The notes beneath the pieces were generated by a model, which was not told where the DNA came from, did not search any database, and was given only the letters and a program-made list of their open reading frames with translations. DNA of 64,000 nucleotides from Microbacterium sp. zg-B185. GTDB taxonomy: Bacteria; Actinomycetota; Actinomycetes; Actinomycetales; Microbacteriaceae. The translations under genes and the position numbers were made by a program. Positions 1 through 64,000 of the stretch are shown piece after piece. Location: positions 2,542,001 through 2,606,000 of the forward strand of contig NZ_CP126739.1 in the NCBI RefSeq assembly GCF_030246885.1. Reading direction: 5' to 3'. The stretch's first letter is position 1, and the number at the start of each line of letters is the position of its first letter.

Positions 1-575
1 GTCAGGCCGTACAGGGCGCTCAGCTGAACCGTCAACCCGGCCAGCCGAGTCGGTGCGGTGGCGGAGGCGCGCCGCAGGTGACCGTGCCAGATCCATACCC
101 CCAGCCAGACCACGCCGGCGGAAAGGTCGCCGGGGCGCCATTCGCCGTCTATTCCGGCATTGGCCGCCGTGGCGACCGCCACGGTCGTCACGATCAGGGC
201 GGTGAGCGAGATCGCGGCAAGATACAGCGTCCACGCCAGCGATGACCGCTCCCCCGGATCGGCCAGGTGCCGGCGCTCCCACCACCACAGCAGTGCCGCG
301 AGCGGCGCCGCGATGAGGGTGAACGCCAGCGACCTCGCCAGTCCCCCGTCATTACCGGCGACCATCACGGTGCCGGCCCCGATGGCACGCTCCAGGAGCC
401 CGGCGAGTCCGATCGCCGCGATCACGACCAGCGCGTACAGGATGACGAAGACGATGAGGCGCCGCACCACGTCCTGCCCGCGGCCGGATGACCGGAGCGC
501 GGTTGTGCGTTCCGCCCGCGCGCCGGGAGCCGCGGCGCCCTCGGCCGAGGGCAGCGACGCGCCGCCAGGCACCAT
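1..575 (-). CDS. DUF5671-like integral membrane protein, truncated by the window edge
   Basis: The reverse frame is open from an ATG at 575 to the left edge of the window with no stop, so the 3' end is missing. After about 40 Ala/Pro/Arg-rich residues it gives several hydrophobic helices (for example VRRLIVFVILYALVVIAAIG). A conserved-looking WWWERRHLADPGERSS loop follows, then another hydrophobic stretch. That arrangement matches the DUF5671 family of polytopic membrane proteins, whose function is unknown. The start overlaps the stop of the upstream gene as TGATG, so the two are probably translationally coupled. Family assignment is from remembered pattern, not a search. Confidence 0.6.
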   Translation of the reverse strand, partial: MVPGGASLPSAEGAAAPGARAERTTALRSSGRGQDVVRRLIVFVILYALVVIAAIGLAGLLERAIGAGTVMVAGNDGGLARSLAFTLIAAPLAALLWWWERRHLADPGERSSLAWTLYLAAISLTALIVTTVAVATAANAGIDGEWRPGDLSAGVVWLGVWIWHGHLRRASATAPTRLAGLTVQLSALYGL

Positions 576-1036
576 CACGCGCCCCCGCCGGCGACGCAGA
601 CGGCCAGTTGCCAGGGCGCCATGTCGATGGCCCAGTCGCCGTCCAGCCGGACGAGCTCGAAGACCTCTTCGCTCTCGTACTCGCCCGCCCCCAGCGGCCC
701 CGATCCGTACACGGTGACCACGAGCACCCGCACGCGCGCGGTGTCCTCCCGTTCGCTGCTCTCCAGCAGGGTGAGCCGACGGTCCTCCGTGCCGAGCGGA
801 ATGCGCTCGCACGAATCAGCGACGTCGGGGGCGAGGTAGCTCAGCGCCTCGGACACGTCCCCGTCGACCACGGCTTGGGAGTAGCGCTGCACGACTCCCT
901 CGGGTGTCGCCGGATCCAGCAGTGCGGGACCGCCACGCGCGAAGACCGCTATCAGGGCCACGACGACCACCAGGACGACGCCGCTGATCAACGCGATGAG
1001 GGCCGCTCGGGATCGTCGGACGTGATCGTCGGTCAT
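575..1036 (-). CDS. Single-pass membrane protein with NTF2-like extracytoplasmic domain
   Basis: About 153 residues from the ATG at 1036 (MTDDHVRR). A longer frame back to 1114 is open, but its extra residues look non-coding. A basic N-terminus precedes one membrane helix (ALIALISGVVLVVVVALIAV). The rest is predicted outside, opening TPEGVVQRYSQAVVDGDVSE, a pattern typical of NTF2/DUF4878-like folds, and ending in a strand containing WAIDMAPW. Two cysteines are present outside the membrane. No enzyme motif is visible. It is coupled to the DUF5671 gene by a TGATG overlap. Function unknown. Confidence 0.65.
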   Translation of the reverse strand: MTDDHVRRSRAALIALISGVVLVVVVALIAVFARGGPALLDPATPEGVVQRYSQAVVDGDVSEALSYLAPDVADSCERIPLGTEDRRLTLLESSEREDTARVRVLVVTVYGSGPLGAGEYESEEVFELVRLDGDWAIDMAPWQLAVCVAGGGA

Positions 1037-1203
1037 GGTGTCATCATGCCGGTTCGCCGCGTCCGACCGCATCGGATCCGGCCCAGACGGCGGGCGCGGC
1101 CGCCTTCCAGCCACAATGATCCCTCCGGCCCACTGGCCACCCCCGCAGGATACGATCGATGGTGGGCGAGGATGCCCGCGGATGCCGATCCAGGGGGGTC
1201 GCT

Positions 1204-2220
1204 TTGGCCGATATCGCGACGACGGATGCTGCCACAGGAACCGGTGGCGGTATCACCGCGGAAGGGTTCGCGCGCGTCACCGACAGCATCCTGGCCTCAG
1301 TGGGACGGGTCATCGACGGCAAACCTGAAGCCGTGCGCAGCGCCCTGGTCTGCCTGCTCGCCGAGGGGCACCTGCTCATCGAGGACGTGCCCGGGGTCGG
1401 CAAGACCATGCTGGCGCGAGCGCTCGCCGCATCCGTGGACGCCACCGTGCGACGCATCCAGTTCACGCCCGACCTCCTGCCCGGTGATGTGACCGGGGTG
1501 AGCGTGTTCAACCCGGTGGACCGGGAGTTCGAGTTCAAGCCCGGCGCGATCTTCGCGCACATCGTCATCGCGGACGAGATCAACCGGTCCTCCCCGAAGA
1601 CGCAGTCCGCGCTGCTGGAGGCGATGGAAGAGGGTCAGGTCACCGTCGACGGCCAGACCCATCCCCTGCCTGATCCCTTCCTCGTCGTCGCCACGCAGAA
1701 TCCGCTCGAGATGGAGGGCACGTACGCCCTGCCCGAGGCGCAGCGCGACCGATTCATGATGCGGATCTCGATGGGCTACCCGGATCCGCGCAGCGAGGCG
1801 CTGATGCTGCGCCAGCGGGACACCGTCAACCCGCTGGACGCCATCGCGCCGGTGGCCTCGGCGTCCCGGGTTGCGGAGCTGGTGGCATGGGCGCGCGCCG
1901 TTCATGTCGCCCCCACCATCGAGGACTACGCGGTGGCTCTGGCCGGCGCGACCCGCACGCACTCCGACCTGCGACTGGGTGCGAGCCCGCGGGCCACGCT
2001 GCAGCTGGTCCGGGCCGCGAAGGTGTGGGCGGCACTGGACGGGCGCGGCTTCGTCATCCCGGATGACATCACCGCTCTTCTGATACCGGTGTTCTCACAT
2101 CGTCTGATCCCCACGCGATCGGCCGGCGGGGCTCGCGCACGAACCACCGCCGACGCCATCGCGTCGATCCTGGAACGCATCGCCGGAAGCGTGCGCGTTC
2201 CCATCGCCGCCCGCCAGTGA
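1204..2220 (+). CDS. MoxR-family AAA+ ATPase
   Basis: A 338-residue MoxR ATPase, a chaperone-like AAA+ protein that typically works with DUF58 and transglutaminase partners. Walker A is GVGKT at residues 64-68. Walker B and following residues read VIADEINRSSPKTQSALLEAMEEG, the diagnostic MoxR block. ATQNPLEMEGTYALPEAQ contains sensor 1 and LGASPRA sensor 2. I chose the TTG at 1204 because a G-rich stretch (CAGGGGGG) lies just upstream. An in-frame ATG at 1159 would add 15 poorly conserved residues. It is first in a three-gene operon, 7 bp before the DUF58 gene. The natural substrate is unknown. Confidence 0.92.
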   Translation: MADIATTDAATGTGGGITAEGFARVTDSILASVGRVIDGKPEAVRSALVCLLAEGHLLIEDVPGVGKTMLARALAASVDATVRRIQFTPDLLPGDVTGVSVFNPVDREFEFKPGAIFAHIVIADEINRSSPKTQSALLEAMEEGQVTVDGQTHPLPDPFLVVATQNPLEMEGTYALPEAQRDRFMMRISMGYPDPRSEALMLRQRDTVNPLDAIAPVASASRVAELVAWARAVHVAPTIEDYAVALAGATRTHSDLRLGASPRATLQLVRAAKVWAALDGRGFVIPDDITALLIPVFSHRLIPTRSAGGARARTTADAIASILERIAGSVRVPIAARQ

Positions 2221-2227
2221 CATTCCG

Positions 2228-3475
2228 ATGAGACGCCTCTGGCCGCTGACCGCCCGTGGAACGGGTGCTCTCATCCTCGCCCTGGCGTGCTTCATCATCG
2301 CCAGCGAGGTCGGAATCGTCGAGCTGGTGTACTTCGGCATCCTGCTCATCGCCGTGCTGGCGGCCAGCGTCGTCTCCCTGTACGTGACCCGTCGATCCGA
2401 GACGGTCTCGCGATCGCTGTCGCCGGATGCGGCAACCGTGGGCAGGGAGGCGCTGGTGACGGTTCGCGTGGGGGTGCGCACCGCACTCCCGACGGCGCCG
2501 GGAACCTGGCGCGACACGGTTCCCAAGGGGCTCACCGCGAAGGCCGAGGGGGTATTCCCGGCACTGGGTTCGGGGCTGCGTGGTGCCGAACGCATGATCG
2601 AGTTCGCGTATGTCGTCAGCGGCGCGCGGCGCGGCATCCATGCTCTGGGGCCGTTGCAGGTGACCTCGAGCGATCCGTTCGGCCTGGCCCGGCGCACGAC
2701 CCTGTTCGGCGAGCGCACGAAAGTGACGGTCGCCCCGGCGGTCATCGACCTGCCCGCGCTGAGCAACTTCGCGGGCGAAACGGGCGGCACACTGCACACC
2801 ACGAACAACCAGCTCGGTCAAGGCGCGGACAACCTGATCGCGCGACCGTACGTCCCGGGCGACTCGATGCGACGCATCCATTGGCGTGCGACGGCGCACC
2901 GCGACGAGCTGATGGTGCGGCAGGAGGAGCAGGAGTCCACTCCGGAAGCGACCGTCGTGCTGGACCGCGGCGTGCTGCGCTTCTCCCCTGAGGCGATGCA
3001 GGCACCCGGCACCGACGCGGCTTTCGAAGCAGCCATCTCGGCCTGCGTCTCGGTGGTCACGCGGCTCGTGCACGACGGGTACGCGGTGGAGGTGATCGAT
3101 TCCGACGGCTCGATGCTCGCCGAACGCATCGACGGCGGAGACATGACCGAAGTCGAAGGTCTGGTCAACCACTTCGCCACGGTGACCGCGCGGCGCGACG
3201 AGCACCTGGGCAAGCTCGTCCGCGTCTTCGCCGGCGTGATGACCGGACCGATCGTCCTGATCGTGGGCCGCTTCGATCCCGCCGACGCCGACGTCATCGC
3301 GCCGGTCGCCCATCACAGCACGCTGCCGCTGCTGCTGGCCGTCGCACCGGTCGGGAACTCGCTCGAGCGCGCCGCCGACCGGGGCTGGCATGCCGCGCTG
3401 ATCGATCCGGACGGCGACCTCGCCACGTCGTGGTCGGCGGCGGCCGACCGGGGGGTGAGCCATGTCCTCCGATGA
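2228..3475 (+). CDS. DUF58 domain-containing membrane protein
   Basis: 415 residues with two N-terminal membrane helices (residues about 10-50). A soluble beta-rich region follows, then the DUF58 signature IARPYVPGDSMRRIHWRATA and a vWA-like tail (TVVLDRG). DUF58 proteins are nearly always encoded next to MoxR ATPases and are thought to act with them in envelope or complex assembly. The stop lies inside the next coding region (overlap 3462-3475), so expression is coupled. A start at 2228 sits 7 bp after moxR. No metal-binding MIDAS motif is obvious. Confidence 0.9.
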   Translation: MRRLWPLTARGTGALILALACFIIASEVGIVELVYFGILLIAVLAASVVSLYVTRRSETVSRSLSPDAATVGREALVTVRVGVRTALPTAPGTWRDTVPKGLTAKAEGVFPALGSGLRGAERMIEFAYVVSGARRGIHALGPLQVTSSDPFGLARRTTLFGERTKVTVAPAVIDLPALSNFAGETGGTLHTTNNQLGQGADNLIARPYVPGDSMRRIHWRATAHRDELMVRQEEQESTPEATVVLDRGVLRFSPEAMQAPGTDAAFEAAISACVSVVTRLVHDGYAVEVIDSDGSMLAERIDGGDMTEVEGLVNHFATVTARRDEHLGKLVRVFAGVMTGPIVLIVGRFDPADADVIAPVAHHSTLPLLLAVAPVGNSLERAADRGWHAALIDPDGDLATSWSAAADRGVSHVLR

Positions 3476-5732
3476 GCGTCCCGCCCGGCGCGGTGCAGAG
3501 CTGACCCTCACGATCGCGGTGCTGGCGGCCGTGTTCGCGTCGCTCCTGCCTCTGATGCGGGTCGTTCGCCCGAGCAGCTGGCTGCTCGGAGCGATCCTGC
3601 TGTCGGTCGCCGTTCTCGCCGCAGGTTTCATCGCCCGCCGCTACCGTCTGCCGGCCGTCGCGGTCAGCCTCGTCGAGGCATCCGTGTGGGTCGTCTTCAT
3701 GATGCTGGTGTTCCTGCGCGATACCGCGCTGTTGTGGATCATCCCCACCCCCGAGACCGTGCAATCCCTGACCGCACTCGTCTCACGCGGCGGGGAGGAG
3801 ATCGCGGTCGGCGCCGCACCGCTGGATGCCAGTCTCGCGCTGTCGATGCTGATCGTCGGCGGCACCGGATTGCTCACGCTCGTCGTCGATCACGTGGTGC
3901 TCACCGCTCGGATGCCGCTGCTGGGCGCGATCGGTCTGATCGCCGTCTCGCTCATTCCGTCGATTGCCGTGCCGGGCGAGGTCGACATCATGGCGTTCGT
4001 GCTGCTGGCGGCGGCCATCCTCTTCCTGATGCGCACCGACACGCGTTCGCGCGAGGAACCGCTGGGACGTGAATCGACCCGAACCGCCGGCGTGCCGGCG
4101 ACCGCTCTGGGCATCGGCGCGATCGCGGTGGTCGTGACCCTCGTCGCGGCGCCCCTCATGCCGCAGCCCGTCGCCCGCGCCGGGTCCGGCACCATCGGCA
4201 CCGGACCGGGGATCGACGCGACGCTGCAACTGGGCGACGACCTGCGGCGCCCGCGCGAAGTCGAAGTCCTGCAGGTGCGCTCCAGCGCCCCGTCACCCCC
4301 GTATCTGCGCGCCACCACCCTGTCGCAGTTCGACGGAGACGTCTGGGAACCGGACCGGGTCCGCACTGTTCCGCTGGAGAGCGAAGATCCCCTCGGGGGG
4401 GTCGTCGTTGACGAGGGCATTCGCCTTGCGGAATACGTCACCTCCGTGGAGGTCCTCAACCTTGCCTCTCCCTGGCTGCCGGTGGCCTACCCCGCCGTGG
4501 CGGTCAACGGATTGGAAGGCCAATGGACGGCGGCGCCGTACAACCGCACGATCCTCAGTCAGGCCGGCACGACGCAAGGCCAGAACTACGAGGTCATCAC
4601 CAACGTCCCCCGGCCGACCCTGGAGCAGATCCGCGCGCACTCCGCGCGCGGCGAGGAGCAGCCAGACGGGACGGCGGCCCTCCCCGCCGACATCGCACCC
4701 ATCGTCGGGGACCTCGCCGCCGAGGTGACCGCCGATGCGACGAACGACTACGACGCGCTGGTCGCGCTGCAGGGGTGGTTCCGCAGCCCGGAATTCCGGT
4801 ATTCGCTGGATGCTCCCGTCGAGGAGGGGTTCGACGGCTCCGGCACCGAGGCGGTGGCGAAGTTCCTGGAGCAGCGCGAGGGCTACTGCATCCACTTCGC
4901 GTCGGCGTTCGCGCTGATGGCGCGCACGCTCGGGATGCCGACCCGCATCGTAGTCGGCTATCTCCCGGGCAGCGCGACCAGCGACGCGGTGCAGCGCGAA
5001 ACCCTGTACACCGTGTCCAGCGCCCAGCTGCATGCGTGGCCGGAGGTGCTCTTCGAAGGAATCGGGTGGGTGCCCTTCGAACCGACGAACGGGCTCGGCG
5101 TGCCGACCTCGTTCTCGCCCGCGAGCACGATCCCCGGCAGCACGGATGACCCAGCCCTGGCCTCCCCCGCTCCGACCGCGTCTGCCCTGCTCCCCGGGCG
5201 CACGCCCGATGACCTCGCCGCAGACCAGACAGGCGGTGAGGCCGGCTCCACCGCCAACGCGATCAACCCGCTGCCCGCGTTGACGGTGGCACTCGGCATC
5301 CTGTTCGCCCTGGCGATTCCCGCGCTGATCCGTGAACTGAGACGACGGCAGATGATCGCCTCGGCCCGAGCCGGCGATGCCGCCGCGGCCTGGCTTGTCG
5401 TGCAGGACACCGCGATCGATCTCGGCATCGATGTGCCGGCGAGTGAGACGCCGCGCAACCTCGGCACGCGCCTCGTGCAGGCGCACGGGGCGCCCGCCGC
5501 CGAGATGAGCCAGTTGATCAGCGCCATCGAACGGGCAAGCTACGCGCCAGGGGGCAAGCATGCCTTCTGGCAGGGTGACGCGATGGCGAATGCAGCGGTC
5601 ACCGTGAGCGCCGCGATGGTGGCCTCAGTCGACGTTCCGCGCCGGCTGCTGGCGCTGCTGGTACCCCGATCGCTGATCGTACGGCCGGGCAGCGTCTACG
5701 CCGGTTCGGGCAGGACCGTCCGCGCAAGGTAG
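3462..5732 (+). CDS. TgpA-like membrane transglutaminase-domain protein
   Basis: 756 residues: several N-terminal helices (to about residue 235), a large extracytoplasmic part, a papain-like transglutaminase core, one late helix (LTVALGILFALAIPALI) and a cytoplasmic DUF4129-like tail. Core motifs are REGYCIHFASAFALMARTLG with candidate nucleophile Cys476, LHAWPEVLFEGIGW with His524, and an acidic partner further on. It overlaps the DUF58 gene by 14 bp. MoxR, DUF58 and TgpA form a recurrent actinobacterial trio; a peptide cross-linking or proteolytic role is inference. The stop at 5730-5732 is only 26 bp before the tRNA. Confidence 0.9.
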   Translation: MSSDERPARRGAELTLTIAVLAAVFASLLPLMRVVRPSSWLLGAILLSVAVLAAGFIARRYRLPAVAVSLVEASVWVVFMMLVFLRDTALLWIIPTPETVQSLTALVSRGGEEIAVGAAPLDASLALSMLIVGGTGLLTLVVDHVVLTARMPLLGAIGLIAVSLIPSIAVPGEVDIMAFVLLAAAILFLMRTDTRSREEPLGRESTRTAGVPATALGIGAIAVVVTLVAAPLMPQPVARAGSGTIGTGPGIDATLQLGDDLRRPREVEVLQVRSSAPSPPYLRATTLSQFDGDVWEPDRVRTVPLESEDPLGGVVVDEGIRLAEYVTSVEVLNLASPWLPVAYPAVAVNGLEGQWTAAPYNRTILSQAGTTQGQNYEVITNVPRPTLEQIRAHSARGEEQPDGTAALPADIAPIVGDLAAEVTADATNDYDALVALQGWFRSPEFRYSLDAPVEEGFDGSGTEAVAKFLEQREGYCIHFASAFALMARTLGMPTRIVVGYLPGSATSDAVQRETLYTVSSAQLHAWPEVLFEGIGWVPFEPTNGLGVPTSFSPASTIPGSTDDPALASPAPTASALLPGRTPDDLAADQTGGEAGSTANAINPLPALTVALGILFALAIPALIRELRRRQMIASARAGDAAAAWLVVQDTAIDLGIDVPASETPRNLGTRLVQAHGAPAAEMSQLISAIERASYAPGGKHAFWQGDAMANAAVTVSAAMVASVDVPRRLLALLVPRSLIVRPGSVYAGSGRTVRAR

Positions 5733-5822
5733 GATGGTCCGCGGCCCGCAAGGGCCACGGAGGATTCGCCTAGTGGCCTATGGCGCACGCTTGGAAAGCG
5801 TGTTGAGTGAAAGCTCTCAGGG

Positions 5823-5845
5823 GTTCGAATCCCCTATCCTCCGCC
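5823..5845 (+). other. Island attL core (tRNA-Ser 3' end)
   Basis: This 23-base segment covers the T loop to the acceptor 3' strand of the tRNA. It recurs at 12314-12336 with a single mismatch at 5835, the T of the T-stem closing pair. tRNA 3' ends are the usual targets of tyrosine integrases, and integration keeps the tRNA whole, as here. Confidence 0.85.
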
Positions 5846-5846
5846 A
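5832..5846 (+). repeat. 15-bp direct repeat, copy 1 (IS target duplication, tRNA 3' end plus CCA)
   Basis: CCCTATCCTCCGCCA occurs at 5832-5846, 7139-7153 and 8446-8460, flanking and separating the two IS copies. The base before copy 1 (C5831) differs from the base before the other two (A), which sets the repeat length. It is read as the target-site duplication of the IS481 element. Confidence 0.9.
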
Positions 5847-5850
5847 TGTG

Positions 5851-5887
5851 ATGTCTCGCGACATATGTCTCATATGTCGCGAGACAT
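5851..5887. repeat. Long palindrome in the IS left end, copy 1
   Basis: Arms of 17 bases (ATGTCTCGCGACATATG and its exact complement) around TCT. It starts 5 bases from the IS terminus and 4 bases from the transposase stop. It could end transcription of the transposase or shield it from read-through; no U-tract is present. The same structure lies at 7158-7194 in copy 2. Confidence 0.8.
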
Positions 5888-5890
5888 CTG

Positions 5891-7066
5891 TCATTTGTGG
5901 GGCCAGCGGCCGGGTGGGGTGAGTTGGTTGCGCCAGTAGCCCTGGGCGGGGTTTATGTGGTGTTCGCTGAGGATTTCGCCGGTTTCGAGGTGGGTCACGG
6001 TGACGGTGGTTTCGTCGCTGATCGCGAGGATGCGTTTGCCGGTGTGGTGTCGTCCGATGCCGAGGTGGTGCATGCGGCCGGCGCGTCGGATGCTGACGTG
6101 GCCGTCGGTGTCGACGCGGTCGTAGCGCAGCCGGTATCGGTCGGGCAGTCGTCCCTCGGCAGGGAGCGCTTTGGCGGTCGCTGCGTATGCCTGTGAGGGA
6201 GTTGCGCGATCCAGGGCTCGGTGCGGGCGGTGGTTGTTGTATGCGACGCGGAACCGGTCCAGCTGTGCTTGGAGCTCGAGGATCGTGGTCGCGGTGGGCT
6301 GCTGGGCGAGCCAGCGCTTCTGGGTCTGATGGAACCGTTCGATCTTGCCCTGGGTCTGCGGGTGTCCGGGTGAGCCGTTCTTCTGCTTGACCCCGAGGAC
6401 GGGCAGGAGGTGTTCGAACGCGTTGCGTCCTCCGCCGAACCGTGCCGTATAGACCCTGCCGTTGTCGGTGAGAGTCGAGGCGGGGATCCCGTGTTTGTCG
6501 GTCGCAGTCAGGAACGTGGTCACGACATCGTCACCGGTGACGGGGGTGTGGGCGGTGCAGGACAGCAGGAGCCGGGAGTGGTCATCGAGCCAGTTCAGGA
6601 TCTCCATGTCGGTTCCGTCGTTCAGGCGCCAGTGGGTGAAGTCGGATTGCCAGGTCTCGTTCGGTTGGGCGGCTTCGAACCGGACGTACGAGGAACGCGG
6701 GCGCTTACGCGGCTCCGGGGTGATCAGCCCTGCTCGAGTCAGGATGCGGTGGATCGTCGCGTGTGACGGGGCGTGCAACCCTTCGCGGTCCAGATGCCAG
6801 GAGATCGTGACCGGCCCGGCATCGAACCCGCGAGCGATCAGTTCAGCGCGGAGCTGTACGACGCGTTCGACAACCTCGGGGGGTGTCGCGTGCGGATTCG
6901 TCTTCGGTCGCCGCGACTGCGGATCGACGGCGTCGATACCGTCCTCCCGGTAACGGGCCAGCAACCGATGAAGCTGCCTCCGCGACAACCCATACTGCTC
7001 GGCCGCCGCGGCCACGGTGAGCTGCCCAGCGACGATCTTCAAGACCACGACCCGATGCTTCGACAT
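5891..7066 (-). CDS. IS481-family transposase, copy 1
   Basis: 391 residues. An N-terminal helix-turn-helix (AAAEQYGLSRRQLHRLLARY) precedes an rve/DDE catalytic core: first Asp in WQSDFTHW, second in LTDNGRVYTAR, Glu in KIERFHQTQKRWL. The length and the C-terminal region after YNNHRPHRALD are normal for the family, so it looks intact. The ATG at 7066 lies near the right end of the element. The translated product is identical to that of copy 2, which indicates recent duplication. Confidence 0.95.
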   Translation of the reverse strand: MSKHRVVVLKIVAGQLTVAAAAEQYGLSRRQLHRLLARYREDGIDAVDPQSRRPKTNPHATPPEVVERVVQLRAELIARGFDAGPVTISWHLDREGLHAPSHATIHRILTRAGLITPEPRKRPRSSYVRFEAAQPNETWQSDFTHWRLNDGTDMEILNWLDDHSRLLLSCTAHTPVTGDDVVTTFLTATDKHGIPASTLTDNGRVYTARFGGGRNAFEHLLPVLGVKQKNGSPGHPQTQGKIERFHQTQKRWLAQQPTATTILELQAQLDRFRVAYNNHRPHRALDRATPSQAYAATAKALPAEGRLPDRYRLRYDRVDTDGHVSIRRAGRMHHLGIGRHHTGKRILAISDETTVTVTHLETGEILSEHHINPAQGYWRNQLTPPGRWPHK

Positions 7067-7138
7067 GCATCGGACTGTGACCTATGACCCGAGACATGAG
7101 CGACACATCACCTGTGACATATGTCGTGAACCCAGGCA

Positions 7139-7153
7139 CCCTATCCTCCGCCA
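7139..7153 (+). repeat. 15-bp direct repeat, copy 2 (between the IS copies)
   Basis: The only DNA separating the right end of IS copy 1 from the left end of IS copy 2. It is the same 15 bases as the tRNA 3' end, so the array is IS - target - IS with a period of 1307 bases. Confidence 0.9.
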
Positions 7154-8445
7154 TGTGATGTCTCGCGACATATGTCTCATATGTCGCGAGACATCTGTCA
7201 TTTGTGGGGCCAGCGGCCGGGTGGGGTGAGTTGGTTGCGCCAGTAGCCCTGGGCGGGGTTTATGTGGTGTTCGCTGAGGATTTCGCCGGTTTCGAGGTGG
7301 GTCACGGTGACGGTGGTTTCGTCGCTGATCGCGAGGATGCGTTTGCCGGTGTGGTGTCGTCCGATGCCGAGGTGGTGCATGCGGCCGGCGCGTCGGATGC
7401 TGACGTGGCCGTCGGTGTCGACGCGGTCGTAGCGCAGCCGGTATCGGTCGGGCAGTCGTCCCTCGGCAGGGAGCGCTTTGGCGGTCGCTGCGTATGCCTG
7501 TGAGGGAGTTGCGCGATCCAGGGCTCGGTGCGGGCGGTGGTTGTTGTATGCGACGCGGAACCGGTCCAGCTGTGCTTGGAGCTCGAGGATCGTGGTCGCG
7601 GTGGGCTGCTGGGCGAGCCAGCGCTTCTGGGTCTGATGGAACCGTTCGATCTTGCCCTGGGTCTGCGGGTGTCCGGGTGAGCCGTTCTTCTGCTTGACCC
7701 CGAGGACGGGCAGGAGGTGTTCGAACGCGTTGCGTCCTCCGCCGAACCGTGCCGTATAGACCCTGCCGTTGTCGGTGAGAGTCGAGGCGGGGATCCCGTG
7801 TTTGTCGGTCGCAGTCAGGAACGTGGTCACGACATCGTCACCGGTGACGGGGGTGTGGGCGGTGCAGGACAGCAGGAGCCGGGAGTGGTCATCGAGCCAG
7901 TTCAGGATCTCCATGTCGGTTCCGTCGTTCAGGCGCCAGTGGGTGAAGTCGGATTGCCAGGTCTCGTTCGGTTGGGCGGCTTCGAACCGGACGTACGAGG
8001 AACGCGGGCGCTTACGCGGCTCCGGGGTGATCAGCCCTGCTCGAGTCAGGATGCGGTGGATCGTCGCGTGTGACGGGGCGTGCAACCCTTCGCGGTCCAG
8101 ATGCCAGGAGATCGTGACCGGCCCGGCATCGAACCCGCGAGCGATCAGTTCAGCGCGGAGCTGTACGACGCGTTCGACAACCTCGGGGGGTGTCGCGTGC
8201 GGATTCGTCTTCGGTCGCCGCGACTGCGGATCGACGGCGTCGATACCGTCCTCCCGGTAACGGGCCAGCAACCGATGAAGCTGCCTCCGCGACAACCCAT
8301 ACTGCTCGGCCGCCGCGGCCACGGTGAGCTGCCCAGCGACGATCTTCAAGACCACGACCCGATGCTTCGACATGCATCGGACTGTGACCTATGACCCGAG
8401 ACATGAGCGACACATCACCTGTGACATATGTCGTGAACCCAGGCA
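7154..8445 (-). mobile_element. IS481-family insertion sequence, copy 2 (1292 bp)
   Basis: An exact head-to-tail repeat of the element at 5847-7138, in the same orientation, with the same ends and the same 15-bp flank on each side. Perfect identity points to recent origin by tandem duplication or by repeat insertion at one target. An assembly artefact of the repeat must also be considered. Confidence 0.9.
7198..8373 (-). CDS. IS481-family transposase, copy 2
   Basis: 391 residues, identical to the copy-1 transposase, with the same helix-turn-helix and DDE motifs (WQSDFTHW, LTDNGR, KIERFH). Its upstream region is the right end of copy 2, next to the island's integrase remnant. Confidence 0.95.
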   Translation of the reverse strand: MSKHRVVVLKIVAGQLTVAAAAEQYGLSRRQLHRLLARYREDGIDAVDPQSRRPKTNPHATPPEVVERVVQLRAELIARGFDAGPVTISWHLDREGLHAPSHATIHRILTRAGLITPEPRKRPRSSYVRFEAAQPNETWQSDFTHWRLNDGTDMEILNWLDDHSRLLLSCTAHTPVTGDDVVTTFLTATDKHGIPASTLTDNGRVYTARFGGGRNAFEHLLPVLGVKQKNGSPGHPQTQGKIERFHQTQKRWLAQQPTATTILELQAQLDRFRVAYNNHRPHRALDRATPSQAYAATAKALPAEGRLPDRYRLRYDRVDTDGHVSIRRAGRMHHLGIGRHHTGKRILAISDETTVTVTHLETGEILSEHHINPAQGYWRNQLTPPGRWPHK

Positions 8446-8460
8446 CCCTATCCTCCGCCA
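8446..8460 (+). repeat. 15-bp direct repeat, copy 3 (island side)
   Basis: Third copy of the tRNA-end 15-mer, joining the IS array to island DNA. Without the IS copies this base run would be the tRNA end continuing directly into island sequence at 8461. Confidence 0.9.
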
Positions 8461-8472
8461 ATCTGGAACAAG

Positions 8473-8515
8473 GCCCGATCAGGTGTTTCCTGCGTGCGCA
8501 GGACGCCCGATCAGG
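8473..8515. promoter_or_regulatory. Integrase-proximal repeat cluster
   Basis: GCCCGATCAGG occurs at 8473-8483 and again at 8505-8515, a 32-base spacing close to three helical turns. Between them lies the 14-base palindrome CCTGCGTGCGCAGG-like at 8489-8502. This lies between the attachment core and the integrase stub, where arm-type integrase or excisionase sites are normally found. That role is inference. Confidence 0.4.
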
Positions 8516-8516
8516 C

Positions 8517-8540
8517 CTAATGCATGAATTCATGCATTAG
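8517..8540. repeat. 24-bp perfect palindrome at the left end of the island
   Basis: Centred on GAATTC, with arms CTAATGCATGAA. A related palindrome (ATGCATGA-TT-TCATGCAT) lies at 12175-12192 near the other island end; 18 of 19 bases match between 8521-8539 and 12176-12194. The pairing suggests a shared binding site for an island protein or for recombination. Confidence 0.6.
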
Positions 8541-8551
8541 CGGGTTTGGCG

Positions 8552-8836
8552 TCAGCCGCCCGCGCCCGCCATGAGACCGCGGAGCGTGTCCACGGCGCCC
8601 CTCTGCATCGTCGGCGTCACGTGGCTGTAAATGTCCATCGTCATGGAAATATCGGCGTGTCCGAGGCGTTCCTGAACGATCTTCGGATTCACGCCCGCTT
8701 CCATGAGAAGCGTCGCATGCGTGTGACGTAGTCCCTTCAGCGTGAGCGGGCCGGGGGCATCCGCCCCGAGCGCGACACGGTGCGCCACAACGCGTCGTGA
8801 CGCCGCCTCGGCCTCGGCGGGTGTCGGCGCCCTCGA
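8552..8836 (-). pseudogene. Tyrosine recombinase (phage integrase), C-terminal remnant
   Basis: Only about the last 95 residues remain. GLRHTHATLLMEAG contains the HxxR box, and VQERLGHADISMTMDIYSHV contains the second conserved His (LGH) and the catalytic Tyr (IYSH). In-frame sequence continues upstream to a TAA at about 8837-8839, with no N-terminal arm-binding or core-binding domain and no first catalytic Arg. GTG at 8788 could start a fragment. The stub lies beside attL pointing at the tRNA, the usual integrase position. It is judged non-functional. Confidence 0.85.
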
Positions 8837-9287
8837 CGTTTACGAAAAGGGGCCGATCGGCTATCGCGAAGTCACGCGACTGTCGGGGCGGAACGGGCGG
8901 ATCGACGGATCGACGACCGGGCGCGAACCTGTACCGTACGCCGAGTGGGCGCACAGCGCCCGCCTGCGGGACGCCCGGCAACGCGTAGACGGACGCGAGC
9001 GGCGCGTCGCGTTCGAGCGGACGCACATCATCCCGTGCGACGCGTGCGGCGTGCGTGACATGCGCGCTAGGTTCCGCGTCGTGAGCGTCCGCGATCGACT
9101 CGCCGCCGTGTGTGCGGACTGCGCCCCTGGGATCGAGGCCGCCGCGCGACGCCTCGACCTGCTTCCCGACGGTCGAACGCGCGCGGCCGCACAGGACGCC
9201 TTGATCACGCGCCTGTTGGAAGACTCGGACGACGTCGAGGCCGACCTGACGGCCGCCGACGTCGCCCGAGTGGGGGGCGCATCATGA
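8742..9287 (+). CDS. Zinc-ribbon protein of the island (5' end uncertain)
   Basis: The recognisable part is the C-terminal half: CDACG, then about 23 residues later CADC, a CxxC...CxxC zinc ribbon, followed by helices (AAAQDALITRLLEDSDD). The open frame reaches back to a GTG at 8742. Its first 90 or so bases run antisense to the integrase stub and read as low-complexity sequence, so the true start is probably further in, or the 5' end was lost in the same deletion. The stop overlaps the next start as ATGA. Small zinc-ribbon proteins are common in actinophage and satellite genomes. Function unknown. Confidence 0.5.
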   Translation: MSGPGASAPSATRCATTRRDAASASAGVGALDVYEKGPIGYREVTRLSGRNGRIDGSTTGREPVPYAEWAHSARLRDARQRVDGRERRVAFERTHIIPCDACGVRDMRARFRVVSVRDRLAAVCADCAPGIEAAARRLDLLPDGRTRAAAQDALITRLLEDSDDVEADLTAADVARVGGAS

Positions 9288-10042
9288 CTCGCCTGACAGT
9301 CGCCGAAGCGCCGACCGTTCATCCTCGCCTGCTCGACGTTGCGAATGGGATCGCTGCGACCGGCGGGATCGCGATCGTCGGGCGCCCGGCGCCCTGGGGC
9401 GAGCGGTCTCCGACGCACCTCGAACGATTCACGCCGCACGCGTTCCTGAACCGACTTCCGCCGCTGCTACTCGCCGAGCACACAGGACCGGCCCGCGCCG
9501 CCGACCTGATCGCGGACGGGATCGCGAGCGAATCGTCGAGGCATGGATTCGACGCCGTGTGGAGCTTGCACGACACATTCACCGCCGTCGATCACCTGTT
9601 CGGATACCTCGCCGACGGAATCAGCGGGCTCTCGGTCGAAACGCGCGTCAGCGGCTCCCGGTTCACGTCCAGCCTCGCTACCGGTCCCGTGCGCGAGGTC
9701 GATACCGCGACTATGTTCGCCGTCGCCGTCGTCGACGATCCGTCGTATCCGTCGGCGCGAATCCTGCATGTCGTCACGCCCGACGCGCTGTGGTCGTACA
9801 GCCCCGAGGCCGGGCGCCTAGGGACGACCGACAACGCCGTCGGGGCTGCCCTCGATGCGCGCATGCGTGCGCGCAACGCCGATCGCGCTCGCGAGACCGC
9901 GGCGTTCTCAGACCGGATCGCCGACGCCCTGGCGGGGCGCACCGACGCGGCGTCGGCGATCCGCTCCGACCGCCGTCCGAATCACGACCACGCGCCGGTC
10001 GAGACAGTGGCAACCGCGCTCGGCGGATTCACGTTGCGCTAG
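9284..10042 (+). CDS. HK97-type prohead protease-like protein
   Basis: 252 residues. The pattern follows caudoviral prohead proteases (peptidase S78): strand GGIAIVGRPAPWGE, then LERFTPHAF, LLLAEHTG with candidate catalytic His66, and GISGLSVETRV with candidate Ser117. AVAVVDDPSYPSARI follows in the position where a proline-rich block ends the fold. In phages this enzyme cleaves scaffold and capsid precursors during head maturation. The start ATG at 9284 has a G-rich ribosome site and overlaps the zinc-ribbon stop. No capsid, portal or terminase gene is nearby, so the gene is stranded. The assignment is by motif only. Confidence 0.7.
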   Translation: MTRLTVAEAPTVHPRLLDVANGIAATGGIAIVGRPAPWGERSPTHLERFTPHAFLNRLPPLLLAEHTGPARAADLIADGIASESSRHGFDAVWSLHDTFTAVDHLFGYLADGISGLSVETRVSGSRFTSSLATGPVREVDTATMFAVAVVDDPSYPSARILHVVTPDALWSYSPEAGRLGTTDNAVGAALDARMRARNADRARETAAFSDRIADALAGRTDAASAIRSDRRPNHDHAPVETVATALGGFTLR

Positions 10043-10146
10043 CAGCGATCGACAGCCCCTATGCAATATTCACGGTCGGCGGGAGATCGGAAGCAGTCGC
10101 CGACGCATCACCGGCTTGGATCAACCTCACGGACAAACGCGCTGAC

Positions 10147-10722
10147 TCAAGGCAGCACAAGCATGAGCAGCGCTTCGAATCGCAGGAGGGCGCGGTCGAG
10201 GCTTGGACTTCTTCCGCGTGCCACGTCAAGATCCATTCGAGACGTAAGACGCGGCTGCCAAGTGGGCTTGACGTACTTCGAAGGATGCAAGGCGCCCTTG
10301 ATCGAAGTCTGACCGCTCATCGTCTCTTCGTAGGTCAAGTCGAGCTCAAGCGTTTCTGCAGAGGCGTATATCCAGTCTTCGAAGTCACCGTCAGCAAGGG
10401 CTATGACGACAGGCTTGCCCGTCGCGGAGGCGGCGCGGCGCGCCAGGTCGACTCCGAGTTGTGCAACACAATCGCCCTCGCCGTCGAGTAGGACGAAAAC
10501 GCCGACGCATCCAGGACGCGCCGCCGCCGCAGCGACGAACTTTTCTAGGCCGCCATCGACGAGCGCCTTGTCCCTGCCGTGGGCAGGGATTGCCTTGCCG
10601 AGCATGTCCGCGAAGACGCCGAGTGACTCCATGTGTTTTCGCAGGAGGACCGGCGCCGCATTACGATCGCCAGCACCTTCGACCACGAGGCCGACGTGCG
10701 GCGCTTCATATGACGCGGTCAA
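10147..10722 (-). CDS. DUF4276 / Toprim-like protein of a two-gene ATPase module
   Basis: 191 residues, the second gene of the pair. The fold signature is Toprim-like: GLVVEGAGD with Glu15, a hydrophobic strand into LLDGEGD with acidic D80-x-E82-x-D84, then ALADGDFEDWIYAS with E115/D116. The family-typical end is SPSLDRALLRFEALL. OLD and PARIS effectors use this type of acidic centre for metal-dependent cleavage; nuclease activity here is inference. The start is TTG at 10722, overlapping the ATPase stop as TTGA, with no alternative in-frame ATG. The coupling argues for a fixed stoichiometry of the two proteins. Confidence 0.8.
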   Translation of the reverse strand: MTASYEAPHVGLVVEGAGDRNAAPVLLRKHMESLGVFADMLGKAIPAHGRDKALVDGGLEKFVAAAAARPGCVGVFVLLDGEGDCVAQLGVDLARRAASATGKPVVIALADGDFEDWIYASAETLELDLTYEETMSGQTSIKGALHPSKYVKPTWQPRLTSRMDLDVARGRSPSLDRALLRFEALLMLVLP

Positions 10723-11912
10723 AGCGCGTCCACGTCAAGCGCGTCTGACCGGAGTAGCTCGCCGGGCGTTACTAGTCCGGAACGCACCGTCGCGACGGTG
10801 TGGGGCGCGACGACGCCGACATGCGATTGACCATTCTCCCCCCAGACAACCCGGAGCGACTCGACGTCAATCGAGTCCACGATGTCGGCGCTGTGTGTCG
10901 TGACGACTATCTGAGAGCGCTCCGACTCCTGCGCCAGGATGTCCATCAAGGTGCGAAGCGCGCCCAGGTGGATTGCTACCTCCGGTTCTTCAATCACGAG
11001 GAGGTTCGGGCGAGCGGGCTGCTTCATAGCGAGCAAGATGCTGAACGCACGCAAAGTGCCGTCCGACATCTGCTTCGCGTAGAACGCCCGATTTCCGCTC
11101 TCCTGACTTTGCGTGAATCGGAAAGTCTGCCGATCGGCCAACCGCTGAATCTCAACACGAACGATGCCTGGCACGAGCGCGCTCAATTCGTCGATTAACT
11201 CAGCACGACTCTCGGGGCTCAGCAGCTCGAAAAGACTTGTCGCATTCGATCCGTCCGGCTCGAAGTCGCGCTGGGACGACGGCAACTGTAGGTCCGCCAC
11301 CATCGCCGGGTTTATCTCCACGGTCTGCATCGTCTGCAAGACCTGACTTACGATGAATCCTGCGAATCCGCCGGACGCTGACATCGCGCTCTGCCCGGGC
11401 GGCACGGGGAAGGTGTGACGACGAATCCCACTCTTCGACTCCTCATCTGGTTCTTCAGAGGTCACCTTGCTGCCGTCGCTTGAGAGGCTGAATCTTCGAT
11501 CGCCGATCCATACTTGTGCGACCTCAGACTTGACGCGGTACGACCTGGGATTTACTGCGCCCAGCTTGATCTCGTAGAACGATTCTCGGTCGCTTCCGAT
11601 GGTGTGAAACTCGATCCGCAAGCTTGGGTCGTACGGGTGGCCGGAACTCCTATGGCGAAGCTGATCGAAGCCGCCGCGACGCGCCAGAGCGACGGGCAAG
11701 CCGTGGATGGGGATTTCACGAAGAAGCTTGATCGCCGCAACGAGATTAGATTTCCCGCTCGCGTTCGGCCCGACTAGCGCGATCAAGTCGGCGAGTTCAA
11801 GTCGAGCGTGCTTGTAGGACAAGAAGTTGGTCAACTCCAAAGCGGTGAATCTGACTGGAATCGTCCGGCCGGACTCGACTTGCTCCTCAGCGGAGACGTC
11901 AGCGATGCTCAT
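10719..11912 (-). CDS. SMC/ABC-type AAA ATPase of candidate defence module
   Basis: 397 residues and apparently complete. Walker A is GPNASGKSN at 48-56. A long variable middle (90-270) follows. The ABC signature variant is MSDGT at 282-286, Walker B is LLVIEEPE at 304-311, and the switch His is in TTHSAD at 338-343. This is the AAA_15/AAA_21 class that powers OLD, PARIS and related anti-phage systems, with no Toprim domain in the same chain; the partner gene supplies it. It is first in its operon, facing inward from the right island end. Codon choice looks less GC-rich than the flanking genes. The defence role is inferred from domain pairing and location. Confidence 0.85.
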   Translation of the reverse strand: MSIADVSAEEQVESGRTIPVRFTALELTNFLSYKHARLELADLIALVGPNASGKSNLVAAIKLLREIPIHGLPVALARRGGFDQLRHRSSGHPYDPSLRIEFHTIGSDRESFYEIKLGAVNPRSYRVKSEVAQVWIGDRRFSLSSDGSKVTSEEPDEESKSGIRRHTFPVPPGQSAMSASGGFAGFIVSQVLQTMQTVEINPAMVADLQLPSSQRDFEPDGSNATSLFELLSPESRAELIDELSALVPGIVRVEIQRLADRQTFRFTQSQESGNRAFYAKQMSDGTLRAFSILLAMKQPARPNLLVIEEPEVAIHLGALRTLMDILAQESERSQIVVTTHSADIVDSIDVESLRVVWGENGQSHVGVVAPHTVATVRSGLVTPGELLRSDALDVDAL

Positions 11913-12174
11913 CGCGTCAGAGTATCTCAGCCGTCGAAATCGTCCTGAGGCAAGTTCTCGTTGCGCGTTGCATCGGTGCCGAGGCGATGCCTGAGAGTCC
12001 TGGCTCCGACTCGGAATCGACGAGGGCTGTTAGCGAGCAGGAAACCGTCAGAGCGGCGGCGCCCGATCGTCGACGGCGATGACGCCGAACGTTGTCAAGG
12101 CATGCGGAAGTGGTCACATTCGCACCTAGAAATAGCGGTCAGGCCACTCTCGCGTACGCGGCTGATGCATCACC

Positions 12175-12192
12175 ATGCATGATTTCATGCAT
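12175..12192. repeat. Hyphenated palindrome at the right end of the island
   Basis: ATGCATGA-TT-TCATGCAT, 8-base perfect arms. Bases 12176-12194 match 8521-8539 at 18 of 19 positions. It lies about 260 bases upstream of the ATPase start and 120 bases inside attR, so it could be an operator of the module or an end-specific recombination site. Confidence 0.55.
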
Positions 12193-12313
12193 TACCGACC
12201 GTGCATGAGGACGTATCTAGCTACGCAACCAAGCTCGACATGTACTCGTAAATGCCTGATGGGCGGGTGTTCTGAGGCCCGCAATGCATCCTAATAGATG
12301 CGTGGACTTCACA

Positions 12314-12336
12314 GTTCGAATCCCCCATCCTCCGCC
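12314..12336 (+). other. Island attR core
   Basis: A 23-base copy of the tRNA-Ser 3' end (22 of 23 identical to 5823-5845), lacking the rest of the tRNA. The mismatch would break the T-stem pair, consistent with no selection on this copy. It marks the right boundary of the island. Confidence 0.85.
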
Positions 12337-12484
12337 GCTCCGATCCCAGTGCTTTCAAGGGATTTTCCGTCCGTCAACGTCGCGTGACGCGCCCCCTGAC
12401 ACAGTTAAGGCCGATTTCGACCCCTTGTGAAGCCTGGTGCCATCCGTGCTCCCCAGCCATGGCGGCTCCGCCATACCGTGGGGG

Positions 12485-13225
12485 CTACTCGGTTGCGACG
12501 CGACTGCTCGTTGGGAGGTTGAGGGTGCGTTCGGCGACTTGCTCGGCGACGACGCTGAGTTTGAGTTGGTTGTGGCGGGCGTAGTCGCGGAGGATGGTGA
12601 ACGAGGCGTGCATGTCAGCGCCGGTTTGCGCGGCGATAACGCCCTTGGCTTGCTCAATGATGACCCTGCTGTCCAGGGCGCGCTGTAGTTGCTCAGCGAC
12701 CAGTGTGGAGTCGCGGAGGGAACGTTCTTGGAGGATGCCAATGGTGGCGACATCGGCGAGAGCCTGGGCGATCGCGAGATCCGGCTCGCTGAGCTCGCCG
12801 GTGGCGACGCTGAAAAGGCCCATCGCGCCGATCGTTTGACCGCGTAACCGCAACGGGAATGCGTGCATCGACTGGAAGCCGTGCCTGGTCGCCGCGTCAC
12901 AGAACGCCGACCACCGGTCTTCCTGAGAGATGTCCGCGATCGTCACGCCCTTGCCGGTCGTGTATGCCTCCACGCACGGTCCCTCGCCGGCGTTCAGCTG
13001 AATGATTTCCACGAACTCGGCCTCTTCATTGGTGGAGGCGATCAGCTGTAACCACCCATCCGTGTCGGCGATCAGCAACCCCCCTGCCTCGGAATCGACC
13101 AGGAGGGTGCACTGTTGCACCAGCGTGTCGAGCAGGTCGACCACGTCGTAGTCGTCGACCAACGTGTCCGCAAGCTTCACAAATGCGGCGCTGAGTCGGG
13201 CATCCCGCGATTTCTTAGCCATCAT
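12485..13225 (-). CDS. GAF-ANTAR domain regulator 1
   Basis: 246 residues. The GAF sensor domain covers roughly 15-165 (CTLLVDSEAGGLLIADTDG, FPLRLRGQTIGAMGLFS). A C-terminal ANTAR RNA-binding domain covers about 180-235 (LQRALDSRVIIEQAKGVIAAQTG). ANTAR proteins act as antiterminators, binding paired hairpins in nascent mRNA. The ligand of this GAF domain and the target RNA are not visible. The ATG at 13225 follows an AAGGA-type ribosome site. It is 28 bp downstream of a second GAF-ANTAR gene, so the pair is probably one operon. Confidence 0.9.
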   Translation of the reverse strand: MMAKKSRDARLSAAFVKLADTLVDDYDVVDLLDTLVQQCTLLVDSEAGGLLIADTDGWLQLIASTNEEAEFVEIIQLNAGEGPCVEAYTTGKGVTIADISQEDRWSAFCDAATRHGFQSMHAFPLRLRGQTIGAMGLFSVATGELSEPDLAIAQALADVATIGILQERSLRDSTLVAEQLQRALDSRVIIEQAKGVIAAQTGADMHASFTILRDYARHNQLKLSVVAEQVAERTLNLPTSSRVATE

Positions 13226-13253
13226 CGTTGTCCTTCGTCCAGTGTCCTGCGGA

Positions 13254-13955
13254 TCAGGCTGTCTCGCTACCCGTTAGGGGCTCGGTGAAGTCCAGGACCC
13301 GTGTCACCACGTCACGGGCGACCTCATCCACGCTCCGCCCGGTGGCGTACGCATGCCCGCGAAGCCGGGCGAACGCGTCCGTAACCGAAGTGCCGAGTTG
13401 GACTGACACCATGCCGGTCGCTTGATGGACATGACGCCGCGTCCCCGCAACCCGCGCCGAATCCTGCCGTTCATCGCTTTTCGCATCTGCGACCGCATAC
13501 GCCGCGGCTTTCCCCGCGGCAGCTCCGGCGAGCGCTATCGCGTGGGCGACATCGAGGTCGGAAAGATCGCCCGGTTTGAGGCGGTACAAGTCAACGACTC
13601 CCACGGTTGCCGCGCCAATGCGCAACGGGAATGAGAACATCGCCCTCGCCTCGGTCAGCACAACGGCGTGTCCGAACATCGGCCACCATGAGTGGTCGGC
13701 TGATCGCACATCGGGCACCAGCACGGGCTTCCCGAGCGCCAGCGCCCGGAAATGCGGGCCCTCTCCGAGGTCGTATTGCAACTGCTCGAGACGCGCGGCC
13801 AGCGCACCGCTGGAGGACACCGTGGAATGGTTCCCGGCCACGGTCACCACCGACACCGACGCTCCATCGACGGGTAGACGCGCCACGAAGCTGGCGTGCA
13901 ATTCATCCGAAGCCAGCTGGTCGTCGCCGCCGGTACCGCCACCAGCTCCCACCAT
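13254..13955 (-). CDS. GAF-ANTAR domain regulator 2
   Basis: 233 residues from the ATG at 13955, chosen for a GAGGGG ribosome site just upstream; a GTG at 13988 is also in frame. The GAF part reads YDLGEGPHFRALALGKPVLVPDVRSAD and MFSFPLRIGAATVGVVDLY. ANTAR part: HVHQATGMVSVQLGTSVTDAF. It is diverged from its neighbour but has the same architecture, so an old tandem duplication is likely. No GAF chromophore or metal ligand can be named. Confidence 0.88.
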   Translation of the reverse strand: MVGAGGGTGGDDQLASDELHASFVARLPVDGASVSVVTVAGNHSTVSSSGALAARLEQLQYDLGEGPHFRALALGKPVLVPDVRSADHSWWPMFGHAVVLTEARAMFSFPLRIGAATVGVVDLYRLKPGDLSDLDVAHAIALAGAAAGKAAAYAVADAKSDERQDSARVAGTRRHVHQATGMVSVQLGTSVTDAFARLRGHAYATGRSVDEVARDVVTRVLDFTEPLTGSETA

Positions 13956-14175
13956 GAGCCCCTCGTTTCCCAACCAGCAGGCGAACACCGACTACCGGAA
14001 CGCGGGGACTGGGCGTCGTAGCCCTGACTCTACAGGGTCGGCCTTCATCGACCCTCCGCGCCGTCCAGCCGCGACCGACCCAAGAACGCTATCCGCCGGG
14101 ACGCGATCAAGGCGCTCTGGTGGGGATCAGGCCGACCGCGACAGTCCGCAACAGGATTGCGCGTGATTCGGCTGA

Positions 14176-14358
14176 CTACAGGCCGTACTCGATGGCGAAG
14201 AGATCCGCGTCCGCTTGCGCGGGTTGCACGTGCGGTCGCATAGTGAGGATGCGTCGCGCCTCAGCTCTGCGAGCGATCGTCTCGCTGGGATCGTTGACGA
14301 TGGTCTGGAGCCGCGCGCGGATCCCGCGCCACTCCTCAGCGGTATGCCTGATGATCAC
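14176..14358 (-). CDS. Small hypothetical protein (60 aa)
   Basis: Begins with GTG at 14358 after AAAGGGG. Content is plausible protein: RHTAEEWRGIRARLQTIVNDP followed by a basic helix (ARRAEARRILTM) and an acidic end (DADLFAIEYGL). It may be a short all-helical protein. No family recognised. A longer frame upstream to 14784 is judged non-coding because it is Arg/Ser/Thr low-complexity. The surrounding 14359-14638 shows no other gene. Confidence 0.4.
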   Translation of the reverse strand: MIIRHTAEEWRGIRARLQTIVNDPSETIARRAEARRILTMRPHVQPAQADADLFAIEYGL

Positions 14359-14638
14359 TATGACCCCTTTACAGCGGTGCGGACGGGTTCCGGATACGCG
14401 TCCCGGGGTCTCGGGGGCCAAGCGTCGTGATGCTATTGTCCTCCGACCTCGTCCTGTCCGCCAGCCGTAATGCGGATAACTGCCACCGAACGATCTCGAA
14501 GCCGTCCGGACACGCGGCCAAGCCGCTTCTTTCGGTCGATAGATGGCCTTCGGTGAACCCGCCCAGGCTGTGTCGCCGCCGGTCAGTGGGTTGCGGCCGT
14601 CTGTGGCGCCGCTGGCTGCTGCTTCTGTGAACACGTGA

Positions 14639-15289
14639 TTACGCGCCCTCGTCGACATCTCCCCATGCGGCGATGTCCACACCGTGGTTCTCCGGCGACG
14701 CAAACGTCCACCACTGTGGTGCGTGGGAGTCATCCGCGAGCCGTCCTCCCGCCCGGACGACTGCGGCAACGCGCTCGTCCGCACGGTTACTCGGTACGGC
14801 CACGTCGATATGGGTGCGACCCCGCCCCGGCATCGAGATCTCGTCGAACCACATCCGCGGTCCGCGGCGTAGCGGGTCTACGACGAATCCGCCGAGCGAC
14901 TCATACCCCAGCGCCGCGATCCAAAAGTCGCGGGTGCTCGCGCCCTCCGCTTCGGCGATGGCGATCTGAATCGTGTGCAGCTGAGACGGGTCGGGTGCGA
15001 GGCCGAGATCAGCGGCGATGGCCGAGACGCGCCGCACAAGTTCCACATCGACGGTGTCAAGTCGCCCGCCCGGCGTGGATGCAGTACGGACGACCACGGC
15101 CTCAGGTCGGAGGTCGATGTCGGGCTCGCGACCCACCGACGCCGCCGCCAGTGCGATGCGTCGGACGAACTCAACTCCCGTCGCGAACGAGCCAGTCGGG
15201 AAGACCGTCTGCGCACCCCCGTACAGGACGTGCCAGCCGGCTGTTCCGTTCTCGTCATGGAACTGCTTGGCGCTGATCGATTCAGCCAT
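14639..15289 (-). CDS. PCD-like/VOC fusion protein 1
   Basis: 216 residues in two parts. Residues about 5-105 follow the pterin-4a-carbinolamine dehydratase fold (FATGVEFVRRIALAAASVG, then VDVELVRRVSAIAADLGLAP). The catalytic E/DHHP and THxxGG elements read GREPDI and TASTPGG, so all active-site His are lost. Residues about 115-216 form a VOC/glyoxalase-like half with DFWIAALGY, GRTHIDVAVP and the end SPENHGVDIAAW. It is a paralogue of the gene at 20677-21348. The reaction is unknown; pterin dehydratase activity is unlikely. ATG at 15289 chosen over an upstream start at 15304. Confidence 0.8.
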   Translation of the reverse strand: MAESISAKQFHDENGTAGWHVLYGGAQTVFPTGSFATGVEFVRRIALAAASVGREPDIDLRPEAVVVRTASTPGGRLDTVDVELVRRVSAIAADLGLAPDPSQLHTIQIAIAEAEGASTRDFWIAALGYESLGGFVVDPLRRGPRMWFDEISMPGRGRTHIDVAVPSNRADERVAAVVRAGGRLADDSHAPQWWTFASPENHGVDIAAWGDVDEGA

Positions 15290-15398
15290 GAGCCCTCCCG
15301 CCACATCCTGCGAAACGTGACGCCACAGTAGTCGACGAGTCCGACATCCGACCCTGACCCGCCTGTGCCACGCGTACTTCTCACGAAGGAGGGAAGAT

Positions 15399-15482
15399 GG
15401 GCGCGAAAACGGCGGCGCACCGAAGGGCTACGAGATGCTCAAAGAGAAGCAGGACGGCTGCGTCAGAGCCGTTTTCGCGCCC
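15399..15482. repeat. 15-bp inverted repeat upstream of dedA-like gene
   Basis: GGGCGCGAAAACGGC at 15399-15413 is the exact complement of GCCGTTTTCGCGCCC at 15468-15482, 54 bases apart. It lies in the 310-base gap before the DedA gene. A strong ribosome-site-like GAAGGAGGGA precedes an ATG at 15397. That frame (68 codons) ends by overlapping the DedA start as ATGA, but its codon use looks non-coding. The repeat could fold in the mRNA leader. Confidence 0.5.
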
Positions 15483-15599
15483 TGAGCGAGTCGCGCCAGT
15501 CAGCATGATGCGACTCGCGTCTGTGGGCTCACCATCAGGTCCGGTTCATCTGAGCCGCCTACGATCCGTCAGGACCGACAACGACAGAGACGGGCCGTC

Positions 15600-16295
15600 A
15601 TGAACGCTGCCACTGCCATTGCCATTGATCACGGATTCACGGGCCTGACCGGATTCGCCGCTGACGTCCTCACCGCACTGGGTGATTTCGGCGTCGGCGT
15701 CCTGGTCTTCATCGAAGTTCTGATCCCTCCCATTCCGAGCGAAGTGATTCTGCCCTTCGCGGGCTACCTCAGCCAGACCGGAAACCTCACCCTGGGGTGG
15801 CTGATCTTCTGGAGCACCCTGGCGTCCTGGATCGGCGCGCTGCTTCTCTACTGGCTGGGCGCCACGATCGGGATGGAACGGGCCGTGACATGGCTGGCCG
15901 CGACAAGACTGGTCAGCAGATCCGACTTGGACCGAGGAGCACACTGGTTCCTACGCAGCGGCGGCTGGACCGTCCTGGTGGGAAGGCTCGTCCCCGGCGT
16001 GAGAAGCCTCATCTCCCTGCCCGCGGGCGCGTCCCGAATGAACCTGGCCCGTTTCAGCCTGTACACGGTCATCGGCAGCGGCACCTGGAACGCGCTCCTC
16101 ATCGGCGTCGGTGCCGCGCTCGGTACACAGCACGAACGGCTGGAGCACTACCTCTCCTACCTTGATTACGTCGTCTACGCCGCCCTCGGCCTCGCGGTGG
16201 TCGTCCTCATCCTGCGCCGCATTCGCGAAGCGACCACTCCACGCAGCAGGCGGGCGCGAGCCGACACCGCAGCGATCGACGATATGACGAGCTAG
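15600..16295 (+). CDS. DedA-family (SNARE-associated/VTT) membrane protein
   Basis: 231 residues with the DedA pattern: FIEVLIPPIPSEVILPFAGYL, the short loop and GALLLYWLGATIG. The conserved amphipathic element is FLRSGGWTVLVGRLVPGVRSLISLPAGASRMNLARF, where the Arg pair and Gly/Pro are family hallmarks. Four to five membrane helices. DedA proteins act as lipid flippases or scramblases (undecaprenyl phosphate or phosphatidylethanolamine class); which lipid is used here is not shown. The ATG at 15600 overlaps a short upstream frame. Confidence 0.93.
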   Translation: MNAATAIAIDHGFTGLTGFAADVLTALGDFGVGVLVFIEVLIPPIPSEVILPFAGYLSQTGNLTLGWLIFWSTLASWIGALLLYWLGATIGMERAVTWLAATRLVSRSDLDRGAHWFLRSGGWTVLVGRLVPGVRSLISLPAGASRMNLARFSLYTVIGSGTWNALLIGVGAALGTQHERLEHYLSYLDYVVYAALGLAVVVLILRRIREATTPRSRRARADTAAIDDMTS

Positions 16296-16558
16296 GGGCT
16301 GCCGGCCGACCCGTGAATCACCGCGCCAACGCACGTCTTGACGCAACGGGCGTTCCCACAATTCACGCCGAACGCTATCGTCCGCACAAAAGCCAGTGAG
16401 AAGTTCTGCGAGCCCCAGCTCGGTCGCGGCGGCACCAGTCGAGCTGATACGACCGTCAAGGACCAACCCGTCATCGGCGTGCTGGTGCTCATGCTGCATA
16501 TAGAATGTGGCCACCGGGCACTCATGGAGAGCCACCGTCCCCTCGATCGGAAGCTCTC

Positions 16559-17857
16559 ATGATGAAACGCTCGGCACTGCTCGTGATGCTGCTCGCCTTG
16601 GTTGTTCCGTTGGCGGCATGTACCGATGCGGATGAACGGGGCCTGAGCGAGCGCCCAGCGGAGGCGGAGGCGGAGGCGGCTTCACTGAGCACCCTGCCCA
16701 GCAATGACAGTCTCCTTTTCGCCCTGCAGGCCGATTCCGGCGAACTCGAAGCCATCGAGGGCTCGACCGATTCCGCGTTCACCCTGACTCTGGATCACAC
16801 CGCGCGGCAGACAACCTGGTTCTCGGACCGCCCCGCCCGAGACGGGGGCACCATCTCGACGGACGCTCTGGTCTCAGGCTGGGCCGACCTGGGCTTCGAG
16901 GACGTTCCTCCGAACGCGGTGCTGACCGTCGCAGGCGGAAAGTTCGAAGCCCCTCTCATCGTCGAGCTGGGCGTGCCCACGTATGACCGCGACAGTCGGA
17001 CGATGCGGATCGCGGTACAGCTGATCGGTCGAACGGATGACGACGGTATCGCGGGTTCTTTCGGGGCTGCGTCACTGTTCATCGACAACGCGACGATGAA
17101 CACCGGCTGCGGCTACACCGGCGAGATCGACCACTTCCCGGCATCCCTCACACCCGAGGGGTACGTTCCCGCAGACGGCAGCTCCGTTCGGACCGCGAAC
17201 TACCCGGAACTGTATGCGGTTCTCGGAGACCGGTTCGGCGCAGACGCCACCACCTTCCAGATGCCGACGGTTGCCGGTATCGGTCCGGACCTGCACGCGC
17301 TGGTCTGCGCCACCGGCGGCATCGACCCGGCCGAGACCGACCCTGACGAGCAGAGTAAGAACAGTTGCATCGTCAGCCAGGTTCAACTCTTCGCCCAGGA
17401 AACCCCGGTCTACGGATTTGCCCTGGCGAACGGCCAGGAACTGCCGGTCAACCAGTACCCAGCGTTGTTCGGCTACAGCGGCACCCTGTTCGGCGGCGAC
17501 GGCGTCACCACGTTCGGGACGCCCAACCTCCCTTCGCCCACCGGGACGAGTTACCAGGTCTGCACGTCAGATGCGAACGTCTGGAGCAACGACGGACCTG
17601 TCGGGGCGTGTTATCTATCGGAAACCGGGTACTGGGCGACATCTGGAACGCCCACCAATTGGTTCACCGCGTGGACTCCCGAGCAACGTTTGCCGGATCT
17701 CCTCCCGGTGAGCACGAACCAGGCCCTGTTCTCGTTGATCGGTTACACATATGGGGGAGACGGCGCCGACACATTCACCCCCGCAACGTTGGATGACCCG
17801 GGTCAGCCCCTGACAGGGGCGATGTGCACTGAGGGCCAATACCCCGTACTCGACTAG
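16559..17857 (+). CDS. Predicted secreted lipoprotein with repeated phage tail-collar-like modules
   Basis: 432 residues. The signal peptide MMKRSALLVMLLALVVPLAAC ends in a lipobox (LAAC), so a lipid-anchored extracellular protein is expected. About 150 residues of beta-rich sequence follow. Then come three modules like the tail-collar domain: EGYVPADGSSVRTANYPELYAVLG...FQMPTVAG, FALANGQELPVNQYPALFGYSG...FGTPNLPS, and VSTNQALFSLIGYTYGGDG...FTPATL. Collar domains occur in phage fibres and in microcystin-dependent-type bacterial proteins. Here the carrier has a lipobox and no phage neighbours. Adhesion is a guess; the role is unknown. Confidence 0.75.
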   Translation: MMKRSALLVMLLALVVPLAACTDADERGLSERPAEAEAEAASLSTLPSNDSLLFALQADSGELEAIEGSTDSAFTLTLDHTARQTTWFSDRPARDGGTISTDALVSGWADLGFEDVPPNAVLTVAGGKFEAPLIVELGVPTYDRDSRTMRIAVQLIGRTDDDGIAGSFGAASLFIDNATMNTGCGYTGEIDHFPASLTPEGYVPADGSSVRTANYPELYAVLGDRFGADATTFQMPTVAGIGPDLHALVCATGGIDPAETDPDEQSKNSCIVSQVQLFAQETPVYGFALANGQELPVNQYPALFGYSGTLFGGDGVTTFGTPNLPSPTGTSYQVCTSDANVWSNDGPVGACYLSETGYWATSGTPTNWFTAWTPEQRLPDLLPVSTNQALFSLIGYTYGGDGADTFTPATLDDPGQPLTGAMCTEGQYPVLD

Positions 17858-17918
17858 CGCCGAGGCGGGTGCTGCCCCGAGCGCCCTCCTTCGCGCCGGC
17901 GGCAGCTGACGGCGAAAG

Positions 17919-19292
17919 TCACCGACTCACTGAGGTGCCCGGTTCGGGCTCGCTCTCGGCGCCCTGATAGACATCCGGGACGCCGTCCCGATCTGCGTCG
18001 ACGGCGTCCGCTGCCGCGATGCGCTTGTACTGGCGGTTGCGCGTGAGCAGGATGACAGAGGCGACCAGCGACGCGATCACGGAGGCGATCATGATCGCGA
18101 TCTTTGCGTCGTCGTTGTGCAAGCTGTCGGGGCCGAAGCTGAGGTCGGCGATGAGCAGCGACACGGTGAAGCCGATTCCCGCGAGGATGCCGACGCCGAT
18201 CAGGTCGATCCACCGCAGCGCGGGGTCCAGACGGGCGCGGGTGACGGCGGTGAGCAGACGGGTCGTCAAAACGATTCCCAGGGGCTTGCCGAGGACGAGT
18301 CCGGCGACGACACCCAGCGTCACCGGGTCCGTCGCGGCTCGTACGATGCCGTCGATTCCACCCAGTGCGACACCGGCGGCGAAGAAGGCGAACACTGGCA
18401 CGGCGAATCCCGCCGACAACGGCCGGAAGCGGTGTTCGAACTCCTCGGCCAGCCCGCCGGACCGCGCCGAGAGCACGGGCCCCTTCGGCGGCCGCACGGG
18501 GATGGTGAACGCGAGCGCGACGCCCGCGATGGTGGCGTGCACCCCGGACGCGTGCATGAACGCCCATGCGGCGAATCCGATCGGGAGCAGGATCAGCCAG
18601 GCCGCGGCAGGCTTCAGATGGAACACCTTCTGATACCTCTGTGCGATGAAGCCGTAGCCAGCGATCATCACGACCGCGACGAAGAGGGCGCCCAGGTCGA
18701 TCTCGCTCGTATAGAAGATCGCGATGATGAGGATCGCGATCAGGTCGTCCACCACCGCCAGCGTCAGCAGGAAGATCCGCAGCGGAGTCGGCAGATGCGA
18801 GCCGACTATCGCGAGGACGGCCACCGCGAAGGCGATGTCGGTTGCCGTGGGGATCGCCCACCCCACCGCGAGGTTGGGCTGCTGCGCGACAACAGCGCCG
18901 TAGATGGCCGCCGGGACGATGACCCCGCCGACGGCGGCGGCGACGGGAACGATTGCCGTGCGAAACTGTCGCAGATCGCCGACGACGACCTCGCGCTTGA
19001 GTTCCAGCCCCACCAGGAAGAAGAAGATCGCCAAGAGTCCGTCAGCGGCCCAGACCCCCAGTGACAACTCCAGATGCCACGGCTCGTAGCCGATGCGGAA
19101 GTCACGCAGGGCGAAGTACCCATCGGCGGCCGGGCTGTTCGCCCAGATCACCGCGATGAGCGCCGCCGCCACGAGAAGGGCTCCGCCGACGGCCTCCTTC
19201 CGCAGGATCTTGCCGATCCGACTGGCTTCGGCGAAAGTGCCGCGCTCAGGAAAGATGGAAGAGGAGGGGCGCGCATGCGATCGCGTCATCAC
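17919..19292 (-). CDS. nhaA: NhaA-type Na+/H+ antiporter with acidic C-terminal tail
   Basis: 457 residues. Signature segments are WANSPAADGYFALRD, GLLAIFFFLVGLELKREVVVGDL, GWAIPTATDIAFAVAVLAI and the transport site LAVVDDLIAILIIAIFYT with its Asp pair. Eleven to twelve membrane helices, normal for family. It exchanges Na+ or Li+ for protons at the inner membrane. The last 30 residues include DADRDGVPDVYQG, which resembles a thrombospondin-type-3/EF-hand calcium loop and is not part of the usual NhaA core. ATG at 19292; an ATG follows immediately, so the first codon is uncertain by one residue. Confidence 0.93.
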   Translation of the reverse strand: MMTRSHARPSSSIFPERGTFAEASRIGKILRKEAVGGALLVAAALIAVIWANSPAADGYFALRDFRIGYEPWHLELSLGVWAADGLLAIFFFLVGLELKREVVVGDLRQFRTAIVPVAAAVGGVIVPAAIYGAVVAQQPNLAVGWAIPTATDIAFAVAVLAIVGSHLPTPLRIFLLTLAVVDDLIAILIIAIFYTSEIDLGALFVAVVMIAGYGFIAQRYQKVFHLKPAAAWLILLPIGFAAWAFMHASGVHATIAGVALAFTIPVRPPKGPVLSARSGGLAEEFEHRFRPLSAGFAVPVFAFFAAGVALGGIDGIVRAATDPVTLGVVAGLVLGKPLGIVLTTRLLTAVTRARLDPALRWIDLIGVGILAGIGFTVSLLIADLSFGPDSLHNDDAKIAIMIASVIASLVASVILLTRNRQYKRIAAADAVDADRDGVPDVYQGAESEPEPGTSVSR

Positions 19293-19402
19293 TGGCCATT
19301 CGGGTCGGTCGACAAGGAAAATGTCGACCAGACTTCCCGACGCGCCGATCCCAGCATATCGAGCGTTCGCCGTTCGGCCGAGCCGAACGGCATCCGGACG
19401 CG

Positions 19403-19703
19403 TCAGCGCACCGCCCGAAGCACCGCCATCTCCTCGGACGGCGTGAGCCCGGCCCGACGCTCACGCGTCACACCCCGGGAGATTTCGTCCTCCAGCACCC
19501 GGGCGAGCGTCTCTTCGATGGCCGATAGCGTGCTGCCGCTGGCCACAAAAGCGGCTCCAGACCGCCGCGCGAATGCTGCGTCCACCTCAGGGAGCCAGAG
19601 CGTGAAACCGGTCGTGGCCGAGGGCGCTCATCAGCTGCGCCATGTCGCCGGCGACGGCGCGCTTCGAGGTCTGCAACGGTGAAGTTCTCGAACACGCACT
19701 CAT
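19403..19703 (-). pseudogene. Broken gene remnants (frameshifted; possible alpha/beta-hydrolase fragment)
   Basis: Two partial reading frames. From an ATG at 19703 the sequence gives SKRAVAGDMAQLMSALGHDRFHALAP then a stop; that block resembles the segment before the nucleophile elbow in haloacetate-dehalogenase-like hydrolases. In another frame, GFTLWLPEVDAAFARRSG continues to TPSEEMAVLRAVR and a stop at 19403, with GTG at 19585 as only plausible start. Neither is a complete protein. I read the stretch as decayed coding DNA between nhaA and the hydrolase gene. Confidence 0.35.
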
Positions 19704-19771
19704 CTTGCCCGCATCCGTCGGTCCCCGGTGATCCGGTGACCTCGGCCGACGGAGACGATGGAGAGAAGGCG

Positions 19772-20608
19772 CTAGGCGGACGATGCGTCCAGGAAGCCGT
19801 TGACGACGTCCCGAACGAGGTCCGTCCGCGCCAGTCCGAAGAAGTGCGTCGTCCCGGGGAAGACGGCGAGGTGGGATGCCGGAACGCCGACGAGGTCGCC
19901 GTTGACGTCACCGCCGCGAAGGCGCAGGAACTCGACGCCGTGCTCGAGCGAGACCATGTCGGCATCCCCCACGGTGATCAGCGTCGGCGCCTCGATCGCG
20001 CGGATCTCCGCTTCGGTGCGATCAGGAAAGCCGTGTTCGTAGGTCGCACCGAGCTTGTCCAGGAGCCTCTGGAGATGGTCGCGATCCGGATGCGGCGACT
20101 TGTCGAAGTAGGCGGCTTCCATCGGGGTGCCGGCGATCATGTCCACGGTCATCGCTGCCACCGCATCCGCGTTTTCGGAGCCGCGCGCACCTGAGGCGGC
20201 GAACGGTGTCGAGGAGACGATCAGCTTCCGAACCCGCGCTGGGTGGTTGATGGCCAGTTCCAGCGCGACGGCGCCGCCGACGCTGAACCCCCAGATGTCG
20301 GCATCCCGCACGCGCAGGTGATCCAGCACGCCCGACACGTCACCGGCGAATGCCGCCGCGGAGAACGGCCGGTCGATGTCGTTCGTGCGCCCGTGTCCCT
20401 GGAAGTCCACCGCGATCACCCGCCTCCGTGCGGCGAGGTCGGGAATGAGCGCGCCGAACTGCTGATCGATGTCGAACAATCCGCCGTGCAAGAGCACCAG
20501 CGGCGCACTGTCACCGCGATCGCCGTGGACTTCGTAGTACATGCGAAGTTCGTCCAGTTGCACGTAGCCGGTCTCGGCGGCCGAAGCGGGGCGAGTCTGA
20601 TCCGTCAT
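19772..20608 (-). CDS. Alpha/beta hydrolase
   Basis: 278 residues. Oxyanion region LVLLHGGLFDIDQQF; nucleophile elbow WGFSVGGAVALELA with Ser109; candidate acid in TLITVGDADMV; His in FPGTTHFFG. The cap region between is ordinary for small serine hydrolases that act on esters, lactones or amides. The substrate cannot be read from sequence. It ends 69 bases before the PCD-VOC fusion on the same strand. Confidence 0.9.
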   Translation of the reverse strand: MTDQTRPASAAETGYVQLDELRMYYEVHGDRGDSAPLVLLHGGLFDIDQQFGALIPDLAARRRVIAVDFQGHGRTNDIDRPFSAAAFAGDVSGVLDHLRVRDADIWGFSVGGAVALELAINHPARVRKLIVSSTPFAASGARGSENADAVAAMTVDMIAGTPMEAAYFDKSPHPDRDHLQRLLDKLGATYEHGFPDRTEAEIRAIEAPTLITVGDADMVSLEHGVEFLRLRGGDVNGDLVGVPASHLAVFPGTTHFFGLARTDLVRDVVNGFLDASSA

Positions 20609-20676
20609 TCGTCCACGGTCGCAGACACTCGTCCGCCCCTCAACCCCTCGCGTTGCTGCCCGTCGCCGGGTGGTCC

Positions 20677-21348
20677 TTACTCGTAGGTGTCGGTCCAGGA
20701 CGCGATGTCAACGCCGTGATTGTCCGGCGACGCGAGCGACCACCACGCTGGCGCGTTGGATTCGTCAGCGAGCCTGCCCCCGGCGGCGAGCGCCGCCTCG
20801 ACTCGCGCCCGCGCCTGGTCAGCCGGCACGAAGACATCCAGATGTGTGCGGCCTCTGGCCGCCACGTCGCCGGTGATCGGGTTGAACGCCAACTGCGGGC
20901 CGCACCGGAGGGGGTCGACAGCGTCCGTCTCGCCCAGTTGCTCGTAGCCCAGCGCCGCCATGAAGAACGGCCGTACGTCGGCGCCGGAATGCTGGGCGAC
21001 GTAGATGCCGATCGACTGGGCCATCGAAGGGTCGGCGGGCAGCCCCAATTCGTCGGCAGCCCGGGAGACGGCCGCCGCGAACTCCGTGGCAGCGGCGGGG
21101 ATGCCGTCCGCGCCGCGGTATGGGATGCGCACGACGACCCCCTCGGGACGCACGTCCACGTCGGGCAGCACGCCGAATCGCTCCGCGGCGGCGACGACAG
21201 GGCCCATCAGGCTGGCGGAGTGGGAGAGGGAGGTCGCAGTGAACACGGCCTGCGGGCCGGTGCTCGTGACACGCCAGTGCCGAACAGTCCCCGCCCGATG
21301 GAACTCTGCCGCGGAGATCCAGCCTGGACGGCGCGCGGATTCGGTCAT
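20677..21348 (-). CDS. PCD-like/VOC fusion protein 2
   Basis: 223 residues, same two-part build as the gene at 14639-15289. N-terminal PCD-like half: WISAAEFHRAGTVRHWRV, then FGVLPDVDVRPEGVVVRIPYRG, again without the catalytic His residues. C-terminal VOC-like half: FFMAALGYEQLGE, RGRTHLDVFVPADQARARVEAAL, and the end SPDNHGVDIASWTD. The close match of the closing motif (SP-NHGVDIA-W) with the paralogue shows the fusion predates duplication. Activity unknown; a small-molecule binding role is possible. Confidence 0.8.
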   Translation of the reverse strand: MTESARRPGWISAAEFHRAGTVRHWRVTSTGPQAVFTATSLSHSASLMGPVVAAAERFGVLPDVDVRPEGVVVRIPYRGADGIPAAATEFAAAVSRAADELGLPADPSMAQSIGIYVAQHSGADVRPFFMAALGYEQLGETDAVDPLRCGPQLAFNPITGDVAARGRTHLDVFVPADQARARVEAALAAGGRLADESNAPAWWSLASPDNHGVDIASWTDTYE

Positions 21349-21557
21349 TGGCGACTCCTTTGCAGGCTGCAGGCGCCTCCCGCTGACGAGCGAGGACCTG
21401 CGTGCACTCCACGGTACTGGAAGGTCACCGCGAGCGGTCAGGGTGATCTGCTGCCGCCCGCATCCGTCCGACCTACCTCAGTGCTCGCTCGGCGTGCCGG
21501 TGAGCCCCGTTCGGACTGCACCGGTGGGCGAGCGGAGCGCCGTCGTATGCTCGAGCC

Positions 21558-22442
21558 ATGGTTTCCCGATCCATACCGCGCAGCCGCGGTGTCCGCCGCC
21601 GTGGGGCTGTGGTGATCGCTGCGGTGGCGGTGGTGGTGACGCTCGCAGGATGCGCGTCCGCCGTGCCGCGCGCGGACGCCGCGCTCCCCCCGCCTGCCCA
21701 CGGTGACGCGGTCGATCTCGTCGGGCTGTGGCGGGTGTCGGGCGCCGAAGCCGAGAGTCCCGACACCTGGCTCCGGCTCGACGCCGGTGAGCTGCATCTG
21801 TGGCGCGAGTGCGGACCGCTCCTCGGGTCCTGGCAGGCAGGCGGCGGCATCATCACCGCGTCGACATGGGGCGCTGCCGGCGAGTGCGCCACGGACGGAG
21901 TGCCGCCCGATGTGGCGTGGCTTGCCGCAGCGACGACGTACCAGCGGACAGATGAGGGCTGGGAGTTCCGAGACCGGGACGGCGTGCCCGTTGCGAGCCT
22001 GCGTGAGGATGGTGCTCCCGGTACCCTTCCGACGATCGCGGAGCAGTACGCCCGCGCGCCGGTGGTGACGGAGCGGACGCGGGCGTATTTCACCGAACCT
22101 CCCGCTCTGCCTGACCCGCTGATCGCGGCGGACACGTCGAGCCTGGTCGGCGGATGGGTGCCGGCATCCGGAACGGCCAGTGATGCGCACGCCCAGTTCG
22201 CGCCGGACGGGTCCTGGGCCGGTTCGGACGGATGCAACGGCGGCACCGGGCGCTGGGTGCTCGGGGTGGACGGCGCTTTCCTCGCCACCGCAGGCGTCAG
22301 CACCCTCATCGGCTGCGACGGCGTCCCCGTGCCGGCCTGGGTCGCATCCGCGCGGCTGGCAGGATTCGATGGGCACACCCTCGTTCTGCTGGATTCGACC
22401 GGCTCGGAGCTGGGACGCCTCGAACCAGGCGCCGCGCGCTGA
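21558..22442 (+). CDS. META-domain lipoprotein
   Basis: 294 residues. Twin-Arg-like basic start, hydrophobic signal helix and lipobox TLAGC near residue 31. Two structurally similar halves follow; the second has the META/HslJ pattern GSDGCNGGTGRW...TLIGCDG...LVLLDSTGSELGRLEP, the first is a looser relative (VDLVGLWRVSG). META domains are small beta folds of surface or periplasmic proteins, in some cases tied to drug or stress tolerance. It is followed at 34 bases by a small membrane gene on the same strand. Confidence 0.8.
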   Translation: MVSRSIPRSRGVRRRGAVVIAAVAVVVTLAGCASAVPRADAALPPPAHGDAVDLVGLWRVSGAEAESPDTWLRLDAGELHLWRECGPLLGSWQAGGGIITASTWGAAGECATDGVPPDVAWLAAATTYQRTDEGWEFRDRDGVPVASLREDGAPGTLPTIAEQYARAPVVTERTRAYFTEPPALPDPLIAADTSSLVGGWVPASGTASDAHAQFAPDGSWAGSDGCNGGTGRWVLGVDGAFLATAGVSTLIGCDGVPVPAWVASARLAGFDGHTLVLLDSTGSELGRLEPGAAR

Positions 22443-22476
22443 ACGTGACCTCCAGCGTCATCACCGGAGAAGGCGA

Positions 22477-22941
22477 GTGCCGCAGATGGGGTTCTCGCCG
22501 CTGGGCCTGATCGTCGCACTCGCCGTCCTGGCGCCCAATGCGCTCCTGCTGTGGCTGCCGCCACGCGGAGGTTTCCCGCCGGTGCGGTTGCCGGGGATCC
22601 TCAGCTGGCTGGAACGCGCCGGGCAGGCGCTCTGTCTGGTCATCCCGGTGATCACCGAACCGGGACCGCAGCGGTGGCCGTGGGCGGCGGTCGTGGTGGG
22701 GATCGGCCTCGTCGGGTATTACGCCCTCTGGGCGCGATATCTCGCAGCCGGGCGTACCAGCGCACTCCCGTACGCAGCAGCGTGGAAAGTGCCGGTCCCC
22801 ATGGCGATACTGCCGGTGGTGATCTTCGCCGCCACCGGGGCGTGGCTCGGGAACTTGTGGGTGATCGGGTCAGCACTCGTCCTCGCGGCCGGTCACATCC
22901 CGGCCTCACTTCTGATCGCCCGCGCCGCCGCACCAAGCTGA
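22477..22941 (+). CDS. Small integral membrane protein
   Basis: 154 residues with four predicted helices (LGLIVALAVLAPNALLLWL, VVVGIGLVGYYALWARYLAAG, VPMAILPVVIFAATGAWL, VIGSALVLAAGHIPASLLI). The GTG at 22477 is preferred because a GGAGAAGG ribosome site lies at proper distance; ATG at 22486 is the alternative. No family recognised with confidence. Likely co-transcribed with the META lipoprotein. Confidence 0.7.
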   Translation: MPQMGFSPLGLIVALAVLAPNALLLWLPPRGGFPPVRLPGILSWLERAGQALCLVIPVITEPGPQRWPWAAVVVGIGLVGYYALWARYLAAGRTSALPYAAAWKVPVPMAILPVVIFAATGAWLGNLWVIGSALVLAAGHIPASLLIARAAAPS

Positions 22942-23083
22942 GGATCGACGGCACGGCCCGACCGCCGCCGAAGCCGGCCGCTGGCCGAGTCGAAAGCGCA
23001 ACCACCGCGACCTAAACTGTCGGGCGGACGGCCCACGAGCGCATGCTCGGCCGTTGCGGAGAACCGAACACAAGGAGCGACAC

Positions 23084-23971
23084 ATGCAGCAGCGCACGCT
23101 GGCGGGCCGGCAGGTATCCGCGATCGGGCTGGGCGCCATGCCCCTGTCGATGAACAACGACAATCAGATCCCCTCGCACGAGGATGCCGTCGCGACTGTG
23201 CACGCTGCCCTCGACGCCGGCGTGACCCTCATCGACACCGCGGACTGCTACGCGCCGTCCTGGGACCAGATGGGCCACAACGAGCGCATCGTCGCCGAGG
23301 CGGTGCGCAGCTGGAGCGGCGACAGCTCGGGCATACTCGTCGCAACCAAGGGCGGCATCACCCGCAACGCGGGCGAGGTGTGGGGGCGTGACGGTTCCGC
23401 CGAGTATCTGCGTCGAGCCGTCGAGACGTCGCTCGAGAACCTCGGCGTCGACGTGATCGACCTCTACCAGTACCACCGGCCCGACCGCACGCTGGTCTAC
23501 GGCGACGTGATGAGCACGCTGGCCGGCCTGCAACAGGAGGGGCTCATCCGCGCCGTCGGCATCTCCAATGCGAGCATCGAAGAGATCGAGATCGCGCAAC
23601 AGGTGCTCGGCGAGGGCAATCTCGCAAGCGTGCAGAACGAGTTCTCTCCCCGGCATCCCGGGAGCATCGACGAGTTGCACTACTGCGGGCGACACGGCAT
23701 CGCCTTCCTTCCCTGGAGTCCGCTCGGCGGCACCGGTGGCGGAGCTCGAGGCGTCGGAGACCGGTTCACCCTCTTCCGTCAGATCGGCCAGGAACACGGG
23801 GTCAGCCCGCAGCAGGTCGTCCTCGCCTGGGAGTTGGCGCTGGATCCGCACGTCATTCCCATCCCCGGTGCCCGCCGCCCTGCATCGATCGTGGATTCAA
23901 CGGCTGCCGCGCACCTGGAGCTGAGCGCCGACGAGATCGCCGCGCTGTCCCGCGCGGTGGGAATCGACTGA
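23084..23971 (+). CDS. Aldo/keto reductase
   Basis: 295 residues, NADPH-dependent carbonyl reductase fold. Motifs are GLGAMPLSMN near the start, LIDTADCYAP holding the catalytic Asp-Tyr, LVATKGG with the Lys, and IDLYQYHRPD with the His. The NADP-binding end is IPIPGARRPASIVDSTAA. The ATG at 23084 follows AAGGAGCGAC. Substrate unknown; the family reduces aldehydes and ketones. Confidence 0.92.
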   Translation: MQQRTLAGRQVSAIGLGAMPLSMNNDNQIPSHEDAVATVHAALDAGVTLIDTADCYAPSWDQMGHNERIVAEAVRSWSGDSSGILVATKGGITRNAGEVWGRDGSAEYLRRAVETSLENLGVDVIDLYQYHRPDRTLVYGDVMSTLAGLQQEGLIRAVGISNASIEEIEIAQQVLGEGNLASVQNEFSPRHPGSIDELHYCGRHGIAFLPWSPLGGTGGGARGVGDRFTLFRQIGQEHGVSPQQVVLAWELALDPHVIPIPGARRPASIVDSTAAAHLELSADEIAALSRAVGID

Positions 23972-24014
23972 AGACGGTGGTCACCGCGGACGTTCCGGCC
24001 ACGGCGGCGAGGCG

Positions 24015-24422
24015 ATGCTGATCGTCGGGTCCGTCGTCATCCGGGTGGACGACCTTGCCGAGCAGATCCGCTTCTGGTCGGCCGCGCTGAACTACTCGGT
24101 GCGCGAGCCGATCGACGAGGACTTCGCTCTGCTCGAGCCGACCGACGGGAGCGGACCGAACGTGTCGCTGGACGCGCACCCGTCAGAGCGGATTCTGCCG
24201 CCGCGCATCCACTTGGATCTGTACGCGCAGGACCAGGCCGCCGAAGTCGGTCGACTGCTCGGCCTGGGAGCGACACCGGTCCCGTGGGACAAGCGGCCGC
24301 CGGACGCGGACTACGTGATCATGCAGGACCCGGAGGGCAACCGGTTCTGCGTGATCGACGCGACCGGCTGGCCAGGCTGGCGGCAGCGGAGGCGTCCGTC
24401 GGCCGAGGGCACCAGTTCGTAG
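24015..24422 (+). CDS. VOC/glyoxalase-like protein
   Basis: 135 residues, one paired beta-alpha-beta-beta-beta module set: VGSVVIRVDDLAEQIRFWSAAL at the start and a second half with RIHLDLYAQDQAAEVGRLLGLGATPV and VMQDPEGNRFCVID. The closing PEGN-FCV is typical of the glyoxalase/bleomycin-resistance superfamily. Candidate metal ligands are His (IHLDLY) and Glu (PEGN). Substrate unknown. Confidence 0.85.
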   Translation: MLIVGSVVIRVDDLAEQIRFWSAALNYSVREPIDEDFALLEPTDGSGPNVSLDAHPSERILPPRIHLDLYAQDQAAEVGRLLGLGATPVPWDKRPPDADYVIMQDPEGNRFCVIDATGWPGWRQRRRPSAEGTSS

Positions 24423-24542
24423 TCCGCTCCTGTCGCCGGCCTCGGCCGGTGCCGGGGAGGACCTCGCGCAGCGCGAACGCGATCGGAGTCGTCTCGAAGA
24501 CGACGGCGTGGGGGGACCCGCCGGCAAGAGGATGATGGGTCC

Positions 24543-24980
24543 ATGCCTGCTGCCCATCGGCCCGGACTTCGGATCGGCTCCGGATTGACGATCCCGGAGT
24601 CCGAGCTGTCCTGGCGATTCTCCCGCTCGTCGGGACCGGGCGGGCAGGGCGTGAACACGGCCGACTCCCGTGCGGAGCTGGTATGGGATGCGGCGTCCTC
24701 GGCAGCGCTCTCGCCGGTCCAACGACAGCGGCTCCTCGAGAACCTGAGCGGCCGTCTGGTCAACGGCGTGCTGACGATCACAGCATCCGAGCATCGCGCG
24801 CAACTGCGCAACCGGGATGCCGCGCGCGCTCGCCTGACCGAGGTCGTGTCCGACGCCCTCCGACCGCCCGCGCCGGCACGACGACCGACGAGACCCAGCC
24901 GGGGTGCGAAGGAGCGGCGCCTGTCCGCGAAGAAGCGGCGCACCGACCTCAAGCGGCTGCGCCGTCCGCCGCCCGAGTGA
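24543..24980 (+). CDS. arfB: ArfB-type peptidyl-tRNA hydrolase (ribosome rescue)
   Basis: 145 residues. The catalytic GGQ tripeptide lies at 33-35 in SSGPGGQGVNTADSRAELVWD, the conserved release-factor core. The C-terminus is a Lys/Arg-rich tail (SRGAKERRLSAKKRRTDLKRLRR) that in ArfB enters the empty mRNA channel of stalled ribosomes. Length and build match ArfB/YaeJ rather than a full release factor. It frees ribosomes stalled without a stop codon. Confidence 0.93.
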   Translation: MPAAHRPGLRIGSGLTIPESELSWRFSRSSGPGGQGVNTADSRAELVWDAASSAALSPVQRQRLLENLSGRLVNGVLTITASEHRAQLRNRDAARARLTEVVSDALRPPAPARRPTRPSRGAKERRLSAKKRRTDLKRLRRPPPE

Positions 24981-25117
24981 TCTCACTGCCGCGGGCCGCG
25001 AACACCTCGCGCTCAGGGGCGAACGCGGGCGCGGCGCCGTTTAGCGCGGCATTCGACTGCCGGCGACGCGCTGACCGCGGCACGCGACTGTCGGTGACCG
25101 GTGCCACCATCGGTGGC

Positions 25118-25300
25118 ATGAACATCTCGCTGACCAGCCGCTGGGGCTCGTGGCCAGCCCTGCGTTCCGTCATGCGGCCGTCGTCCCGCCCGGCGCCACG
25201 ACGATCTACGTGGGCGGCCAGTACGGCATCGACGAGACCGGAGCGGTCGTCTCATCCGGTGTCGCCGAGCAGTCCGTGCGGGCCGTGGGCAACACCGATC
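25118..25300 (+). pseudogene. RidA-family protein, frameshifted and truncated
   Basis: ATG at 25118 gives MNISLTS, then the frame must shift by one base to read LGLVASPAFRHAAVVPPGATTIYVGGQYGIDETGAVVSSG. That is the N-terminal part of RidA (reactive imine deaminase). The match fades after AVGNTDL, so the C-terminal half with the catalytic Arg is gone. One frameshift plus a deletion make it non-functional. It fills most of the 400-base gap between arfB and the acetolactate decarboxylase gene. Confidence 0.7.
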
Positions 25301-25380
25301 TGGTACGCAGGCAGACCCTGACGGGTAGGGGCGGATCCGTCGCGAGCGAACGGCGCGCCATCGCGCGATAGCCTCGCATC

Positions 25381-26124
25381 GTGACCACTGAACAGCGCCT
25401 CGCGGATGCCGCGGTAACCCAGTTCGCCGTCCTCGACGCATTGCTGGCGGGTGCATACGACTCCGGCATCCCGGTCGGAGAGGTGCGAGCACTCGGCGAC
25501 TTCGGCATCGGCTGTTGTGAGAGCCTCGGCGGCGAGGTCATCATCCTGGATGGCGACGTGTTCGAGTGCACCATCGACGAGCGGCCGGATCGCATGACCG
25601 ATGAGCAGATCCTCCCGTTCGTGGATGTCTGCCGGTTCCACACCGTCTCGGCGCAGCCCATCACGGGCGCGGACCTTTCTGCATTCACGGCCCAGGTCGA
25701 GGACCGGCTCGTCAGCAGAAACCTCTTCCACGCGGTCCGCGTCGACGGTGTCTTCACCGCCGTCCGGGTTCGGGTCACGCAGCGTCAGGAGCACCCCTTC
25801 CGCCCCCTCGCCGAGGTCACGAAGGGCCAGATCGAGACCGTCATCGCCGATGCGCGCGGCACGCTGGTGGGCTTCTGGGCTCCGGCCATCTACCAGGGCG
25901 TCACCGTCGCGGGCCTGCACGTCCACTTCATCGCCGACGATCGCAGCATCGGCGGTCACGTCCTGGATGTGATCATCGGCGCTGCGGAGCTCAAGCTCGC
26001 GGCATACTCGCGCTTCGACCTGCGCCTGCCAACCGACGAGCACTTCCTCCGCACCGAGCTGACCCACGACGAGGACCATCGCATCGTTGCGGTCGAGGGC
26101 GGCGCCGTCTCCCCCGCCCGCTAG
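25381..26124 (+). CDS. alsD: Alpha-acetolactate decarboxylase
   Basis: 247 residues. FAVLDALLAGAYDSGIPVGEVRALGDFGIG, LGGEVIILDGDVFE and GTLVGFWAPAIYQGVTVAGLHVHFIADDRSIGGHVLD follow the family. The His residues in LHVHF and GGHVLD are the zinc ligands. It converts 2-acetolactate to acetoin, a neutral overflow product. No acetolactate synthase or butanediol dehydrogenase gene lies beside it in this window, so it must work with genes elsewhere. GTG start at 25381. Confidence 0.92.
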   Translation: MTTEQRLADAAVTQFAVLDALLAGAYDSGIPVGEVRALGDFGIGCCESLGGEVIILDGDVFECTIDERPDRMTDEQILPFVDVCRFHTVSAQPITGADLSAFTAQVEDRLVSRNLFHAVRVDGVFTAVRVRVTQRQEHPFRPLAEVTKGQIETVIADARGTLVGFWAPAIYQGVTVAGLHVHFIADDRSIGGHVLDVIIGAAELKLAAYSRFDLRLPTDEHFLRTELTHDEDHRIVAVEGGAVSPAR

Positions 26125-26169
26125 GACGATACGACGTCGGGTGGCACGTGGGGTTTGGGCAGCAGCGGC

Positions 26170-26610
26170 TCAGCGGATCGAGCGCAGGACCAGGTCCCGG
26201 ATCCGCTGCTCGACCGCGGGAGTCAGCTTCGTGACCGCGAACGCCGTGGCCCACATCTCACCGTCGTCCAGGTTCGCGTCCTCGTTGAATCCGAGCGTGG
26301 CATAGCGGGTGCCGAACTTGGCTGCGCCCTGGAAGAACGCAATCACCTTTCCGTCCTTGTTCGCATATGCCGGCTGGCCGTACCACGTCTTGGGCATGAG
26401 CTCCGGCGCTGCGTCTGCGACGATCTCGTGCACGCGCCGGGCGATCTCGGCATCTCCGGCCGGCATCTCCTCGATGACGGCCTGAACGGCCTTCTCACCG
26501 GCGGCGCGGTTCTTGCCGGCCTTGGCCTGGTCGCGCAGTTCCTTCGCGCGATCCTTCACTGCCTCGCGCTCCGCCTTGCTCAGCCCTGCGGATGTCTCAG
26601 CCTCGGTCAC
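26170..26610 (-). CDS. DUF1801-family protein
   Basis: 146 residues. A charged helical N-terminus (KAEREAVKDRAKELRDQAKAGKN) leads into the DUF1801 fold: MPKTWYGQPAYANKDGKVIAFFQGAAKFGTRYATLGFNEDANLDDG. The family includes frataxin-like iron-binding proteins, but no iron site can be named here. GTG at 26610 was chosen for an AAGGAG site just upstream; an in-frame ATG lies at 26649. Confidence 0.8.
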   Translation of the reverse strand: MTEAETSAGLSKAEREAVKDRAKELRDQAKAGKNRAAGEKAVQAVIEEMPAGDAEIARRVHEIVADAAPELMPKTWYGQPAYANKDGKVIAFFQGAAKFGTRYATLGFNEDANLDDGEMWATAFAVTKLTPAVEQRIRDLVLRSIR

Positions 26611-26727
26611 GGGATGCTCCTTCGCCGGTGTCGTGCGGTGCCGTGTCACGGCACCCCTCTCTGCCAGATTAGGGACGGGCGCCGCCCCGCGCTTCTCCGA
26701 TCGTGATCGATTCCGGGGGCGGCAGAC

Positions 26728-27207
26728 TCAGCCCGCGACGGAAGCGACGCCGCCCCGCCGAGCCTCGGGCGCGTAACCGCTTTCCATCTCGATCACCGCG
26801 AGGGTACACCGAGAGATGCAGACGAGCTTGCCGTCCTCGTTCGTGATGCGCACCTCCCACACGTGCGAACGACGACCGATCGCGGCCGGAGTGACCTCGG
26901 CGAACACCCAGGCACCGGCGGCCACCGGACGGATGTGGTTGGCGTTGATCTCCTGCCCGACGACGTGGAACCGTGTCCGGTCTACGGCGAGATAGCCGGC
27001 CCAGGAAGCGAGCGTCTCGGCCAGCGCCACCGAGGCCCCGCCGTGCAGCACACCCGCCGGCTGCGTCGTGCGGGAGTCCACCGGCATCCGCGCTTTCAGG
27101 CTCGAGTCGGTCACCTCGGTGACCTCGATTCCGAGGGTGGCGATCAGCGACCCGCCCGCCATCGCATTGATCTCCTCAACCGTCGCCGCGAACGCCCAGA
27201 TGCTCAT
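26728..27207 (-). CDS. PaaI-like hotdog thioesterase
   Basis: 159 residues. GVLHGGASVALAETLAS carries the HGG and the catalytic acidic residue of the PaaI/MenI/EntH class; IRPVAAGAWVFAEVTPAAIGRRSHVWEVRITNEDGKLVCISRCTLAVI completes the hotdog sheet. It should hydrolyse a small acyl- or aroyl-CoA. No pathway genes are adjacent. Confidence 0.9.
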   Translation of the reverse strand: MSIWAFAATVEEINAMAGGSLIATLGIEVTEVTDSSLKARMPVDSRTTQPAGVLHGGASVALAETLASWAGYLAVDRTRFHVVGQEINANHIRPVAAGAWVFAEVTPAAIGRRSHVWEVRITNEDGKLVCISRCTLAVIEMESGYAPEARRGGVASVAG

Positions 27208-27245
27208 TCCCGCGAGTATAGGCGGCCCGTTTTCCGCACGGGCGT

Positions 27246-27803
27246 TCAGCCATTGCCATTCCCCTTGCCGTTCCCGTTGTTCCCGTTGCCGTTCCCGGAG
27301 TTGCCGTTCCCGTTGTTCCCGTTGCCGTTCCCGTTGTTCCCGTTCCCGTTCCCGGTGTTCCCGTTGCCGTTCCCGGTGTTCCCGTTGCCGTTCCCGGTGT
27401 TCCCGTTGCCGTTGCCGTTGTCGCCGCTGTTGCCGCTGCCGGTGTCGCCCACCGGGCCGTTCTCGGTGCCGCCGGTGTCGATGGAGGGGGCAGGTTCCGG
27501 CTCGACGACCGGGTCCGGTTGCAGGTCGGCGCGCACCACGTCGATCCTGGTCTGAATCACCCTCGCCCGTGCCGCATCCACCGACCCGTCGGTCACTGCG
27601 CCGTCCAGCTGCTGCTGGAGCCGGTCGAGCTGCACGAGCGCGCCCGGTGCATCTCCGGCCGCGGCGGATTCTGCGATGGCCAGGACCGTGGTCTGCATCT
27701 CCGCAGCCGCGGCGGTGGAGATGTCCGAGTCCGCTGCCGCGCAGCCGGCGAGGACAGCCGTCCCCAGGACCGCTCCGACCGCGAACGAGACCAGGCGCCT
27801 CAT
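27246..27803 (-). CDS. Lipoprotein with Asn-Gly repeat tail
   Basis: 185 residues. The signal peptide ends in lipobox VLAGC. A helical domain follows (about residues 25-95: EMQTTVLAIAESAAAG, LDRLQQQLDGAVTDG). A Pro/Glu linker leads to about 60 residues made almost only of Gly and Asn with some Thr (repeating NGNGNT and NGNGNN), ending in KGNGNG. In DNA this is an array of CCGTTGCCGTTC-type repeats at about 27252-27420. The start overlaps the kinase stop (TGATG), so the two are coupled. It may be a surface-exposed flexible element; function unknown. Confidence 0.75.
   Translation of the reverse strand: MRRLVSFAVGAVLGTAVLAGCAAADSDISTAAAAEMQTTVLAIAESAAAGDAPGALVQLDRLQQQLDGAVTDGSVDAARARVIQTRIDVVRADLQPDPVVEPEPAPSIDTGGTENGPVGDTGSGNSGDNGNGNGNTGNGNGNTGNGNGNTGNGNGNNGNGNGNNGNGNSGNGNGNNGNGKGNGNG
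27252..27420. repeat. Tandem repeat DNA encoding the Asn-Gly tail
   Basis: Degenerate repeats of CCGTTGCCGTTCCCG / TTCCCGTTG units of about 18-24 bases. They stay in frame and encode Asn-Gly, so slippage would change the length of the protein tail without breaking it. This is protein-coding repeat DNA, not a CRISPR array. Confidence 0.7.
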
Positions 27804-29068
27804 CACTGCGACACCTCGTTCATCAGGTCCCGCAGATGGGTGCCGACGGGCTCTTCCAGCCGAGGCAGATCGGGAGCAGGCGCAGGCGCGTCAAGGACGC
27901 CGCTCCACAGGACGAGGGCCAGGACGACCGCGGCCACGAGGATCGTCGACACGCTGATGAGCAGCGGGAGACGACGGCGCACAGGCGAGGGCGCTCCGGA
28001 CTGGTCGTCGGAGCCGATGCGTTCGCGCGCCGAGTGCGAGCTGGTGAGGGCCGTTGTCGGGGCGGTCTGACCCAGCGGCGGGGACGCCGACGGCTGCGGG
28101 ACGAGCACGCGGGTGCGTGGCAGACCGACAGCGGCCGGCTCGGCCGGGGACGCTGCCACCAGAGCCGTGATGTCCGGTTCGCCGGTTCCGGCATCCAGCG
28201 CGATCATGTCCGGTTCGCCGGTTGCGGCATCCAGCGCGCGCCCGCGCGTGGCGACCTCGAGCGCGGTCGGCCGTGCCGTGGGGTCCAGCGCTGTCATCGC
28301 GGTCAGCAGTGCACGCCAGCCGTACCCCCAGTCACCGCGGATGGTCGGCTGCATCGTCAACCGGGCAGCGATGGCCTCGGCCGCATCGCGCTGCGGGAAC
28401 GCCCGCTCACCGCTGAGCGCCTCGATCAGGACCAGACCGAGGCTGTACACGTCGGATGCCGGCGTCGGCGTCTGCCCGCGCACCTGCTCGGGCGAGATGT
28501 ACGCGGCGGTGCCCAACGCGGTGCCCGGAGTGGTGATCCGCGCGGTGTCGATCAGGTATGCGATCCCGAAGTCGGCCAGCACGGCGCGGAAGCTGTGCTG
28601 CGGCGTGAGCGGTGGCCGCAGGAGCACGTTCGCCGGTTTCACGTCCCGGTGCACGATTCCCGCCTCGTGCACGACGTGCAGCGCTTCACCGAGGTCCGCC
28701 GCCAGCGCTGCCGCATCCCACGCGGACACCGGGCCGCGAGCGATGCGGTCGGCGAGGGTCCCGCCGTCGATGTACTCCATCACGAGGTAGGACCGACCGG
28801 ACGGCGAAAGGCGGGCGTCGAAGAGGGTCACCAGCGAGGGGTGGTTGAACGATGCCAGCAGCCGTTTCTCCGACTCCCGCCGCACCGCCAGCGCTTCCTC
28901 GGTCGAGCCCATCGAGAAGATCTTCACCGCGACCGTGCGCTCCAGCGCCTCATCGACGGCGCGCCACACGGACCCCATGCCGCCCTCGCCGATGAGCTCC
29001 TTCAGGCGATAGCGGTCATCGAGCAGCGCGCCGGCAAGGGCCGGGCCGGGGGGTCGGAGATCGGTCAT
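27803..29068 (-). CDS. PknB-like Ser/Thr protein kinase, membrane-anchored
   Basis: 421 residues. Kinase domain about 18-275: Gly-rich loop GEGGMGSVW (27-35), Lys49 in VAVKIF, catalytic HRDVKPANVLL (His140-Asp142), DFG at 166-168, and GTAAYISPEQVRG in the activation segment. A disordered linker (275-350) contains two near-copies of ALDAxTGEPD. One membrane helix (LLISVSTILVAAVVLALVLW) precedes a short outer tail of about 35 residues. No PASTA repeats, so it is not PknB itself. It heads an operon with the Asn-Gly lipoprotein. Confidence 0.92.
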   Translation of the reverse strand: MTDLRPPGPALAGALLDDRYRLKELIGEGGMGSVWRAVDEALERTVAVKIFSMGSTEEALAVRRESEKRLLASFNHPSLVTLFDARLSPSGRSYLVMEYIDGGTLADRIARGPVSAWDAAALAADLGEALHVVHEAGIVHRDVKPANVLLRPPLTPQHSFRAVLADFGIAYLIDTARITTPGTALGTAAYISPEQVRGQTPTPASDVYSLGLVLIEALSGERAFPQRDAAEAIAARLTMQPTIRGDWGYGWRALLTAMTALDPTARPTALEVATRGRALDAATGEPDMIALDAGTGEPDITALVAASPAEPAAVGLPRTRVLVPQPSASPPLGQTAPTTALTSSHSARERIGSDDQSGAPSPVRRRLPLLISVSTILVAAVVLALVLWSGVLDAPAPAPDLPRLEEPVGTHLRDLMNEVSQ

Positions 29069-29156
29069 CGAGCCGATATTCCCATGGGTTCACCGACCGC
29101 TCGGGGCCGTTGACAGCGCACCGACTCCGTGCTGTCCCGGCGAGCCGGAGGAGCTC

Positions 29157-30788
29157 TCAGCCCACCTGGATCAGCGTCCGCTGCCAACCGCTGGAGCCGT
29201 CCGGGGCGATCGGCGCTCGCTGCTCGTTCTGCACCTCGCCGTGTCTGTTCACCGCGCGCACGGCGACGAAATGCGCGCCGGGCGTGGCGTCCCAGTCGAG
29301 GTACCACTGCACCCAGGTGTCATCGCTGATCGGCGCGGACACCGCCGCCGGCTGCCAGGTTCCATCGTCGATACTGACCTCGACGCGCTCGATGCCGACT
29401 GTCTGCGCCCACGCCACACCGGCGATCGCGGCGCGTCCCGCCGGAACGCGTGTCCCGCTGCGGGGCGTGTCGATGCGTGCGGAGAACTTGATGGGCGCTT
29501 GGGCGCTGTACCCGCGGGGGGTCCAGTACGCCTCGTCCGCGTCGAACCGGGTCACCGTCAGTGCGCTCAGCCATTTGGTCGCCGAGACATAGCCGTACAG
29601 ACCGGGTACGACCATGCGCACGGGAAAGCCGTGTTCGAGCGGCAGCGGCTCGCCGTTCATTCCGACGGCCAGGATCGCGTCCAGCCCCTCATCCGTGAGC
29701 GATTCCAGCGGCGTGCTCGCGGTGAATCCGTCGATGCTGCGCGAGAGCACCATGTCCGCGCCGCTGCTCGGCCGCGCCATCCGGAGCACGTCCCGCACCG
29801 GCACACCGAGCCAGATCGCGTTGCCGACCAGGTCGCCGCCGACCTCGTTGGACACGCACGTCAACGTGATCGGGTACTCGTCCAGGCCCAGCTCGAGCAG
29901 GTCTGAAAAGGTCAGCTCGACCCGCTGCTGCACCATTCCGTCGATCACGAGCCGCCACTCGGCCGGATCCACCGACGGTACGGTCAGTGCCGTGTCGACG
30001 CGGTAGAAGTCCCGATTGGGCGTGAACAGAGGAGACAGCCCGGGGATGTCGAATTCGGCTCCGGCAGGCACGGTGACAGTGGTGCGCGGCGCGGGCAGCC
30101 GAAGCGCCGTGCGCACCGCCGCGATCGACGACGAGCCGGCGTTGATCAGGGCCCGAGCGCCGACGCCGACGAGGACGGCCGAGGATGCCACGACCGCGCT
30201 GACGCGGAAGAACATGCGCCGATCGACTCGCGCAGCGGCGCCCTTCTCGTGCACGGTGGGGTGCTCGGCAGGCACGGCCTGCACGCTGTCGCGGGCGTCT
30301 TCCCCTCGATCGGATGCCACGACCGCGGGAGTCGCCGGGCGCAGCAGCCGGATCAGCAGCCACAGGACCAGGCACCCCGCCACCGTTCCCGCGATCGGCG
30401 GCAGCGCTGCGAGCGCCGTCGCGCCGGCACGCGTGATGGTGGCCGCGACCGATAGACCGCCGGCGACCGCCAGCACCGCGACGCCCGCCGGCGGAACGGC
30501 GAACTGCAGCACCCCGGCGACCACCGACCCGACCAGCACGGCCAGTGCCAGCCCCACCAGCAGCGCGATCTTGTCGTGGGCGCCGAAGGTCGCGATGGCC
30601 AGTTCCTTCAGCGGCTGCGGCACGATGTCGATCACGAACGATCCGACGGCCAGAATCGGGCTGCTCTCGGGGGCTGCCAGGAGTGCGACCAGTTCGGCGG
30701 CGGCGAGGAACACGCCCGAACTGACCGCACCCGCCAGCGCCGCCCACGCGAACACGCCGACCCGTGTTCGAACACTGCTCTGCGCCAT
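29157..30788 (-). CDS. Membrane-anchored molybdopterin oxidoreductase, sulfite-oxidase fold
   Basis: 543 residues. Four or so membrane helices fill the first 160 residues. DRRMFFRVSAVV follows (a second anchor that resembles a Tat-type start), then the Mo domain: FYRVDTALTVPSVDPAEWRLVIDGMV, YPITLTCVSNEVGG with the Mo-ligand Cys, and GFPVRMVVPGLYGYVSATKWLSAL. The final immunoglobulin-like dimer domain ends near WQRTLIQVG. The family oxidises or reduces small oxyanions or sulfoxides outside the membrane. Substrate unknown. ATG at 30788. Cofactor genes lie nearby. Confidence 0.9.
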   Translation of the reverse strand: MAQSSVRTRVGVFAWAALAGAVSSGVFLAAAELVALLAAPESSPILAVGSFVIDIVPQPLKELAIATFGAHDKIALLVGLALAVLVGSVVAGVLQFAVPPAGVAVLAVAGGLSVAATITRAGATALAALPPIAGTVAGCLVLWLLIRLLRPATPAVVASDRGEDARDSVQAVPAEHPTVHEKGAAARVDRRMFFRVSAVVASSAVLVGVGARALINAGSSSIAAVRTALRLPAPRTTVTVPAGAEFDIPGLSPLFTPNRDFYRVDTALTVPSVDPAEWRLVIDGMVQQRVELTFSDLLELGLDEYPITLTCVSNEVGGDLVGNAIWLGVPVRDVLRMARPSSGADMVLSRSIDGFTASTPLESLTDEGLDAILAVGMNGEPLPLEHGFPVRMVVPGLYGYVSATKWLSALTVTRFDADEAYWTPRGYSAQAPIKFSARIDTPRSGTRVPAGRAAIAGVAWAQTVGIERVEVSIDDGTWQPAAVSAPISDDTWVQWYLDWDATPGAHFVAVRAVNRHGEVQNEQRAPIAPDGSSGWQRTLIQVG

Positions 30789-30857
30789 GGTGGGCCCCCT
30801 GTCCGCGGGATGCGTCCCACTCACCGGTTCTTCGGTGCGAGCGCGCTTTCAGATGGG

Positions 30858-32483
30858 TCAGAGCGTCCGAACCGGCCGCGCGCGTGCAGGTCGGTCGGAG
30901 TGCGAGCGCACGTCGGCGACCTCGGCAGCGGCGGTGATGCTGCGGGCCATGCCGGCGAAGATGAACCCGTGGAAGGGCAGCACGGCCAACCAGTACAGCC
31001 GTCCGGCGAGGCCGAGCGGGAAGAACACCGCGCGCTGGTCGTAGCGGGCACCGTCCGCATCCGGGCATGCGCGCAACTCGAGCCATGCCTTTCCCGGCAC
31101 CAGCATTTCGGCGCGCAGCCGCAGCAGAGAGCCCGGCTCGATCGCCTCCACGCGCCAGAAGTCCACGGCATCCCCGACCAGAAGGCGGTCTCTGTGCCGG
31201 CGTCCCCGCCGCAGACCCACCCCGCCGACCAGCTTGTCCATCCAGCCGCGGATCGCCCACAGCACCGGGTTGGAGTACCACCCCCGCTCGCCGCCGATCC
31301 CCTGGATCACCCGCCACAACGACTCCTGCGACGCGCTGGTGCGCGCTGTTCGCACGTCGGTGAAGACCACCTGACCCGCCCACTCCGGGTCGTTCGGCAG
31401 CGGGTCGCTGGGAACGCCGAGGACATCGGCATCCTGCCAGCTCGTCTCGATCTCGTCGACCTCGACCCGGCGCAGCGCCAGGCGGACGGCCGTGCGATAC
31501 GGCGTGCGACCGCCCTCCGGCGGCGGGATCAGGGCGTCGATCGCGGAGTCCTTCACGATGCATTCGTTCTGCAGCGACTCCACCAGCGGCATGGCCACGC
31601 GTCGCGGGATCGGGGTGACCAGGTTGACCCAGTGCGAGGCGAGTCGCGGCGTCAGCACGGGCAGGGCTGCGATCGCCCGCTGCCGCAGGCCGGCCTCGAC
31701 CGCGTAGCCGTTCATCATCTGGCCGTAGCGCAGCACGTCGGGACCACCGATGTCGACCGCCTGATTGACCTCGGGATCGACCCGGGCCGCGCCGAGCAGG
31801 TAGTGCAGCACATCGCGCACCGCGATCGGCTGGATGCGGTTGCGCACCCACTTCGGCGCGGGCATGTACGGAAGCACCTCGGTCAGGTGGCGCACCATCT
31901 CGAAGGACGCGGACCCCGACCCGATGACGACACCGGCCTGCAGAACGAGCGTCGGCACGCCGCTGCCCAGAAGGATCCGCCCCACCTCCACACGCGATCG
32001 GAGATGGGGTGACAGCGCGTCATCGCCCGAGGATGCGGGCCGGCCACCGGGGTCGCTGACGGGCGCGCCCTCTGGGTGCAGACCGCCGAGGTAGACGATC
32101 CGTCGCACGGCTGCCGCGGTCGCCGCGGCGGCGACGGTGGTCGCCGCCGCCCGGTCGGCGCGCTCGAACCCCTTGCCCGCTCCCATCGAATGAACGAGGT
32201 AGTAGAGGATGTCCACGTCGCGGACCGCTGTGCCCACGGCTACGGCATCGGTGGCGTCGCCCTCGATGACCTCGACGCGGTTCCCCCAGTCGAACGCCGC
32301 CACGCGCTGCGCGTCGCGGGCGAGCACGCGGACCCGATAGCCGCCGTTGAGCAGCCGCGGTACGAGACGCCCGCCGAGATAGCCGGTCGCGCCCAGGACC
32401 ACTGCGCGTGGCGGGGTCCCGTCGGGACGCGGCACCGCCCGCAGTGCTTCTTCACGACCGGTCGGCGCGGTCAGATCGTCCAT
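30858..32483 (-). CDS. NAD(P)-binding SDR with DUF2867 domain
   Basis: 541 residues. A Rossmann start AVVLGATGYLGGRLVPRLLNGGYRVRVLARD with the GxxGxxG motif, and LYYLVHSMGAGKGFERADRAAA, lead the extended (NmrA-like) domain to about 300. The DUF2867 part then covers about 340-520 (FWRVEAIEPGSLLRLRAEMLVPGKAWLEL, FFPLGLAGRLYWLAVLPFHGFIF), ending at the membrane. Such fusions are common in actinobacteria; reaction unknown. ATG at 32483 follows an untranslatable-looking extension. It lies 10 bases from the GNAT gene, likely one operon with fdhD. Confidence 0.85.
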   Translation of the reverse strand: MDDLTAPTGREEALRAVPRPDGTPPRAVVLGATGYLGGRLVPRLLNGGYRVRVLARDAQRVAAFDWGNRVEVIEGDATDAVAVGTAVRDVDILYYLVHSMGAGKGFERADRAAATTVAAAATAAAVRRIVYLGGLHPEGAPVSDPGGRPASSGDDALSPHLRSRVEVGRILLGSGVPTLVLQAGVVIGSGSASFEMVRHLTEVLPYMPAPKWVRNRIQPIAVRDVLHYLLGAARVDPEVNQAVDIGGPDVLRYGQMMNGYAVEAGLRQRAIAALPVLTPRLASHWVNLVTPIPRRVAMPLVESLQNECIVKDSAIDALIPPPEGGRTPYRTAVRLALRRVEVDEIETSWQDADVLGVPSDPLPNDPEWAGQVVFTDVRTARTSASQESLWRVIQGIGGERGWYSNPVLWAIRGWMDKLVGGVGLRRGRRHRDRLLVGDAVDFWRVEAIEPGSLLRLRAEMLVPGKAWLELRACPDADGARYDQRAVFFPLGLAGRLYWLAVLPFHGFIFAGMARSITAAAEVADVRSHSDRPARARPVRTL

Positions 32484-32493
32484 GCTCCGAAGG

Positions 32494-33123
32494 CTACGCC
32501 CGGGGCCGCTGGCCGGGGCCGTCGGCGGAGAGTCGCATCCCGAAGGCCTGCACGCCGGGATGAGAAGGGATCGCGGTGAACCCCACGCGAGGGTAGAACG
32601 CGATCGCACCGGCGTTGTCCGTCGACGCGGCCAGATGCACACCGGTCACGCCCCGCTCGCGCAGCGCGGACGCGAACGTATCGATCAGCCGCCGCCCCCA
32701 GCCCTGTCCCTGCGCTTCCGGCAGCAGATCGATGTGCAGGTGGGCAGGGAACTCGTCGCCGTACGATTCCGCTCCCGGGCGACGCGAGTACGCGTAGATC
32801 AGCGTCCCGTCCTGTCGCGTTCGCTCCACCTCCGGCTTCGGCCACCGGGCCGCGCGCGCCGGCCACCACTCGTCGTGGAACCAGCCCTCGAACTCGTCGG
32901 AATCCGCAGCGCCGACGATGTACCCGACGACGCGTTCGTCCTCGGCCTCGACGACGAACGCCAATTCGGGATGCCGGTGCACATAGGGCAGCACGAAGAT
33001 CTCAGCCCAGATCGAATCGTCCTGGAACAATCCCGTGGCATCGCCTCCGGCATCCGCGGTGCGCAGGCAGATGTCTGCGAGCGCGGGTTCATCACCGGAG
33101 CGGAACCGACGGATCTGCGGCAT
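32494..33123 (-). CDS. GNAT acetyltransferase
   Basis: 209 residues. Starts IRRFRSGDEPALADICLRTADAGGDATGLF. The acetyl-CoA site is LHIDLLPEAQGQGWGRRLIDTFASALRERG, with QGQGWG as the pyrophosphate loop. The end STDNAGAIAFYPRVGF is typical. A central FHDEWWPARAARWP segment resembles GNATs related to O-GlcNAcase-linked acetyltransferases. Acceptor unknown. Five bases separate it from fdhD. Confidence 0.9.
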   Translation of the reverse strand: MPQIRRFRSGDEPALADICLRTADAGGDATGLFQDDSIWAEIFVLPYVHRHPELAFVVEAEDERVVGYIVGAADSDEFEGWFHDEWWPARAARWPKPEVERTRQDGTLIYAYSRRPGAESYGDEFPAHLHIDLLPEAQGQGWGRRLIDTFASALRERGVTGVHLAASTDNAGAIAFYPRVGFTAIPSHPGVQAFGMRLSADGPGQRPRA

Positions 33124-33128
33124 CGCGC

Positions 33129-34055
33129 CTAGGCCCGCACCGATTCGACCGCCGTCTGTGCCACACCGGCCGAGACCCCCTCGGGGCTGCCTTCGAGGAT
33201 GCGATCGTCGCGGGTATAGATGTTCATCGACGGGCCGCGCAGGAACCCGATCAGGGTGAGACCGGCCGAGGCGGCCAGCTCCACGGCCAGCGACGACGGC
33301 GCCGAGACGGCCGCCAGAACGGGGATGCCGGCCATCACGGCCTTCTGGACGAGCTCGAAACTCGTCCGCCCGGAGACCTGGAGGACGACGCCGCGCAGCG
33401 GCAGACGGTCCTGCAGGACGGCCCACCCGATGACCTTGTCGACCGCGTTGTGCCGGCCGACGTCCTCGCGCAGCACCAGCAGCTCGCCCGTCACGGCATC
33501 GAACAGGGCCGCCGCGTGCAGACCGCCGGTCTTGTCGAAAACCGCCTGCCGAGCGCGCAGCGCATCGGGGAAGCCGGCCAGCACGGCCGCCTGCACGGTC
33601 ACACCGTCGCCCGCGACGTCGTAGACGGACGTGGTCTCGACGGCGTCGATGGATGCTTTGCCGCACAGCCCGCAGGAGCTGGTCGTATAGAACGCCCGAG
33701 CCAGTTCGGGGTCCGGCGGCTTCACCCCAGGAGCGAGGGTCACATCCAGCACGTTGTAGGTGTTCCCGTCGGCGGGAGCGCCGATGGAGATGCCGGTGAT
33801 CGGTCCTCCGGTGCCGGGACCGCCGCAGTGGATCGCGGAACGGAACTGGTCGCCGCGGGAGATGACCCCTTCGGAGACGAGGAACCCTGCGGCCAGTTCG
33901 ACATCGTTCCCGGGTGTCCGCATCGTCACGGCCAGCGACATGCCCCCGACGCGGATCTCGAGCGGTTCCTCGACCGCGAGCGTGTCGGAACGACGGATGG
34001 CTTCGGCCCCCAGCGTGAGCTTGGTGACGGGGCGGCGCACGGTGATTCGACCCAT
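33129..34055 (-). CDS. fdhD: FdhD sulfurtransferase for formate dehydrogenase
   Basis: 308 residues. [32 protein letters not shown], and the key [17 protein letters not shown], where the CxxC-type Cys pair carries sulfur. [17 protein letters not shown] is also conserved. FdhD passes sulfur from a cysteine desulfurase to the Mo-bis-MGD cofactor of FdhF-type enzymes. That fits the FdhF/YdeP-like gene at 36215. It opens the fdhD-GNAT-SDR operon, divergent from moeA. Confidence 0.95.
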
Positions 34056-34173
34056 GCCGCCAGCCTACGCGCGCACGTGCGGGCCGGGCCCGAATCGGAG
34101 GTGGGCGGGTTGGGGCGACCGGCGGATAGCCTGGACGGATGGCCCTCCCCCGCACCATCACCTGCGCGCAGCC

Positions 34174-35373
34174 GTGATCTCGGTCGACGCGTATCTCACG
34201 CGGATTCTGTCCGCCGTGACGACCGTCGAGTCGAGCACGGTCGCGCTGGCCGACGCGCACGGTCGCACGCTGCGCGCGCCCGTGCATGCCGCCGTGGATC
34301 TGCCGGTGTTCGACAACTCGGCCATGGACGGATTCGCCGTCCGCTTCGTCGACGTCTCGCACGCGAGCCCGGCCACGCCGGCGGTTCTGCGCGTGATCGC
34401 CGACCTGCCCGCCGGCACAGCTCTGACGCCGGTCCTCGGCATCGGGGAGGCGGCGCGGATCATGACCGGTGCGCCGGTGCCGGTGAGCGCCGATGCCATC
34501 GTGCCCTTCGAAGACACCGCCGGCGGCCTCGAGGATTCACTCGACGTGGTGCGCGTGCTGCGGCCCCCGCGCGCTGCCGGAGCGCACATCCGCCGGCGCG
34601 GGGAGGACTGCGCCGCCGGAACGGTGCTCGTCCCGGCGGGGGTCCGTCTCGGGCCGCTGCAGGTGGCGGCGATCGCCGCGGGCAACTGCGACCGGGTCGA
34701 CGTGTCCCGCCGACCGCGTGTCGCGGTGATCTCCACGGGCAGCGAACTGGTCCCGCCGGGCTCTGCCCTGTCGCACGGGCAGATCCCGGAATCCAACGCG
34801 CTCCTGCTCAGCGCCCTGGCGACCGAGACCGCGGCCGAGGTGGTGCTGCGCGGGACCGTCGGGGACGTGGACGATGACCTGCGTGCGGCGCTCGCGGAGG
34901 CCACCGCTCGCGGAGCCGATGCGGTGATCACCTCCGGCGGAGTGAGCGCCGGCGCGTTCGAGGTCGTCAAGACCACCATCGCGGAGATGACGTTCCAGAA
35001 GGTCGCGATGCAGCCGGGCAAGCCGCAGGGGTTCGCCGCAGGCCCGCCGCTTCTGTTCGGGCTGCCCGGCAACCCGGTCAGCGCCGCGGTGTCGTTCGAG
35101 GCGTTCGTGCGCCCGGCCCTGCTGGCGATGCAGGGACGTGCGGATCTTCACCGCCGGATGCTGCGCCTGCCGGCGGCCCAGGGCTGGCGAGTGCCACAGG
35201 GACGCCGGCAGTACCTCCCGGTCGTGCTGGTGGACGGGGGCGTCGCCCCGGCGACGGCCGGAGGCTCGCACCTGGCCGGCGGGCTGGCCGGCGCCGAAGC
35301 GTATGCGGTGATCCCGGCGGACGTGGACACGGTCTCGCATGGCGACCTTGTCGATGTCATGCTCGTCTCGTGA
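34174..35373 (+). CDS. moeA: Molybdopterin molybdotransferase MoeA
   Basis: 399 residues. DLPVFDNSAMDGFAVR, AARIMTGAPVPVSADAIVPFED, RRRGEDCAAGTVL, RPRVAVISTGSELVPPG, ITSGGVSAGAFEVVKTTI and the end LPGNPVSAAVSFEAFVRPAL are all MoeA blocks. It inserts molybdate into adenylylated molybdopterin. GTG start at 34174. The stop overlaps the next start as GTGA, so moeA, mobA and the DUF6457 gene are one operon. Confidence 0.95.
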   Translation: MISVDAYLTRILSAVTTVESSTVALADAHGRTLRAPVHAAVDLPVFDNSAMDGFAVRFVDVSHASPATPAVLRVIADLPAGTALTPVLGIGEAARIMTGAPVPVSADAIVPFEDTAGGLEDSLDVVRVLRPPRAAGAHIRRRGEDCAAGTVLVPAGVRLGPLQVAAIAAGNCDRVDVSRRPRVAVISTGSELVPPGSALSHGQIPESNALLLSALATETAAEVVLRGTVGDVDDDLRAALAEATARGADAVITSGGVSAGAFEVVKTTIAEMTFQKVAMQPGKPQGFAAGPPLLFGLPGNPVSAAVSFEAFVRPALLAMQGRADLHRRMLRLPAAQGWRVPQGRRQYLPVVLVDGGVAPATAGGSHLAGGLAGAEAYAVIPADVDTVSHGDLVDVMLVS

Positions 35374-35951
35374 ACGAATTTGCCGGCATCCTCCTCGCGG
35401 GCGGGCGCGGTTCGCGGATGGGCGGCGTGCACAAGCCGCTGCTCGAAGTCGGTGGCCGCACCCTCCTTGACGCTGCGGTGACCGCGGCGCACGCTGCCGG
35501 GTGCGACCCGATCATCGCGGTCGGCGCACCCGTCGTGAGCACCCAGGCTCCGATCGCACCCGTCACCTGGGTTCGTGAGGATCCACCCTTCGGCGGACCG
35601 GTCGCGGCGATCCTCGCCGCGCTGCCGCTGATCTCCGCCCCGCACACGCTGATCCTGGCCTGTGACGTGCCCCGCGTCGGCGCGGCCGTAGCCCTTCTGC
35701 GCGCCGCGCAGTTCGACGCCGACGGCGCGTGCCTGATCGATGAGTCCGGCCGCCGCCAGCTCCTCGCGGGCGTCTACCGGACCGACGCACTGCGGGCCGC
35801 GGGCGCAACGCTGCCCGGCCACGGCCACGGAGCTTCGGTGCGCGCCCTGCTGGAGGGCCTGCAGGTCACCGAGGTCTCGGCATCCGATGACATCACCGCC
35901 GACATCGACACCTGGGATGATCTGCACGAGGCACGAAGGAGGAACCCGTGA
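35370..35951 (+). CDS. mobA: Molybdenum cofactor guanylyltransferase MobA
   Basis: 193 residues. The nucleotide loop LLAGGRGSRMGGVHKPLLEVGG, ILACDVPRVG with the metal Asp, and PPFGGPVAAILAAL are family motifs. It links GMP to Mo-molybdopterin to give the guanine dinucleotide form used by DMSO-reductase-class enzymes. Starts with GTG inside the moeA stop. A shortened C-terminus is within the normal range. Confidence 0.93.
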   Translation: MNEFAGILLAGGRGSRMGGVHKPLLEVGGRTLLDAAVTAAHAAGCDPIIAVGAPVVSTQAPIAPVTWVREDPPFGGPVAAILAALPLISAPHTLILACDVPRVGAAVALLRAAQFDADGACLIDESGRRQLLAGVYRTDALRAAGATLPGHGHGASVRALLEGLQVTEVSASDDITADIDTWDDLHEARRRNP

Positions 35952-36214
35952 GTGAGCACCTGCCACCGGAAGCACTGGACCAGTGGGCGGACGCCCTGCG
36001 CGAGCTGTTCGGCCTGGCCGCGGACGACGTGTCGATCCCGCTGATCCTGGATCTGGCGCGCGATGTCGCGGTCGGTGTCGCCCGCCCCGCCGCCCCGTTG
36101 AGCGCGTTCGTCGCAGGTCTCGTCGCCGGTCGGGCCGGCGGTTCGCCGGAGCAGGTGCGGGCGACCGTGGCCGAGATCACGTCGCTGGCGGGCGGCTGGC
36201 GCTCGGAAGTCTGA
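35948..36214 (+). CDS. DUF6457 protein
   Basis: 88 residues: PEALDQWADALRELFGLA, LILDLARDVAVGVARPAAPLSAFVAGLVAGRAGG. The Gly/Arg-rich middle is typical of a small helical protein that accompanies Moco genes in actinobacteria. It starts with GTG in the mobA stop (GTGA). It ends one base before the convergent oxidoreductase gene. Confidence 0.85.
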   Translation: MSEHLPPEALDQWADALRELFGLAADDVSIPLILDLARDVAVGVARPAAPLSAFVAGLVAGRAGGSPEQVRATVAEITSLAGGWRSEV

Positions 36215-38521
36215 TCAGGCTGCGGACGCCCTGCGCTCCAGCCGCACGATCACGGACTTCGACGTCGGGGTGCCGCTGACATCGGCCACCGAATCGAGGG
36301 GCACCAGCACGTTCGTCTCCGGGTAGTACGCCGCAGCGTTCCCCCGCGGGGTCGAGTACGCCACGATGCGGAACTCCTCCGCGCGGCGCTCCACCCCGTC
36401 GCGCCACTCCGAGACGATGTCCACCACGTCGTCCTCAACGAAGCCGAGCGCCTGGATGTCCTTCTCATTGACCATGATCACGCGTCGTCCACCGTGGATG
36501 CCGCGGTAGCGGTCATCCTTGCCGTAGATGGTGGTGTTGTACTGATCGTGCGAGCGCAGCGTCTGCAGCAGCAGCCGGCCGTGCGGGATGAACGGGTACT
36601 CCAGCGGATTGGCCGTGAACACCGCTTTGCCGCTGTCGGTGGCGAAGTGGCGCGCGTCACGCGGGGCGTTCGGCAGGTACAGGGTGCGGCCCTTGGCGAT
36701 CTTCGACTCGAAGTCGTCGAACCCGGGCACCACTCGCGAGATGTGGTCGCGGATACGCGTGTAGTCCGCCTCCATCGCCGCCCAGTCCGCGACCGGAACG
36801 TTCGGCCGACCTTCGAAGACCATCGCGCACAGGCGCGCGACGATGGCGACTTCGCTGAGCATGTCGTTCGCCGGCGGGACCAGACGGCCCCGCGACGCGT
36901 GCACCGCGCTCATCGAGTCCTCGACGGTCACCCGCTGTTCGCCACCGCCTCGGATGTCACGGTCGGTGCGCCCCAGCGTCGGGAGGATGATCGCCCGGCG
37001 CCCGGTCACCGCGTGCGACCGGTTCAGCTTGGTGGAGACCTGCACCGTCAGATCGAGGTTCGCCAGCGCCGCTTCGACGACGTTCGTGTCCGGTGTGGCC
37101 GAGACGAAGTTGCCGCCCATCGCCACGAAGACACGGGCCTTGCCGTCGCGCATCGCGCGGATCGCCTCGACGGTGTCGTAGCCGTGCTTGCGAGGAGCGT
37201 GGAACGCGAACTCGTCGTCGAGCCACTGCAGGAAGTGCTCGGCGGGCTTCTCGTAGATTCCCATCGTGCGGTCGCCCTGCACGTTGGAGTGGCCGCGCAC
37301 CGGGCAGACGCCGGCGCCTGGGCGGCCCATGTTGCCCTGCAGCAGCAGCACGTTCACGACATCGCGCAGCGTGGCGACCGAGTGCTTGTGCTGGGTCAGT
37401 CCCATCGCCCAGCAGACGATGGTGGCCTTGGAGGTTCGCACGAGCTCCGCCACGCGCCGCAACGCGGTCTCGGGGACCCCGGTCGCCGCGACCAGATCGC
37501 GCCACTCGACGTTTCGGACCTCTTCGGCGTATGCGTCGAACCCGGTGGTGTGCGCAGCGATGAACGGGTGATCCAGCACGCCGCCCTCGCGTTCCTCGAC
37601 CTCGAGGAGGTGCTTGCCGATCGCCTGGAACAGGGCCTGATCGCCGCCGAGGCGGATCTGGACGAACTCGTCGGCGAGCTTCGTGCCGCCCAGCATGACG
37701 CCCCGGGGCGTCTGGGGGTTCTCGAAGCGCATCAACCCCGCCTCGGGCAGCGGGTTCACGGCGACGATGGTCGCGCCGCGTCCCTTGGCCTTTTCCAGGG
37801 CGCTGAGCATGCGGGGATGGTTCGTGCCCGGGTTCTGCCCGGCGATGATCAGGAGGTCGGCGTTGTGGATGTCGTCGATCGTGACGGTGCCCTTGCCGAT
37901 GCCGAGTGTCTCCACGAGCGCGGAGCCGCTGGACTCGTGGCACATGTTGGAGCAGTCCGGCAGGTTGTTGGTCCCCAGTCCCCGCACCAGCAGCTGGTAC
38001 AGGAAGGCGGCTTCGTTCGAGGTCCTCCCGGACGTGTAGAACACCGCCTCGTCGGGATCATCCAGCCCGCGCAGCGCGTCGGCCACCTGGCGCAGGGCGT
38101 CATCCCATGAGATCGGCACGTAGTGGCTGGCGCCCTCTTCGAGCACCATCGGGTGCGTCAGGCGCCCCTGCTGGCCGAGCCAGAAGTCGTCGTGGCCGCG
38201 CAGGTCCTCGATGGAGTGCTCGGCGAAGAACTCGGGGGTGACCCGGCGGACCGTGGCCTCCTCGGCGACGGCCTTGGCGCCGTTCTCGCAGAACTCCGCG
38301 ATGTGGCGCTTCTCCTCCTCGGGCCATGCGCACCCGGGGCAGTCGAACCCGTCCTTCTGGTTGACCTGCAGCAGCGTCTCGACACTGCGCTTGATGCCCA
38401 TCTGATCGTTCGCGATCTTGAGGGCGTGCAGCACCGCAGGGACGCCGACGGCGACCTTCTTGCGGCCGGAGACGTGGACCTGTGCCTCGTCGATGTCTGA
38501 GTGGGGGGGCTTCTTCGCCAT
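36215..38521 (-). CDS. FdhF/YdeP-family molybdopterin oxidoreductase
   Basis: 768 residues. GFDCPGCAWPEEEKRHIAEFCENGAKAVAEEAT at the start, FYTSGRTSNEAAFLYQLLVRGLGTNNLPDCSNMCHESSG, LLIIAGQNPGTNHPRML and RSHDQYNTTIYGKDDRYRGIHGGRRVIMVN are the YdeP/FdhF-like blocks. The last is the cofactor-binding C-terminal domain. It should use Mo-bis-MGD; the physiological reaction of YdeP-type enzymes is not settled. The fdhD, moeA and mobA genes next to it supply the cofactor. A perfect palindrome lies 17 bases before the start. Confidence 0.93.
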   Translation of the reverse strand: MAKKPPHSDIDEAQVHVSGRKKVAVGVPAVLHALKIANDQMGIKRSVETLLQVNQKDGFDCPGCAWPEEEKRHIAEFCENGAKAVAEEATVRRVTPEFFAEHSIEDLRGHDDFWLGQQGRLTHPMVLEEGASHYVPISWDDALRQVADALRGLDDPDEAVFYTSGRTSNEAAFLYQLLVRGLGTNNLPDCSNMCHESSGSALVETLGIGKGTVTIDDIHNADLLIIAGQNPGTNHPRMLSALEKAKGRGATIVAVNPLPEAGLMRFENPQTPRGVMLGGTKLADEFVQIRLGGDQALFQAIGKHLLEVEEREGGVLDHPFIAAHTTGFDAYAEEVRNVEWRDLVAATGVPETALRRVAELVRTSKATIVCWAMGLTQHKHSVATLRDVVNVLLLQGNMGRPGAGVCPVRGHSNVQGDRTMGIYEKPAEHFLQWLDDEFAFHAPRKHGYDTVEAIRAMRDGKARVFVAMGGNFVSATPDTNVVEAALANLDLTVQVSTKLNRSHAVTGRRAIILPTLGRTDRDIRGGGEQRVTVEDSMSAVHASRGRLVPPANDMLSEVAIVARLCAMVFEGRPNVPVADWAAMEADYTRIRDHISRVVPGFDDFESKIAKGRTLYLPNAPRDARHFATDSGKAVFTANPLEYPFIPHGRLLLQTLRSHDQYNTTIYGKDDRYRGIHGGRRVIMVNEKDIQALGFVEDDVVDIVSEWRDGVERRAEEFRIVAYSTPRGNAAAYYPETNVLVPLDSVADVSGTPTSKSVIVRLERRASAA

Positions 38522-38537
38522 GGTTCCATCCTACGTG

Positions 38538-38559
38538 AATACCTATCCCAATAGGTATT
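38538..38559. promoter_or_regulatory. Palindromic operator-like site before the FdhF/YdeP gene
   Basis: AATACCTAT-CCCA-ATAGGTATT, two perfect 9-base arms around four bases. It lies 17 bases upstream of the ATG at 38521, in the leader or core promoter. The ATACC..GGTAT form recalls CsoR/CstR/FrmR-type operators. No such regulator is encoded nearby, so the binder is unknown. Confidence 0.55.
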
Positions 38560-38599
38560 GAAATCGGTACGGGTCCAAGCGCCCGCCCGATGCCCGGCC

Positions 38600-40456
38600 T
38601 CAGCGCCTGCCGGTGCCGAACATCCCGCGGATCACCCCGCTGAGAATAGTCTGCGTCGATGTGGACCCGAGGATCTGCTCCAGCGGCGATTTCTGGCTGG
38701 TCCGCCGCGTCCGCGTCGTGCCCGACGTCTTCTTCAGCAGCCGCTCGTACTCGGCCTGAGCCCTCTTGTCAGCGGCGGCCTTCGCCTTGTCGATCGCCGC
38801 CTGCTGCGTGGCGAACTCCGCATCCGCCTTCGCCTTCGCCAGCTCCGCGTCCTGCGCTGCGGCCGCCTCATCGGCCGCGTTCATCCGTGCGGTGAGGATC
38901 TCGCGCGCCGACTCCCGGTCGATGGCCGTTCCATATTCGGCAAGCAGGGGGGATGCTTGCACGGCCGCCTCGATCGCGGCATCCGGTGTGGGTGTCATCA
39001 TGCCCTGCGGCGCACGCAGGCGCGTCCACGCCACCGGAGTCGGTGCACCCCGGTCGCTCAAGACCGTGACGATCGCCTCACCGGTGGCCAGCTCCTGCAG
39101 GACGCGCTCCAGGTCGTACCCCGAGCGGGGGTAGGTGTTCACGGTCGCGCGCAGCGCTTTCGCGTCGTCCGGTGTGAAGGCGCGCAGCGCGTGCTGCACG
39201 CGCGAGCCGAGTTGTGCCAGGACGTCGGAGGGGACGTCCTTGGGGGTCTGCGTGACGAAGAAGACGCCCACGCCCTTGGAGCGGATCAGCCGGACGGTCT
39301 GCACGATGGCGGCGGTGAAATCCTTCGACGCGTCTGAGAAGAGCAGGTGCGCCTCGTCGAAGAAGAACACGAGCTTCGGCTTGTCCGCATCGCCGACCTC
39401 GGGCAGGATCTCGAAGAGTTCCGCCAGCAGGTACATCAGGAACGTCGAGTACAGCGCGGGCTTGTCGGCGACGCCCGGGACCTCGAGCAGGCTGATGATC
39501 CCGCTGCCATCCGGAGCCACGCGCAGGAATTCCCGCACGTCGAACTCCGGCTCGCCGAAGAACACGTCGGCGCCCCCGTCCGCGAACGTGATCAGCTCGC
39601 GCAGGATGACGCCGGCGGTCGCCGCGGACAACCCGCCCAGCTCCTTCAGCTCCACCTTGCCCTCGTCACCGGTCAGGTAGCTGAGCACCGCGCGCAGATC
39701 CGCCAGGTCCACCAGCGCCAGTCCGTGGCGATCGGCGTAGTGGAAGACCAGACCCAGGCTCGACTCCTGCGTCTGGTTCAGCCCCAGCACCTTGCTCATA
39801 AGAAGCGGCCCGAAGGCCGAGACGGTCGCGCGCACCGGCACGCCCTTGCCGATGCCGCCCAGCGCGAAATACTCGGTTGCGGATGCCGCGGGCTTCCAGT
39901 CCTGGCCGATCGCACGGGTCCGCTCCAGCAGCTTCGCGCTGGACTCCCCCGGCGTGGCGACGCCGGACAGATCCCCCTTGATGTCCGCGGCGAAGACCGG
40001 GACGCCCTTGGCCGCGAGCTGCTCGGCAAGTCCCTGGATCGTGCGGGTCTTGCCTGTGCCGGTGGCGCCCGCCACCAACCCGTGCCGGTTCATCATGGCC
40101 AGCGGTATGCGGATCTGCGCGTCCGAGACGGCGGTGCCGTTCATCAGCGCCCCCAGGTCCAGGGTCGGCGTCGTGAAGGTGTAGCCGGAGATGACCGCCT
40201 GTACCTCTGCGGCATCGAGCGGCCCCGCGGAGCGGGGCGACCCGGTGTCTGCGCCCGGGCCGGCCGCGGGCGCGGCCGGCCCGGCAGTGTCCGGAGCGAT
40301 CCGCGCGTGTGCGGCGGCGGCCTCGGCTGCGGCCAGCGCGGCTCTGGCCTGCGCGGCCCTCAGTTGCGCCTCCGCAGCCTCCGCCTCCGCGCGCAGACGC
40401 GCGAGTTCGGCTTCCGCGGCGGCAACAGCAGGATCGGTCGAGTCCGCCGCGCTCAT
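38600..40456 (-). CDS. HerA-like ATPase (DUF853)
   Basis: 618 residues. The first 70 residues are an Ala/Glu coiled coil. HGLVAGATGTGKTRTIQGLAEQL is Walker A, FFFDEAHLLFSD is Walker B, and GVGVFFVTQTPKDVPSDVLAQLGSRVQHALRAFTPDD is the sensor region. A second coiled, Lys/Ala-rich stretch lies near 500-570. This is the DUF853 branch of HerA/FtsK-type translocases. No nuclease partner such as NurA lies beside it, so its substrate is unclear. Confidence 0.88.
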   Translation of the reverse strand: MSAADSTDPAVAAAEAELARLRAEAEAAEAQLRAAQARAALAAAEAAAAHARIAPDTAGPAAPAAGPGADTGSPRSAGPLDAAEVQAVISGYTFTTPTLDLGALMNGTAVSDAQIRIPLAMMNRHGLVAGATGTGKTRTIQGLAEQLAAKGVPVFAADIKGDLSGVATPGESSAKLLERTRAIGQDWKPAASATEYFALGGIGKGVPVRATVSAFGPLLMSKVLGLNQTQESSLGLVFHYADRHGLALVDLADLRAVLSYLTGDEGKVELKELGGLSAATAGVILRELITFADGGADVFFGEPEFDVREFLRVAPDGSGIISLLEVPGVADKPALYSTFLMYLLAELFEILPEVGDADKPKLVFFFDEAHLLFSDASKDFTAAIVQTVRLIRSKGVGVFFVTQTPKDVPSDVLAQLGSRVQHALRAFTPDDAKALRATVNTYPRSGYDLERVLQELATGEAIVTVLSDRGAPTPVAWTRLRAPQGMMTPTPDAAIEAAVQASPLLAEYGTAIDRESAREILTARMNAADEAAAAQDAELAKAKADAEFATQQAAIDKAKAAADKRAQAEYERLLKKTSGTTRTRRTSQKSPLEQILGSTSTQTILSGVIRGMFGTGRR

Positions 40457-40465
40457 GGGATCAGC

Positions 40466-41128
40466 CTACTGACGCAGCGGGGCCGGGGACACGGATCTCT
40501 CCCGCGCGATCAGCGGCGCGAACAGGGCTCCGACGATCAGCACCACACCGACACCGATCAGTGCGCCACCGAGCGTGTCACTGAGCCAGTGCGCGTGCAG
40601 GGCGGTGCGGCTCAGCGCCATCAGCAGCACCCAGGCGATCCCGACCAGCAGCACCCAGAGGCGCGGGAAGAGCAGGACGGCGACGGTGGCCAGAGTCGCC
40701 GCGTTCGCCACGTGCCCGGAGGGGAAGGAGCCGTAGTCGCTGATGATGATGATGTCCTCCGGCCGAGCCCGACCGAACAGGTGCTTCAGCACCTGCACGG
40801 CACCCGCCGAGGCTGCCTCCGCGGTGAGGAAGAAGGCGGCCGACCACGCTCTGCGCAGCAGGATGAGGGCGATCGCGCAGCCGATCGGGACGACGAGGAC
40901 GCCGAACCAGGTTCCGCCGAGGAAGTTCATCACGCGCGAGAACCCGTCCAGGAACATGGAGGAGTTCGCCACCAGGAGCGAGTTCCACCCCGTGTCCACG
41001 GCGAACGGGATCGGGCGCGCGAGGATGACGGCGCCCAGCCCGCATGCGGCGGCCACCAGCAGTACTCCCGCCACCAGCAGCCAGATCCGGGATCTCCTCG
41101 ATGACGGGGGCGTTGTCGCAGCATCCAT
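40466..41128 (-). CDS. PAP2-family membrane phosphatase
   Basis: 220 residues, about six helices. The three phosphatase motifs are present: KHLFGRARPED, YGSFPSGHVANAAT and SRTALHAHWLSDTLGG. The last His and Asp complete the active site. Likely hydrolyses lipid phosphates such as undecaprenyl pyrophosphate or phosphatidate. ATG at 41128; it ends 10 bases from the HerA-like gene on the same strand. Confidence 0.9.
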   Translation of the reverse strand: MDAATTPPSSRRSRIWLLVAGVLLVAAACGLGAVILARPIPFAVDTGWNSLLVANSSMFLDGFSRVMNFLGGTWFGVLVVPIGCAIALILLRRAWSAAFFLTAEAASAGAVQVLKHLFGRARPEDIIIISDYGSFPSGHVANAATLATVAVLLFPRLWVLLVGIAWVLLMALSRTALHAHWLSDTLGGALIGVGVVLIVGALFAPLIARERSVSPAPLRQ

Positions 41129-41195
41129 CGCCCCATTCTGCCCGCCGACCGCCGCGGCTGATCCCCCCGCGCGGATGGCGCGCCATGATGGGGGC

Positions 41196-41690
41196 ATGGT
41201 CCGTGTCGTTGATATCGTCCGGGCGGCGATCGCGCCGCTCACCCGCACTCGCTGGTTCCGCCGGGTCGGTCCGATCGCGCTGCCACCGCTGGAACGCGTC
41301 GTCGGAGCGCTGTCCGGCGGGCGGGTGCAGCTCAGTGGCCTTCTGGTGCCCTCCCTGGTGCTGCATACCCGCGGCGCGAAATCCGGCGAGCCGCGCGACG
41401 CCGCGCTCATGTACACACCGGACGGGTCCGGTCGCGCGATCGTGGCGGGCACCAACTTCGCCGGGGGACGGCATCCCGCCTGGACGGCGAATCTGCTCGC
41501 CCACCCGGATGCCGCCATCACCGTACGCGGCACGCGCATGGCCGTGCACGCCACACCGATTCCGCCCGCGGAACGCGATGCCGCATGGGCGCGCATCGAG
41601 TCGCAGTGGCCGGGCTACCGCCAGTACGAGCGGGACTCGGGCAGGACGGTGCGACTGTTCCGGCTGCAGCCGGTGCGCGCGGCGGACTGA
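41196..41690 (+). CDS. Ddn-like F420-dependent nitroreductase-family protein
   Basis: 164 residues. LVPSLVLHTRGAKSGEPRDAALMY, IVAGTNFAGGRHPAWTANLLAHPDAAITVRG and WPGYRQYERDSGRTVRLFRLQP follow the deazaflavin-dependent nitroreductase family. Members reduce quinones or nitro compounds with F420H2. ATG at 41196 has an unusually close G-run; ATG at 41175 is possible. It converges with the MFS gene, one base apart. Confidence 0.88.
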   Translation: MVRVVDIVRAAIAPLTRTRWFRRVGPIALPPLERVVGALSGGRVQLSGLLVPSLVLHTRGAKSGEPRDAALMYTPDGSGRAIVAGTNFAGGRHPAWTANLLAHPDAAITVRGTRMAVHATPIPPAERDAAWARIESQWPGYRQYERDSGRTVRLFRLQPVRAAD

Positions 41691-41691
41691 C

Positions 41692-43074
41692 TCACGGCGT
41701 CAGCGGCGCAACGCTTCGCGGCCGGACGACGATCCACAGCGCCAGAGCGGCGATGATCGAGCAGCCCACCATGACCGAGGCCATCGTCGTCGCCGTGATG
41801 CCGGCGTCGTGCGAGATCCACCCGACGACGGGCGAGATGAAGCCCGCGACACCGAAGTTCACAGCGCCGACGACGGACGCCGCCGTCCCGGCAGCTTTCC
41901 CGTGCCGATCGAGGGCGAGGACCTGAACGCACGGGAAGGTGAACCCGCACGCCGTCATGAACACGAACAGGGGGATCAACGTGCCCCACAGGCCGAGGCC
42001 GAGCGCATCGCACACGATGATCGCGGTCGAGGCCAGGACCAGCACGCCCGTCGAGCACGCCAGGACCCACTGCGGCCCGAAGCGGGCGGCCAGCCGCGAC
42101 GCGGTCTGCACGCCCACGACGACCCCGACGGAGTTGACTGCGAACAGCAGGCCGTAGGTCTGCGCGTCGAACCCGAAACTCTGCTGGAACAGGAAGGACG
42201 ACGCGGACAGGTAGGAGAACAGGCCGCTGAAGGTCATTCCGCCGATGATGAGGACGCCGATGAAGACGCGGTCGCTGAACACGCTCTTGTAGCGCTGCAG
42301 CACGGTGGTGCTGCCCTTGTCGCTGCGTCGGGCCTTCGGCAGCGTTTCCGGCACGAACGCGATCGCGCACACCAGCATCAGCGCGCCGTAGATGGCGAGC
42401 ACCACGAAGATCCCCCGCCACGGCATGACGGCCAGCAGTGCCGATCCGATGAGGGGGGCGGCCACGGGCGCCACCCCCGACACGAGGGCCAGGCGGGAGA
42501 GCATGACCACCAGCCGCCTGCCGCCGAACAGGTCGCGCACGATCGCCATGGCCACGACTCCGCCGGCGGCCGCGCCCATGCCCATGCCGACGCGGGCGAC
42601 CATGAGAAGCTCGAGCGTCGGGGCGAACGCGGCTGCGACGCTGGCCACCACGTGCAGAGCGGTGACGGCGAGGAGCGGGATCCGGCGACCGACCTTGTCG
42701 CTGAGCGGACCGACGACGAGCTGACCGAGAGCGAAGCCGATCATGGTTCCGGTCAGGGTCAGCTGGATCGCCGCTGCCGTGGTCTGGAAGTCCGCTTCGA
42801 GCACCGGGAAGGCCGGCAGGTAGAGGTCGACCGTGAACGGGCCGAGCGCAGTGAGCGCGCCGAGCAGCACGATGTACAGCACGCGGCGCCGGGTGGGGAT
42901 CGAGTCGCCGGGGTGCAGCATCACCGGCGCGGTCGCAGGGTTTCTGCCCAGGGCGCGGATCGCTCCCGTGGTCAGGGCGGGGGGACGCGGGGCGGAGGCG
43001 TCGGGGGCGCGGTCCGTCGTGGCGGCGGCGTCGGAGGCGGGCTTGCGAGCAGGCGTGGAGGCGGTATCGAGCAC
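41692..43074 (-). CDS. Bcr/CflA-type multidrug MFS transporter
   Basis: 460 residues, twelve helices. PFTVDLYLPAFPVLEADFQTT, GFALGQLVVGPLSDKVGRRIPLL (motif A) and VARVGMGMGAAAGGVVAMAIVRDLF define the DHA1 Bcr/CflA group, which exports drugs by proton antiport. The GTG at 43074 gives a 60-residue disordered start. ATG at 42921 (MLHPGDSIPTRRRV) would be the more usual length and cannot be excluded. Confidence 0.9.
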   Translation of the reverse strand: MLDTASTPARKPASDAAATTDRAPDASAPRPPALTTGAIRALGRNPATAPVMLHPGDSIPTRRRVLYIVLLGALTALGPFTVDLYLPAFPVLEADFQTTAAAIQLTLTGTMIGFALGQLVVGPLSDKVGRRIPLLAVTALHVVASVAAAFAPTLELLMVARVGMGMGAAAGGVVAMAIVRDLFGGRRLVVMLSRLALVSGVAPVAAPLIGSALLAVMPWRGIFVVLAIYGALMLVCAIAFVPETLPKARRSDKGSTTVLQRYKSVFSDRVFIGVLIIGGMTFSGLFSYLSASSFLFQQSFGFDAQTYGLLFAVNSVGVVVGVQTASRLAARFGPQWVLACSTGVLVLASTAIIVCDALGLGLWGTLIPLFVFMTACGFTFPCVQVLALDRHGKAAGTAASVVGAVNFGVAGFISPVVGWISHDAGITATTMASVMVGCSIIAALALWIVVRPRSVAPLTP

Positions 43075-43353
43075 AGTTCTCTTCGTGGTCGGGGAGGGCG
43101 GGACGCGGCCGCGGAGGGATCGACTGGGGCGCGCAGATCAAGAACGAACCGTCCCGAATCGATTCGACCATCTATCGTACCGGATGCCCCCTGCGGGCAC
43201 GCTGCGCCGCCGACGCCGCGCCCCGCAGCAGCCGGCGCACTGAGGCCTGTCGGCGCCTTCCCAGGCCGAGGCGCATGCGCTCGAATAGGATGGCCGTACC
43301 TTCCGCACCGCAGCCCACTCGTTCCGACGGGCGCCTGAGCCGAGATCACACAC

Positions 43354-44073
43354 ATGACCCCGACACCCCCGCGCCCGGCATCCAAGCAGACGAGCGGCAA
43401 CCCCGCCACGCAGGCCCAGATCGCCTCGACCGTCAAGCAGCAGCGTGAGCAGAAGCGTCAGGAGAAGCTGGCGGAGTACCAGAGGCAGCTCGCGAAACGC
43501 CGACGCAGCAAGCTGGTGTGGTGGAGCGTCGGTTCGCTCGTCGCGATCGGCGTCATCGCCGCGATCATCGCTTCCATCGTGTTCGCCCCCACTCCTCCCC
43601 CGACCCTCAGCCCGGGCGATGGAGACGGCAGTTCCATCGAGGGTGTCGAGACGTTCCAGAACACCGCGAACCACGTCGAAGGTGACGTCCAGTACGCGCA
43701 GACGCCCCCGGCCGGCGGTGACCACAACGCGATCTGGCTCAACTGCGGCATCTACGACCAGCCCGTGCCGAACGTCAACGCCGTGCACTCCCTCGAGCAC
43801 GGTGCTGTGTGGATCACCTACGACGCGGATGCCGTCGGCGACGAGGAGCTGACGGCGCTGCGCAGTCAGCTCCCCTCCAGCTACGTCGTGCTGTCGCCCT
43901 ACGAGGGCTTGGACTCGCCAATCGTGCTGAGCGCGTGGAACGCACAGCTCAAGCTCGACTCGGCCGACGACCCCCGCTTCTCGGAGTTCCTCACAACGTA
44001 CTGGCGCAACCAGAACGCGCCCGAGCCCAACGCAGCGTGCTCCGGCGCGCTCGACGCCCCCGGCAAGCAGTAG
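43354..44073 (+). CDS. DUF3105 membrane-anchored protein
   Basis: 239 residues. A charged N-terminus (KQQREQKRQEKLAEYQRQLAKRRR) leads to one helix (LVWWSVGSLVAIGVIAAIIASIVF). The outer domain has the DUF3105 pattern PPAGGDHNAIWLNCGIYDQPVPNVNAVHSLEHGAVWITY, with His and Cys that could bind metal. Six bases before a DUF305 gene; the pair recurs in actinobacteria and is often taken as metal related. Exact role unknown. Confidence 0.92.
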   Translation: MTPTPPRPASKQTSGNPATQAQIASTVKQQREQKRQEKLAEYQRQLAKRRRSKLVWWSVGSLVAIGVIAAIIASIVFAPTPPPTLSPGDGDGSSIEGVETFQNTANHVEGDVQYAQTPPAGGDHNAIWLNCGIYDQPVPNVNAVHSLEHGAVWITYDADAVGDEELTALRSQLPSSYVVLSPYEGLDSPIVLSAWNAQLKLDSADDPRFSEFLTTYWRNQNAPEPNAACSGALDAPGKQ

Positions 44074-44079
44074 GTTGCC

Positions 44080-44754
44080 GTGACCGACGACGCGTCGACG
44101 GCCCGGGCGCCGCGGCGCTGGCTTCTCGTCGTGCTCGCCTGCCTGGCGATCGGCGGACTGGCCTTCGCGATCGGCCGCTTCTCAGCCTTCGGCACGTCCG
44201 CCACCACGCCGGCCACGGACTCCGCCGAGGCCGGCTTCGCCCGCGATATGCAGGTCCATCACGCCCAGGCGGTCGAGATGGCGATGCAGATCTACCGCAC
44301 CACCGAAGACACCGAATTGCGCACACTCGCATACGACATCGCGACGGGGCAGTCCGCCCAGCGCGGCGAGATGTTCGACTGGCTCGTGCAGTGGGGTCTG
44401 CCGCAGGCCGGCGAGCCGCTCATGAGCTGGATGGCCGACGCCGACGGCGGGCATTCCGGACATGGCGGCACGGGATCCGAGCCCCTCAGCGAGGCCGAGC
44501 TGAGCGCCGGGATGGGCATGGCCACCGATGCTCAGCTCGCGCAGCTGCGCACCGCCAGCGGCACCGAGGCGGACTGCCTCTTTCTCGAGCTGATGATCCG
44601 GCACCACGAGGGCGCCATCCCGATGGCCGAAGCCATCCTCCAGCGAGGATCCGTGCCGCGCGTGCTGACCGTCGCGACGAGCATGAAGAACGGCCAGACG
44701 GCCGAGATCGACGCGATGCAGAGCATCCAGCGGCGCCTCGGCTGCACCGGCTGA
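44080..44754 (+). CDS. DUF305 membrane-anchored protein
   Basis: 224 residues with one N-terminal helix. Two copies of the HHxxAxxMA motif, VHHAQAVEMA and MIRHHEGAIPMA, lie in a ferritin-like four-helix pattern, with an H/G-rich insert (HSGHGG) between. The histidines and methionines suggest a copper or other metal site. GTG start. Cotranscribed with DUF3105. Confidence 0.92.
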   Translation: MTDDASTARAPRRWLLVVLACLAIGGLAFAIGRFSAFGTSATTPATDSAEAGFARDMQVHHAQAVEMAMQIYRTTEDTELRTLAYDIATGQSAQRGEMFDWLVQWGLPQAGEPLMSWMADADGGHSGHGGTGSEPLSEAELSAGMGMATDAQLAQLRTASGTEADCLFLELMIRHHEGAIPMAEAILQRGSVPRVLTVATSMKNGQTAEIDAMQSIQRRLGCTG

Positions 44755-44810
44755 CACGCCACTCCCCCTGAGCCGGCTCTTGTACACCCCGGTCTCGCTA
44801 CAGTGAACGG

Positions 44811-45248
44811 GTGACCGTCGCTCTCGCATCCGCCCGGCGCCGACCGCTCGTCGTCACGATCGCGGTCGTGATCATCTACATCAGCGGGATCACCAGCACC
44901 ATCGGGGGCACCCTCGTCCTGCTGAGCCGATACCGGGTGGAGCCGGCGGACGTCCTGCCCGTCTCGCTCCTGGGCGCGGGTGTCATCCTGTTCGGTCTGT
45001 TCACGATCGCGGTGGCCTCGGGCGTCGCCCGTGGTCGCCGACTGGCCCGGCTGCTCCTGACCATCTACACGGTCGCGCAGACCGCCCTCCAGATCGTCAC
45101 GATCGTGTCCTCGGACGCGTGGGACTGGTCCGCGTTCGCGGAGCTCGCCGCGGACGCGTTCATCCTCCTGGCCGTCTGGGCACCGCCGGGGTCTCGCTAC
45201 TTCCGCGAGACGCCCTCGGCTCCGGAGACGGGCATCCCCTCCGCCTGA
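44811..45248 (+). CDS. Four-helix integral membrane protein
   Basis: 145 residues with four helices (LVVTIAVVIIYISGITSTIGGTLVLL, VSLLGAGVILFGLFTIAVA, RLLLTIYTVAQTALQIVTIV, FAELAADAFILLAVWAP). GTG start at 44811. Its last 52 bases overlap the convergent P-type ATPase gene end. Family not recognised. Confidence 0.75.
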   Translation: MTVALASARRRPLVVTIAVVIIYISGITSTIGGTLVLLSRYRVEPADVLPVSLLGAGVILFGLFTIAVASGVARGRRLARLLLTIYTVAQTALQIVTIVSSDAWDWSAFAELAADAFILLAVWAPPGSRYFRETPSAPETGIPSA

Positions 45249-47713
45249 GCCCGGTCATCTTCGGGAATCCCTCGCGCCGCGTACGCCGCCAGCGACCGCG
45301 CCACAAACCTCCTGTGGATGAACCGCACCACCTCGATCGCCCCGATCGTGCAGGCCGCCACGAGGGCGATCAGGTACGCGCAGTCCTCCCCCGGATCGGT
45401 GAGCTGGAAGAACTCGGTCGACAGCGGAATGCTGAAGATCGCGACGAGCCCGATGAACATGGCCCCGATCACGAGCACCTTGTAGCGGTTCAGCGGTCGG
45501 GACAGCACGGTGAGCACCCAGATCCCGACGATCGCGAGGATGATCGTCGAGCCGGTGCGCAGTTGCGCTTCCTCCACGCCCAGCGACATCGCTCCGAGCG
45601 TGTACAGCGTCAGTGCGACGGCGATGATCAGTCCGGCGGGGATCGCGAAGCTCAGCGAACGCTTGAGGAATCCCGGCACGTAGCGCTGCGTGTTCGGCAT
45701 CAGCGCGAGGAAGAACGCCGGGATGCCGATGGTCAGCCCATCGGTGATGGACAGCTGGCGCGGCAGAAACGGGAATTCCAGGACCAGGACGCCGAACAGG
45801 ATCGCCAGCGCGGTCGCGTAGGCGGTCTTGGTGAGGAACAGCATCGAGACGCGTTCGATGTTCGCGATGACCTGCCGGCCTTCGGCGACGACGGCCGGCA
45901 GGTGCGAGAACTGGCCGTCCAGCAGGACCAGCCGCGCGACCGCCTTCGTCGCGGCCGCGCCGGAGTTCATCGCGATGCCGATGTCGGCGGTCTTGATCGC
46001 GAATGTGTCGTTGACTCCGTCGCCGGTCATGGCCACCACGTGTCCGCGGCTCTGCAGCGCGACCACCATGCGCCGCTTCTGCTCCGGTGTCACCCGGCCG
46101 AAGACCGTGTGACCGTCCAGGATCTCCCCGAGCTGCTCGTCATCCTCCGGGAGCTGGCGGGCGTCATAGCCCTCCGCGACGTCCAGCCCCACCTCGCGGG
46201 CGATGGCGGCGACCGTCCGCGGGTTGTCGCCCGAGATGATCCGGATGCCGACTCCCTGCGCCGTGAAGTAGGCGAGAGTGCGCGCTGCATCCGGTCGCAC
46301 CTGCTCCCGGAACGTCAGCACGATCGCCGCGACCACCGCGGCCGGAAGCCGCTCCGCCTCCACGTCGGCGTCGGTCAGCGGCGCGGCGGAGTACGCGAGG
46401 ACGAGCGTGCGGCGACCGGACGAGGCGAGATCGGTGACGGTGCGTCCGAGCTCGCCGCCCCGGTCGGACGCGGCATCCCCGAACACCATCTCGGGGGCGC
46501 CGAACACCCAGGTCCCCCCAGCCGCACCCGAGCCGAACGAGACGGCGCTCCACTTCCGGGCGGAGGAGAACGGGATGTATGCGGCGGCCTCCGTGGGTGC
46601 GCCGGTCACCGGGAAGGGTTCGCGCAGGCAGCGGGCGGTGGCGTTGGCGTCCGGTGCGGCTCCGTACCAGGCGAGCGCGGACTCCCATCCGGGCGCGGCA
46701 TCGGCGAGAGGATGGGACCCGTCGAAGCGGATGTCCCCGCCGGTGAGCGTGCCGGTCTTGTCCAGGCAGATGACATCCACCCGGGCGAGGCCTTCCACCG
46801 CGGGCAGCTCGTTCACCAGCACCTGCCGGCCGGCGAGCTTGGCCGCCCCGACCGCGAAGGCGATCGAGGTCACCAGGACCAGCCCGAGCGGGATCATCGC
46901 GGTCAGGGACGCGATGGTGTTCACGACCGCCTGCACCCAGGTCCCGCTCTGCCAGGCATCGACCCAGCCGCCCGCGACCATCATCTGCGCGTTCAGCACC
47001 AGCAGTCCGATGGGGCCGACCCCCCAGCCCACCCAGGTCAGCACGCGGTCGATCGAGGTCCGCAGCTCCGAGGAGACCATCGAGAATCGCTTCGCCTCGT
47101 CGGCGAACTTGTTGGCGTAGGAGTCGGCGCCGACCCGGGTCGTGCGGGCCGCCCCCTCGCCGGCCACGACGACCGAGCCGGACAGCGCCTCGTCGCCGGG
47201 GCTCTTGTCCACCGGCTCGGATTCGCCGGTCAGCATGGACTCGTCGATCTGGAGCGCCCGACCAGAGACGACGAGCGCATCGGCGGGCACCTGATCGCCG
47301 GCGCGCAGGATCAGGATGTCGTCCAGCACGACCTCCGCGGGGGCGATCTCGCGCTCCTCCCCATCGCGACGCACCCGCGCGCGAGGGGCGTTCAGCAGCG
47401 CCAGTCGATCCAGCTTGGCCTTGGCCCGGAACTCCTGCACGCAGCCGATGATCGCGTTGGTGAAGGCGGCGAGTCCGAACAGCGCGTCCTGCCACCGACC
47501 CAGCACGAGCAGGACCAGGAAGCACCCGCCGACGATCGCATTGAAGAGCGTGAAGACGTTGGCGCGGACGATGTTCCAGACGCTGCGGCTGGAGTCCGCC
47601 GAGAACGCGTTGGTGCGGCCGGCCGCGATCCGCTCGTCCACCTCGGGCTGGGAGAGCCCGACGGCCGGATCGACCGGCGTGGGCTCTGCGGCGAGGTCGG
47701 GTGCGGCATCCAT
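45197..47713 (-). CDS. CtpE-like P-type ATPase
   Basis: 838 residues. Actuator TGES at 162-165, phosphorylation site DKTGTLT with Asp318, hinge TGDGVNDTFAIKTADIGIAMNSGAAATKAVA, and about ten helices. VNELPAVEGLARVDVICLDKTG resembles mycobacterial CtpE, a Ca2+ uptake or efflux pump. The M4 motif reads IPLGLVLVTS where ion-coordinating relatives have PEGL, so the usual acidic ligand is replaced by Leu. The ion is therefore open. ATG at 47713 follows a GGTGAG site. Confidence 0.88.
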   Translation of the reverse strand: MDAAPDLAAEPTPVDPAVGLSQPEVDERIAAGRTNAFSADSSRSVWNIVRANVFTLFNAIVGGCFLVLLVLGRWQDALFGLAAFTNAIIGCVQEFRAKAKLDRLALLNAPRARVRRDGEEREIAPAEVVLDDILILRAGDQVPADALVVSGRALQIDESMLTGESEPVDKSPGDEALSGSVVVAGEGAARTTRVGADSYANKFADEAKRFSMVSSELRTSIDRVLTWVGWGVGPIGLLVLNAQMMVAGGWVDAWQSGTWVQAVVNTIASLTAMIPLGLVLVTSIAFAVGAAKLAGRQVLVNELPAVEGLARVDVICLDKTGTLTGGDIRFDGSHPLADAAPGWESALAWYGAAPDANATARCLREPFPVTGAPTEAAAYIPFSSARKWSAVSFGSGAAGGTWVFGAPEMVFGDAASDRGGELGRTVTDLASSGRRTLVLAYSAAPLTDADVEAERLPAAVVAAIVLTFREQVRPDAARTLAYFTAQGVGIRIISGDNPRTVAAIAREVGLDVAEGYDARQLPEDDEQLGEILDGHTVFGRVTPEQKRRMVVALQSRGHVVAMTGDGVNDTFAIKTADIGIAMNSGAAATKAVARLVLLDGQFSHLPAVVAEGRQVIANIERVSMLFLTKTAYATALAILFGVLVLEFPFLPRQLSITDGLTIGIPAFFLALMPNTQRYVPGFLKRSLSFAIPAGLIIAVALTLYTLGAMSLGVEEAQLRTGSTIILAIVGIWVLTVLSRPLNRYKVLVIGAMFIGLVAIFSIPLSTEFFQLTDPGEDCAYLIALVAACTIGAIEVVRFIHRRFVARSLAAYAARGIPEDDRAQAEGMPVSGAEGVSRK

Positions 47714-47771
47714 GGATCTCACCCTATTGCGGTGCGCGGGAGGACGCCGCGTGGCCGCCCTCCCGCAGAAC

Positions 47772-48749
47772 TCACCCCTTGGTCGAGCCGGCCAGCAGAC
47801 CGCGAACGAAGAACCGCTGCAGGGCGAAGAACACGATCAGCGGGACCAGGATCGACAGGAACGTCCCCGCGGCCTGCAGGAACCACTGGTTGCCCCACGT
47901 GCCCGACAGCGACGCGAGAGATTGCGTCATCGGCAACGATCGGGACGGCGCGAAGATGGTCGCCACCAGCAGGTCGTTCCACACCCAGATGAACTCCAGC
48001 ACCGCGAAGGACGCCAGTGCCGGCGCGGCCAGCGGCAGGACGATGCGGAAGAACATCTGGCCGTGACCGGCGCCGTCCACCCGTGCCGCCTCGATGACCT
48101 CACTGGGGATCTGGGAGATGAAGTTGTGCAGCAGGAACACGGCCAGCGGCAGTGCGAAGATCGTGTGCGCGATCCAGACCGTCGCAAAGCTGTGGTCGGC
48201 GTCGCGCAGATCGAAGCCCGGGAAGATGGTGACGCCGTTGATCTCGAAGCCGCGGGAGAACAGGCTCAGAAGCGGAACCAGCGCCATCTGCAGCGGGACG
48301 ATCTGCAGCGCGAACACGGCGATGAAGGCCAGGTTCTTCCCCTTGAAGTCGATCCACGCGAACGCGTAGGCCAACAGGGCAGCCACCACCAGCGAGAAGC
48401 ACACCACCGGGATCGTGATCGCCAGCGAGTTGAAGAACGACTCTCCCAGCGTGAGGGTGGTGCCGCCGGCGGTGAGTGCCGCGGCGTAGTTGTCGAGCGT
48501 GAACTCGGGATTGGTGAACACCGTCCACCAGCCGCTGGTCTGCGTCGCCGCGGGCGGGCGGAACGAGGTCACCAGCAGGCCGAAGGTGGGGATCGTCCAG
48601 AAGAAGGCGATGATGATCGCCGCGATCGTGGCGCCTTTGGAGGTCAGGCGCTTCTGCGCCATCTTCTCGTGCTTGCGCGTGTCGCGGGCGACCTGGCGGG
48701 CCGTGCGTGGCTCCGGGTTGGGCTCGATTACCACAGTTGAGATGGTCAT
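47772..48749 (-). CDS. Sugar ABC transporter permease (MalG/AglG type)
   Basis: 325 residues, six helices. The EAA-loop IPSEVIEAARVDGAGHGQMFFRIVLPLAAPALAS is the CUT1 signature that contacts the ATPase. The end FVRGLLAGSTKG is the classic MalG-type terminus. ATG overlaps the previous permease stop (ATGA). It should import an oligosaccharide; similarity of the set to alpha-glucoside (agl) systems is inference. Confidence 0.92.
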   Translation of the reverse strand: MTISTVVIEPNPEPRTARQVARDTRKHEKMAQKRLTSKGATIAAIIIAFFWTIPTFGLLVTSFRPPAATQTSGWWTVFTNPEFTLDNYAAALTAGGTTLTLGESFFNSLAITIPVVCFSLVVAALLAYAFAWIDFKGKNLAFIAVFALQIVPLQMALVPLLSLFSRGFEINGVTIFPGFDLRDADHSFATVWIAHTIFALPLAVFLLHNFISQIPSEVIEAARVDGAGHGQMFFRIVLPLAAPALASFAVLEFIWVWNDLLVATIFAPSRSLPMTQSLASLSGTWGNQWFLQAAGTFLSILVPLIVFFALQRFFVRGLLAGSTKG

Positions 48750-50101
48750 CGGATCTCCCTCTGCTTCCGGATCTGAATCACGTTGAACACGATCAGCGGT
48801 ATCACGAAGATGAACAGCACCACCGCCAGCGCGGCGGCGTGCCCGTAGCTCTGGAAGCGCTGCTGCTGGTTGACCATCTCGAAGGCGAGCACCGAGGAGT
48901 TGGACCGGCCGCCGGTCATGACCGCGACCACGTCGTAGATCTTCAGCGAGCCGATGGCGATCGTGGTCACCACCACCACGATGGAGGGTCGGATGCCGGG
49001 CAGCGTGACGTTGCGGAATCGCTGCCACGCGTTCGCGCCGTCCAGCTCGGCCGCCTCCATCTGCTCCGCCGGCACCGCTTTGACGGCCGCGGAGAGGATC
49101 ACCATGGCCAGGCCGGTCTGACTCCAGATGAAGACGATCATCAGGAAGAAGGTGTTGATCAGCGGCTGCACCGACAGCCAGGAGACCGGTTCGCCGCCGA
49201 AGGCGACCACGATCGCGTTCAGGATGCCGACCTGCTCACCCTGGCGGTAGTCGTACGTGAGCTTCCAGATGATGCCGGCACCCACGAACGAGATGGCGAA
49301 GGTCATGAAGATCAGGATCTTCAGGACCTTCTCCCAGCGCGCCCGGTCGATGAACACGGCGTAGGCGAGGCCGATCACGGTGGCGACGGCGGGGACCACG
49401 AGCACCCAGATGACGGTGTTGATCACCGACCAGAAGCCCTCGGGGTTGGTGAAGGTCCAGATGTAGTTCTCGAAGCCGACGAAGTTCTCGCCGGTCTTGT
49501 CGAAGAAGGACTGGACGATCGTCGCGATCGCGGGGTAGATCAGCCCGATCAGCAGCAGGACGGTCGCCGGGGCGGCGAAGATGACCAGCTGGAACAGGTA
49601 GCCGGCGCCGCGGCGGGACCGGTAATCGGCCCAGAACAGCACGGCGCCCAGGATGACGGCGATCCCGAGGACATAGATGACCGCGTTCTGGTAGGGACGC
49701 AGCAGCATGAACGCCAGGATCGGGATCGCGAAGCAGGCGACCAGGCGGAGCCAGAAGTAGCCGCGTCCTGACCGCGGCGCGTACTCGATCAGCAGGAGGA
49801 TGATGCCCACGACGGCACCGAAGGCGACCAGCACGGCCGGGATCTGCACCAGCGGGCCCAGATCGCCCAGCCACCGGAAGAAGCTGTTCAGCGAGAAGCC
49901 CAGCGACACCGGCCGCGCATCCACCGGCGGTCGCGTGATCATGAACAGGAAGAGCGCGACGACGACGATCAGTCCGCCGGCCGCGACGAGGACGGTCGTT
50001 CGGTGTTTGCGCGAGAGCGCCTCTGCTTTGGCGAGGGCGTCGTCGTCCGCGCGGGGTGCCGAGGCCTTCCTCGTGTCAGGGACCTGCGTTGTTCCGGTCA
50101 T
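48746..50101 (-). CDS. Sugar ABC transporter permease (MalF/AglF type), extended N-terminus
   Basis: 451 residues. The first 170 contain three or four extra helices before the usual CUT1 permease core; the core EAA loop is AVPAEQMEAAELDGANAWQRFRNVTLPGIRP. The long start resembles MalF and AglF. ATG at 50101 (MTGTTQVPD) chosen; the upstream in-frame stretch looks untranslated. About 150 bases separate it from the binding-protein gene. Confidence 0.9.
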   Translation of the reverse strand: MTGTTQVPDTRKASAPRADDDALAKAEALSRKHRTTVLVAAGGLIVVVALFLFMITRPPVDARPVSLGFSLNSFFRWLGDLGPLVQIPAVLVAFGAVVGIILLLIEYAPRSGRGYFWLRLVACFAIPILAFMLLRPYQNAVIYVLGIAVILGAVLFWADYRSRRGAGYLFQLVIFAAPATVLLLIGLIYPAIATIVQSFFDKTGENFVGFENYIWTFTNPEGFWSVINTVIWVLVVPAVATVIGLAYAVFIDRARWEKVLKILIFMTFAISFVGAGIIWKLTYDYRQGEQVGILNAIVVAFGGEPVSWLSVQPLINTFFLMIVFIWSQTGLAMVILSAAVKAVPAEQMEAAELDGANAWQRFRNVTLPGIRPSIVVVVTTIAIGSLKIYDVVAVMTGGRSNSSVLAFEMVNQQQRFQSYGHAAALAVVLFIFVIPLIVFNVIQIRKQREIR

Positions 50102-50253
50102 GGGCACCTTCCGAGTGCGGCGGCGAACTCTGTTGTGAACGGCGGTCACGCGGTGAACGACCGTCGCGGACGCCGGTATTGCCTATCTTGCACCTCTTGC
50201 CGCAGTGGGGCCGCCCGCCTCGGCGAACGACCCCCCTGCAGCGCAGTTCCTGA

Positions 50254-51594
50254 CTAGTTCTCGTAACCGGCCTGGATGTCGCTCAGAACGGTGGCGGTGT
50301 CCTTGCCATCGACCCAGTCGACCATGCCCTTCCAGAACGAGCCGGAGCCGACCGTGGACGGCATCAGGTCCGACGCGTCGAAACGGACGGTCGTGTTCGG
50401 GTCCTGCAGCAGCTGCATCGCCTCGGTGAGGAACTCGCTGGAGGCGAGGCTCGGGTCGGCGTTCAGGTTCGCGGAGATGACTCCACCGAGACCGACGCGC
50501 GCGTCGGCGAACTCGGGGCTGGCCATGAACTCCAGAACCGCCTGGGTGGCTGCGTCGTCGGAGAAGGCGACGACGAACTCGCCACCGACCTCGATCGCGG
50601 CTGCGTCCTCCTCGAAGCCGGGCAGCACGAACGCGTAGACGTCACCGTCGGGGGCGACGGTCGGAACCTGTCCCTCGGCGTTCTGCACGTCGAGGAAGTT
50701 GGCCGACAGGAAGGACGCCTGGTGGGTCAGTGCGCAGGTGCCGTTGGCGACCGGGGCGGCCACGTTGGCGAACGCGGTCGAGTTGATGCTGGCCACGTCA
50801 CCGAAGCTGGCGTTGACGTACGCCGGGTTCAGCAGGATCTCGCCCACCGCGTCGAACGCGTCGGCGATCTCCGGGTCGGTGAACTTCACGTCGCCGGCGA
50901 CCCACTGGTCGTAGACCTCGGGTCCGGACTGACGCAGGACGAGGTCCTCGATCCAGTCCGTTCCCGGCCAGCCGGAGGCCGCCTCGGATGCGAAGCCGGC
51001 GCACCACGGTGCGGCACCGGTCTTCTCCTGGATGGTCGCGGTCAGATCCAGCAGCTCATCCCACGTCGTGGGCACCTCGACGCCCCACTCTTCGAACGAG
51101 GCCGGCGAGTACCACACGTAGCCCTTGATGTTCGCGAGCATCGGAGCGGCGTAGAACACGTCATCGAACGTGCCGTAGGCCTTCCAGTCCGGCGACCAGT
51201 TCTCGTCGACCTCGGCCTCGACGGCTTCGGGTGCGGGCACCGCCTCGCCCGTCTCGACCAGGGTCTTGAGCAGACCCGGCTGAGGAACGATCGCGATGTC
51301 CGGTGCGTCGCCGCCCTTGACCTTGGTGACGATGTTGCCCTCGAACGCCTTGTCACCGGTGTACTCGACGATGATGCCCGTCTCTTCGGTGAACTCGTCG
51401 AAGGATGCCTGCAGGTCTTCGGCCTCGACGCCGGTGATGCCGCCCGAGATGGTGACGGTTTCGCCCTCGACCGATCCTGAGTCGCCGGCCTCGTCGCCGC
51501 CTTCGGCGCAGCCGGCCAACGTCAGCGCGGCGATCGCCACCACGCCGAATGCCACTGCTGTGCGGCGATGCGCGGGTGAACGCATTCCAGTCAT
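50254..51594 (-). CDS. Sugar ABC transporter substrate-binding lipoprotein
   Basis: 446 residues. Signal peptide with lipobox LTLAGC. Two-lobed type 1 sugar-binding fold: GGDAPDIAIVPQPGLLKTLVETGE, YAAPMLANIKGYVWYSPASFEEWGVEVPTTWDELLDL, and GGEFVVAFSDDAATQAVLEFMASPEFA. The pattern is nearest to AglE-type alpha-glucoside binding proteins. ATG at 51594 has a clear AGGAGG site. First gene of the operon, divergent from lacI-type regulator. Confidence 0.92.
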   Translation of the reverse strand: MTGMRSPAHRRTAVAFGVVAIAALTLAGCAEGGDEAGDSGSVEGETVTISGGITGVEAEDLQASFDEFTEETGIIVEYTGDKAFEGNIVTKVKGGDAPDIAIVPQPGLLKTLVETGEAVPAPEAVEAEVDENWSPDWKAYGTFDDVFYAAPMLANIKGYVWYSPASFEEWGVEVPTTWDELLDLTATIQEKTGAAPWCAGFASEAASGWPGTDWIEDLVLRQSGPEVYDQWVAGDVKFTDPEIADAFDAVGEILLNPAYVNASFGDVASINSTAFANVAAPVANGTCALTHQASFLSANFLDVQNAEGQVPTVAPDGDVYAFVLPGFEEDAAAIEVGGEFVVAFSDDAATQAVLEFMASPEFADARVGLGGVISANLNADPSLASSEFLTEAMQLLQDPNTTVRFDASDLMPSTVGSGSFWKGMVDWVDGKDTATVLSDIQAGYEN

Positions 51595-51896
51595 TTACTG
51601 CCTCCTAGTTGAGTGCCGTGCGGATTGCGCACGCGAGTCCCGTTCGATTGGTGCGGTCGGGAACCGATTCCATAGACACCGTAGGCGAGAACGAGAGTGA
51701 CGCACAATCACAGGTAGTCACAACTCGGTAACCCTCGCCGCACGGGTCTTCTCGTCGAGTGCGGCAGGCGCGCTAGGCTCGGCTTCGCGGGCGGGCGGAT
51801 CGCGGTCGTCCGATGTGGAATCGGTTTCATGGCGTTCCACCCGAGGTTCCCCTCTCCGCCGATGAGAACGCAGCGCCCTGACGCGAAGGAGCACCG
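51595..51896. promoter_or_regulatory. Divergent promoter region with two LacI-type operator candidates
   Basis: 302 bases between the binding-protein gene and the regulator. GGGAACCGATTCCA at 51659-51672 and TGGAATCGGTTTCA at 51816-51829 share TGGAATCGGTT in opposite orientation. Each is an imperfect palindrome around a central CG, as for LacI-family operators. They lie about 65 and 70 bases from the two starts, so one could control each direction. No gene in this gap. Confidence 0.7.
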
Positions 51897-52946
51897 ATGA
51901 GCGGCATCTCCGATGTGGCGCGCCTCGCCGGCGTCTCGAAATCGACGGCCAGCAGGGCGCTCAGCGGCGGCGGCTACGTCTCCGAGAAGACGCGGCTCAA
52001 GGTGGCTGCGGTCGCGGCATCCCTGGACTACGTCCCCTCCAGCAATGCGGCCAGCCTCGTCACCGGTCGCACCCGCAACGTGGGCGTGGTGATCCCGTAC
52101 CTGCACCGGTGGTTCTTCGCCGAGGTGCTCGAAGGCATCCAGGCAGCGCTGCTGGAGCGCGGGCTGGACCTGACGCTCTACGACGCCAACCCGGGCACGG
52201 AGGGCAGGCGCCGCATCTTCGAGGACTTTCTGGCACGCAAGCGGTTCGACGGCCTCATCGCCGTCGGCCTGGAGCCCGAGGACCACGAGCTGGAGCGGCT
52301 GCTGAAGATCGGGCGGCCGGTGGTGAGCGTCGTGGGAACGGATGCCGGCACCACTGCCATCGGAATCGACGACAACGACGCGGCCCGCCGGGCCACGCAC
52401 CACCTCACCAGCCTGGGCCACGAGCACATCGCGTTCATCGGCGGGGGAAGCAGCGCTCGGTGGGCCAGCGTGGACCGGCGCCGATTGGACGGATATCGCC
52501 ACGCGATGGCCGAGGCGGGACTCGCCGCCCGCGCGAAGCACATCACATCCGAGGTGTCACTGCCGGGCGGGTACGGCGCGGCCGTCGATCTGCTCGCCGA
52601 CCGGGCGCGGCCGACCGGGATCGTGGCGGTCTGCGACGAAGTCGCGATCGGCGCCATCATCGCGGCCCGCCGACTCGGGATCGGCGTCCCCAGCGATCTC
52701 AGCGTCGTCGGCATCGACGATCACAAGTACGCGGAGATGTTCGCGCTGACCACGTTCCAGCAGCGTCCGCGGGAGCAGGGCCGCGCGGCGGTCGAGCTGC
52801 TGGAGGCTCAGCTGGCGGACGCGGAGGCCGAGCCCGCGCATGTCGCCCTCACAGCGCGACTGATCGTGCGGGCATCGACGGGGCCGGTGGATGCGGACCA
52901 CTCGGTGATGGTCTCTGACGCCCGGGGCGGCATGGACGCGATCTAG
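51897..52946 (+). CDS. LacI-family transcriptional regulator
   Basis: 349 residues. Helix-turn-helix ISDVARLAGVSKSTASRALSGGGYVSEKTRLKVAAVAASLDYVPSSNA. Periplasmic-binding-like sensor domain follows (VGVVIPYLHRWFFAEVLEGIQAALLERG, FDGLIAVGLEPED, DLSVVGIDDHKYAEMFALTTFQQRP). It should repress the divergent sugar uptake operon until its sugar binds. ATG at 51897 follows GAAGGAGC. Confidence 0.93.
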   Translation: MSGISDVARLAGVSKSTASRALSGGGYVSEKTRLKVAAVAASLDYVPSSNAASLVTGRTRNVGVVIPYLHRWFFAEVLEGIQAALLERGLDLTLYDANPGTEGRRRIFEDFLARKRFDGLIAVGLEPEDHELERLLKIGRPVVSVVGTDAGTTAIGIDDNDAARRATHHLTSLGHEHIAFIGGGSSARWASVDRRRLDGYRHAMAEAGLAARAKHITSEVSLPGGYGAAVDLLADRARPTGIVAVCDEVAIGAIIAARRLGIGVPSDLSVVGIDDHKYAEMFALTTFQQRPREQGRAAVELLEAQLADAEAEPAHVALTARLIVRASTGPVDADHSVMVSDARGGMDAI

Positions 52947-52956
52947 CCGTGCATGC

Positions 52957-52992
52957 GAGAAGGCCCCGGATGCATGCATCCGGGGCCTTCTC
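52957..52992. terminator. Bidirectional terminator between lacI-type gene and rplL
   Basis: A perfect 36-base inverted repeat: stem GAGAAGGCCCCGGATGCA and its complement meet at the centre. It lies 10 bases after the regulator stop and 12 bases before the rplL stop. The strength and symmetry fit a shared terminator for the two convergent genes. Confidence 0.85.
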
Positions 52993-53004
52993 GTGAAGAA
53001 GTGA

Positions 53005-53391
53005 CTACTTCAGGGTGACGGTCGCGCCGGCCTCTTCGAGAGCGGCCTTGCCCTTCTCGGCAGCCTCCTTCGAGACACCCTCGAGAACAGCCTTGGGTGC
53101 ACCGTCGACGACGGCCTTGGCCTCGCCGAGGCCGAGCGAGGTGAGCTCGCGGACGACCTTGATGACCTGGATCTTCTTCTCGCCGGCAGCCTCGAGGACG
53201 ACGTCGAATGCCGTCTGCTCCTCGACCTCTTCGGCGGGAGCGGCACCGGCGGCAGCCGGGCCGGCAACGGCGACCGGCGCCGCTGCGGTGACCTCGAAGG
53301 TCTCCTCGAACTTCTTGACGAACTCGCTGAGCTCGATGAGCGTGAGCTCCTTGAACGCGTCGAGAAGCTCGTCAGTGGTGAGCTTTGCCAT
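53005..53391 (-). CDS. rplL: 50S ribosomal protein L7/L12
   Basis: 128 residues. N-terminal dimer domain [29 protein letters not shown], Ala/Pro hinge (about 38-56), and C-terminal factor-binding domain [40 protein letters not shown]. Forms the ribosomal stalk that recruits elongation factors. Follows rplJ on the same transcript, 93 bases apart. Confidence 0.98.
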
Positions 53392-53484
53392 GATGTTTCT
53401 CCTTGCTTGTGTTTCGTGTCTCGAGACGGCCGCTTCGCGACCTACTCGATAACCGTCACGAATTGGGTGTGTGCCGCGCCCTGA

Positions 53485-54000
53485 TCAGGCGGCGGACTCC
53501 TGCTTCTCACGCAGCGCGTCGACCGTGCGAACGGCCTTCGACAGCGGAGCGTTGAACAGATATGCGGCGCCGAACAGCGAGGCCTTCATCGCACCGGCGA
53601 GCTTCGCCAGCAGGACTTCACGGCTCTCAAGGTCAGCGAGCTTGTTGACCTCATCAGCGGTGAGGGCGGCACCGTCGAAGTACCCGCCCTTGATCACCAG
53701 ATGAGGGTGTGCCTTGGCGAAGGTACGCAGTCCCTTCGCGACGGCGACCGGGTCACCGTGCACGAATGCGATGGCAGAGGGGCCCTTGAGCTCCTCGTCC
53801 AGCGTGGAGATTCCCGCCTTGTTGGCGGCGATCTTGGTCAGCGTGTTCTTCACCACGGCGTATTCCGCATCCTGACGAATGCTGATGCGCAGCTCCTTGA
53901 GCTGGGCAACCGTCAGACCGCGGTACTCGGTCAGCAGAACGGCGGTCGAGTCCTCGAAATGCTTCGTGAGCTCGGCGACCGATGCATCCTTCTGCGCCAT
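53485..54000 (-). CDS. rplJ: 50S ribosomal protein L10
   Basis: 171 residues from the ATG at 54000 ([16 protein letters not shown]). [40 protein letters not shown] and the C-terminal stalk-binding helix are typical. Anchors L7/L12 to 23S rRNA. Two 5' extension residues of the frame are leader RNA, not protein. Confidence 0.98.
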
Positions 54001-54200
54001 GGCCACTCCTTGTGTGTACGAGACGCTCCGCGATGGCGGGACGTCGGCCGGAGGCATCCGCTCATCGGATCTCACTCGACGAATGAAAAAGCTCCGGCGC
54101 AAGCGCACGGAGCTGAAAACTCGGAGGAGATTCGTTTCGTACACCTGCGCGGGCCCCTGCACTGCAGAGCTTCGATCGTCATGCACTCGCGTGCACATCG
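54001..54200 (-). promoter_or_regulatory. Ribosomal L10 leader with attenuator hairpin
   Basis: The leader of rplJ contains, in mRNA sense, AGCTCCG-loop-CGGAGCT followed by a U-run (54085-54114 on the plus strand), a terminator-like hairpin. The sequence AACGAATCTCCTCCGAG just before it could pair or hold the L10-L12 binding site. L10 leader autoregulation is well known in many bacteria; this exact fold is inferred. Confidence 0.75.
54090..54114 (-). terminator. Attenuator-like hairpin in the rplJ leader
   Basis: Stem AGCTCCG/CGGAGCT with inner GCGC pairing, followed in transcript sense by five U. It is upstream of the coding region, so it acts, if at all, to stop transcription early when L10 is in excess. 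Confidence 0.7.
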
Positions 54201-54286
54201 ATGACCAGCGGTCTTCGGCTTCCCCCAGTCTACGTACTCCCCCGCACCTCGCCAAATCGGCGGCACGCGGCGTCCTGTCCAGGGAC

Positions 54287-55582
54287 TCAAGCGCGTCCGG
54301 ATGACGCGCCGTGCCGGCCGGCGAGGACGAACGCCGTGGCCTCGGCGCGGGATGCGACGCCGAGCTTGCGGAAGATCTTGGCGACGTGGAACTTCACGGT
54401 GTTCTCGCTGATGCCCAGGTTGACCGCGATCTCGCGATTGCGCTGCCCGGCGATCAGCAGGCTGAGCACCTCGGCCTCGCGCGGACCCAGGTCCCACGCG
54501 CGAGGCGCAGCGGCCAGCGCCGAGGGCGGGTCCAACGGCATCACGACCGACATCTCCGTTCCCCAGCCCGGCGTCGCCTCGAAGGAGAGCCGGCCGTTCA
54601 GCGCCAGCACCCGCTGCCGGACCAGTCGCAGCTGCACGCTCTCGCCGGACAGGTCGCCGGGCCCGTCGTCTCGCACGTTGATCAGCAGGTTCGTGCCGTC
54701 GCAGTCCCATTGCACGCGCACCCGGCTCACGTCGTGCCGGTCGACCAGGGCGAGGATCGAACCCCGCACGACCGCGCGCGCCCCATGGGCGATCTCGCTG
54801 GGCAGTGCCCGTCCGTCCACCGGCGGCTCGACGAACTGGACGTCGATGTCGCGGTAGCGCACCAGCGGACGCAGATCGTCGCGCAGGCGCTCGAAGGCGG
54901 TCGTGACGGGCTCCTCCGTGAACGTGCGCACCCGGTCGCTCGCAGTTCGCAGGTGGACCATGCCTTCCGCGGCGATCTGCGTGGCAGTTCTGCGGGCGCT
55001 GCGATCGTCCAGGCTCGAGGATCGCAAGGCGGCCAGCAGGGACTCCAGGGTGGTGGAGTATTCGTCGGCGAGTTCGGTCAGCGCCTCCATCCGCACGCCG
55101 GAGGTCGCGCGGGCCAGCTGCAGGTAGTCCGGGGACGCAGCATCCGCCAGCTCCTGCACGCGCAGCGCGACGATGTTCCACAGCTGGAGCACCGCCGCGT
55201 CGGTGTCCTGCCCGCCCGGATCGGCGAGGACCAGCAGCGCTCCGTTGTTCGAGAGCGCCTGGAACGTATCCACGTCACCGGCAGAGGTGGGGATCACCCC
55301 CCGCCTCGTGCGGCCGGGGCCGATCATGCGGCGCAGCTCGTCCAACGCGAGAAACGACACCCCGTCGACGAAGGATGCCGCCCCGGCGCCCTCGCGCTGT
55401 CCGCCGGCGGCGTCGGCGACGAGGAACACGAGAGCGGAGTGACCGAGCAACGGGCCGAGGAAGGCGGACAGTCGCTGCGGAATGAGGGCGGACGGCGCGG
55501 TGAGGACGTCGGCCAGCCCCCGAACGATCTCCGCCGCTTGAGCGACACCGCCGGGTTTCGCATCGCTCTGAACAGACGGCAT
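54287..55582 (-). CDS. Hybrid sensor: GAF-like / HATPase-like / LuxR helix-turn-helix
   Basis: 431 residues. Residues about 15-150 look like a GAF-type domain. [30 protein letters not shown] is a helical segment in the place of a HisKA_3 dimer domain, but with no phospho-His. HATPase-like motifs follow: [15 protein letters not shown] and [13 protein letters not shown]. Residues about 365-425 are a Lux[55 protein letters not shown]. Sensor and DNA-binding parts are thus one chain without receiver. It is divergent from the formaldehyde dehydrogenase gene. Confidence 0.85.
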
Positions 55583-55607
55583 CCCCCAACCCTAGGCATC
55601 GCGCCAC

Positions 55608-55658
55608 CCGTTCGGGTAGTCACAACGACCCTGAGGAGGGATCGCGCTACCCGAACGG
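55608..55658. promoter_or_regulatory. Paired inverted boxes between the hybrid regulator and fdhA-type gene
   Basis: CCGTTCGGGTAG at 55608-55619 and its exact complement CTACCCGAACGG at 55647-55658, 39 bases apart centre to centre, inside a 131-base divergent intergenic gap. Each box also holds a CCCG..CGG half-palindrome. LuxR-type HTH proteins bind such short dyads, so this is the likely target of the divergent regulator. Confidence 0.6.
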
Positions 55659-55713
55659 ATCGGTCAGGATCGGAGAAGGGGCGGGGCAGACTCGCCCCGA
55701 CGGAAGGACGAAA

Positions 55714-56934
55714 ATGTCAGGTAACAGAGCGGTCGCCTATGAGGGGCCCGGAGTCGTGAAAGTGATCGACACCGACTACCCCGATTTCGAACTCCACGAC
55801 GGCCCGGGCGTCAATCCGGCCAACGTCGGCAGGAAGATCCCGCACGGTGCGATTCTGCGCACCATCGCGACGAACATCTGCGGATCCGACCAGCACATGG
55901 TCCGGGGACGCACCACCGCCCCCGAGGGGCTGGTGCTCGGACACGAGATCACCGGCGAGGTCGTCGAGGTCGGTCCGGGTGTGGAGTTCATCAAGGTCGG
56001 CGACATCGTCTCCGTGCCCTTCAACATCTCCTGCGGCCGCTGCCGCAACTGCAAGGAGGGCAAGACCGGCATCTGCCTGAACGTCAATCCCGACCGCCCG
56101 GGCAGCGCGTACGGGTACGTCGACATGGGCGGCTGGGTCGGCGGTCAGGCCGAGTACGTCCTGGTCCCCTACGCGGACTGGAACCTGCTGAAGTTCCCCG
56201 ACCGCGACCAGGCTCTGGAGAAGATCCTGGACCTCGCGATGCTCTCGGACATCTTCCCGACCGGATTCCACGGTGCCGTCACCGCCGGCGTCGGCGTCGG
56301 CTCCACCGTCTACATCGCCGGTGCCGGGCCGGTCGGGCTGGCCGCGGCCGCCGGCGCGCAGCTGCTCGGTGCCGCCGTCGTCATCGTGGGCGACCTGAAC
56401 GAGGACCGTCTCGCCCAGGCGCGCAGCTTCGGCTGCGAGACGGTGAACGTCGGCGACGGGTCCATCCCCGACCAGCTGGAGCAGATCCTGGGCGTGCCCG
56501 AAGTGGATGCCGCGGTCGACGCGGTGGGATTCGAGGCACGCAGCGAAGGGCACGGCGCGAAGGCGAAAGAGGCCCCGGCGACGGTCCTGAACTCCCTCAT
56601 GAGCGTGACCGCCGCCGGTGGCGCGATCGGCATCCCCGGCCTGTACGTCACCGGCGACCCCGGCGCAGTGGATGATGCCGCGAAGGTCGGATCGCTCTCG
56701 ATCAGTCTCGGCACCGGCTGGGCGAAGTCGTTGTCGTTCACCACCGGGCAGTGCCCGGTGATGCGCTACAACCGGCAGCTGATGATGGCGATCCTGCACG
56801 ACAAGGTGCACATCGCCGCTGCCGTGAACGCCAAGGCGATCACGCTGGACGAGGCCCCGCAGGGCTACGCCGAGTTCGATGCGGGTGCCGCCACGAAGTT
56901 CGTCCTCAACCCCAACGGCTACATCACCGCCTGA
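55714..56934 (+). CDS. fdhA: Glutathione-independent formaldehyde dehydrogenase
   Basis: 406 residues, zinc alcohol dehydrogenase superfamily. NICGSDQHMVRGRTTAPEGLVLGHEITGEV holds catalytic zinc ligands. NISCGRCRNCKEGKTGICLNVNPDRPGSAYGYVDMGGWVGGQAEYV is the structural-zinc loop plus the insert typical of the Pseudomonas putida-type enzyme with tightly bound NAD. VYIAGAGPVGLAAAAGA is the Rossmann loop. It oxidises formaldehyde to formate. AAGGACG ribosome site before the ATG. Confidence 0.93.
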   Translation: MSGNRAVAYEGPGVVKVIDTDYPDFELHDGPGVNPANVGRKIPHGAILRTIATNICGSDQHMVRGRTTAPEGLVLGHEITGEVVEVGPGVEFIKVGDIVSVPFNISCGRCRNCKEGKTGICLNVNPDRPGSAYGYVDMGGWVGGQAEYVLVPYADWNLLKFPDRDQALEKILDLAMLSDIFPTGFHGAVTAGVGVGSTVYIAGAGPVGLAAAAGAQLLGAAVVIVGDLNEDRLAQARSFGCETVNVGDGSIPDQLEQILGVPEVDAAVDAVGFEARSEGHGAKAKEAPATVLNSLMSVTAAGGAIGIPGLYVTGDPGAVDDAAKVGSLSISLGTGWAKSLSFTTGQCPVMRYNRQLMMAILHDKVHIAAAVNAKAITLDEAPQGYAEFDAGAATKFVLNPNGYITA

Positions 56935-56994
56935 CCTTCCACCTCACCCGACCACGCAGTTCCCGGCATCCCGGGCCGAACCAAGGAGACACCC

Positions 56995-57396
56995 ATGACC
57001 AACGTCAACCTCGAAGACGCACGCCGCGTCATCGCCGCCGCAGAGCAGAAGGCCGACGAGATCGGCCAGCCCATGAACATCGCCGTCGTCGACTCGGGCG
57101 GCAACCTCGTCGCGCATGTGCGCCAGGACGGCGCCTGGATCGGGAGCGTCAACATCTCGATCAACAAGGCCTGGACCTCGAAGGCGTTCGACATCTCCAC
57201 CAAGGACCTCGGAGACAACGCGCAGCCGAACCAGCAGTTCTACGGCATCCACGCCACCAACGGCGGCAAGGTCGCGATCTTCGCCGGCGGCATCCCGCTC
57301 GTGCGTGACGGCGTCGTCGTCGGCGCGGTGGGCGTCAGCGGCGGTTCCGGCGAACAGGACCACTCCGTCGCCGAAGCAGGCGTCGCCGCGTTCTGA
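56995..57396 (+). CDS. GlcG/HbpS-family protein
   Basis: 133 residues: VNLEDARRVIAAAEQKADEIGQPMNIAVVDSGGNLVAHVRQDGAWIGS, then INKAWTSKAF, then AIFAGGIPLVRDGVVVGAVGVSGGSGEQDHSVAEAGVAAF. This is the GlcG/HbpS fold, whose members bind heme or small ligands and often sit beside alcohol or formaldehyde dehydrogenases. Sixty bases after fdhA with its own AAGGAGA site; likely cotranscribed. Ligand unknown. Confidence 0.9.
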   Translation: MTNVNLEDARRVIAAAEQKADEIGQPMNIAVVDSGGNLVAHVRQDGAWIGSVNISINKAWTSKAFDISTKDLGDNAQPNQQFYGIHATNGGKVAIFAGGIPLVRDGVVVGAVGVSGGSGEQDHSVAEAGVAAF

Positions 57397-57411
57397 GTCC
57401 CTCCCGACTCA

Positions 57412-57490
57412 ACGTCGAGTGCACGGCTTAGCGTCGAGTGCACGGCTTTCCGGTGTCGGAAGGCCGTGCACTCGCGTGTAAGTCGTGCAC
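57412..57490. terminator. Cruciform repeat cluster, likely bidirectional terminator
   Basis: CGTCGAGTGCACGGCTT occurs at about 57413-57429 and 57432-57448, followed by inverted GCCGTGCACTCGCG-type copies at about 57463 and 57485. Bases 57435-57474 fold into an 18-bp stem with a four-base loop. It sits between two convergent genes (stops at 57396 and 57513), which suits a shared terminator. Confidence 0.7.
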
Positions 57491-57512
57491 TCGCGTGCGG
57501 ACCGGTACCGGA

Positions 57513-58496
57513 TCAGCCCGGCGCGCGGATGCCGAAAGACGCCAGGCGTGCGGCGAGCGCCTGCGGAGTCACGCTGTGCTCGTCCTCCCAGCGGGCGAAT
57601 CGCCACTGCGTCGTTCCGCGGATCCAGTCCTCGCGGCGCTTCTCCTCGAGCAGGATCTTCTCGAGCGCGACGCCGCGGCGCATCGCGACGTCGAGGTACT
57701 TGTCCTTGCCGTCGAACTCGCCGAATGCGCGGACGTCGGTCAGCCCGAAATCCACGAAATACGTGTTCTCCGCCGGCCCGGCCACCGGAACCTGCAGCTG
57801 CGGCGCGTCGAAGCCGAGCCGCACCAGCTGGAGCCGGCTCACGCTCTCCCCCGGCAGCTGAGCCCGGCCGTCGGCGAACGCGGTCACCCACCGCGCCTGC
57901 CGGATCCCCCGTGCGCCTGACGCCGCGGTGACCCGTTCCCGCATGGATCGGCGCCAGCAGGCGACGGCATCCTCGTCCCACACCCGGCCGCGCAGCGCGA
58001 ACTGCCGCTCAGCGGCGTCGGCAGCGGCCACCGATGCGTCCGGTCCGAGGGTGCGCACCATGTCGAAGACGGTCCGCTCGAGCGAAGTGCAGCGGATGCC
58101 GTGGCGCACGACGATGTCCGACGCCGGGAGCGGCGCGACATGCCTCATCACGTCCGCGCCACTGGAGATGCGGGACGGCGCCGGAGTGGTGACGTGCACG
58201 CGGAGCGGTCGATGGCGGTACAGCGGCAGCGACCATGCGACACCCGCGGACTCGTGCGAGATGACCCCGTCGCCGGTGGCCTCACGTGCGACGGCGATGA
58301 CATGCGCCAGGTGCCACGCCTCCGGCCACAGCGTGGCGGCGTCCTGCGCGTCCATGAAGGCTCCCCGACGGATCACCCGGAGCCGGCCGCTGCCCACCGC
58401 AAGCCGGATGGACCGCTCCGTCCAGCCTCCGGCCAGAAGGGCCGTGCGGGAGCGGACGAGCAGACTCAGGTCGGGGATCGACGCAGCGCGGCGCAT
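57513..58496 (-). CDS. AbiEi-like antitoxin-fold / DUF559-type nuclease-like protein
   Basis: 327 residues. N-terminal winged helix (LLVRSRTALLAGGWTERSIRLAVGSGRLRVIRRGAF) as in type IV AbiEi antitoxins. The middle has HGIRCTSLERTVFDMVRTL. The C-terminus reads AENTYFVDFGLTDVRAFGEFDGKDKYLD...LLEEKRREDWIR, a PD-(D/E)xK-like arrangement with D, E and K. This single-gene architecture is widespread in actinobacteria, with no toxin partner here. Nuclease activity is not shown. Confidence 0.75.
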   Translation of the reverse strand: MRRAASIPDLSLLVRSRTALLAGGWTERSIRLAVGSGRLRVIRRGAFMDAQDAATLWPEAWHLAHVIAVAREATGDGVISHESAGVAWSLPLYRHRPLRVHVTTPAPSRISSGADVMRHVAPLPASDIVVRHGIRCTSLERTVFDMVRTLGPDASVAAADAAERQFALRGRVWDEDAVACWRRSMRERVTAASGARGIRQARWVTAFADGRAQLPGESVSRLQLVRLGFDAPQLQVPVAGPAENTYFVDFGLTDVRAFGEFDGKDKYLDVAMRRGVALEKILLEEKRREDWIRGTTQWRFARWEDEHSVTPQALAARLASFGIRAPG

Positions 58497-58571
58497 GCCT
58501 CAGCATCCGGCGTCCGTTGCCCCGCATCCGCGGTGCGCAGGCGAATCGGGATAGGCGGCACGCCCTGCACC

Positions 58572-58679
58572 CCTGGGGAGGAGCGCGCGCGCCGCCCTTC
58601 CGTTCCCGACTGCACGGCCTACCGTGCGCTCCTGGGGAGGAGCGCGCGCGCCGCCCTTCCGTTCCCGACTGCACGGCCT
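58572..58679. repeat. 49-bp tandem direct repeat
   Basis: The 49-base block beginning CCTGGGGAGGAGCGCGCGCG at 58572-58620 recurs exactly at 58631-58679, period 59. The spacer (ACCGTGCGCT) resembles the words in the 19-bp repeats that follow. Non-coding, between the AbiEi-like gene and the PCD gene. Confidence 0.85.
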
Positions 58680-58705
58680 GCCGTCGGGTGCACGCCTTCT
58701 GACCG

Positions 58706-58762
58706 GCGGCAAGCCGTGCGCTCGGCGGCACCCCGTGCGCTCGGCGGCAAGCCGTGCGCTCG
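58706..58762. repeat. Three 19-bp tandem repeats
   Basis: Units GCGGCAAGCCGTGCGCTCG at 58706-58724 and 58744-58762, with a variant (GCGGCACCCCGTGCGCTCG) at 58725-58743. Adjacent to the 49-bp repeats. No spacer diversity, so not CRISPR. Confidence 0.85.
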
Positions 58763-58788
58763 CGGGGCAGGAGAAGCGGGACTGCGGA

Positions 58789-59094
58789 TCAGCGGGGCGT
58801 CGGCGCGAGGCCGAGGTCCCGCGCGGCGGCGGAGATCTGCCGCGCGAGGGCCACGTCCTTCGCGGTCAGGCCGCCCGCAGAGTGCGTGATGAGCGTCACG
58901 GTCACCCTCGGGTAGGTCACCGTGACATCGGGATGGTGATCGGCTGCCTCGGCGAGTTCGGCGATGGCGGCGAACAGCCGCGCCCCCGTGGCGAAGGTTC
59001 CGGTCTTGAACTCGGCGATCGCGCCGGCCTGCCCCGGGCGCCAGTCCTCGACGCCGGGCTCCGCCCGGAACTGGTCTGCGGTGATGGTGTCCAT
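58789..59094 (-). CDS. 4a-hydroxytetrahydrobiopterin dehydratase (PCD), canonical
   Basis: 101 residues. Complete active-site block: EAADHHPDVTVTYPRVTVTLITHSAGGLTAKDVALARQISAAA, with the DHHP and THSAGG histidines. It dehydrates 4a-hydroxy-tetrahydropterins. No aromatic amino acid hydroxylase is beside it. Contrast with the two His-less PCD-VOC fusions elsewhere in the window. ATG at 59094. Confidence 0.9.
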   Translation of the reverse strand: MDTITADQFRAEPGVEDWRPGQAGAIAEFKTGTFATGARLFAAIAELAEAADHHPDVTVTYPRVTVTLITHSAGGLTAKDVALARQISAAARDLGLAPTPR

Positions 59095-59214
59095 ACACCG
59101 ACCCTGCCACCGTCCGCAGCGCGCGCAAGGGGCGCGCTGCGGATGCGGTCCGGCCCGGCGCGGACCGGGCATGTCGGCCGGGCGGGGTCCGCCTGCGGGG
59201 TTACCCTCGAAGAC

Positions 59215-59895
59215 GTGACCCCCGAACTCGCCGCCCGCATCGTCGCGGACTCCCGCGACCGGGTGGCCTGGGTCCGGGCTCGCTCACGCGGCATCACTGC
59301 GACGGATGTCGCGTCGCTCACCTCGGCGAAGGCCATCGCCAAGGCCGCCGACGCGAAGCTCATGGGCTCCGGATTCTCGGGCAACGCCTACACCGCCCAC
59401 GGCCGGATCCGCGAGCCCGAGATCGCCCGCTGGGTCGCCGCGACCCACGGCATCCTGCCCTCCAGCGCGCTGTTCCACGCGGTCGTCGAGAAGCGTCACC
59501 TCGCCACCCCCGACGGGGTCGTCGTCGATGCCCAGGGCCGCGTCATCCTGTGTGAGATCAAGACGACCAACAAGTCCTGGCGCAGCATCCCCCGCCCGTA
59601 CATGCGGCAGGTGTGGTGGCAGCAGCATGTCCTGGGCGCCGAGCGCACCCTGGTGGCGTGGGAGGAGCACAGCGATTTCGTCCCGGTCGGCGACGAGCCT
59701 CGCTGCGAGTGGGTCGACCGCGACGAGGTCGAGATCGCGAAACTGGTCGCCCTGGCGACGTCGCTCATCGACGAGCTGCACCGCCGGACCACCCTGCGGC
59801 CGCTCGCCGGCCCGCCGAGCGCACACCCCGACGGACGGATGCCGCGGCCACCGGCCCCGCGCGAGCCCTTCCGCGCCCTCGCCCTGACCGACTGA
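59215..59895 (+). CDS. YqaJ-type exonuclease-fold protein
   Basis: 226 residues. RSRGITATDVASLTSAKA, GNAYTAHGRIREPEIARWVAATHG with the Glu, ATPDGVVVDAQGRVILCEIKTTNK with D and ExK, then YMRQVWWQQHVLGAERTLVAWEEH. This is the PD-(D/E)xK order of YqaJ/lambda-exonuclease-like recombination nucleases, usually phage borne. Here it stands alone on the chromosome. GTG at 59215. Its stop is 4 bases before the first MarR-type operator. Confidence 0.8.
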   Translation: MTPELAARIVADSRDRVAWVRARSRGITATDVASLTSAKAIAKAADAKLMGSGFSGNAYTAHGRIREPEIARWVAATHGILPSSALFHAVVEKRHLATPDGVVVDAQGRVILCEIKTTNKSWRSIPRPYMRQVWWQQHVLGAERTLVAWEEHSDFVPVGDEPRCEWVDRDEVEIAKLVALATSLIDELHRRTTLRPLAGPPSAHPDGRMPRPPAPREPFRALALTD

Positions 59896-59899
59896 ATTG

Positions 59900-59944
59900 G
59901 TTGACGCGAGTCAACGATCTGCGATATAGTTGACTACAGTCAAC
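59900..59944 (+). promoter_or_regulatory. Promoter with two MarR-type operators before the MFS-MarR operon
   Basis: Two perfect GTTGAC-N4-GTCAAC dyads at 59900-59915 and 59929-59944, 29 bases apart. A promoter TTGACG (59901-59906) - 18 bases - TATAGT (59925-59930) overlaps both: the -35 lies in operator 1 and the -10 in operator 2. Binding would block RNA polymerase. The second gene of the operon is a MarR regulator, so autorepression is the simple reading. Confidence 0.85.
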
Positions 59945-59994
59945 CATCGCGTCACCGTCGCCGCGCACGTCTCCACGCTCGAAAGGCCCCCCTC

Positions 59995-61716
59995 TTGGCG
60001 TCTGTCAATACCCCTGCCTCGGCGCTGACGACCGAACCGCCGCGCATGTCCCGACGGAAGGTCCTCGAAGCGCTGTCCGGCCTTCTGCTCGGAATGTTCG
60101 TCTCGATCCTCGCCGCGACGGTCGTCTCCACCTCGCTTCCGGTCATCATCCACGACATCGGCGGCGATCAGGCCGCCTTCACCTGGGTCATCACCGCCAC
60201 CTTGCTGACCACCGCCATCTCGACCCCCATCTGGGGCAAGCTGGCGGACCTGTTCAACCGCAAGGTGCTCATCCAGATCGCACTGATCCTCTTCGTCCTG
60301 GCCACCGCGGCCGCGGGCTTCTCGCAGGACGCCGGCACGCTCATCGCGTTCCGCGCCGCGCAGGGCATCGGCGCCGGCGGTCTGGCCGCGCTGAGCCAGA
60401 TCATCATGGCCGACATCATCAGCCCCCGGGAGCGCGGACGCTACATGGGCCTGTTCGGCGCCGTGATGGCTCTGGGCACGATCGGCGGACCGCTGCTCGG
60501 CGGGTTCATCACCGATGGCATCGGCTGGCGCTGGAACTTCTACGTCGCGATCCCCTTCGCGATCGCCGCCCTGATCATCCTGCAGCTGACCCTGCACATC
60601 CCCACGCGCCCCAAGAAGAAGGCGCGCATCGACTACCTCGGCATCGTGCTCCTGGCCGCATCGGTCTCGCTGCTGCTGGTCTGGATCACCAACGCCGGCG
60701 ACACGTTCGACTGGTGGAGCATCGAGACGATCCTCATGGCAGGCGGCGCACTCGTCGGTGCGATCCTGTTCGTGATCGTGGAGTTCCGCTCGCGCGAGCC
60801 TCTCGTGCCGTTGTCGATGTTCCGCAACCGGACGTACACGCTCTCGGTGATCGCCTCCATCGCCACCGGTGTCGCCATGTTCGGCACGTCGGTGTTCCTC
60901 AGCCAGTACATGCAGATGGCCCGCGGCGCCACCCCGACCGAGGCCGGCCTGCTCACGCTGCCGATGATCGGCGGTCTGCTGCTCTCGTCGATCATCGTGG
61001 GTCAGCTGATCAGCCGCTTCGGCAAGTGGAAGATCTACCTGATCGTGGGCAGCGTGCTGCTGATCGCGGGTTCGGTGCTGCTGTCCACCCTGCGGTACGA
61101 CACGAACTTCGTGCTGGTCTCGCTGTACATGTTCCTGCTCGGCGCGGGCGTGGGAATGACCATGCAGAACCTCGTGCTCATCGTCCAGAACACGGCCAAG
61201 CCCGAGGAGATGGGCGTGGCCAGCTCGGGTGTGGCGTTCTTCCGCAGCCTGGGGGGAACGATCGGCGTCTCGGTCATGGGTGCCGCACTGGCGACCTCGG
61301 TCACCGGCCTGTTCGCCTCCAGCAAGGACGCGCTGACCGCGGCGATCGTGAATCTGGGTGCGGACGGCGCGGCTGTGGCCGAACAGCTCCAGTCCGGCAC
61401 GCTCCCCCAGGTCAGCCTGCTGCCGACCGCGGTGCGGGTCATCGTCGAGGACATCTACGCGCAGGGCATCGCGCAGTCGTTCCTGATCGCCGTGCCGCTG
61501 GCGATCATCAGCCTGATCGCGATCGTCTTCCTGCCCAACGTGCCGCTGACCCGTATGACGACGGCGGAGCGGATCGCCGCCGGTGAGGCGGACCTCGCCA
61601 CGATCACGACCGCCGAGGGGATGTCGGCCCTGGCTGCGACCGGCTCCATCCCTGCGACCGCGGAGGACGCGCCGGCCGGATCGGTCGGCGGCAGGCCCGC
61701 GACCCGCCGCGGCTGA
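59995..61716 (+). CDS. DHA2-type MFS multidrug transporter
   Basis: 573 residues, fourteen helices. LAATVVSTSLPVIIHDIGGDQAAFTWVITATLL, PIWGKLADLFNRKVLIQIAL (motif A), RAAQGIGAGGLAALSQIIMADIISPRERGRYMG and GPLLGGFITDGIGWRWNFYVAIPFAI are EmrB/QacA-group segments. It should export drugs by proton antiport. TTG start at 59995. Stop overlaps the MarR start (TGATG). Confidence 0.93.
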   Translation: MASVNTPASALTTEPPRMSRRKVLEALSGLLLGMFVSILAATVVSTSLPVIIHDIGGDQAAFTWVITATLLTTAISTPIWGKLADLFNRKVLIQIALILFVLATAAAGFSQDAGTLIAFRAAQGIGAGGLAALSQIIMADIISPRERGRYMGLFGAVMALGTIGGPLLGGFITDGIGWRWNFYVAIPFAIAALIILQLTLHIPTRPKKKARIDYLGIVLLAASVSLLLVWITNAGDTFDWWSIETILMAGGALVGAILFVIVEFRSREPLVPLSMFRNRTYTLSVIASIATGVAMFGTSVFLSQYMQMARGATPTEAGLLTLPMIGGLLLSSIIVGQLISRFGKWKIYLIVGSVLLIAGSVLLSTLRYDTNFVLVSLYMFLLGAGVGMTMQNLVLIVQNTAKPEEMGVASSGVAFFRSLGGTIGVSVMGAALATSVTGLFASSKDALTAAIVNLGADGAAVAEQLQSGTLPQVSLLPTAVRVIVEDIYAQGIAQSFLIAVPLAIISLIAIVFLPNVPLTRMTTAERIAAGEADLATITTAEGMSALAATGSIPATAEDAPAGSVGGRPATRRG

Positions 61717-62186
61717 TGTCGACGGCCATGGTGGACCCGGAGTCCCGAGAGGCGCGCACCGAAGCGGTGCGCGCCCTCGAGGCGGAGTTCGGCGAACTGC
61801 TCACGCGGATCCGCCGCCTGATCGCCGAGAACGCCGAGCGGGTGAGCCCGGGCATGCTGCCCGGCGCCTACAAGGTGTTCACCACGATCGCGCGCCGCGA
61901 GAGCATCACCCTCTCCTGCCTGGCCGAATCGCTGACGGCCGACAAGGGGCAGGTGAGTCGCACGGTGCGCGAGCTCGAAGAGCTCGGGCTCGTCACCCGC
62001 ACCCCCGACCCCGCCGACGGTCGATCCAGCCTCCTCTCCCCCACCCCGGAAGGGATCGAGCGCCTGGCCGCGGCCCGCGCGCCGCACGACAGCGCGCTGC
62101 TGGACAGCCTGCAGGAGTGGTCCGTCGAAGACATCCGCCACCTCGCGCGGCTCCTGCACTCGTTGACGACCGGCGAGAACCCCTGA
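61716..62186 (+). CDS. MarR-family regulator
   Basis: 156 residues. Winged helix: LPGAYKVFTTIARRESITLSCLAESLTADKGQVSRTVRELEELGLVTRTPDPADGRSSLLSPTPEG, with the DGR wing. Coupled to the transporter gene upstream. It likely binds the two dyads at 59900-59944 and lets go on ligand binding; ligand unknown. Confidence 0.93.
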   Translation: MSTAMVDPESREARTEAVRALEAEFGELLTRIRRLIAENAERVSPGMLPGAYKVFTTIARRESITLSCLAESLTADKGQVSRTVRELEELGLVTRTPDPADGRSSLLSPTPEGIERLAAARAPHDSALLDSLQEWSVEDIRHLARLLHSLTTGENP

Positions 62187-62320
62187 TGCTGCGCGGCGGC
62201 CGGCTCGGCTTAGCCGGCCGGTAGCACCCGCGTAACACGGACGAGACATAGTCAGGGTTGACTGTGGGGACCAGGCAACGAGTGCTGCCGACGACGACGC
62301 GCACTCCTAAGGAGCGTGCG

Positions 62321-63352
62321 ATGAGATTCCGGCCGTTGCAATCCGCATCCGCCCCCGCGCCCACCGCGGTGGCGGTGGCAGACCCGCCCGAGACCATGCG
62401 CGCCACGGTGATGGAGACCACCGGCGACCCCACCGTGCTGCGCGCGGCGTCCGTCGCCGTCCCCACACCGGTGATGGACGAGCTGCTCGTGCGGGTCGTG
62501 GCTGCGGGGGTCAATCCGATCGACGCGAAGACCCGTGCCGGTGCGGGACTGTCCGCCGCGATCAGCGACTACCCGGCCACGCCGGGCTTCGATTTCAGCG
62601 GCATCGTGGTCACCTCGCCGTACGACTCCCATCCCCTCGCCGCCGGGACGCCGGTCTACGGCATGGTGGCCTTCCCCCGCTCGGGCGGCACCTATGCAGA
62701 GTACGCAGTCGTGCCGTCGCAGTCGGTGGCGCGCAAGCCGGCGGCGCTGTCGCATGTGGAGGCCGCCGGCGTTCCCCTCGCTGCCCTGACCGCATGGGGT
62801 CTGGTCGTCGAGACCGCCCACGCGCACGAAGGGCAGCGGGTGCTCATCCATGCCGGCGGCGGCGGTGTGGGCCACTTGGCCGTGCAGTTCGCCGCGTACT
62901 TCGGCGCGCACGTCACCGCGACCGGCTCGGCGCGGAACGCCGCGTGGCTGAGGGAGCTGGGGGCATCAGTGGTGATCGACCACACCACGACCCGCTTCGA
63001 GGATGTCGTCGCCGACGTCGACGTCGTGATCGACCTGGTCGGTAACGCGAAGGCGAACACCGGCGAGAGATCGCTGGCCGTGCTGCGACCGGGTGGACTG
63101 TACATCGTCGTGCCGACCGGCTCCTGGCCGGGCTATGCCGCCGCCGCGGCCGCGGCCGGCGTCAGGGCGACGAGCTTCAAAGTCACTCCCGACGGCAGCG
63201 CGCTGGCGACGATCGGACGCCTGCTGGACTCCGGCGCCGTCCAGGTCTACATCGACCGCGTCTTCGACCTCAAGGATGCGGCGGCCGCGCACGCCGAGCT
63301 GGAGCAGGGCCACACGCGCGGCAAGATCGTCCTGCGCGTCAGCGACGACTGA
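62321..63352 (+). CDS. Quinone-oxidoreductase-like NADP-dependent reductase
   Basis: 343 residues, zinc-free medium-chain dehydrogenase. VVAAGVNPIDAKTRAG, TPGFDFSGIVV, GVPLAALTAWGLVVETA, VLIHAGGGGVGHLAVQFAAYFGAHVTATGS with GGGGVG for NADP. No structural zinc Cys cluster. ATG at 62321 with a strong AAGGAG site. Substrate unknown. Confidence 0.9.
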   Translation: MRFRPLQSASAPAPTAVAVADPPETMRATVMETTGDPTVLRAASVAVPTPVMDELLVRVVAAGVNPIDAKTRAGAGLSAAISDYPATPGFDFSGIVVTSPYDSHPLAAGTPVYGMVAFPRSGGTYAEYAVVPSQSVARKPAALSHVEAAGVPLAALTAWGLVVETAHAHEGQRVLIHAGGGGVGHLAVQFAAYFGAHVTATGSARNAAWLRELGASVVIDHTTTRFEDVVADVDVVIDLVGNAKANTGERSLAVLRPGGLYIVVPTGSWPGYAAAAAAAGVRATSFKVTPDGSALATIGRLLDSGAVQVYIDRVFDLKDAAAAHAELEQGHTRGKIVLRVSDD

Positions 63353-63375
63353 ACCTGCGCGTCAGCGACGACTGA
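63331..63375. repeat. 22-bp duplication across the gene 3' end
   Basis: CCTGCGCGTCAGCGACGACT plus GA occurs at 63331-63352 and 63354-63375, period 23. The first copy ends with the stop codon of the reductase gene, so the second lies outside it. A recent slip-type duplication. Confidence 0.85.
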
Positions 63376-63376
63376 G

Positions 63377-64000
63377 TCAGCCGGCGGCCTGCGCGCGGAT
63401 CGGGCGCAGCACCCGGCGACCCTCGGCGACGACCTCGTCCGCGATGGCACCCAGCAGCGCGGAACGCAGATTCCACTGCTGCCAGTACAGGGGCACGTCG
63501 ATGGGCGGGCCGCCGAGCCGGACGAGGTCGCCGCGCGCCAGGCCCGCCTGCGATTGGAACGTCGGCAGCAGCGCCCACCCCAGGCCCAGGCGCACGGCAG
63601 CAGCGAAATCGTTCGAAGCGGGGACGTAGTGCCGCGCGGGCAGGGACTCGTCGATACCGCACTCCCGCATCCACAGCGTCTGCAGGTCGTCGCGACGGTC
63701 GAAGTCCACCACCGGCGCGTCGACCAGCGTCGCCGGGGACGCGGGATCCGGCATCCATCGTCGTGCGAACGCCGGTGTGGCGACGGCTTCGTACCGCATC
63801 GCACCGAGCGTGCTCACGCGGCATCCGGCGACCGGCGTCGCGCGCGAGGTCACCGCACCCATCACGGTGCCCGACTCCAGGAGCGCGGCGGTGAAGTCCT
63901 GATCGTCGCGGTGCAGCTCGAAGACGATCGGATGCCGCTCGGCCAGCCGCGCGAGCGGCTCGAGGAACCAGGTCGCCAACGAGTCGGCGTTCACGGCGAG
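63377..64000 (-). CDS. LysR-family regulator, ArgP/LysG type, truncated by the window edge
   Basis: The C-terminal 207 residues of a LysR protein; the N-terminal helix-turn-helix lies beyond 64000. VNADSLATWFLEPLARLAERHPIVFELHRDDQDFTAALLESGTVMGAVTS, CRVSTLGAMRYEAVATPAF, YVPASNDFAAAVRLGLGWALLP are typical of ArgP/LysG, which senses lysine or arginine and controls amino-acid exporters. Open to the edge, so a complete gene outside is expected. Confidence 0.88.
   Translation of the reverse strand, partial: LAVNADSLATWFLEPLARLAERHPIVFELHRDDQDFTAALLESGTVMGAVTSRATPVAGCRVSTLGAMRYEAVATPAFARRWMPDPASPATLVDAPVVDFDRRDDLQTLWMRECGIDESLPARHYVPASNDFAAAVRLGLGWALLPTFQSQAGLARGDLVRLGGPPIDVPLYWQQWNLRSALLGAIADEVVAEGRRVLRPIRAQAAG

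Follow-up and report, generated by a model that had tools for sequence, protein, structure and literature searches.

An ATPase/DUF4276 gene pair on a tRNA island of Microbacterium sp. zg-B185 matches the candidate defence system HEC-01 and encodes a predicted Toprim nuclease

The window, that is, the whole stretch of 64,000 nucleotides of Microbacterium sp. zg-B185 that was analysed, carries two overlapping genes on its reverse strand. The first (10719..11912, −) starts with ATG and encodes an OLD/SMC-type ABC ATPase of 397 aa, and the second (10147..10722, −) starts with TTG and encodes a DUF4276 protein of 191 aa. They overlap, as the initial annotation had described, by the stop/start tetranucleotide TTGA (10719..10722, −), the TTG of the partner lying inside the stop of the ATPase gene, and translational coupling of the two genes is likely. 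The translated ATPase contained a Walker A motif at residues 48-56 (GPNASGKSN), the signature MSDGT at 282-286, a Walker B motif at 304-311 (LLVIEEPE) and TTHSAD at 338-343, which includes H340. Both the coordinates of the frame and all four motifs thus bore out the earlier description of a complete SMC-type ATPase. In Pfam the protein matched AAA_21 (E 3e-31) and also AAA_15.

The pair was placed inside an insert of 6,491 bp (5846..12336) bounded by 23-bp repeats, because the 3′ end of a tRNA-Ser gene is repeated and the flank beyond the repeat joins this tRNA in two relatives (G314 and G306). The attL-like repeat (5823..5845, +) is the 3′ end of tRNA-Ser(GGA) (5759-5846), and 22 of its 23 bases are identical to the attR-like repeat (12314..12336, +). 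The flanking DNA beyond the latter is found directly after the same tRNA in the relatives: positions 12314-12436 aligned with the tRNA 3′ end and flank in G314 (88.6% over 123 bp), and a 54-bp match joined the DNA beyond the second repeat to the post-tRNA DNA in G306. The location on a tRNA island, proposed earlier, was confirmed in this way, and both ends of the island can be located here with an uncertainty no larger than the 23-bp repeat. The tRNA also serves other elements in relatives: integrases lie downstream of it in G314 and G306, where partial copies of its 3′ end occur at several points at distances of 26-51 kb. This pattern points to a site that is often used for integration in the genus.

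Within the insert, a C-terminal integrase remnant of 76 codons (8567..8794, −; PHROG integrase, 2.1e-23 on the ORF 8552-8788) was 56-63% identical to the C-terminal portion of integrases that two relatives carry close to the same tRNA. Two identical head-to-tail IS481-like elements (2.6 kb; 5847..8445, −; Pfam rve and LZ_Tnp_IS481) encode transposases at 5891-7066 and 7198-8373 (−). Positions 5832-8460 consist of two identical 1,307-bp units, each of them an IS481-like element preceded by the 15 bp CCCTATCCTCCGCCA, which are the 3′ end of tRNA-Ser and recur as a third copy after the second element. The insertion sequence seems to have entered the tRNA end, or att core, twice. The island ORFs 9110-10042 (+) and 8742-9287 (+) had no match in Pfam (E 0.01) or PHROG (E 0.001); by eye, the former resembles a phage prohead protease. 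Two GAF-ANTAR genes lie beyond the second repeat.

The proteins were then compared with the models of PADLOC-DB 2.0.0. The ATPase matched PDLC04178 (HEC-01A) with an E value of 3.4e-80 over model positions 7-382 of 399, and the partner matched PDLC04196 (HEC-01B) with 1.7e-23; all four PADLOC matches of the partner at E <= 1 were HEC-01B. For the ATPase, the next models without a HEC-01 label were PDC-M07A (7.6e-30) and AriA (2e-28). It also matched AbiLi, the counterpart of AbiLii in the AbiL system, with 9.4e-20; the partner matched HEC-01B alone. The model labels are not clean, since PDLC04144, labelled HEC-01B, matched the ATPase (1.3e-26). With both genes best matching HEC-01 models and standing adjacent on the same strand with the TTGA overlap, the pair matches by sequence the catalogued candidate system HEC-01, and no difference from it was found in this comparison, which used the PADLOC models rather than the PADLOC system rule. 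The initial annotation had recognized a candidate anti-phage module of an ATPase and a Toprim-like partner but knew of no named system with a DUF4276 partner. The first part holds in outline; the second does not, as PADLOC-DB already names the pair. HEC stands for Hma-embedded candidate (PMC12988326, crediting the preprint 10.1101/2024.01.29.577857), and the passage of that article on these candidates reports antiviral activity for several of them, including HEC-06, and is silent on HEC-01. As a system name, HEC-01 has been used to annotate Desulfovibrio piger (PMC12724379). In the open-licence literature searched, neither a mention of DUF4276 nor a published test or mechanism of HEC-01 was found.

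The partner matched DUF4276 (PF14103) with 33.6 bits against a cut-off of 30.2; of the 24,736 models of Pfam, no other reached E <= 1. The residues E15, D80, E82, D84 and E115, described earlier as a Toprim-like acidic centre, are all present in the translated ORF. E15, D80 and E115 were invariant in the close homologues (alignment A2, 114 rows including the window) and, together with W117, in a diverse alignment of 23 rows. Of the 23 class loci other than the window, seven (L006, L009, L011, L015, L017, L018 and L019) had been omitted from the latter alignment as partial matches or for uncertain N-termini. Position 19 was acidic in 21, position 82 in 20 and position 84 in just 14 of the 23 rows. 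By conservation, D84 therefore probably lies outside the centre.

A Toprim-type alpha/beta fold was predicted for the partner, a point on which the earlier reading had been staked. In this model the catalytic Glu (E15) follows strand 1 and a D-x-D motif follows strand 3, the second acid of which is Glu (E82) in the window protein; the first Toprim Glu coincides by offset with E26 of AriB. Searches with the partner returned no match at E <= 0.001 in Foldseek of the model against the PDB, no Toprim protein in phmmer and profile searches of PDB sequences, and no match in NCBIfam, PHROGs or phage records. Among 72,556 plasmid records there was one match (a Streptomyces plasmid, 31%). The useful addition made here is the predicted Toprim assignment together with a concrete centre for two metals, and DUF4276 thereby gains a specific predicted chemistry.

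To follow the two genes across genomes, an ATPase homologue beside DUF4276 was called by phmmer at E < 1e-3. Of the 296 genomes of the class, 23 carried DUF4276, at 24 loci including the window, and an ATPase homologue adjoined it at 21 of these loci (20/23 without the window). The loci without such a match were L009, where the contig begins within the gene, L013, where the upstream frame of 490 codons has no Pfam match, and L017. An independent scan found the ATPase immediately upstream and in the same orientation at 12/12 loci from named genomes; these were mostly Actinomycetota and also included a Chloroflexi bin, with the contig cut inside the ATPase, and Hydrogenophaga, at 26-33% identity. 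The search for co-occurrence suggested with the initial annotation thus yielded a recurrent pairing in both sets. Same-genus control loci held no such ATPase (0/18 at 2.5-4 kb and 0/9 at 20 kb). A search for HEC-01A alone (45/296 genomes) was set aside as a system count because it also caught ATPases without a DUF4276 match. A 4-base overlap was the commonest arrangement (9 of 15 related pairs, with guessed start codons). The pairwise distances of ATPase and partner correlated with r 0.94 over 14 pairs and 0.73 over the 12 close ones (0 of 5000 in the permutation test), which fits co-inheritance of the two sequences and is no proof of contact.

Within the genus, DUF4276 occurred in 4 of 247 genomes and was paired with the ATPase in all four, in one of them weakly (E 4e-5). 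A cellular, non-defence OLD-like enzyme resembling archaeal Cran1 is conceivable insofar as OLD-family enzymes can have cell-cycle roles, according to PMC12796447; the same article describes Cran1 as conserved across Sulfolobales, whereas DUF4276 is this sparse in the genus and its window gene sits on an island, so that we regard this explanation as extremely improbable. The small island with its integrase remnant and insertion sequences, and the close pairing of the two genes, would also suit a conflict or addiction module, in which a toxin and an ATPase antitoxin mainly stabilise the island and phage defence is secondary. We rate this as quite improbable: the name Hma-embedded candidate, as given in PMC12988326, points to defence loci, and the same gating logic would yield phage defence too.

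Single loci showed variant arrangements. At L018 (G087:C9, 1-1956, +) a single uninterrupted frame matched the ATPase and, with 29.6 bits, slightly below the Pfam cut-off of 30.2, the DUF4276 profile over its residues 54-191. This may be a fusion that arose naturally or a change of frame between the two genes, since strand 1 with its catalytic Glu was unmatched there. A second HEC-01 copy within one genome (L024, G132:C1:1909839-1910990) had one in-frame TGA in its ATPase match. The genome of the window encodes a further HEC-01A-like ATPase (L062, C1:1068589-1069611, 124 bits), and the window copy is nevertheless its sole DUF4276 match. ATPases similar to L062 occurred in two same-genus genomes; it possibly belongs to another ATPase-effector pair or is a solo gene.

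The neighbourhoods of other HEC-01 loci were also inspected. At 3 of 12 fetched loci (L036, L039 and L041) a tRNA gene was no more than about 3 kb away from the pair, with integrase-like matches beside the tRNA at L039. At L082 and L083, two of the three further copies in the genus, no tRNA was found in the surrounding 20 kb, and L082 had integrase-like matches despite this. Defence genes around the 12 loci were scanned at E <= 1e-10 in 107 ORFs hand-chosen from 170 given by a simple ORF picker, a set excluding the pair's own genes and the outer ORFs. PDC-S07 was found in at least 2 ORFs, mad2 in at least 2 and E1-E2 in at least 1, counts that were pooled over the loci without control neighbourhoods and carry no claim of enrichment. 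Among the matches listed, a type II/III methylase, PDC-S13 (3e-119), PDC-S05, Specificity_I and Cas3g each had at least one ORF. In a Hydrogenophaga MAG (L044, 845-10540), a distant HEC-01 pair lies directly downstream of ResIII and N6_N4_Mtase genes, with BRO-N and NYN-domain genes between these two.

Enzymes of the OLD and Gabija type cut incoming DNA directly, and SMC/Rad50 heads recognise DNA ends or structure. On this background HEC-01 could be a restriction-like or back-up module, in which the Toprim protein cuts incoming DNA, the ATPase recognises DNA ends or structure like SMC/Rad50, and no suicide follows. We consider this unlikely, as the ATPase model showed no long coiled coil in its secondary structure and its top-ranked Foldseek match was PtuA, which also uses an SMC-type head; DNA binding does not follow from the head type.

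AriB cuts host tRNA and OLD cuts DNA, and both PARIS (AriA/AriB) and OLD/Gabija are relatives that work by an ATPase-controlled Toprim nuclease. We infer that HEC-01 is probably an OLD/PARIS-like defence module in which the ATPase senses infection and controls a Toprim nuclease that cuts tRNA or DNA. HEC-01A would act as sensor and gate through its OLD/SMC-type head. HEC-01B would be a small nuclease binding two metals, metal A via E15 and D80/E82 and metal B via D19 and E115. The two proteins may form a complex that keeps the nuclease inactive in the resting cell, and a phage-made trigger or a change of nucleotide state would free or activate it. Active HEC-01B would then cut nucleic acid, which could be host tRNA, the target of AriB, or DNA, the target of OLD, with no firm choice between them, and growth would stop before phage release. 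A more specific version, which we put forward tentatively and with some doubt, is that HEC-01 represents a further two-gene OLD class, whose Toprim protein of about 190 residues is held by the ATPase, cuts host tRNA or other RNA once it is freed and answers to phage signals that PARIS does not read. If so, the members of DUF4276 would be Toprim nucleases of defence, widespread and built around the two-metal centre E15/D19/D80/E82/E115. HEC-01 is catalogued, and no published mechanism of it was found in the literature searched; its predicted fold, catalytic residues and recurrent pairing make it directly testable as a relative of OLD and PARIS.

Several known systems share part of this organization. 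Retron PtuAB, Septu, PD-T4-4 and WonAB resemble HEC-01 as two-gene combinations of an ABC ATPase and a nuclease. PtuB is an HNH nuclease, and PDB structure titles likewise give the retron nuclease as HNH, unlike the Toprim protein predicted for HEC-01B. According to PMC12137116, WonAB consists of an OLD-ABC ATPase and a nuclease, and the nucleases WonB and PD-T4-4 are of the PD-(D/E)xK type, in contrast to the predicted Toprim of HEC-01B. The OLD nucleases of class 1 (P2/TsOLD) and class 2 (GajA of Gabija) are single chains, whereas HEC-01 consists of two proteins; membership in these classes was ruled out by the two ORFs with their stop/start overlap, and matches to ATPase and partner in one frame were noted in one relative (L018). 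Gabija was further ruled out, with no helicase domain (UvrD-like, as in GajB) in the neighbouring ORFs scanned. HEC-01 resembles PARIS, with its AriA and AriB, in encoding the OLD-type ABC ATPase and the (here predicted) Toprim nuclease in two genes of their own. PARIS is further marked by its Ocr trigger and by tRNA cleavage. The partners differ, DUF4276 with 191 aa standing against the 306 residues of chain 8ux9_A, taken as AriB because 8ux9_B is AriA; AriB belongs to DUF4435. AriA models also matched the window ATPase far less strongly than HEC-01A. PARIS membership was ruled out by the partner family, with DUF4276 the sole Pfam match and HEC-01B the sole PADLOC match. PARIS itself is assigned to OLD class 4 in PMC12796447. 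A common plan, an OLD-ABC ATPase beside a nuclease that is Toprim or other, is shared with the TOPRIM-linked OLD-ABC modules, which have already been described as a general class (PMC12839542, crediting Krishnan et al. 2020); the string 'DUF42' is absent from that article, where DUF4276 may stand under another name. HEC-01 would take its place within this plan as an OLD-type ATPase with a predicted DUF4276 Toprim partner.
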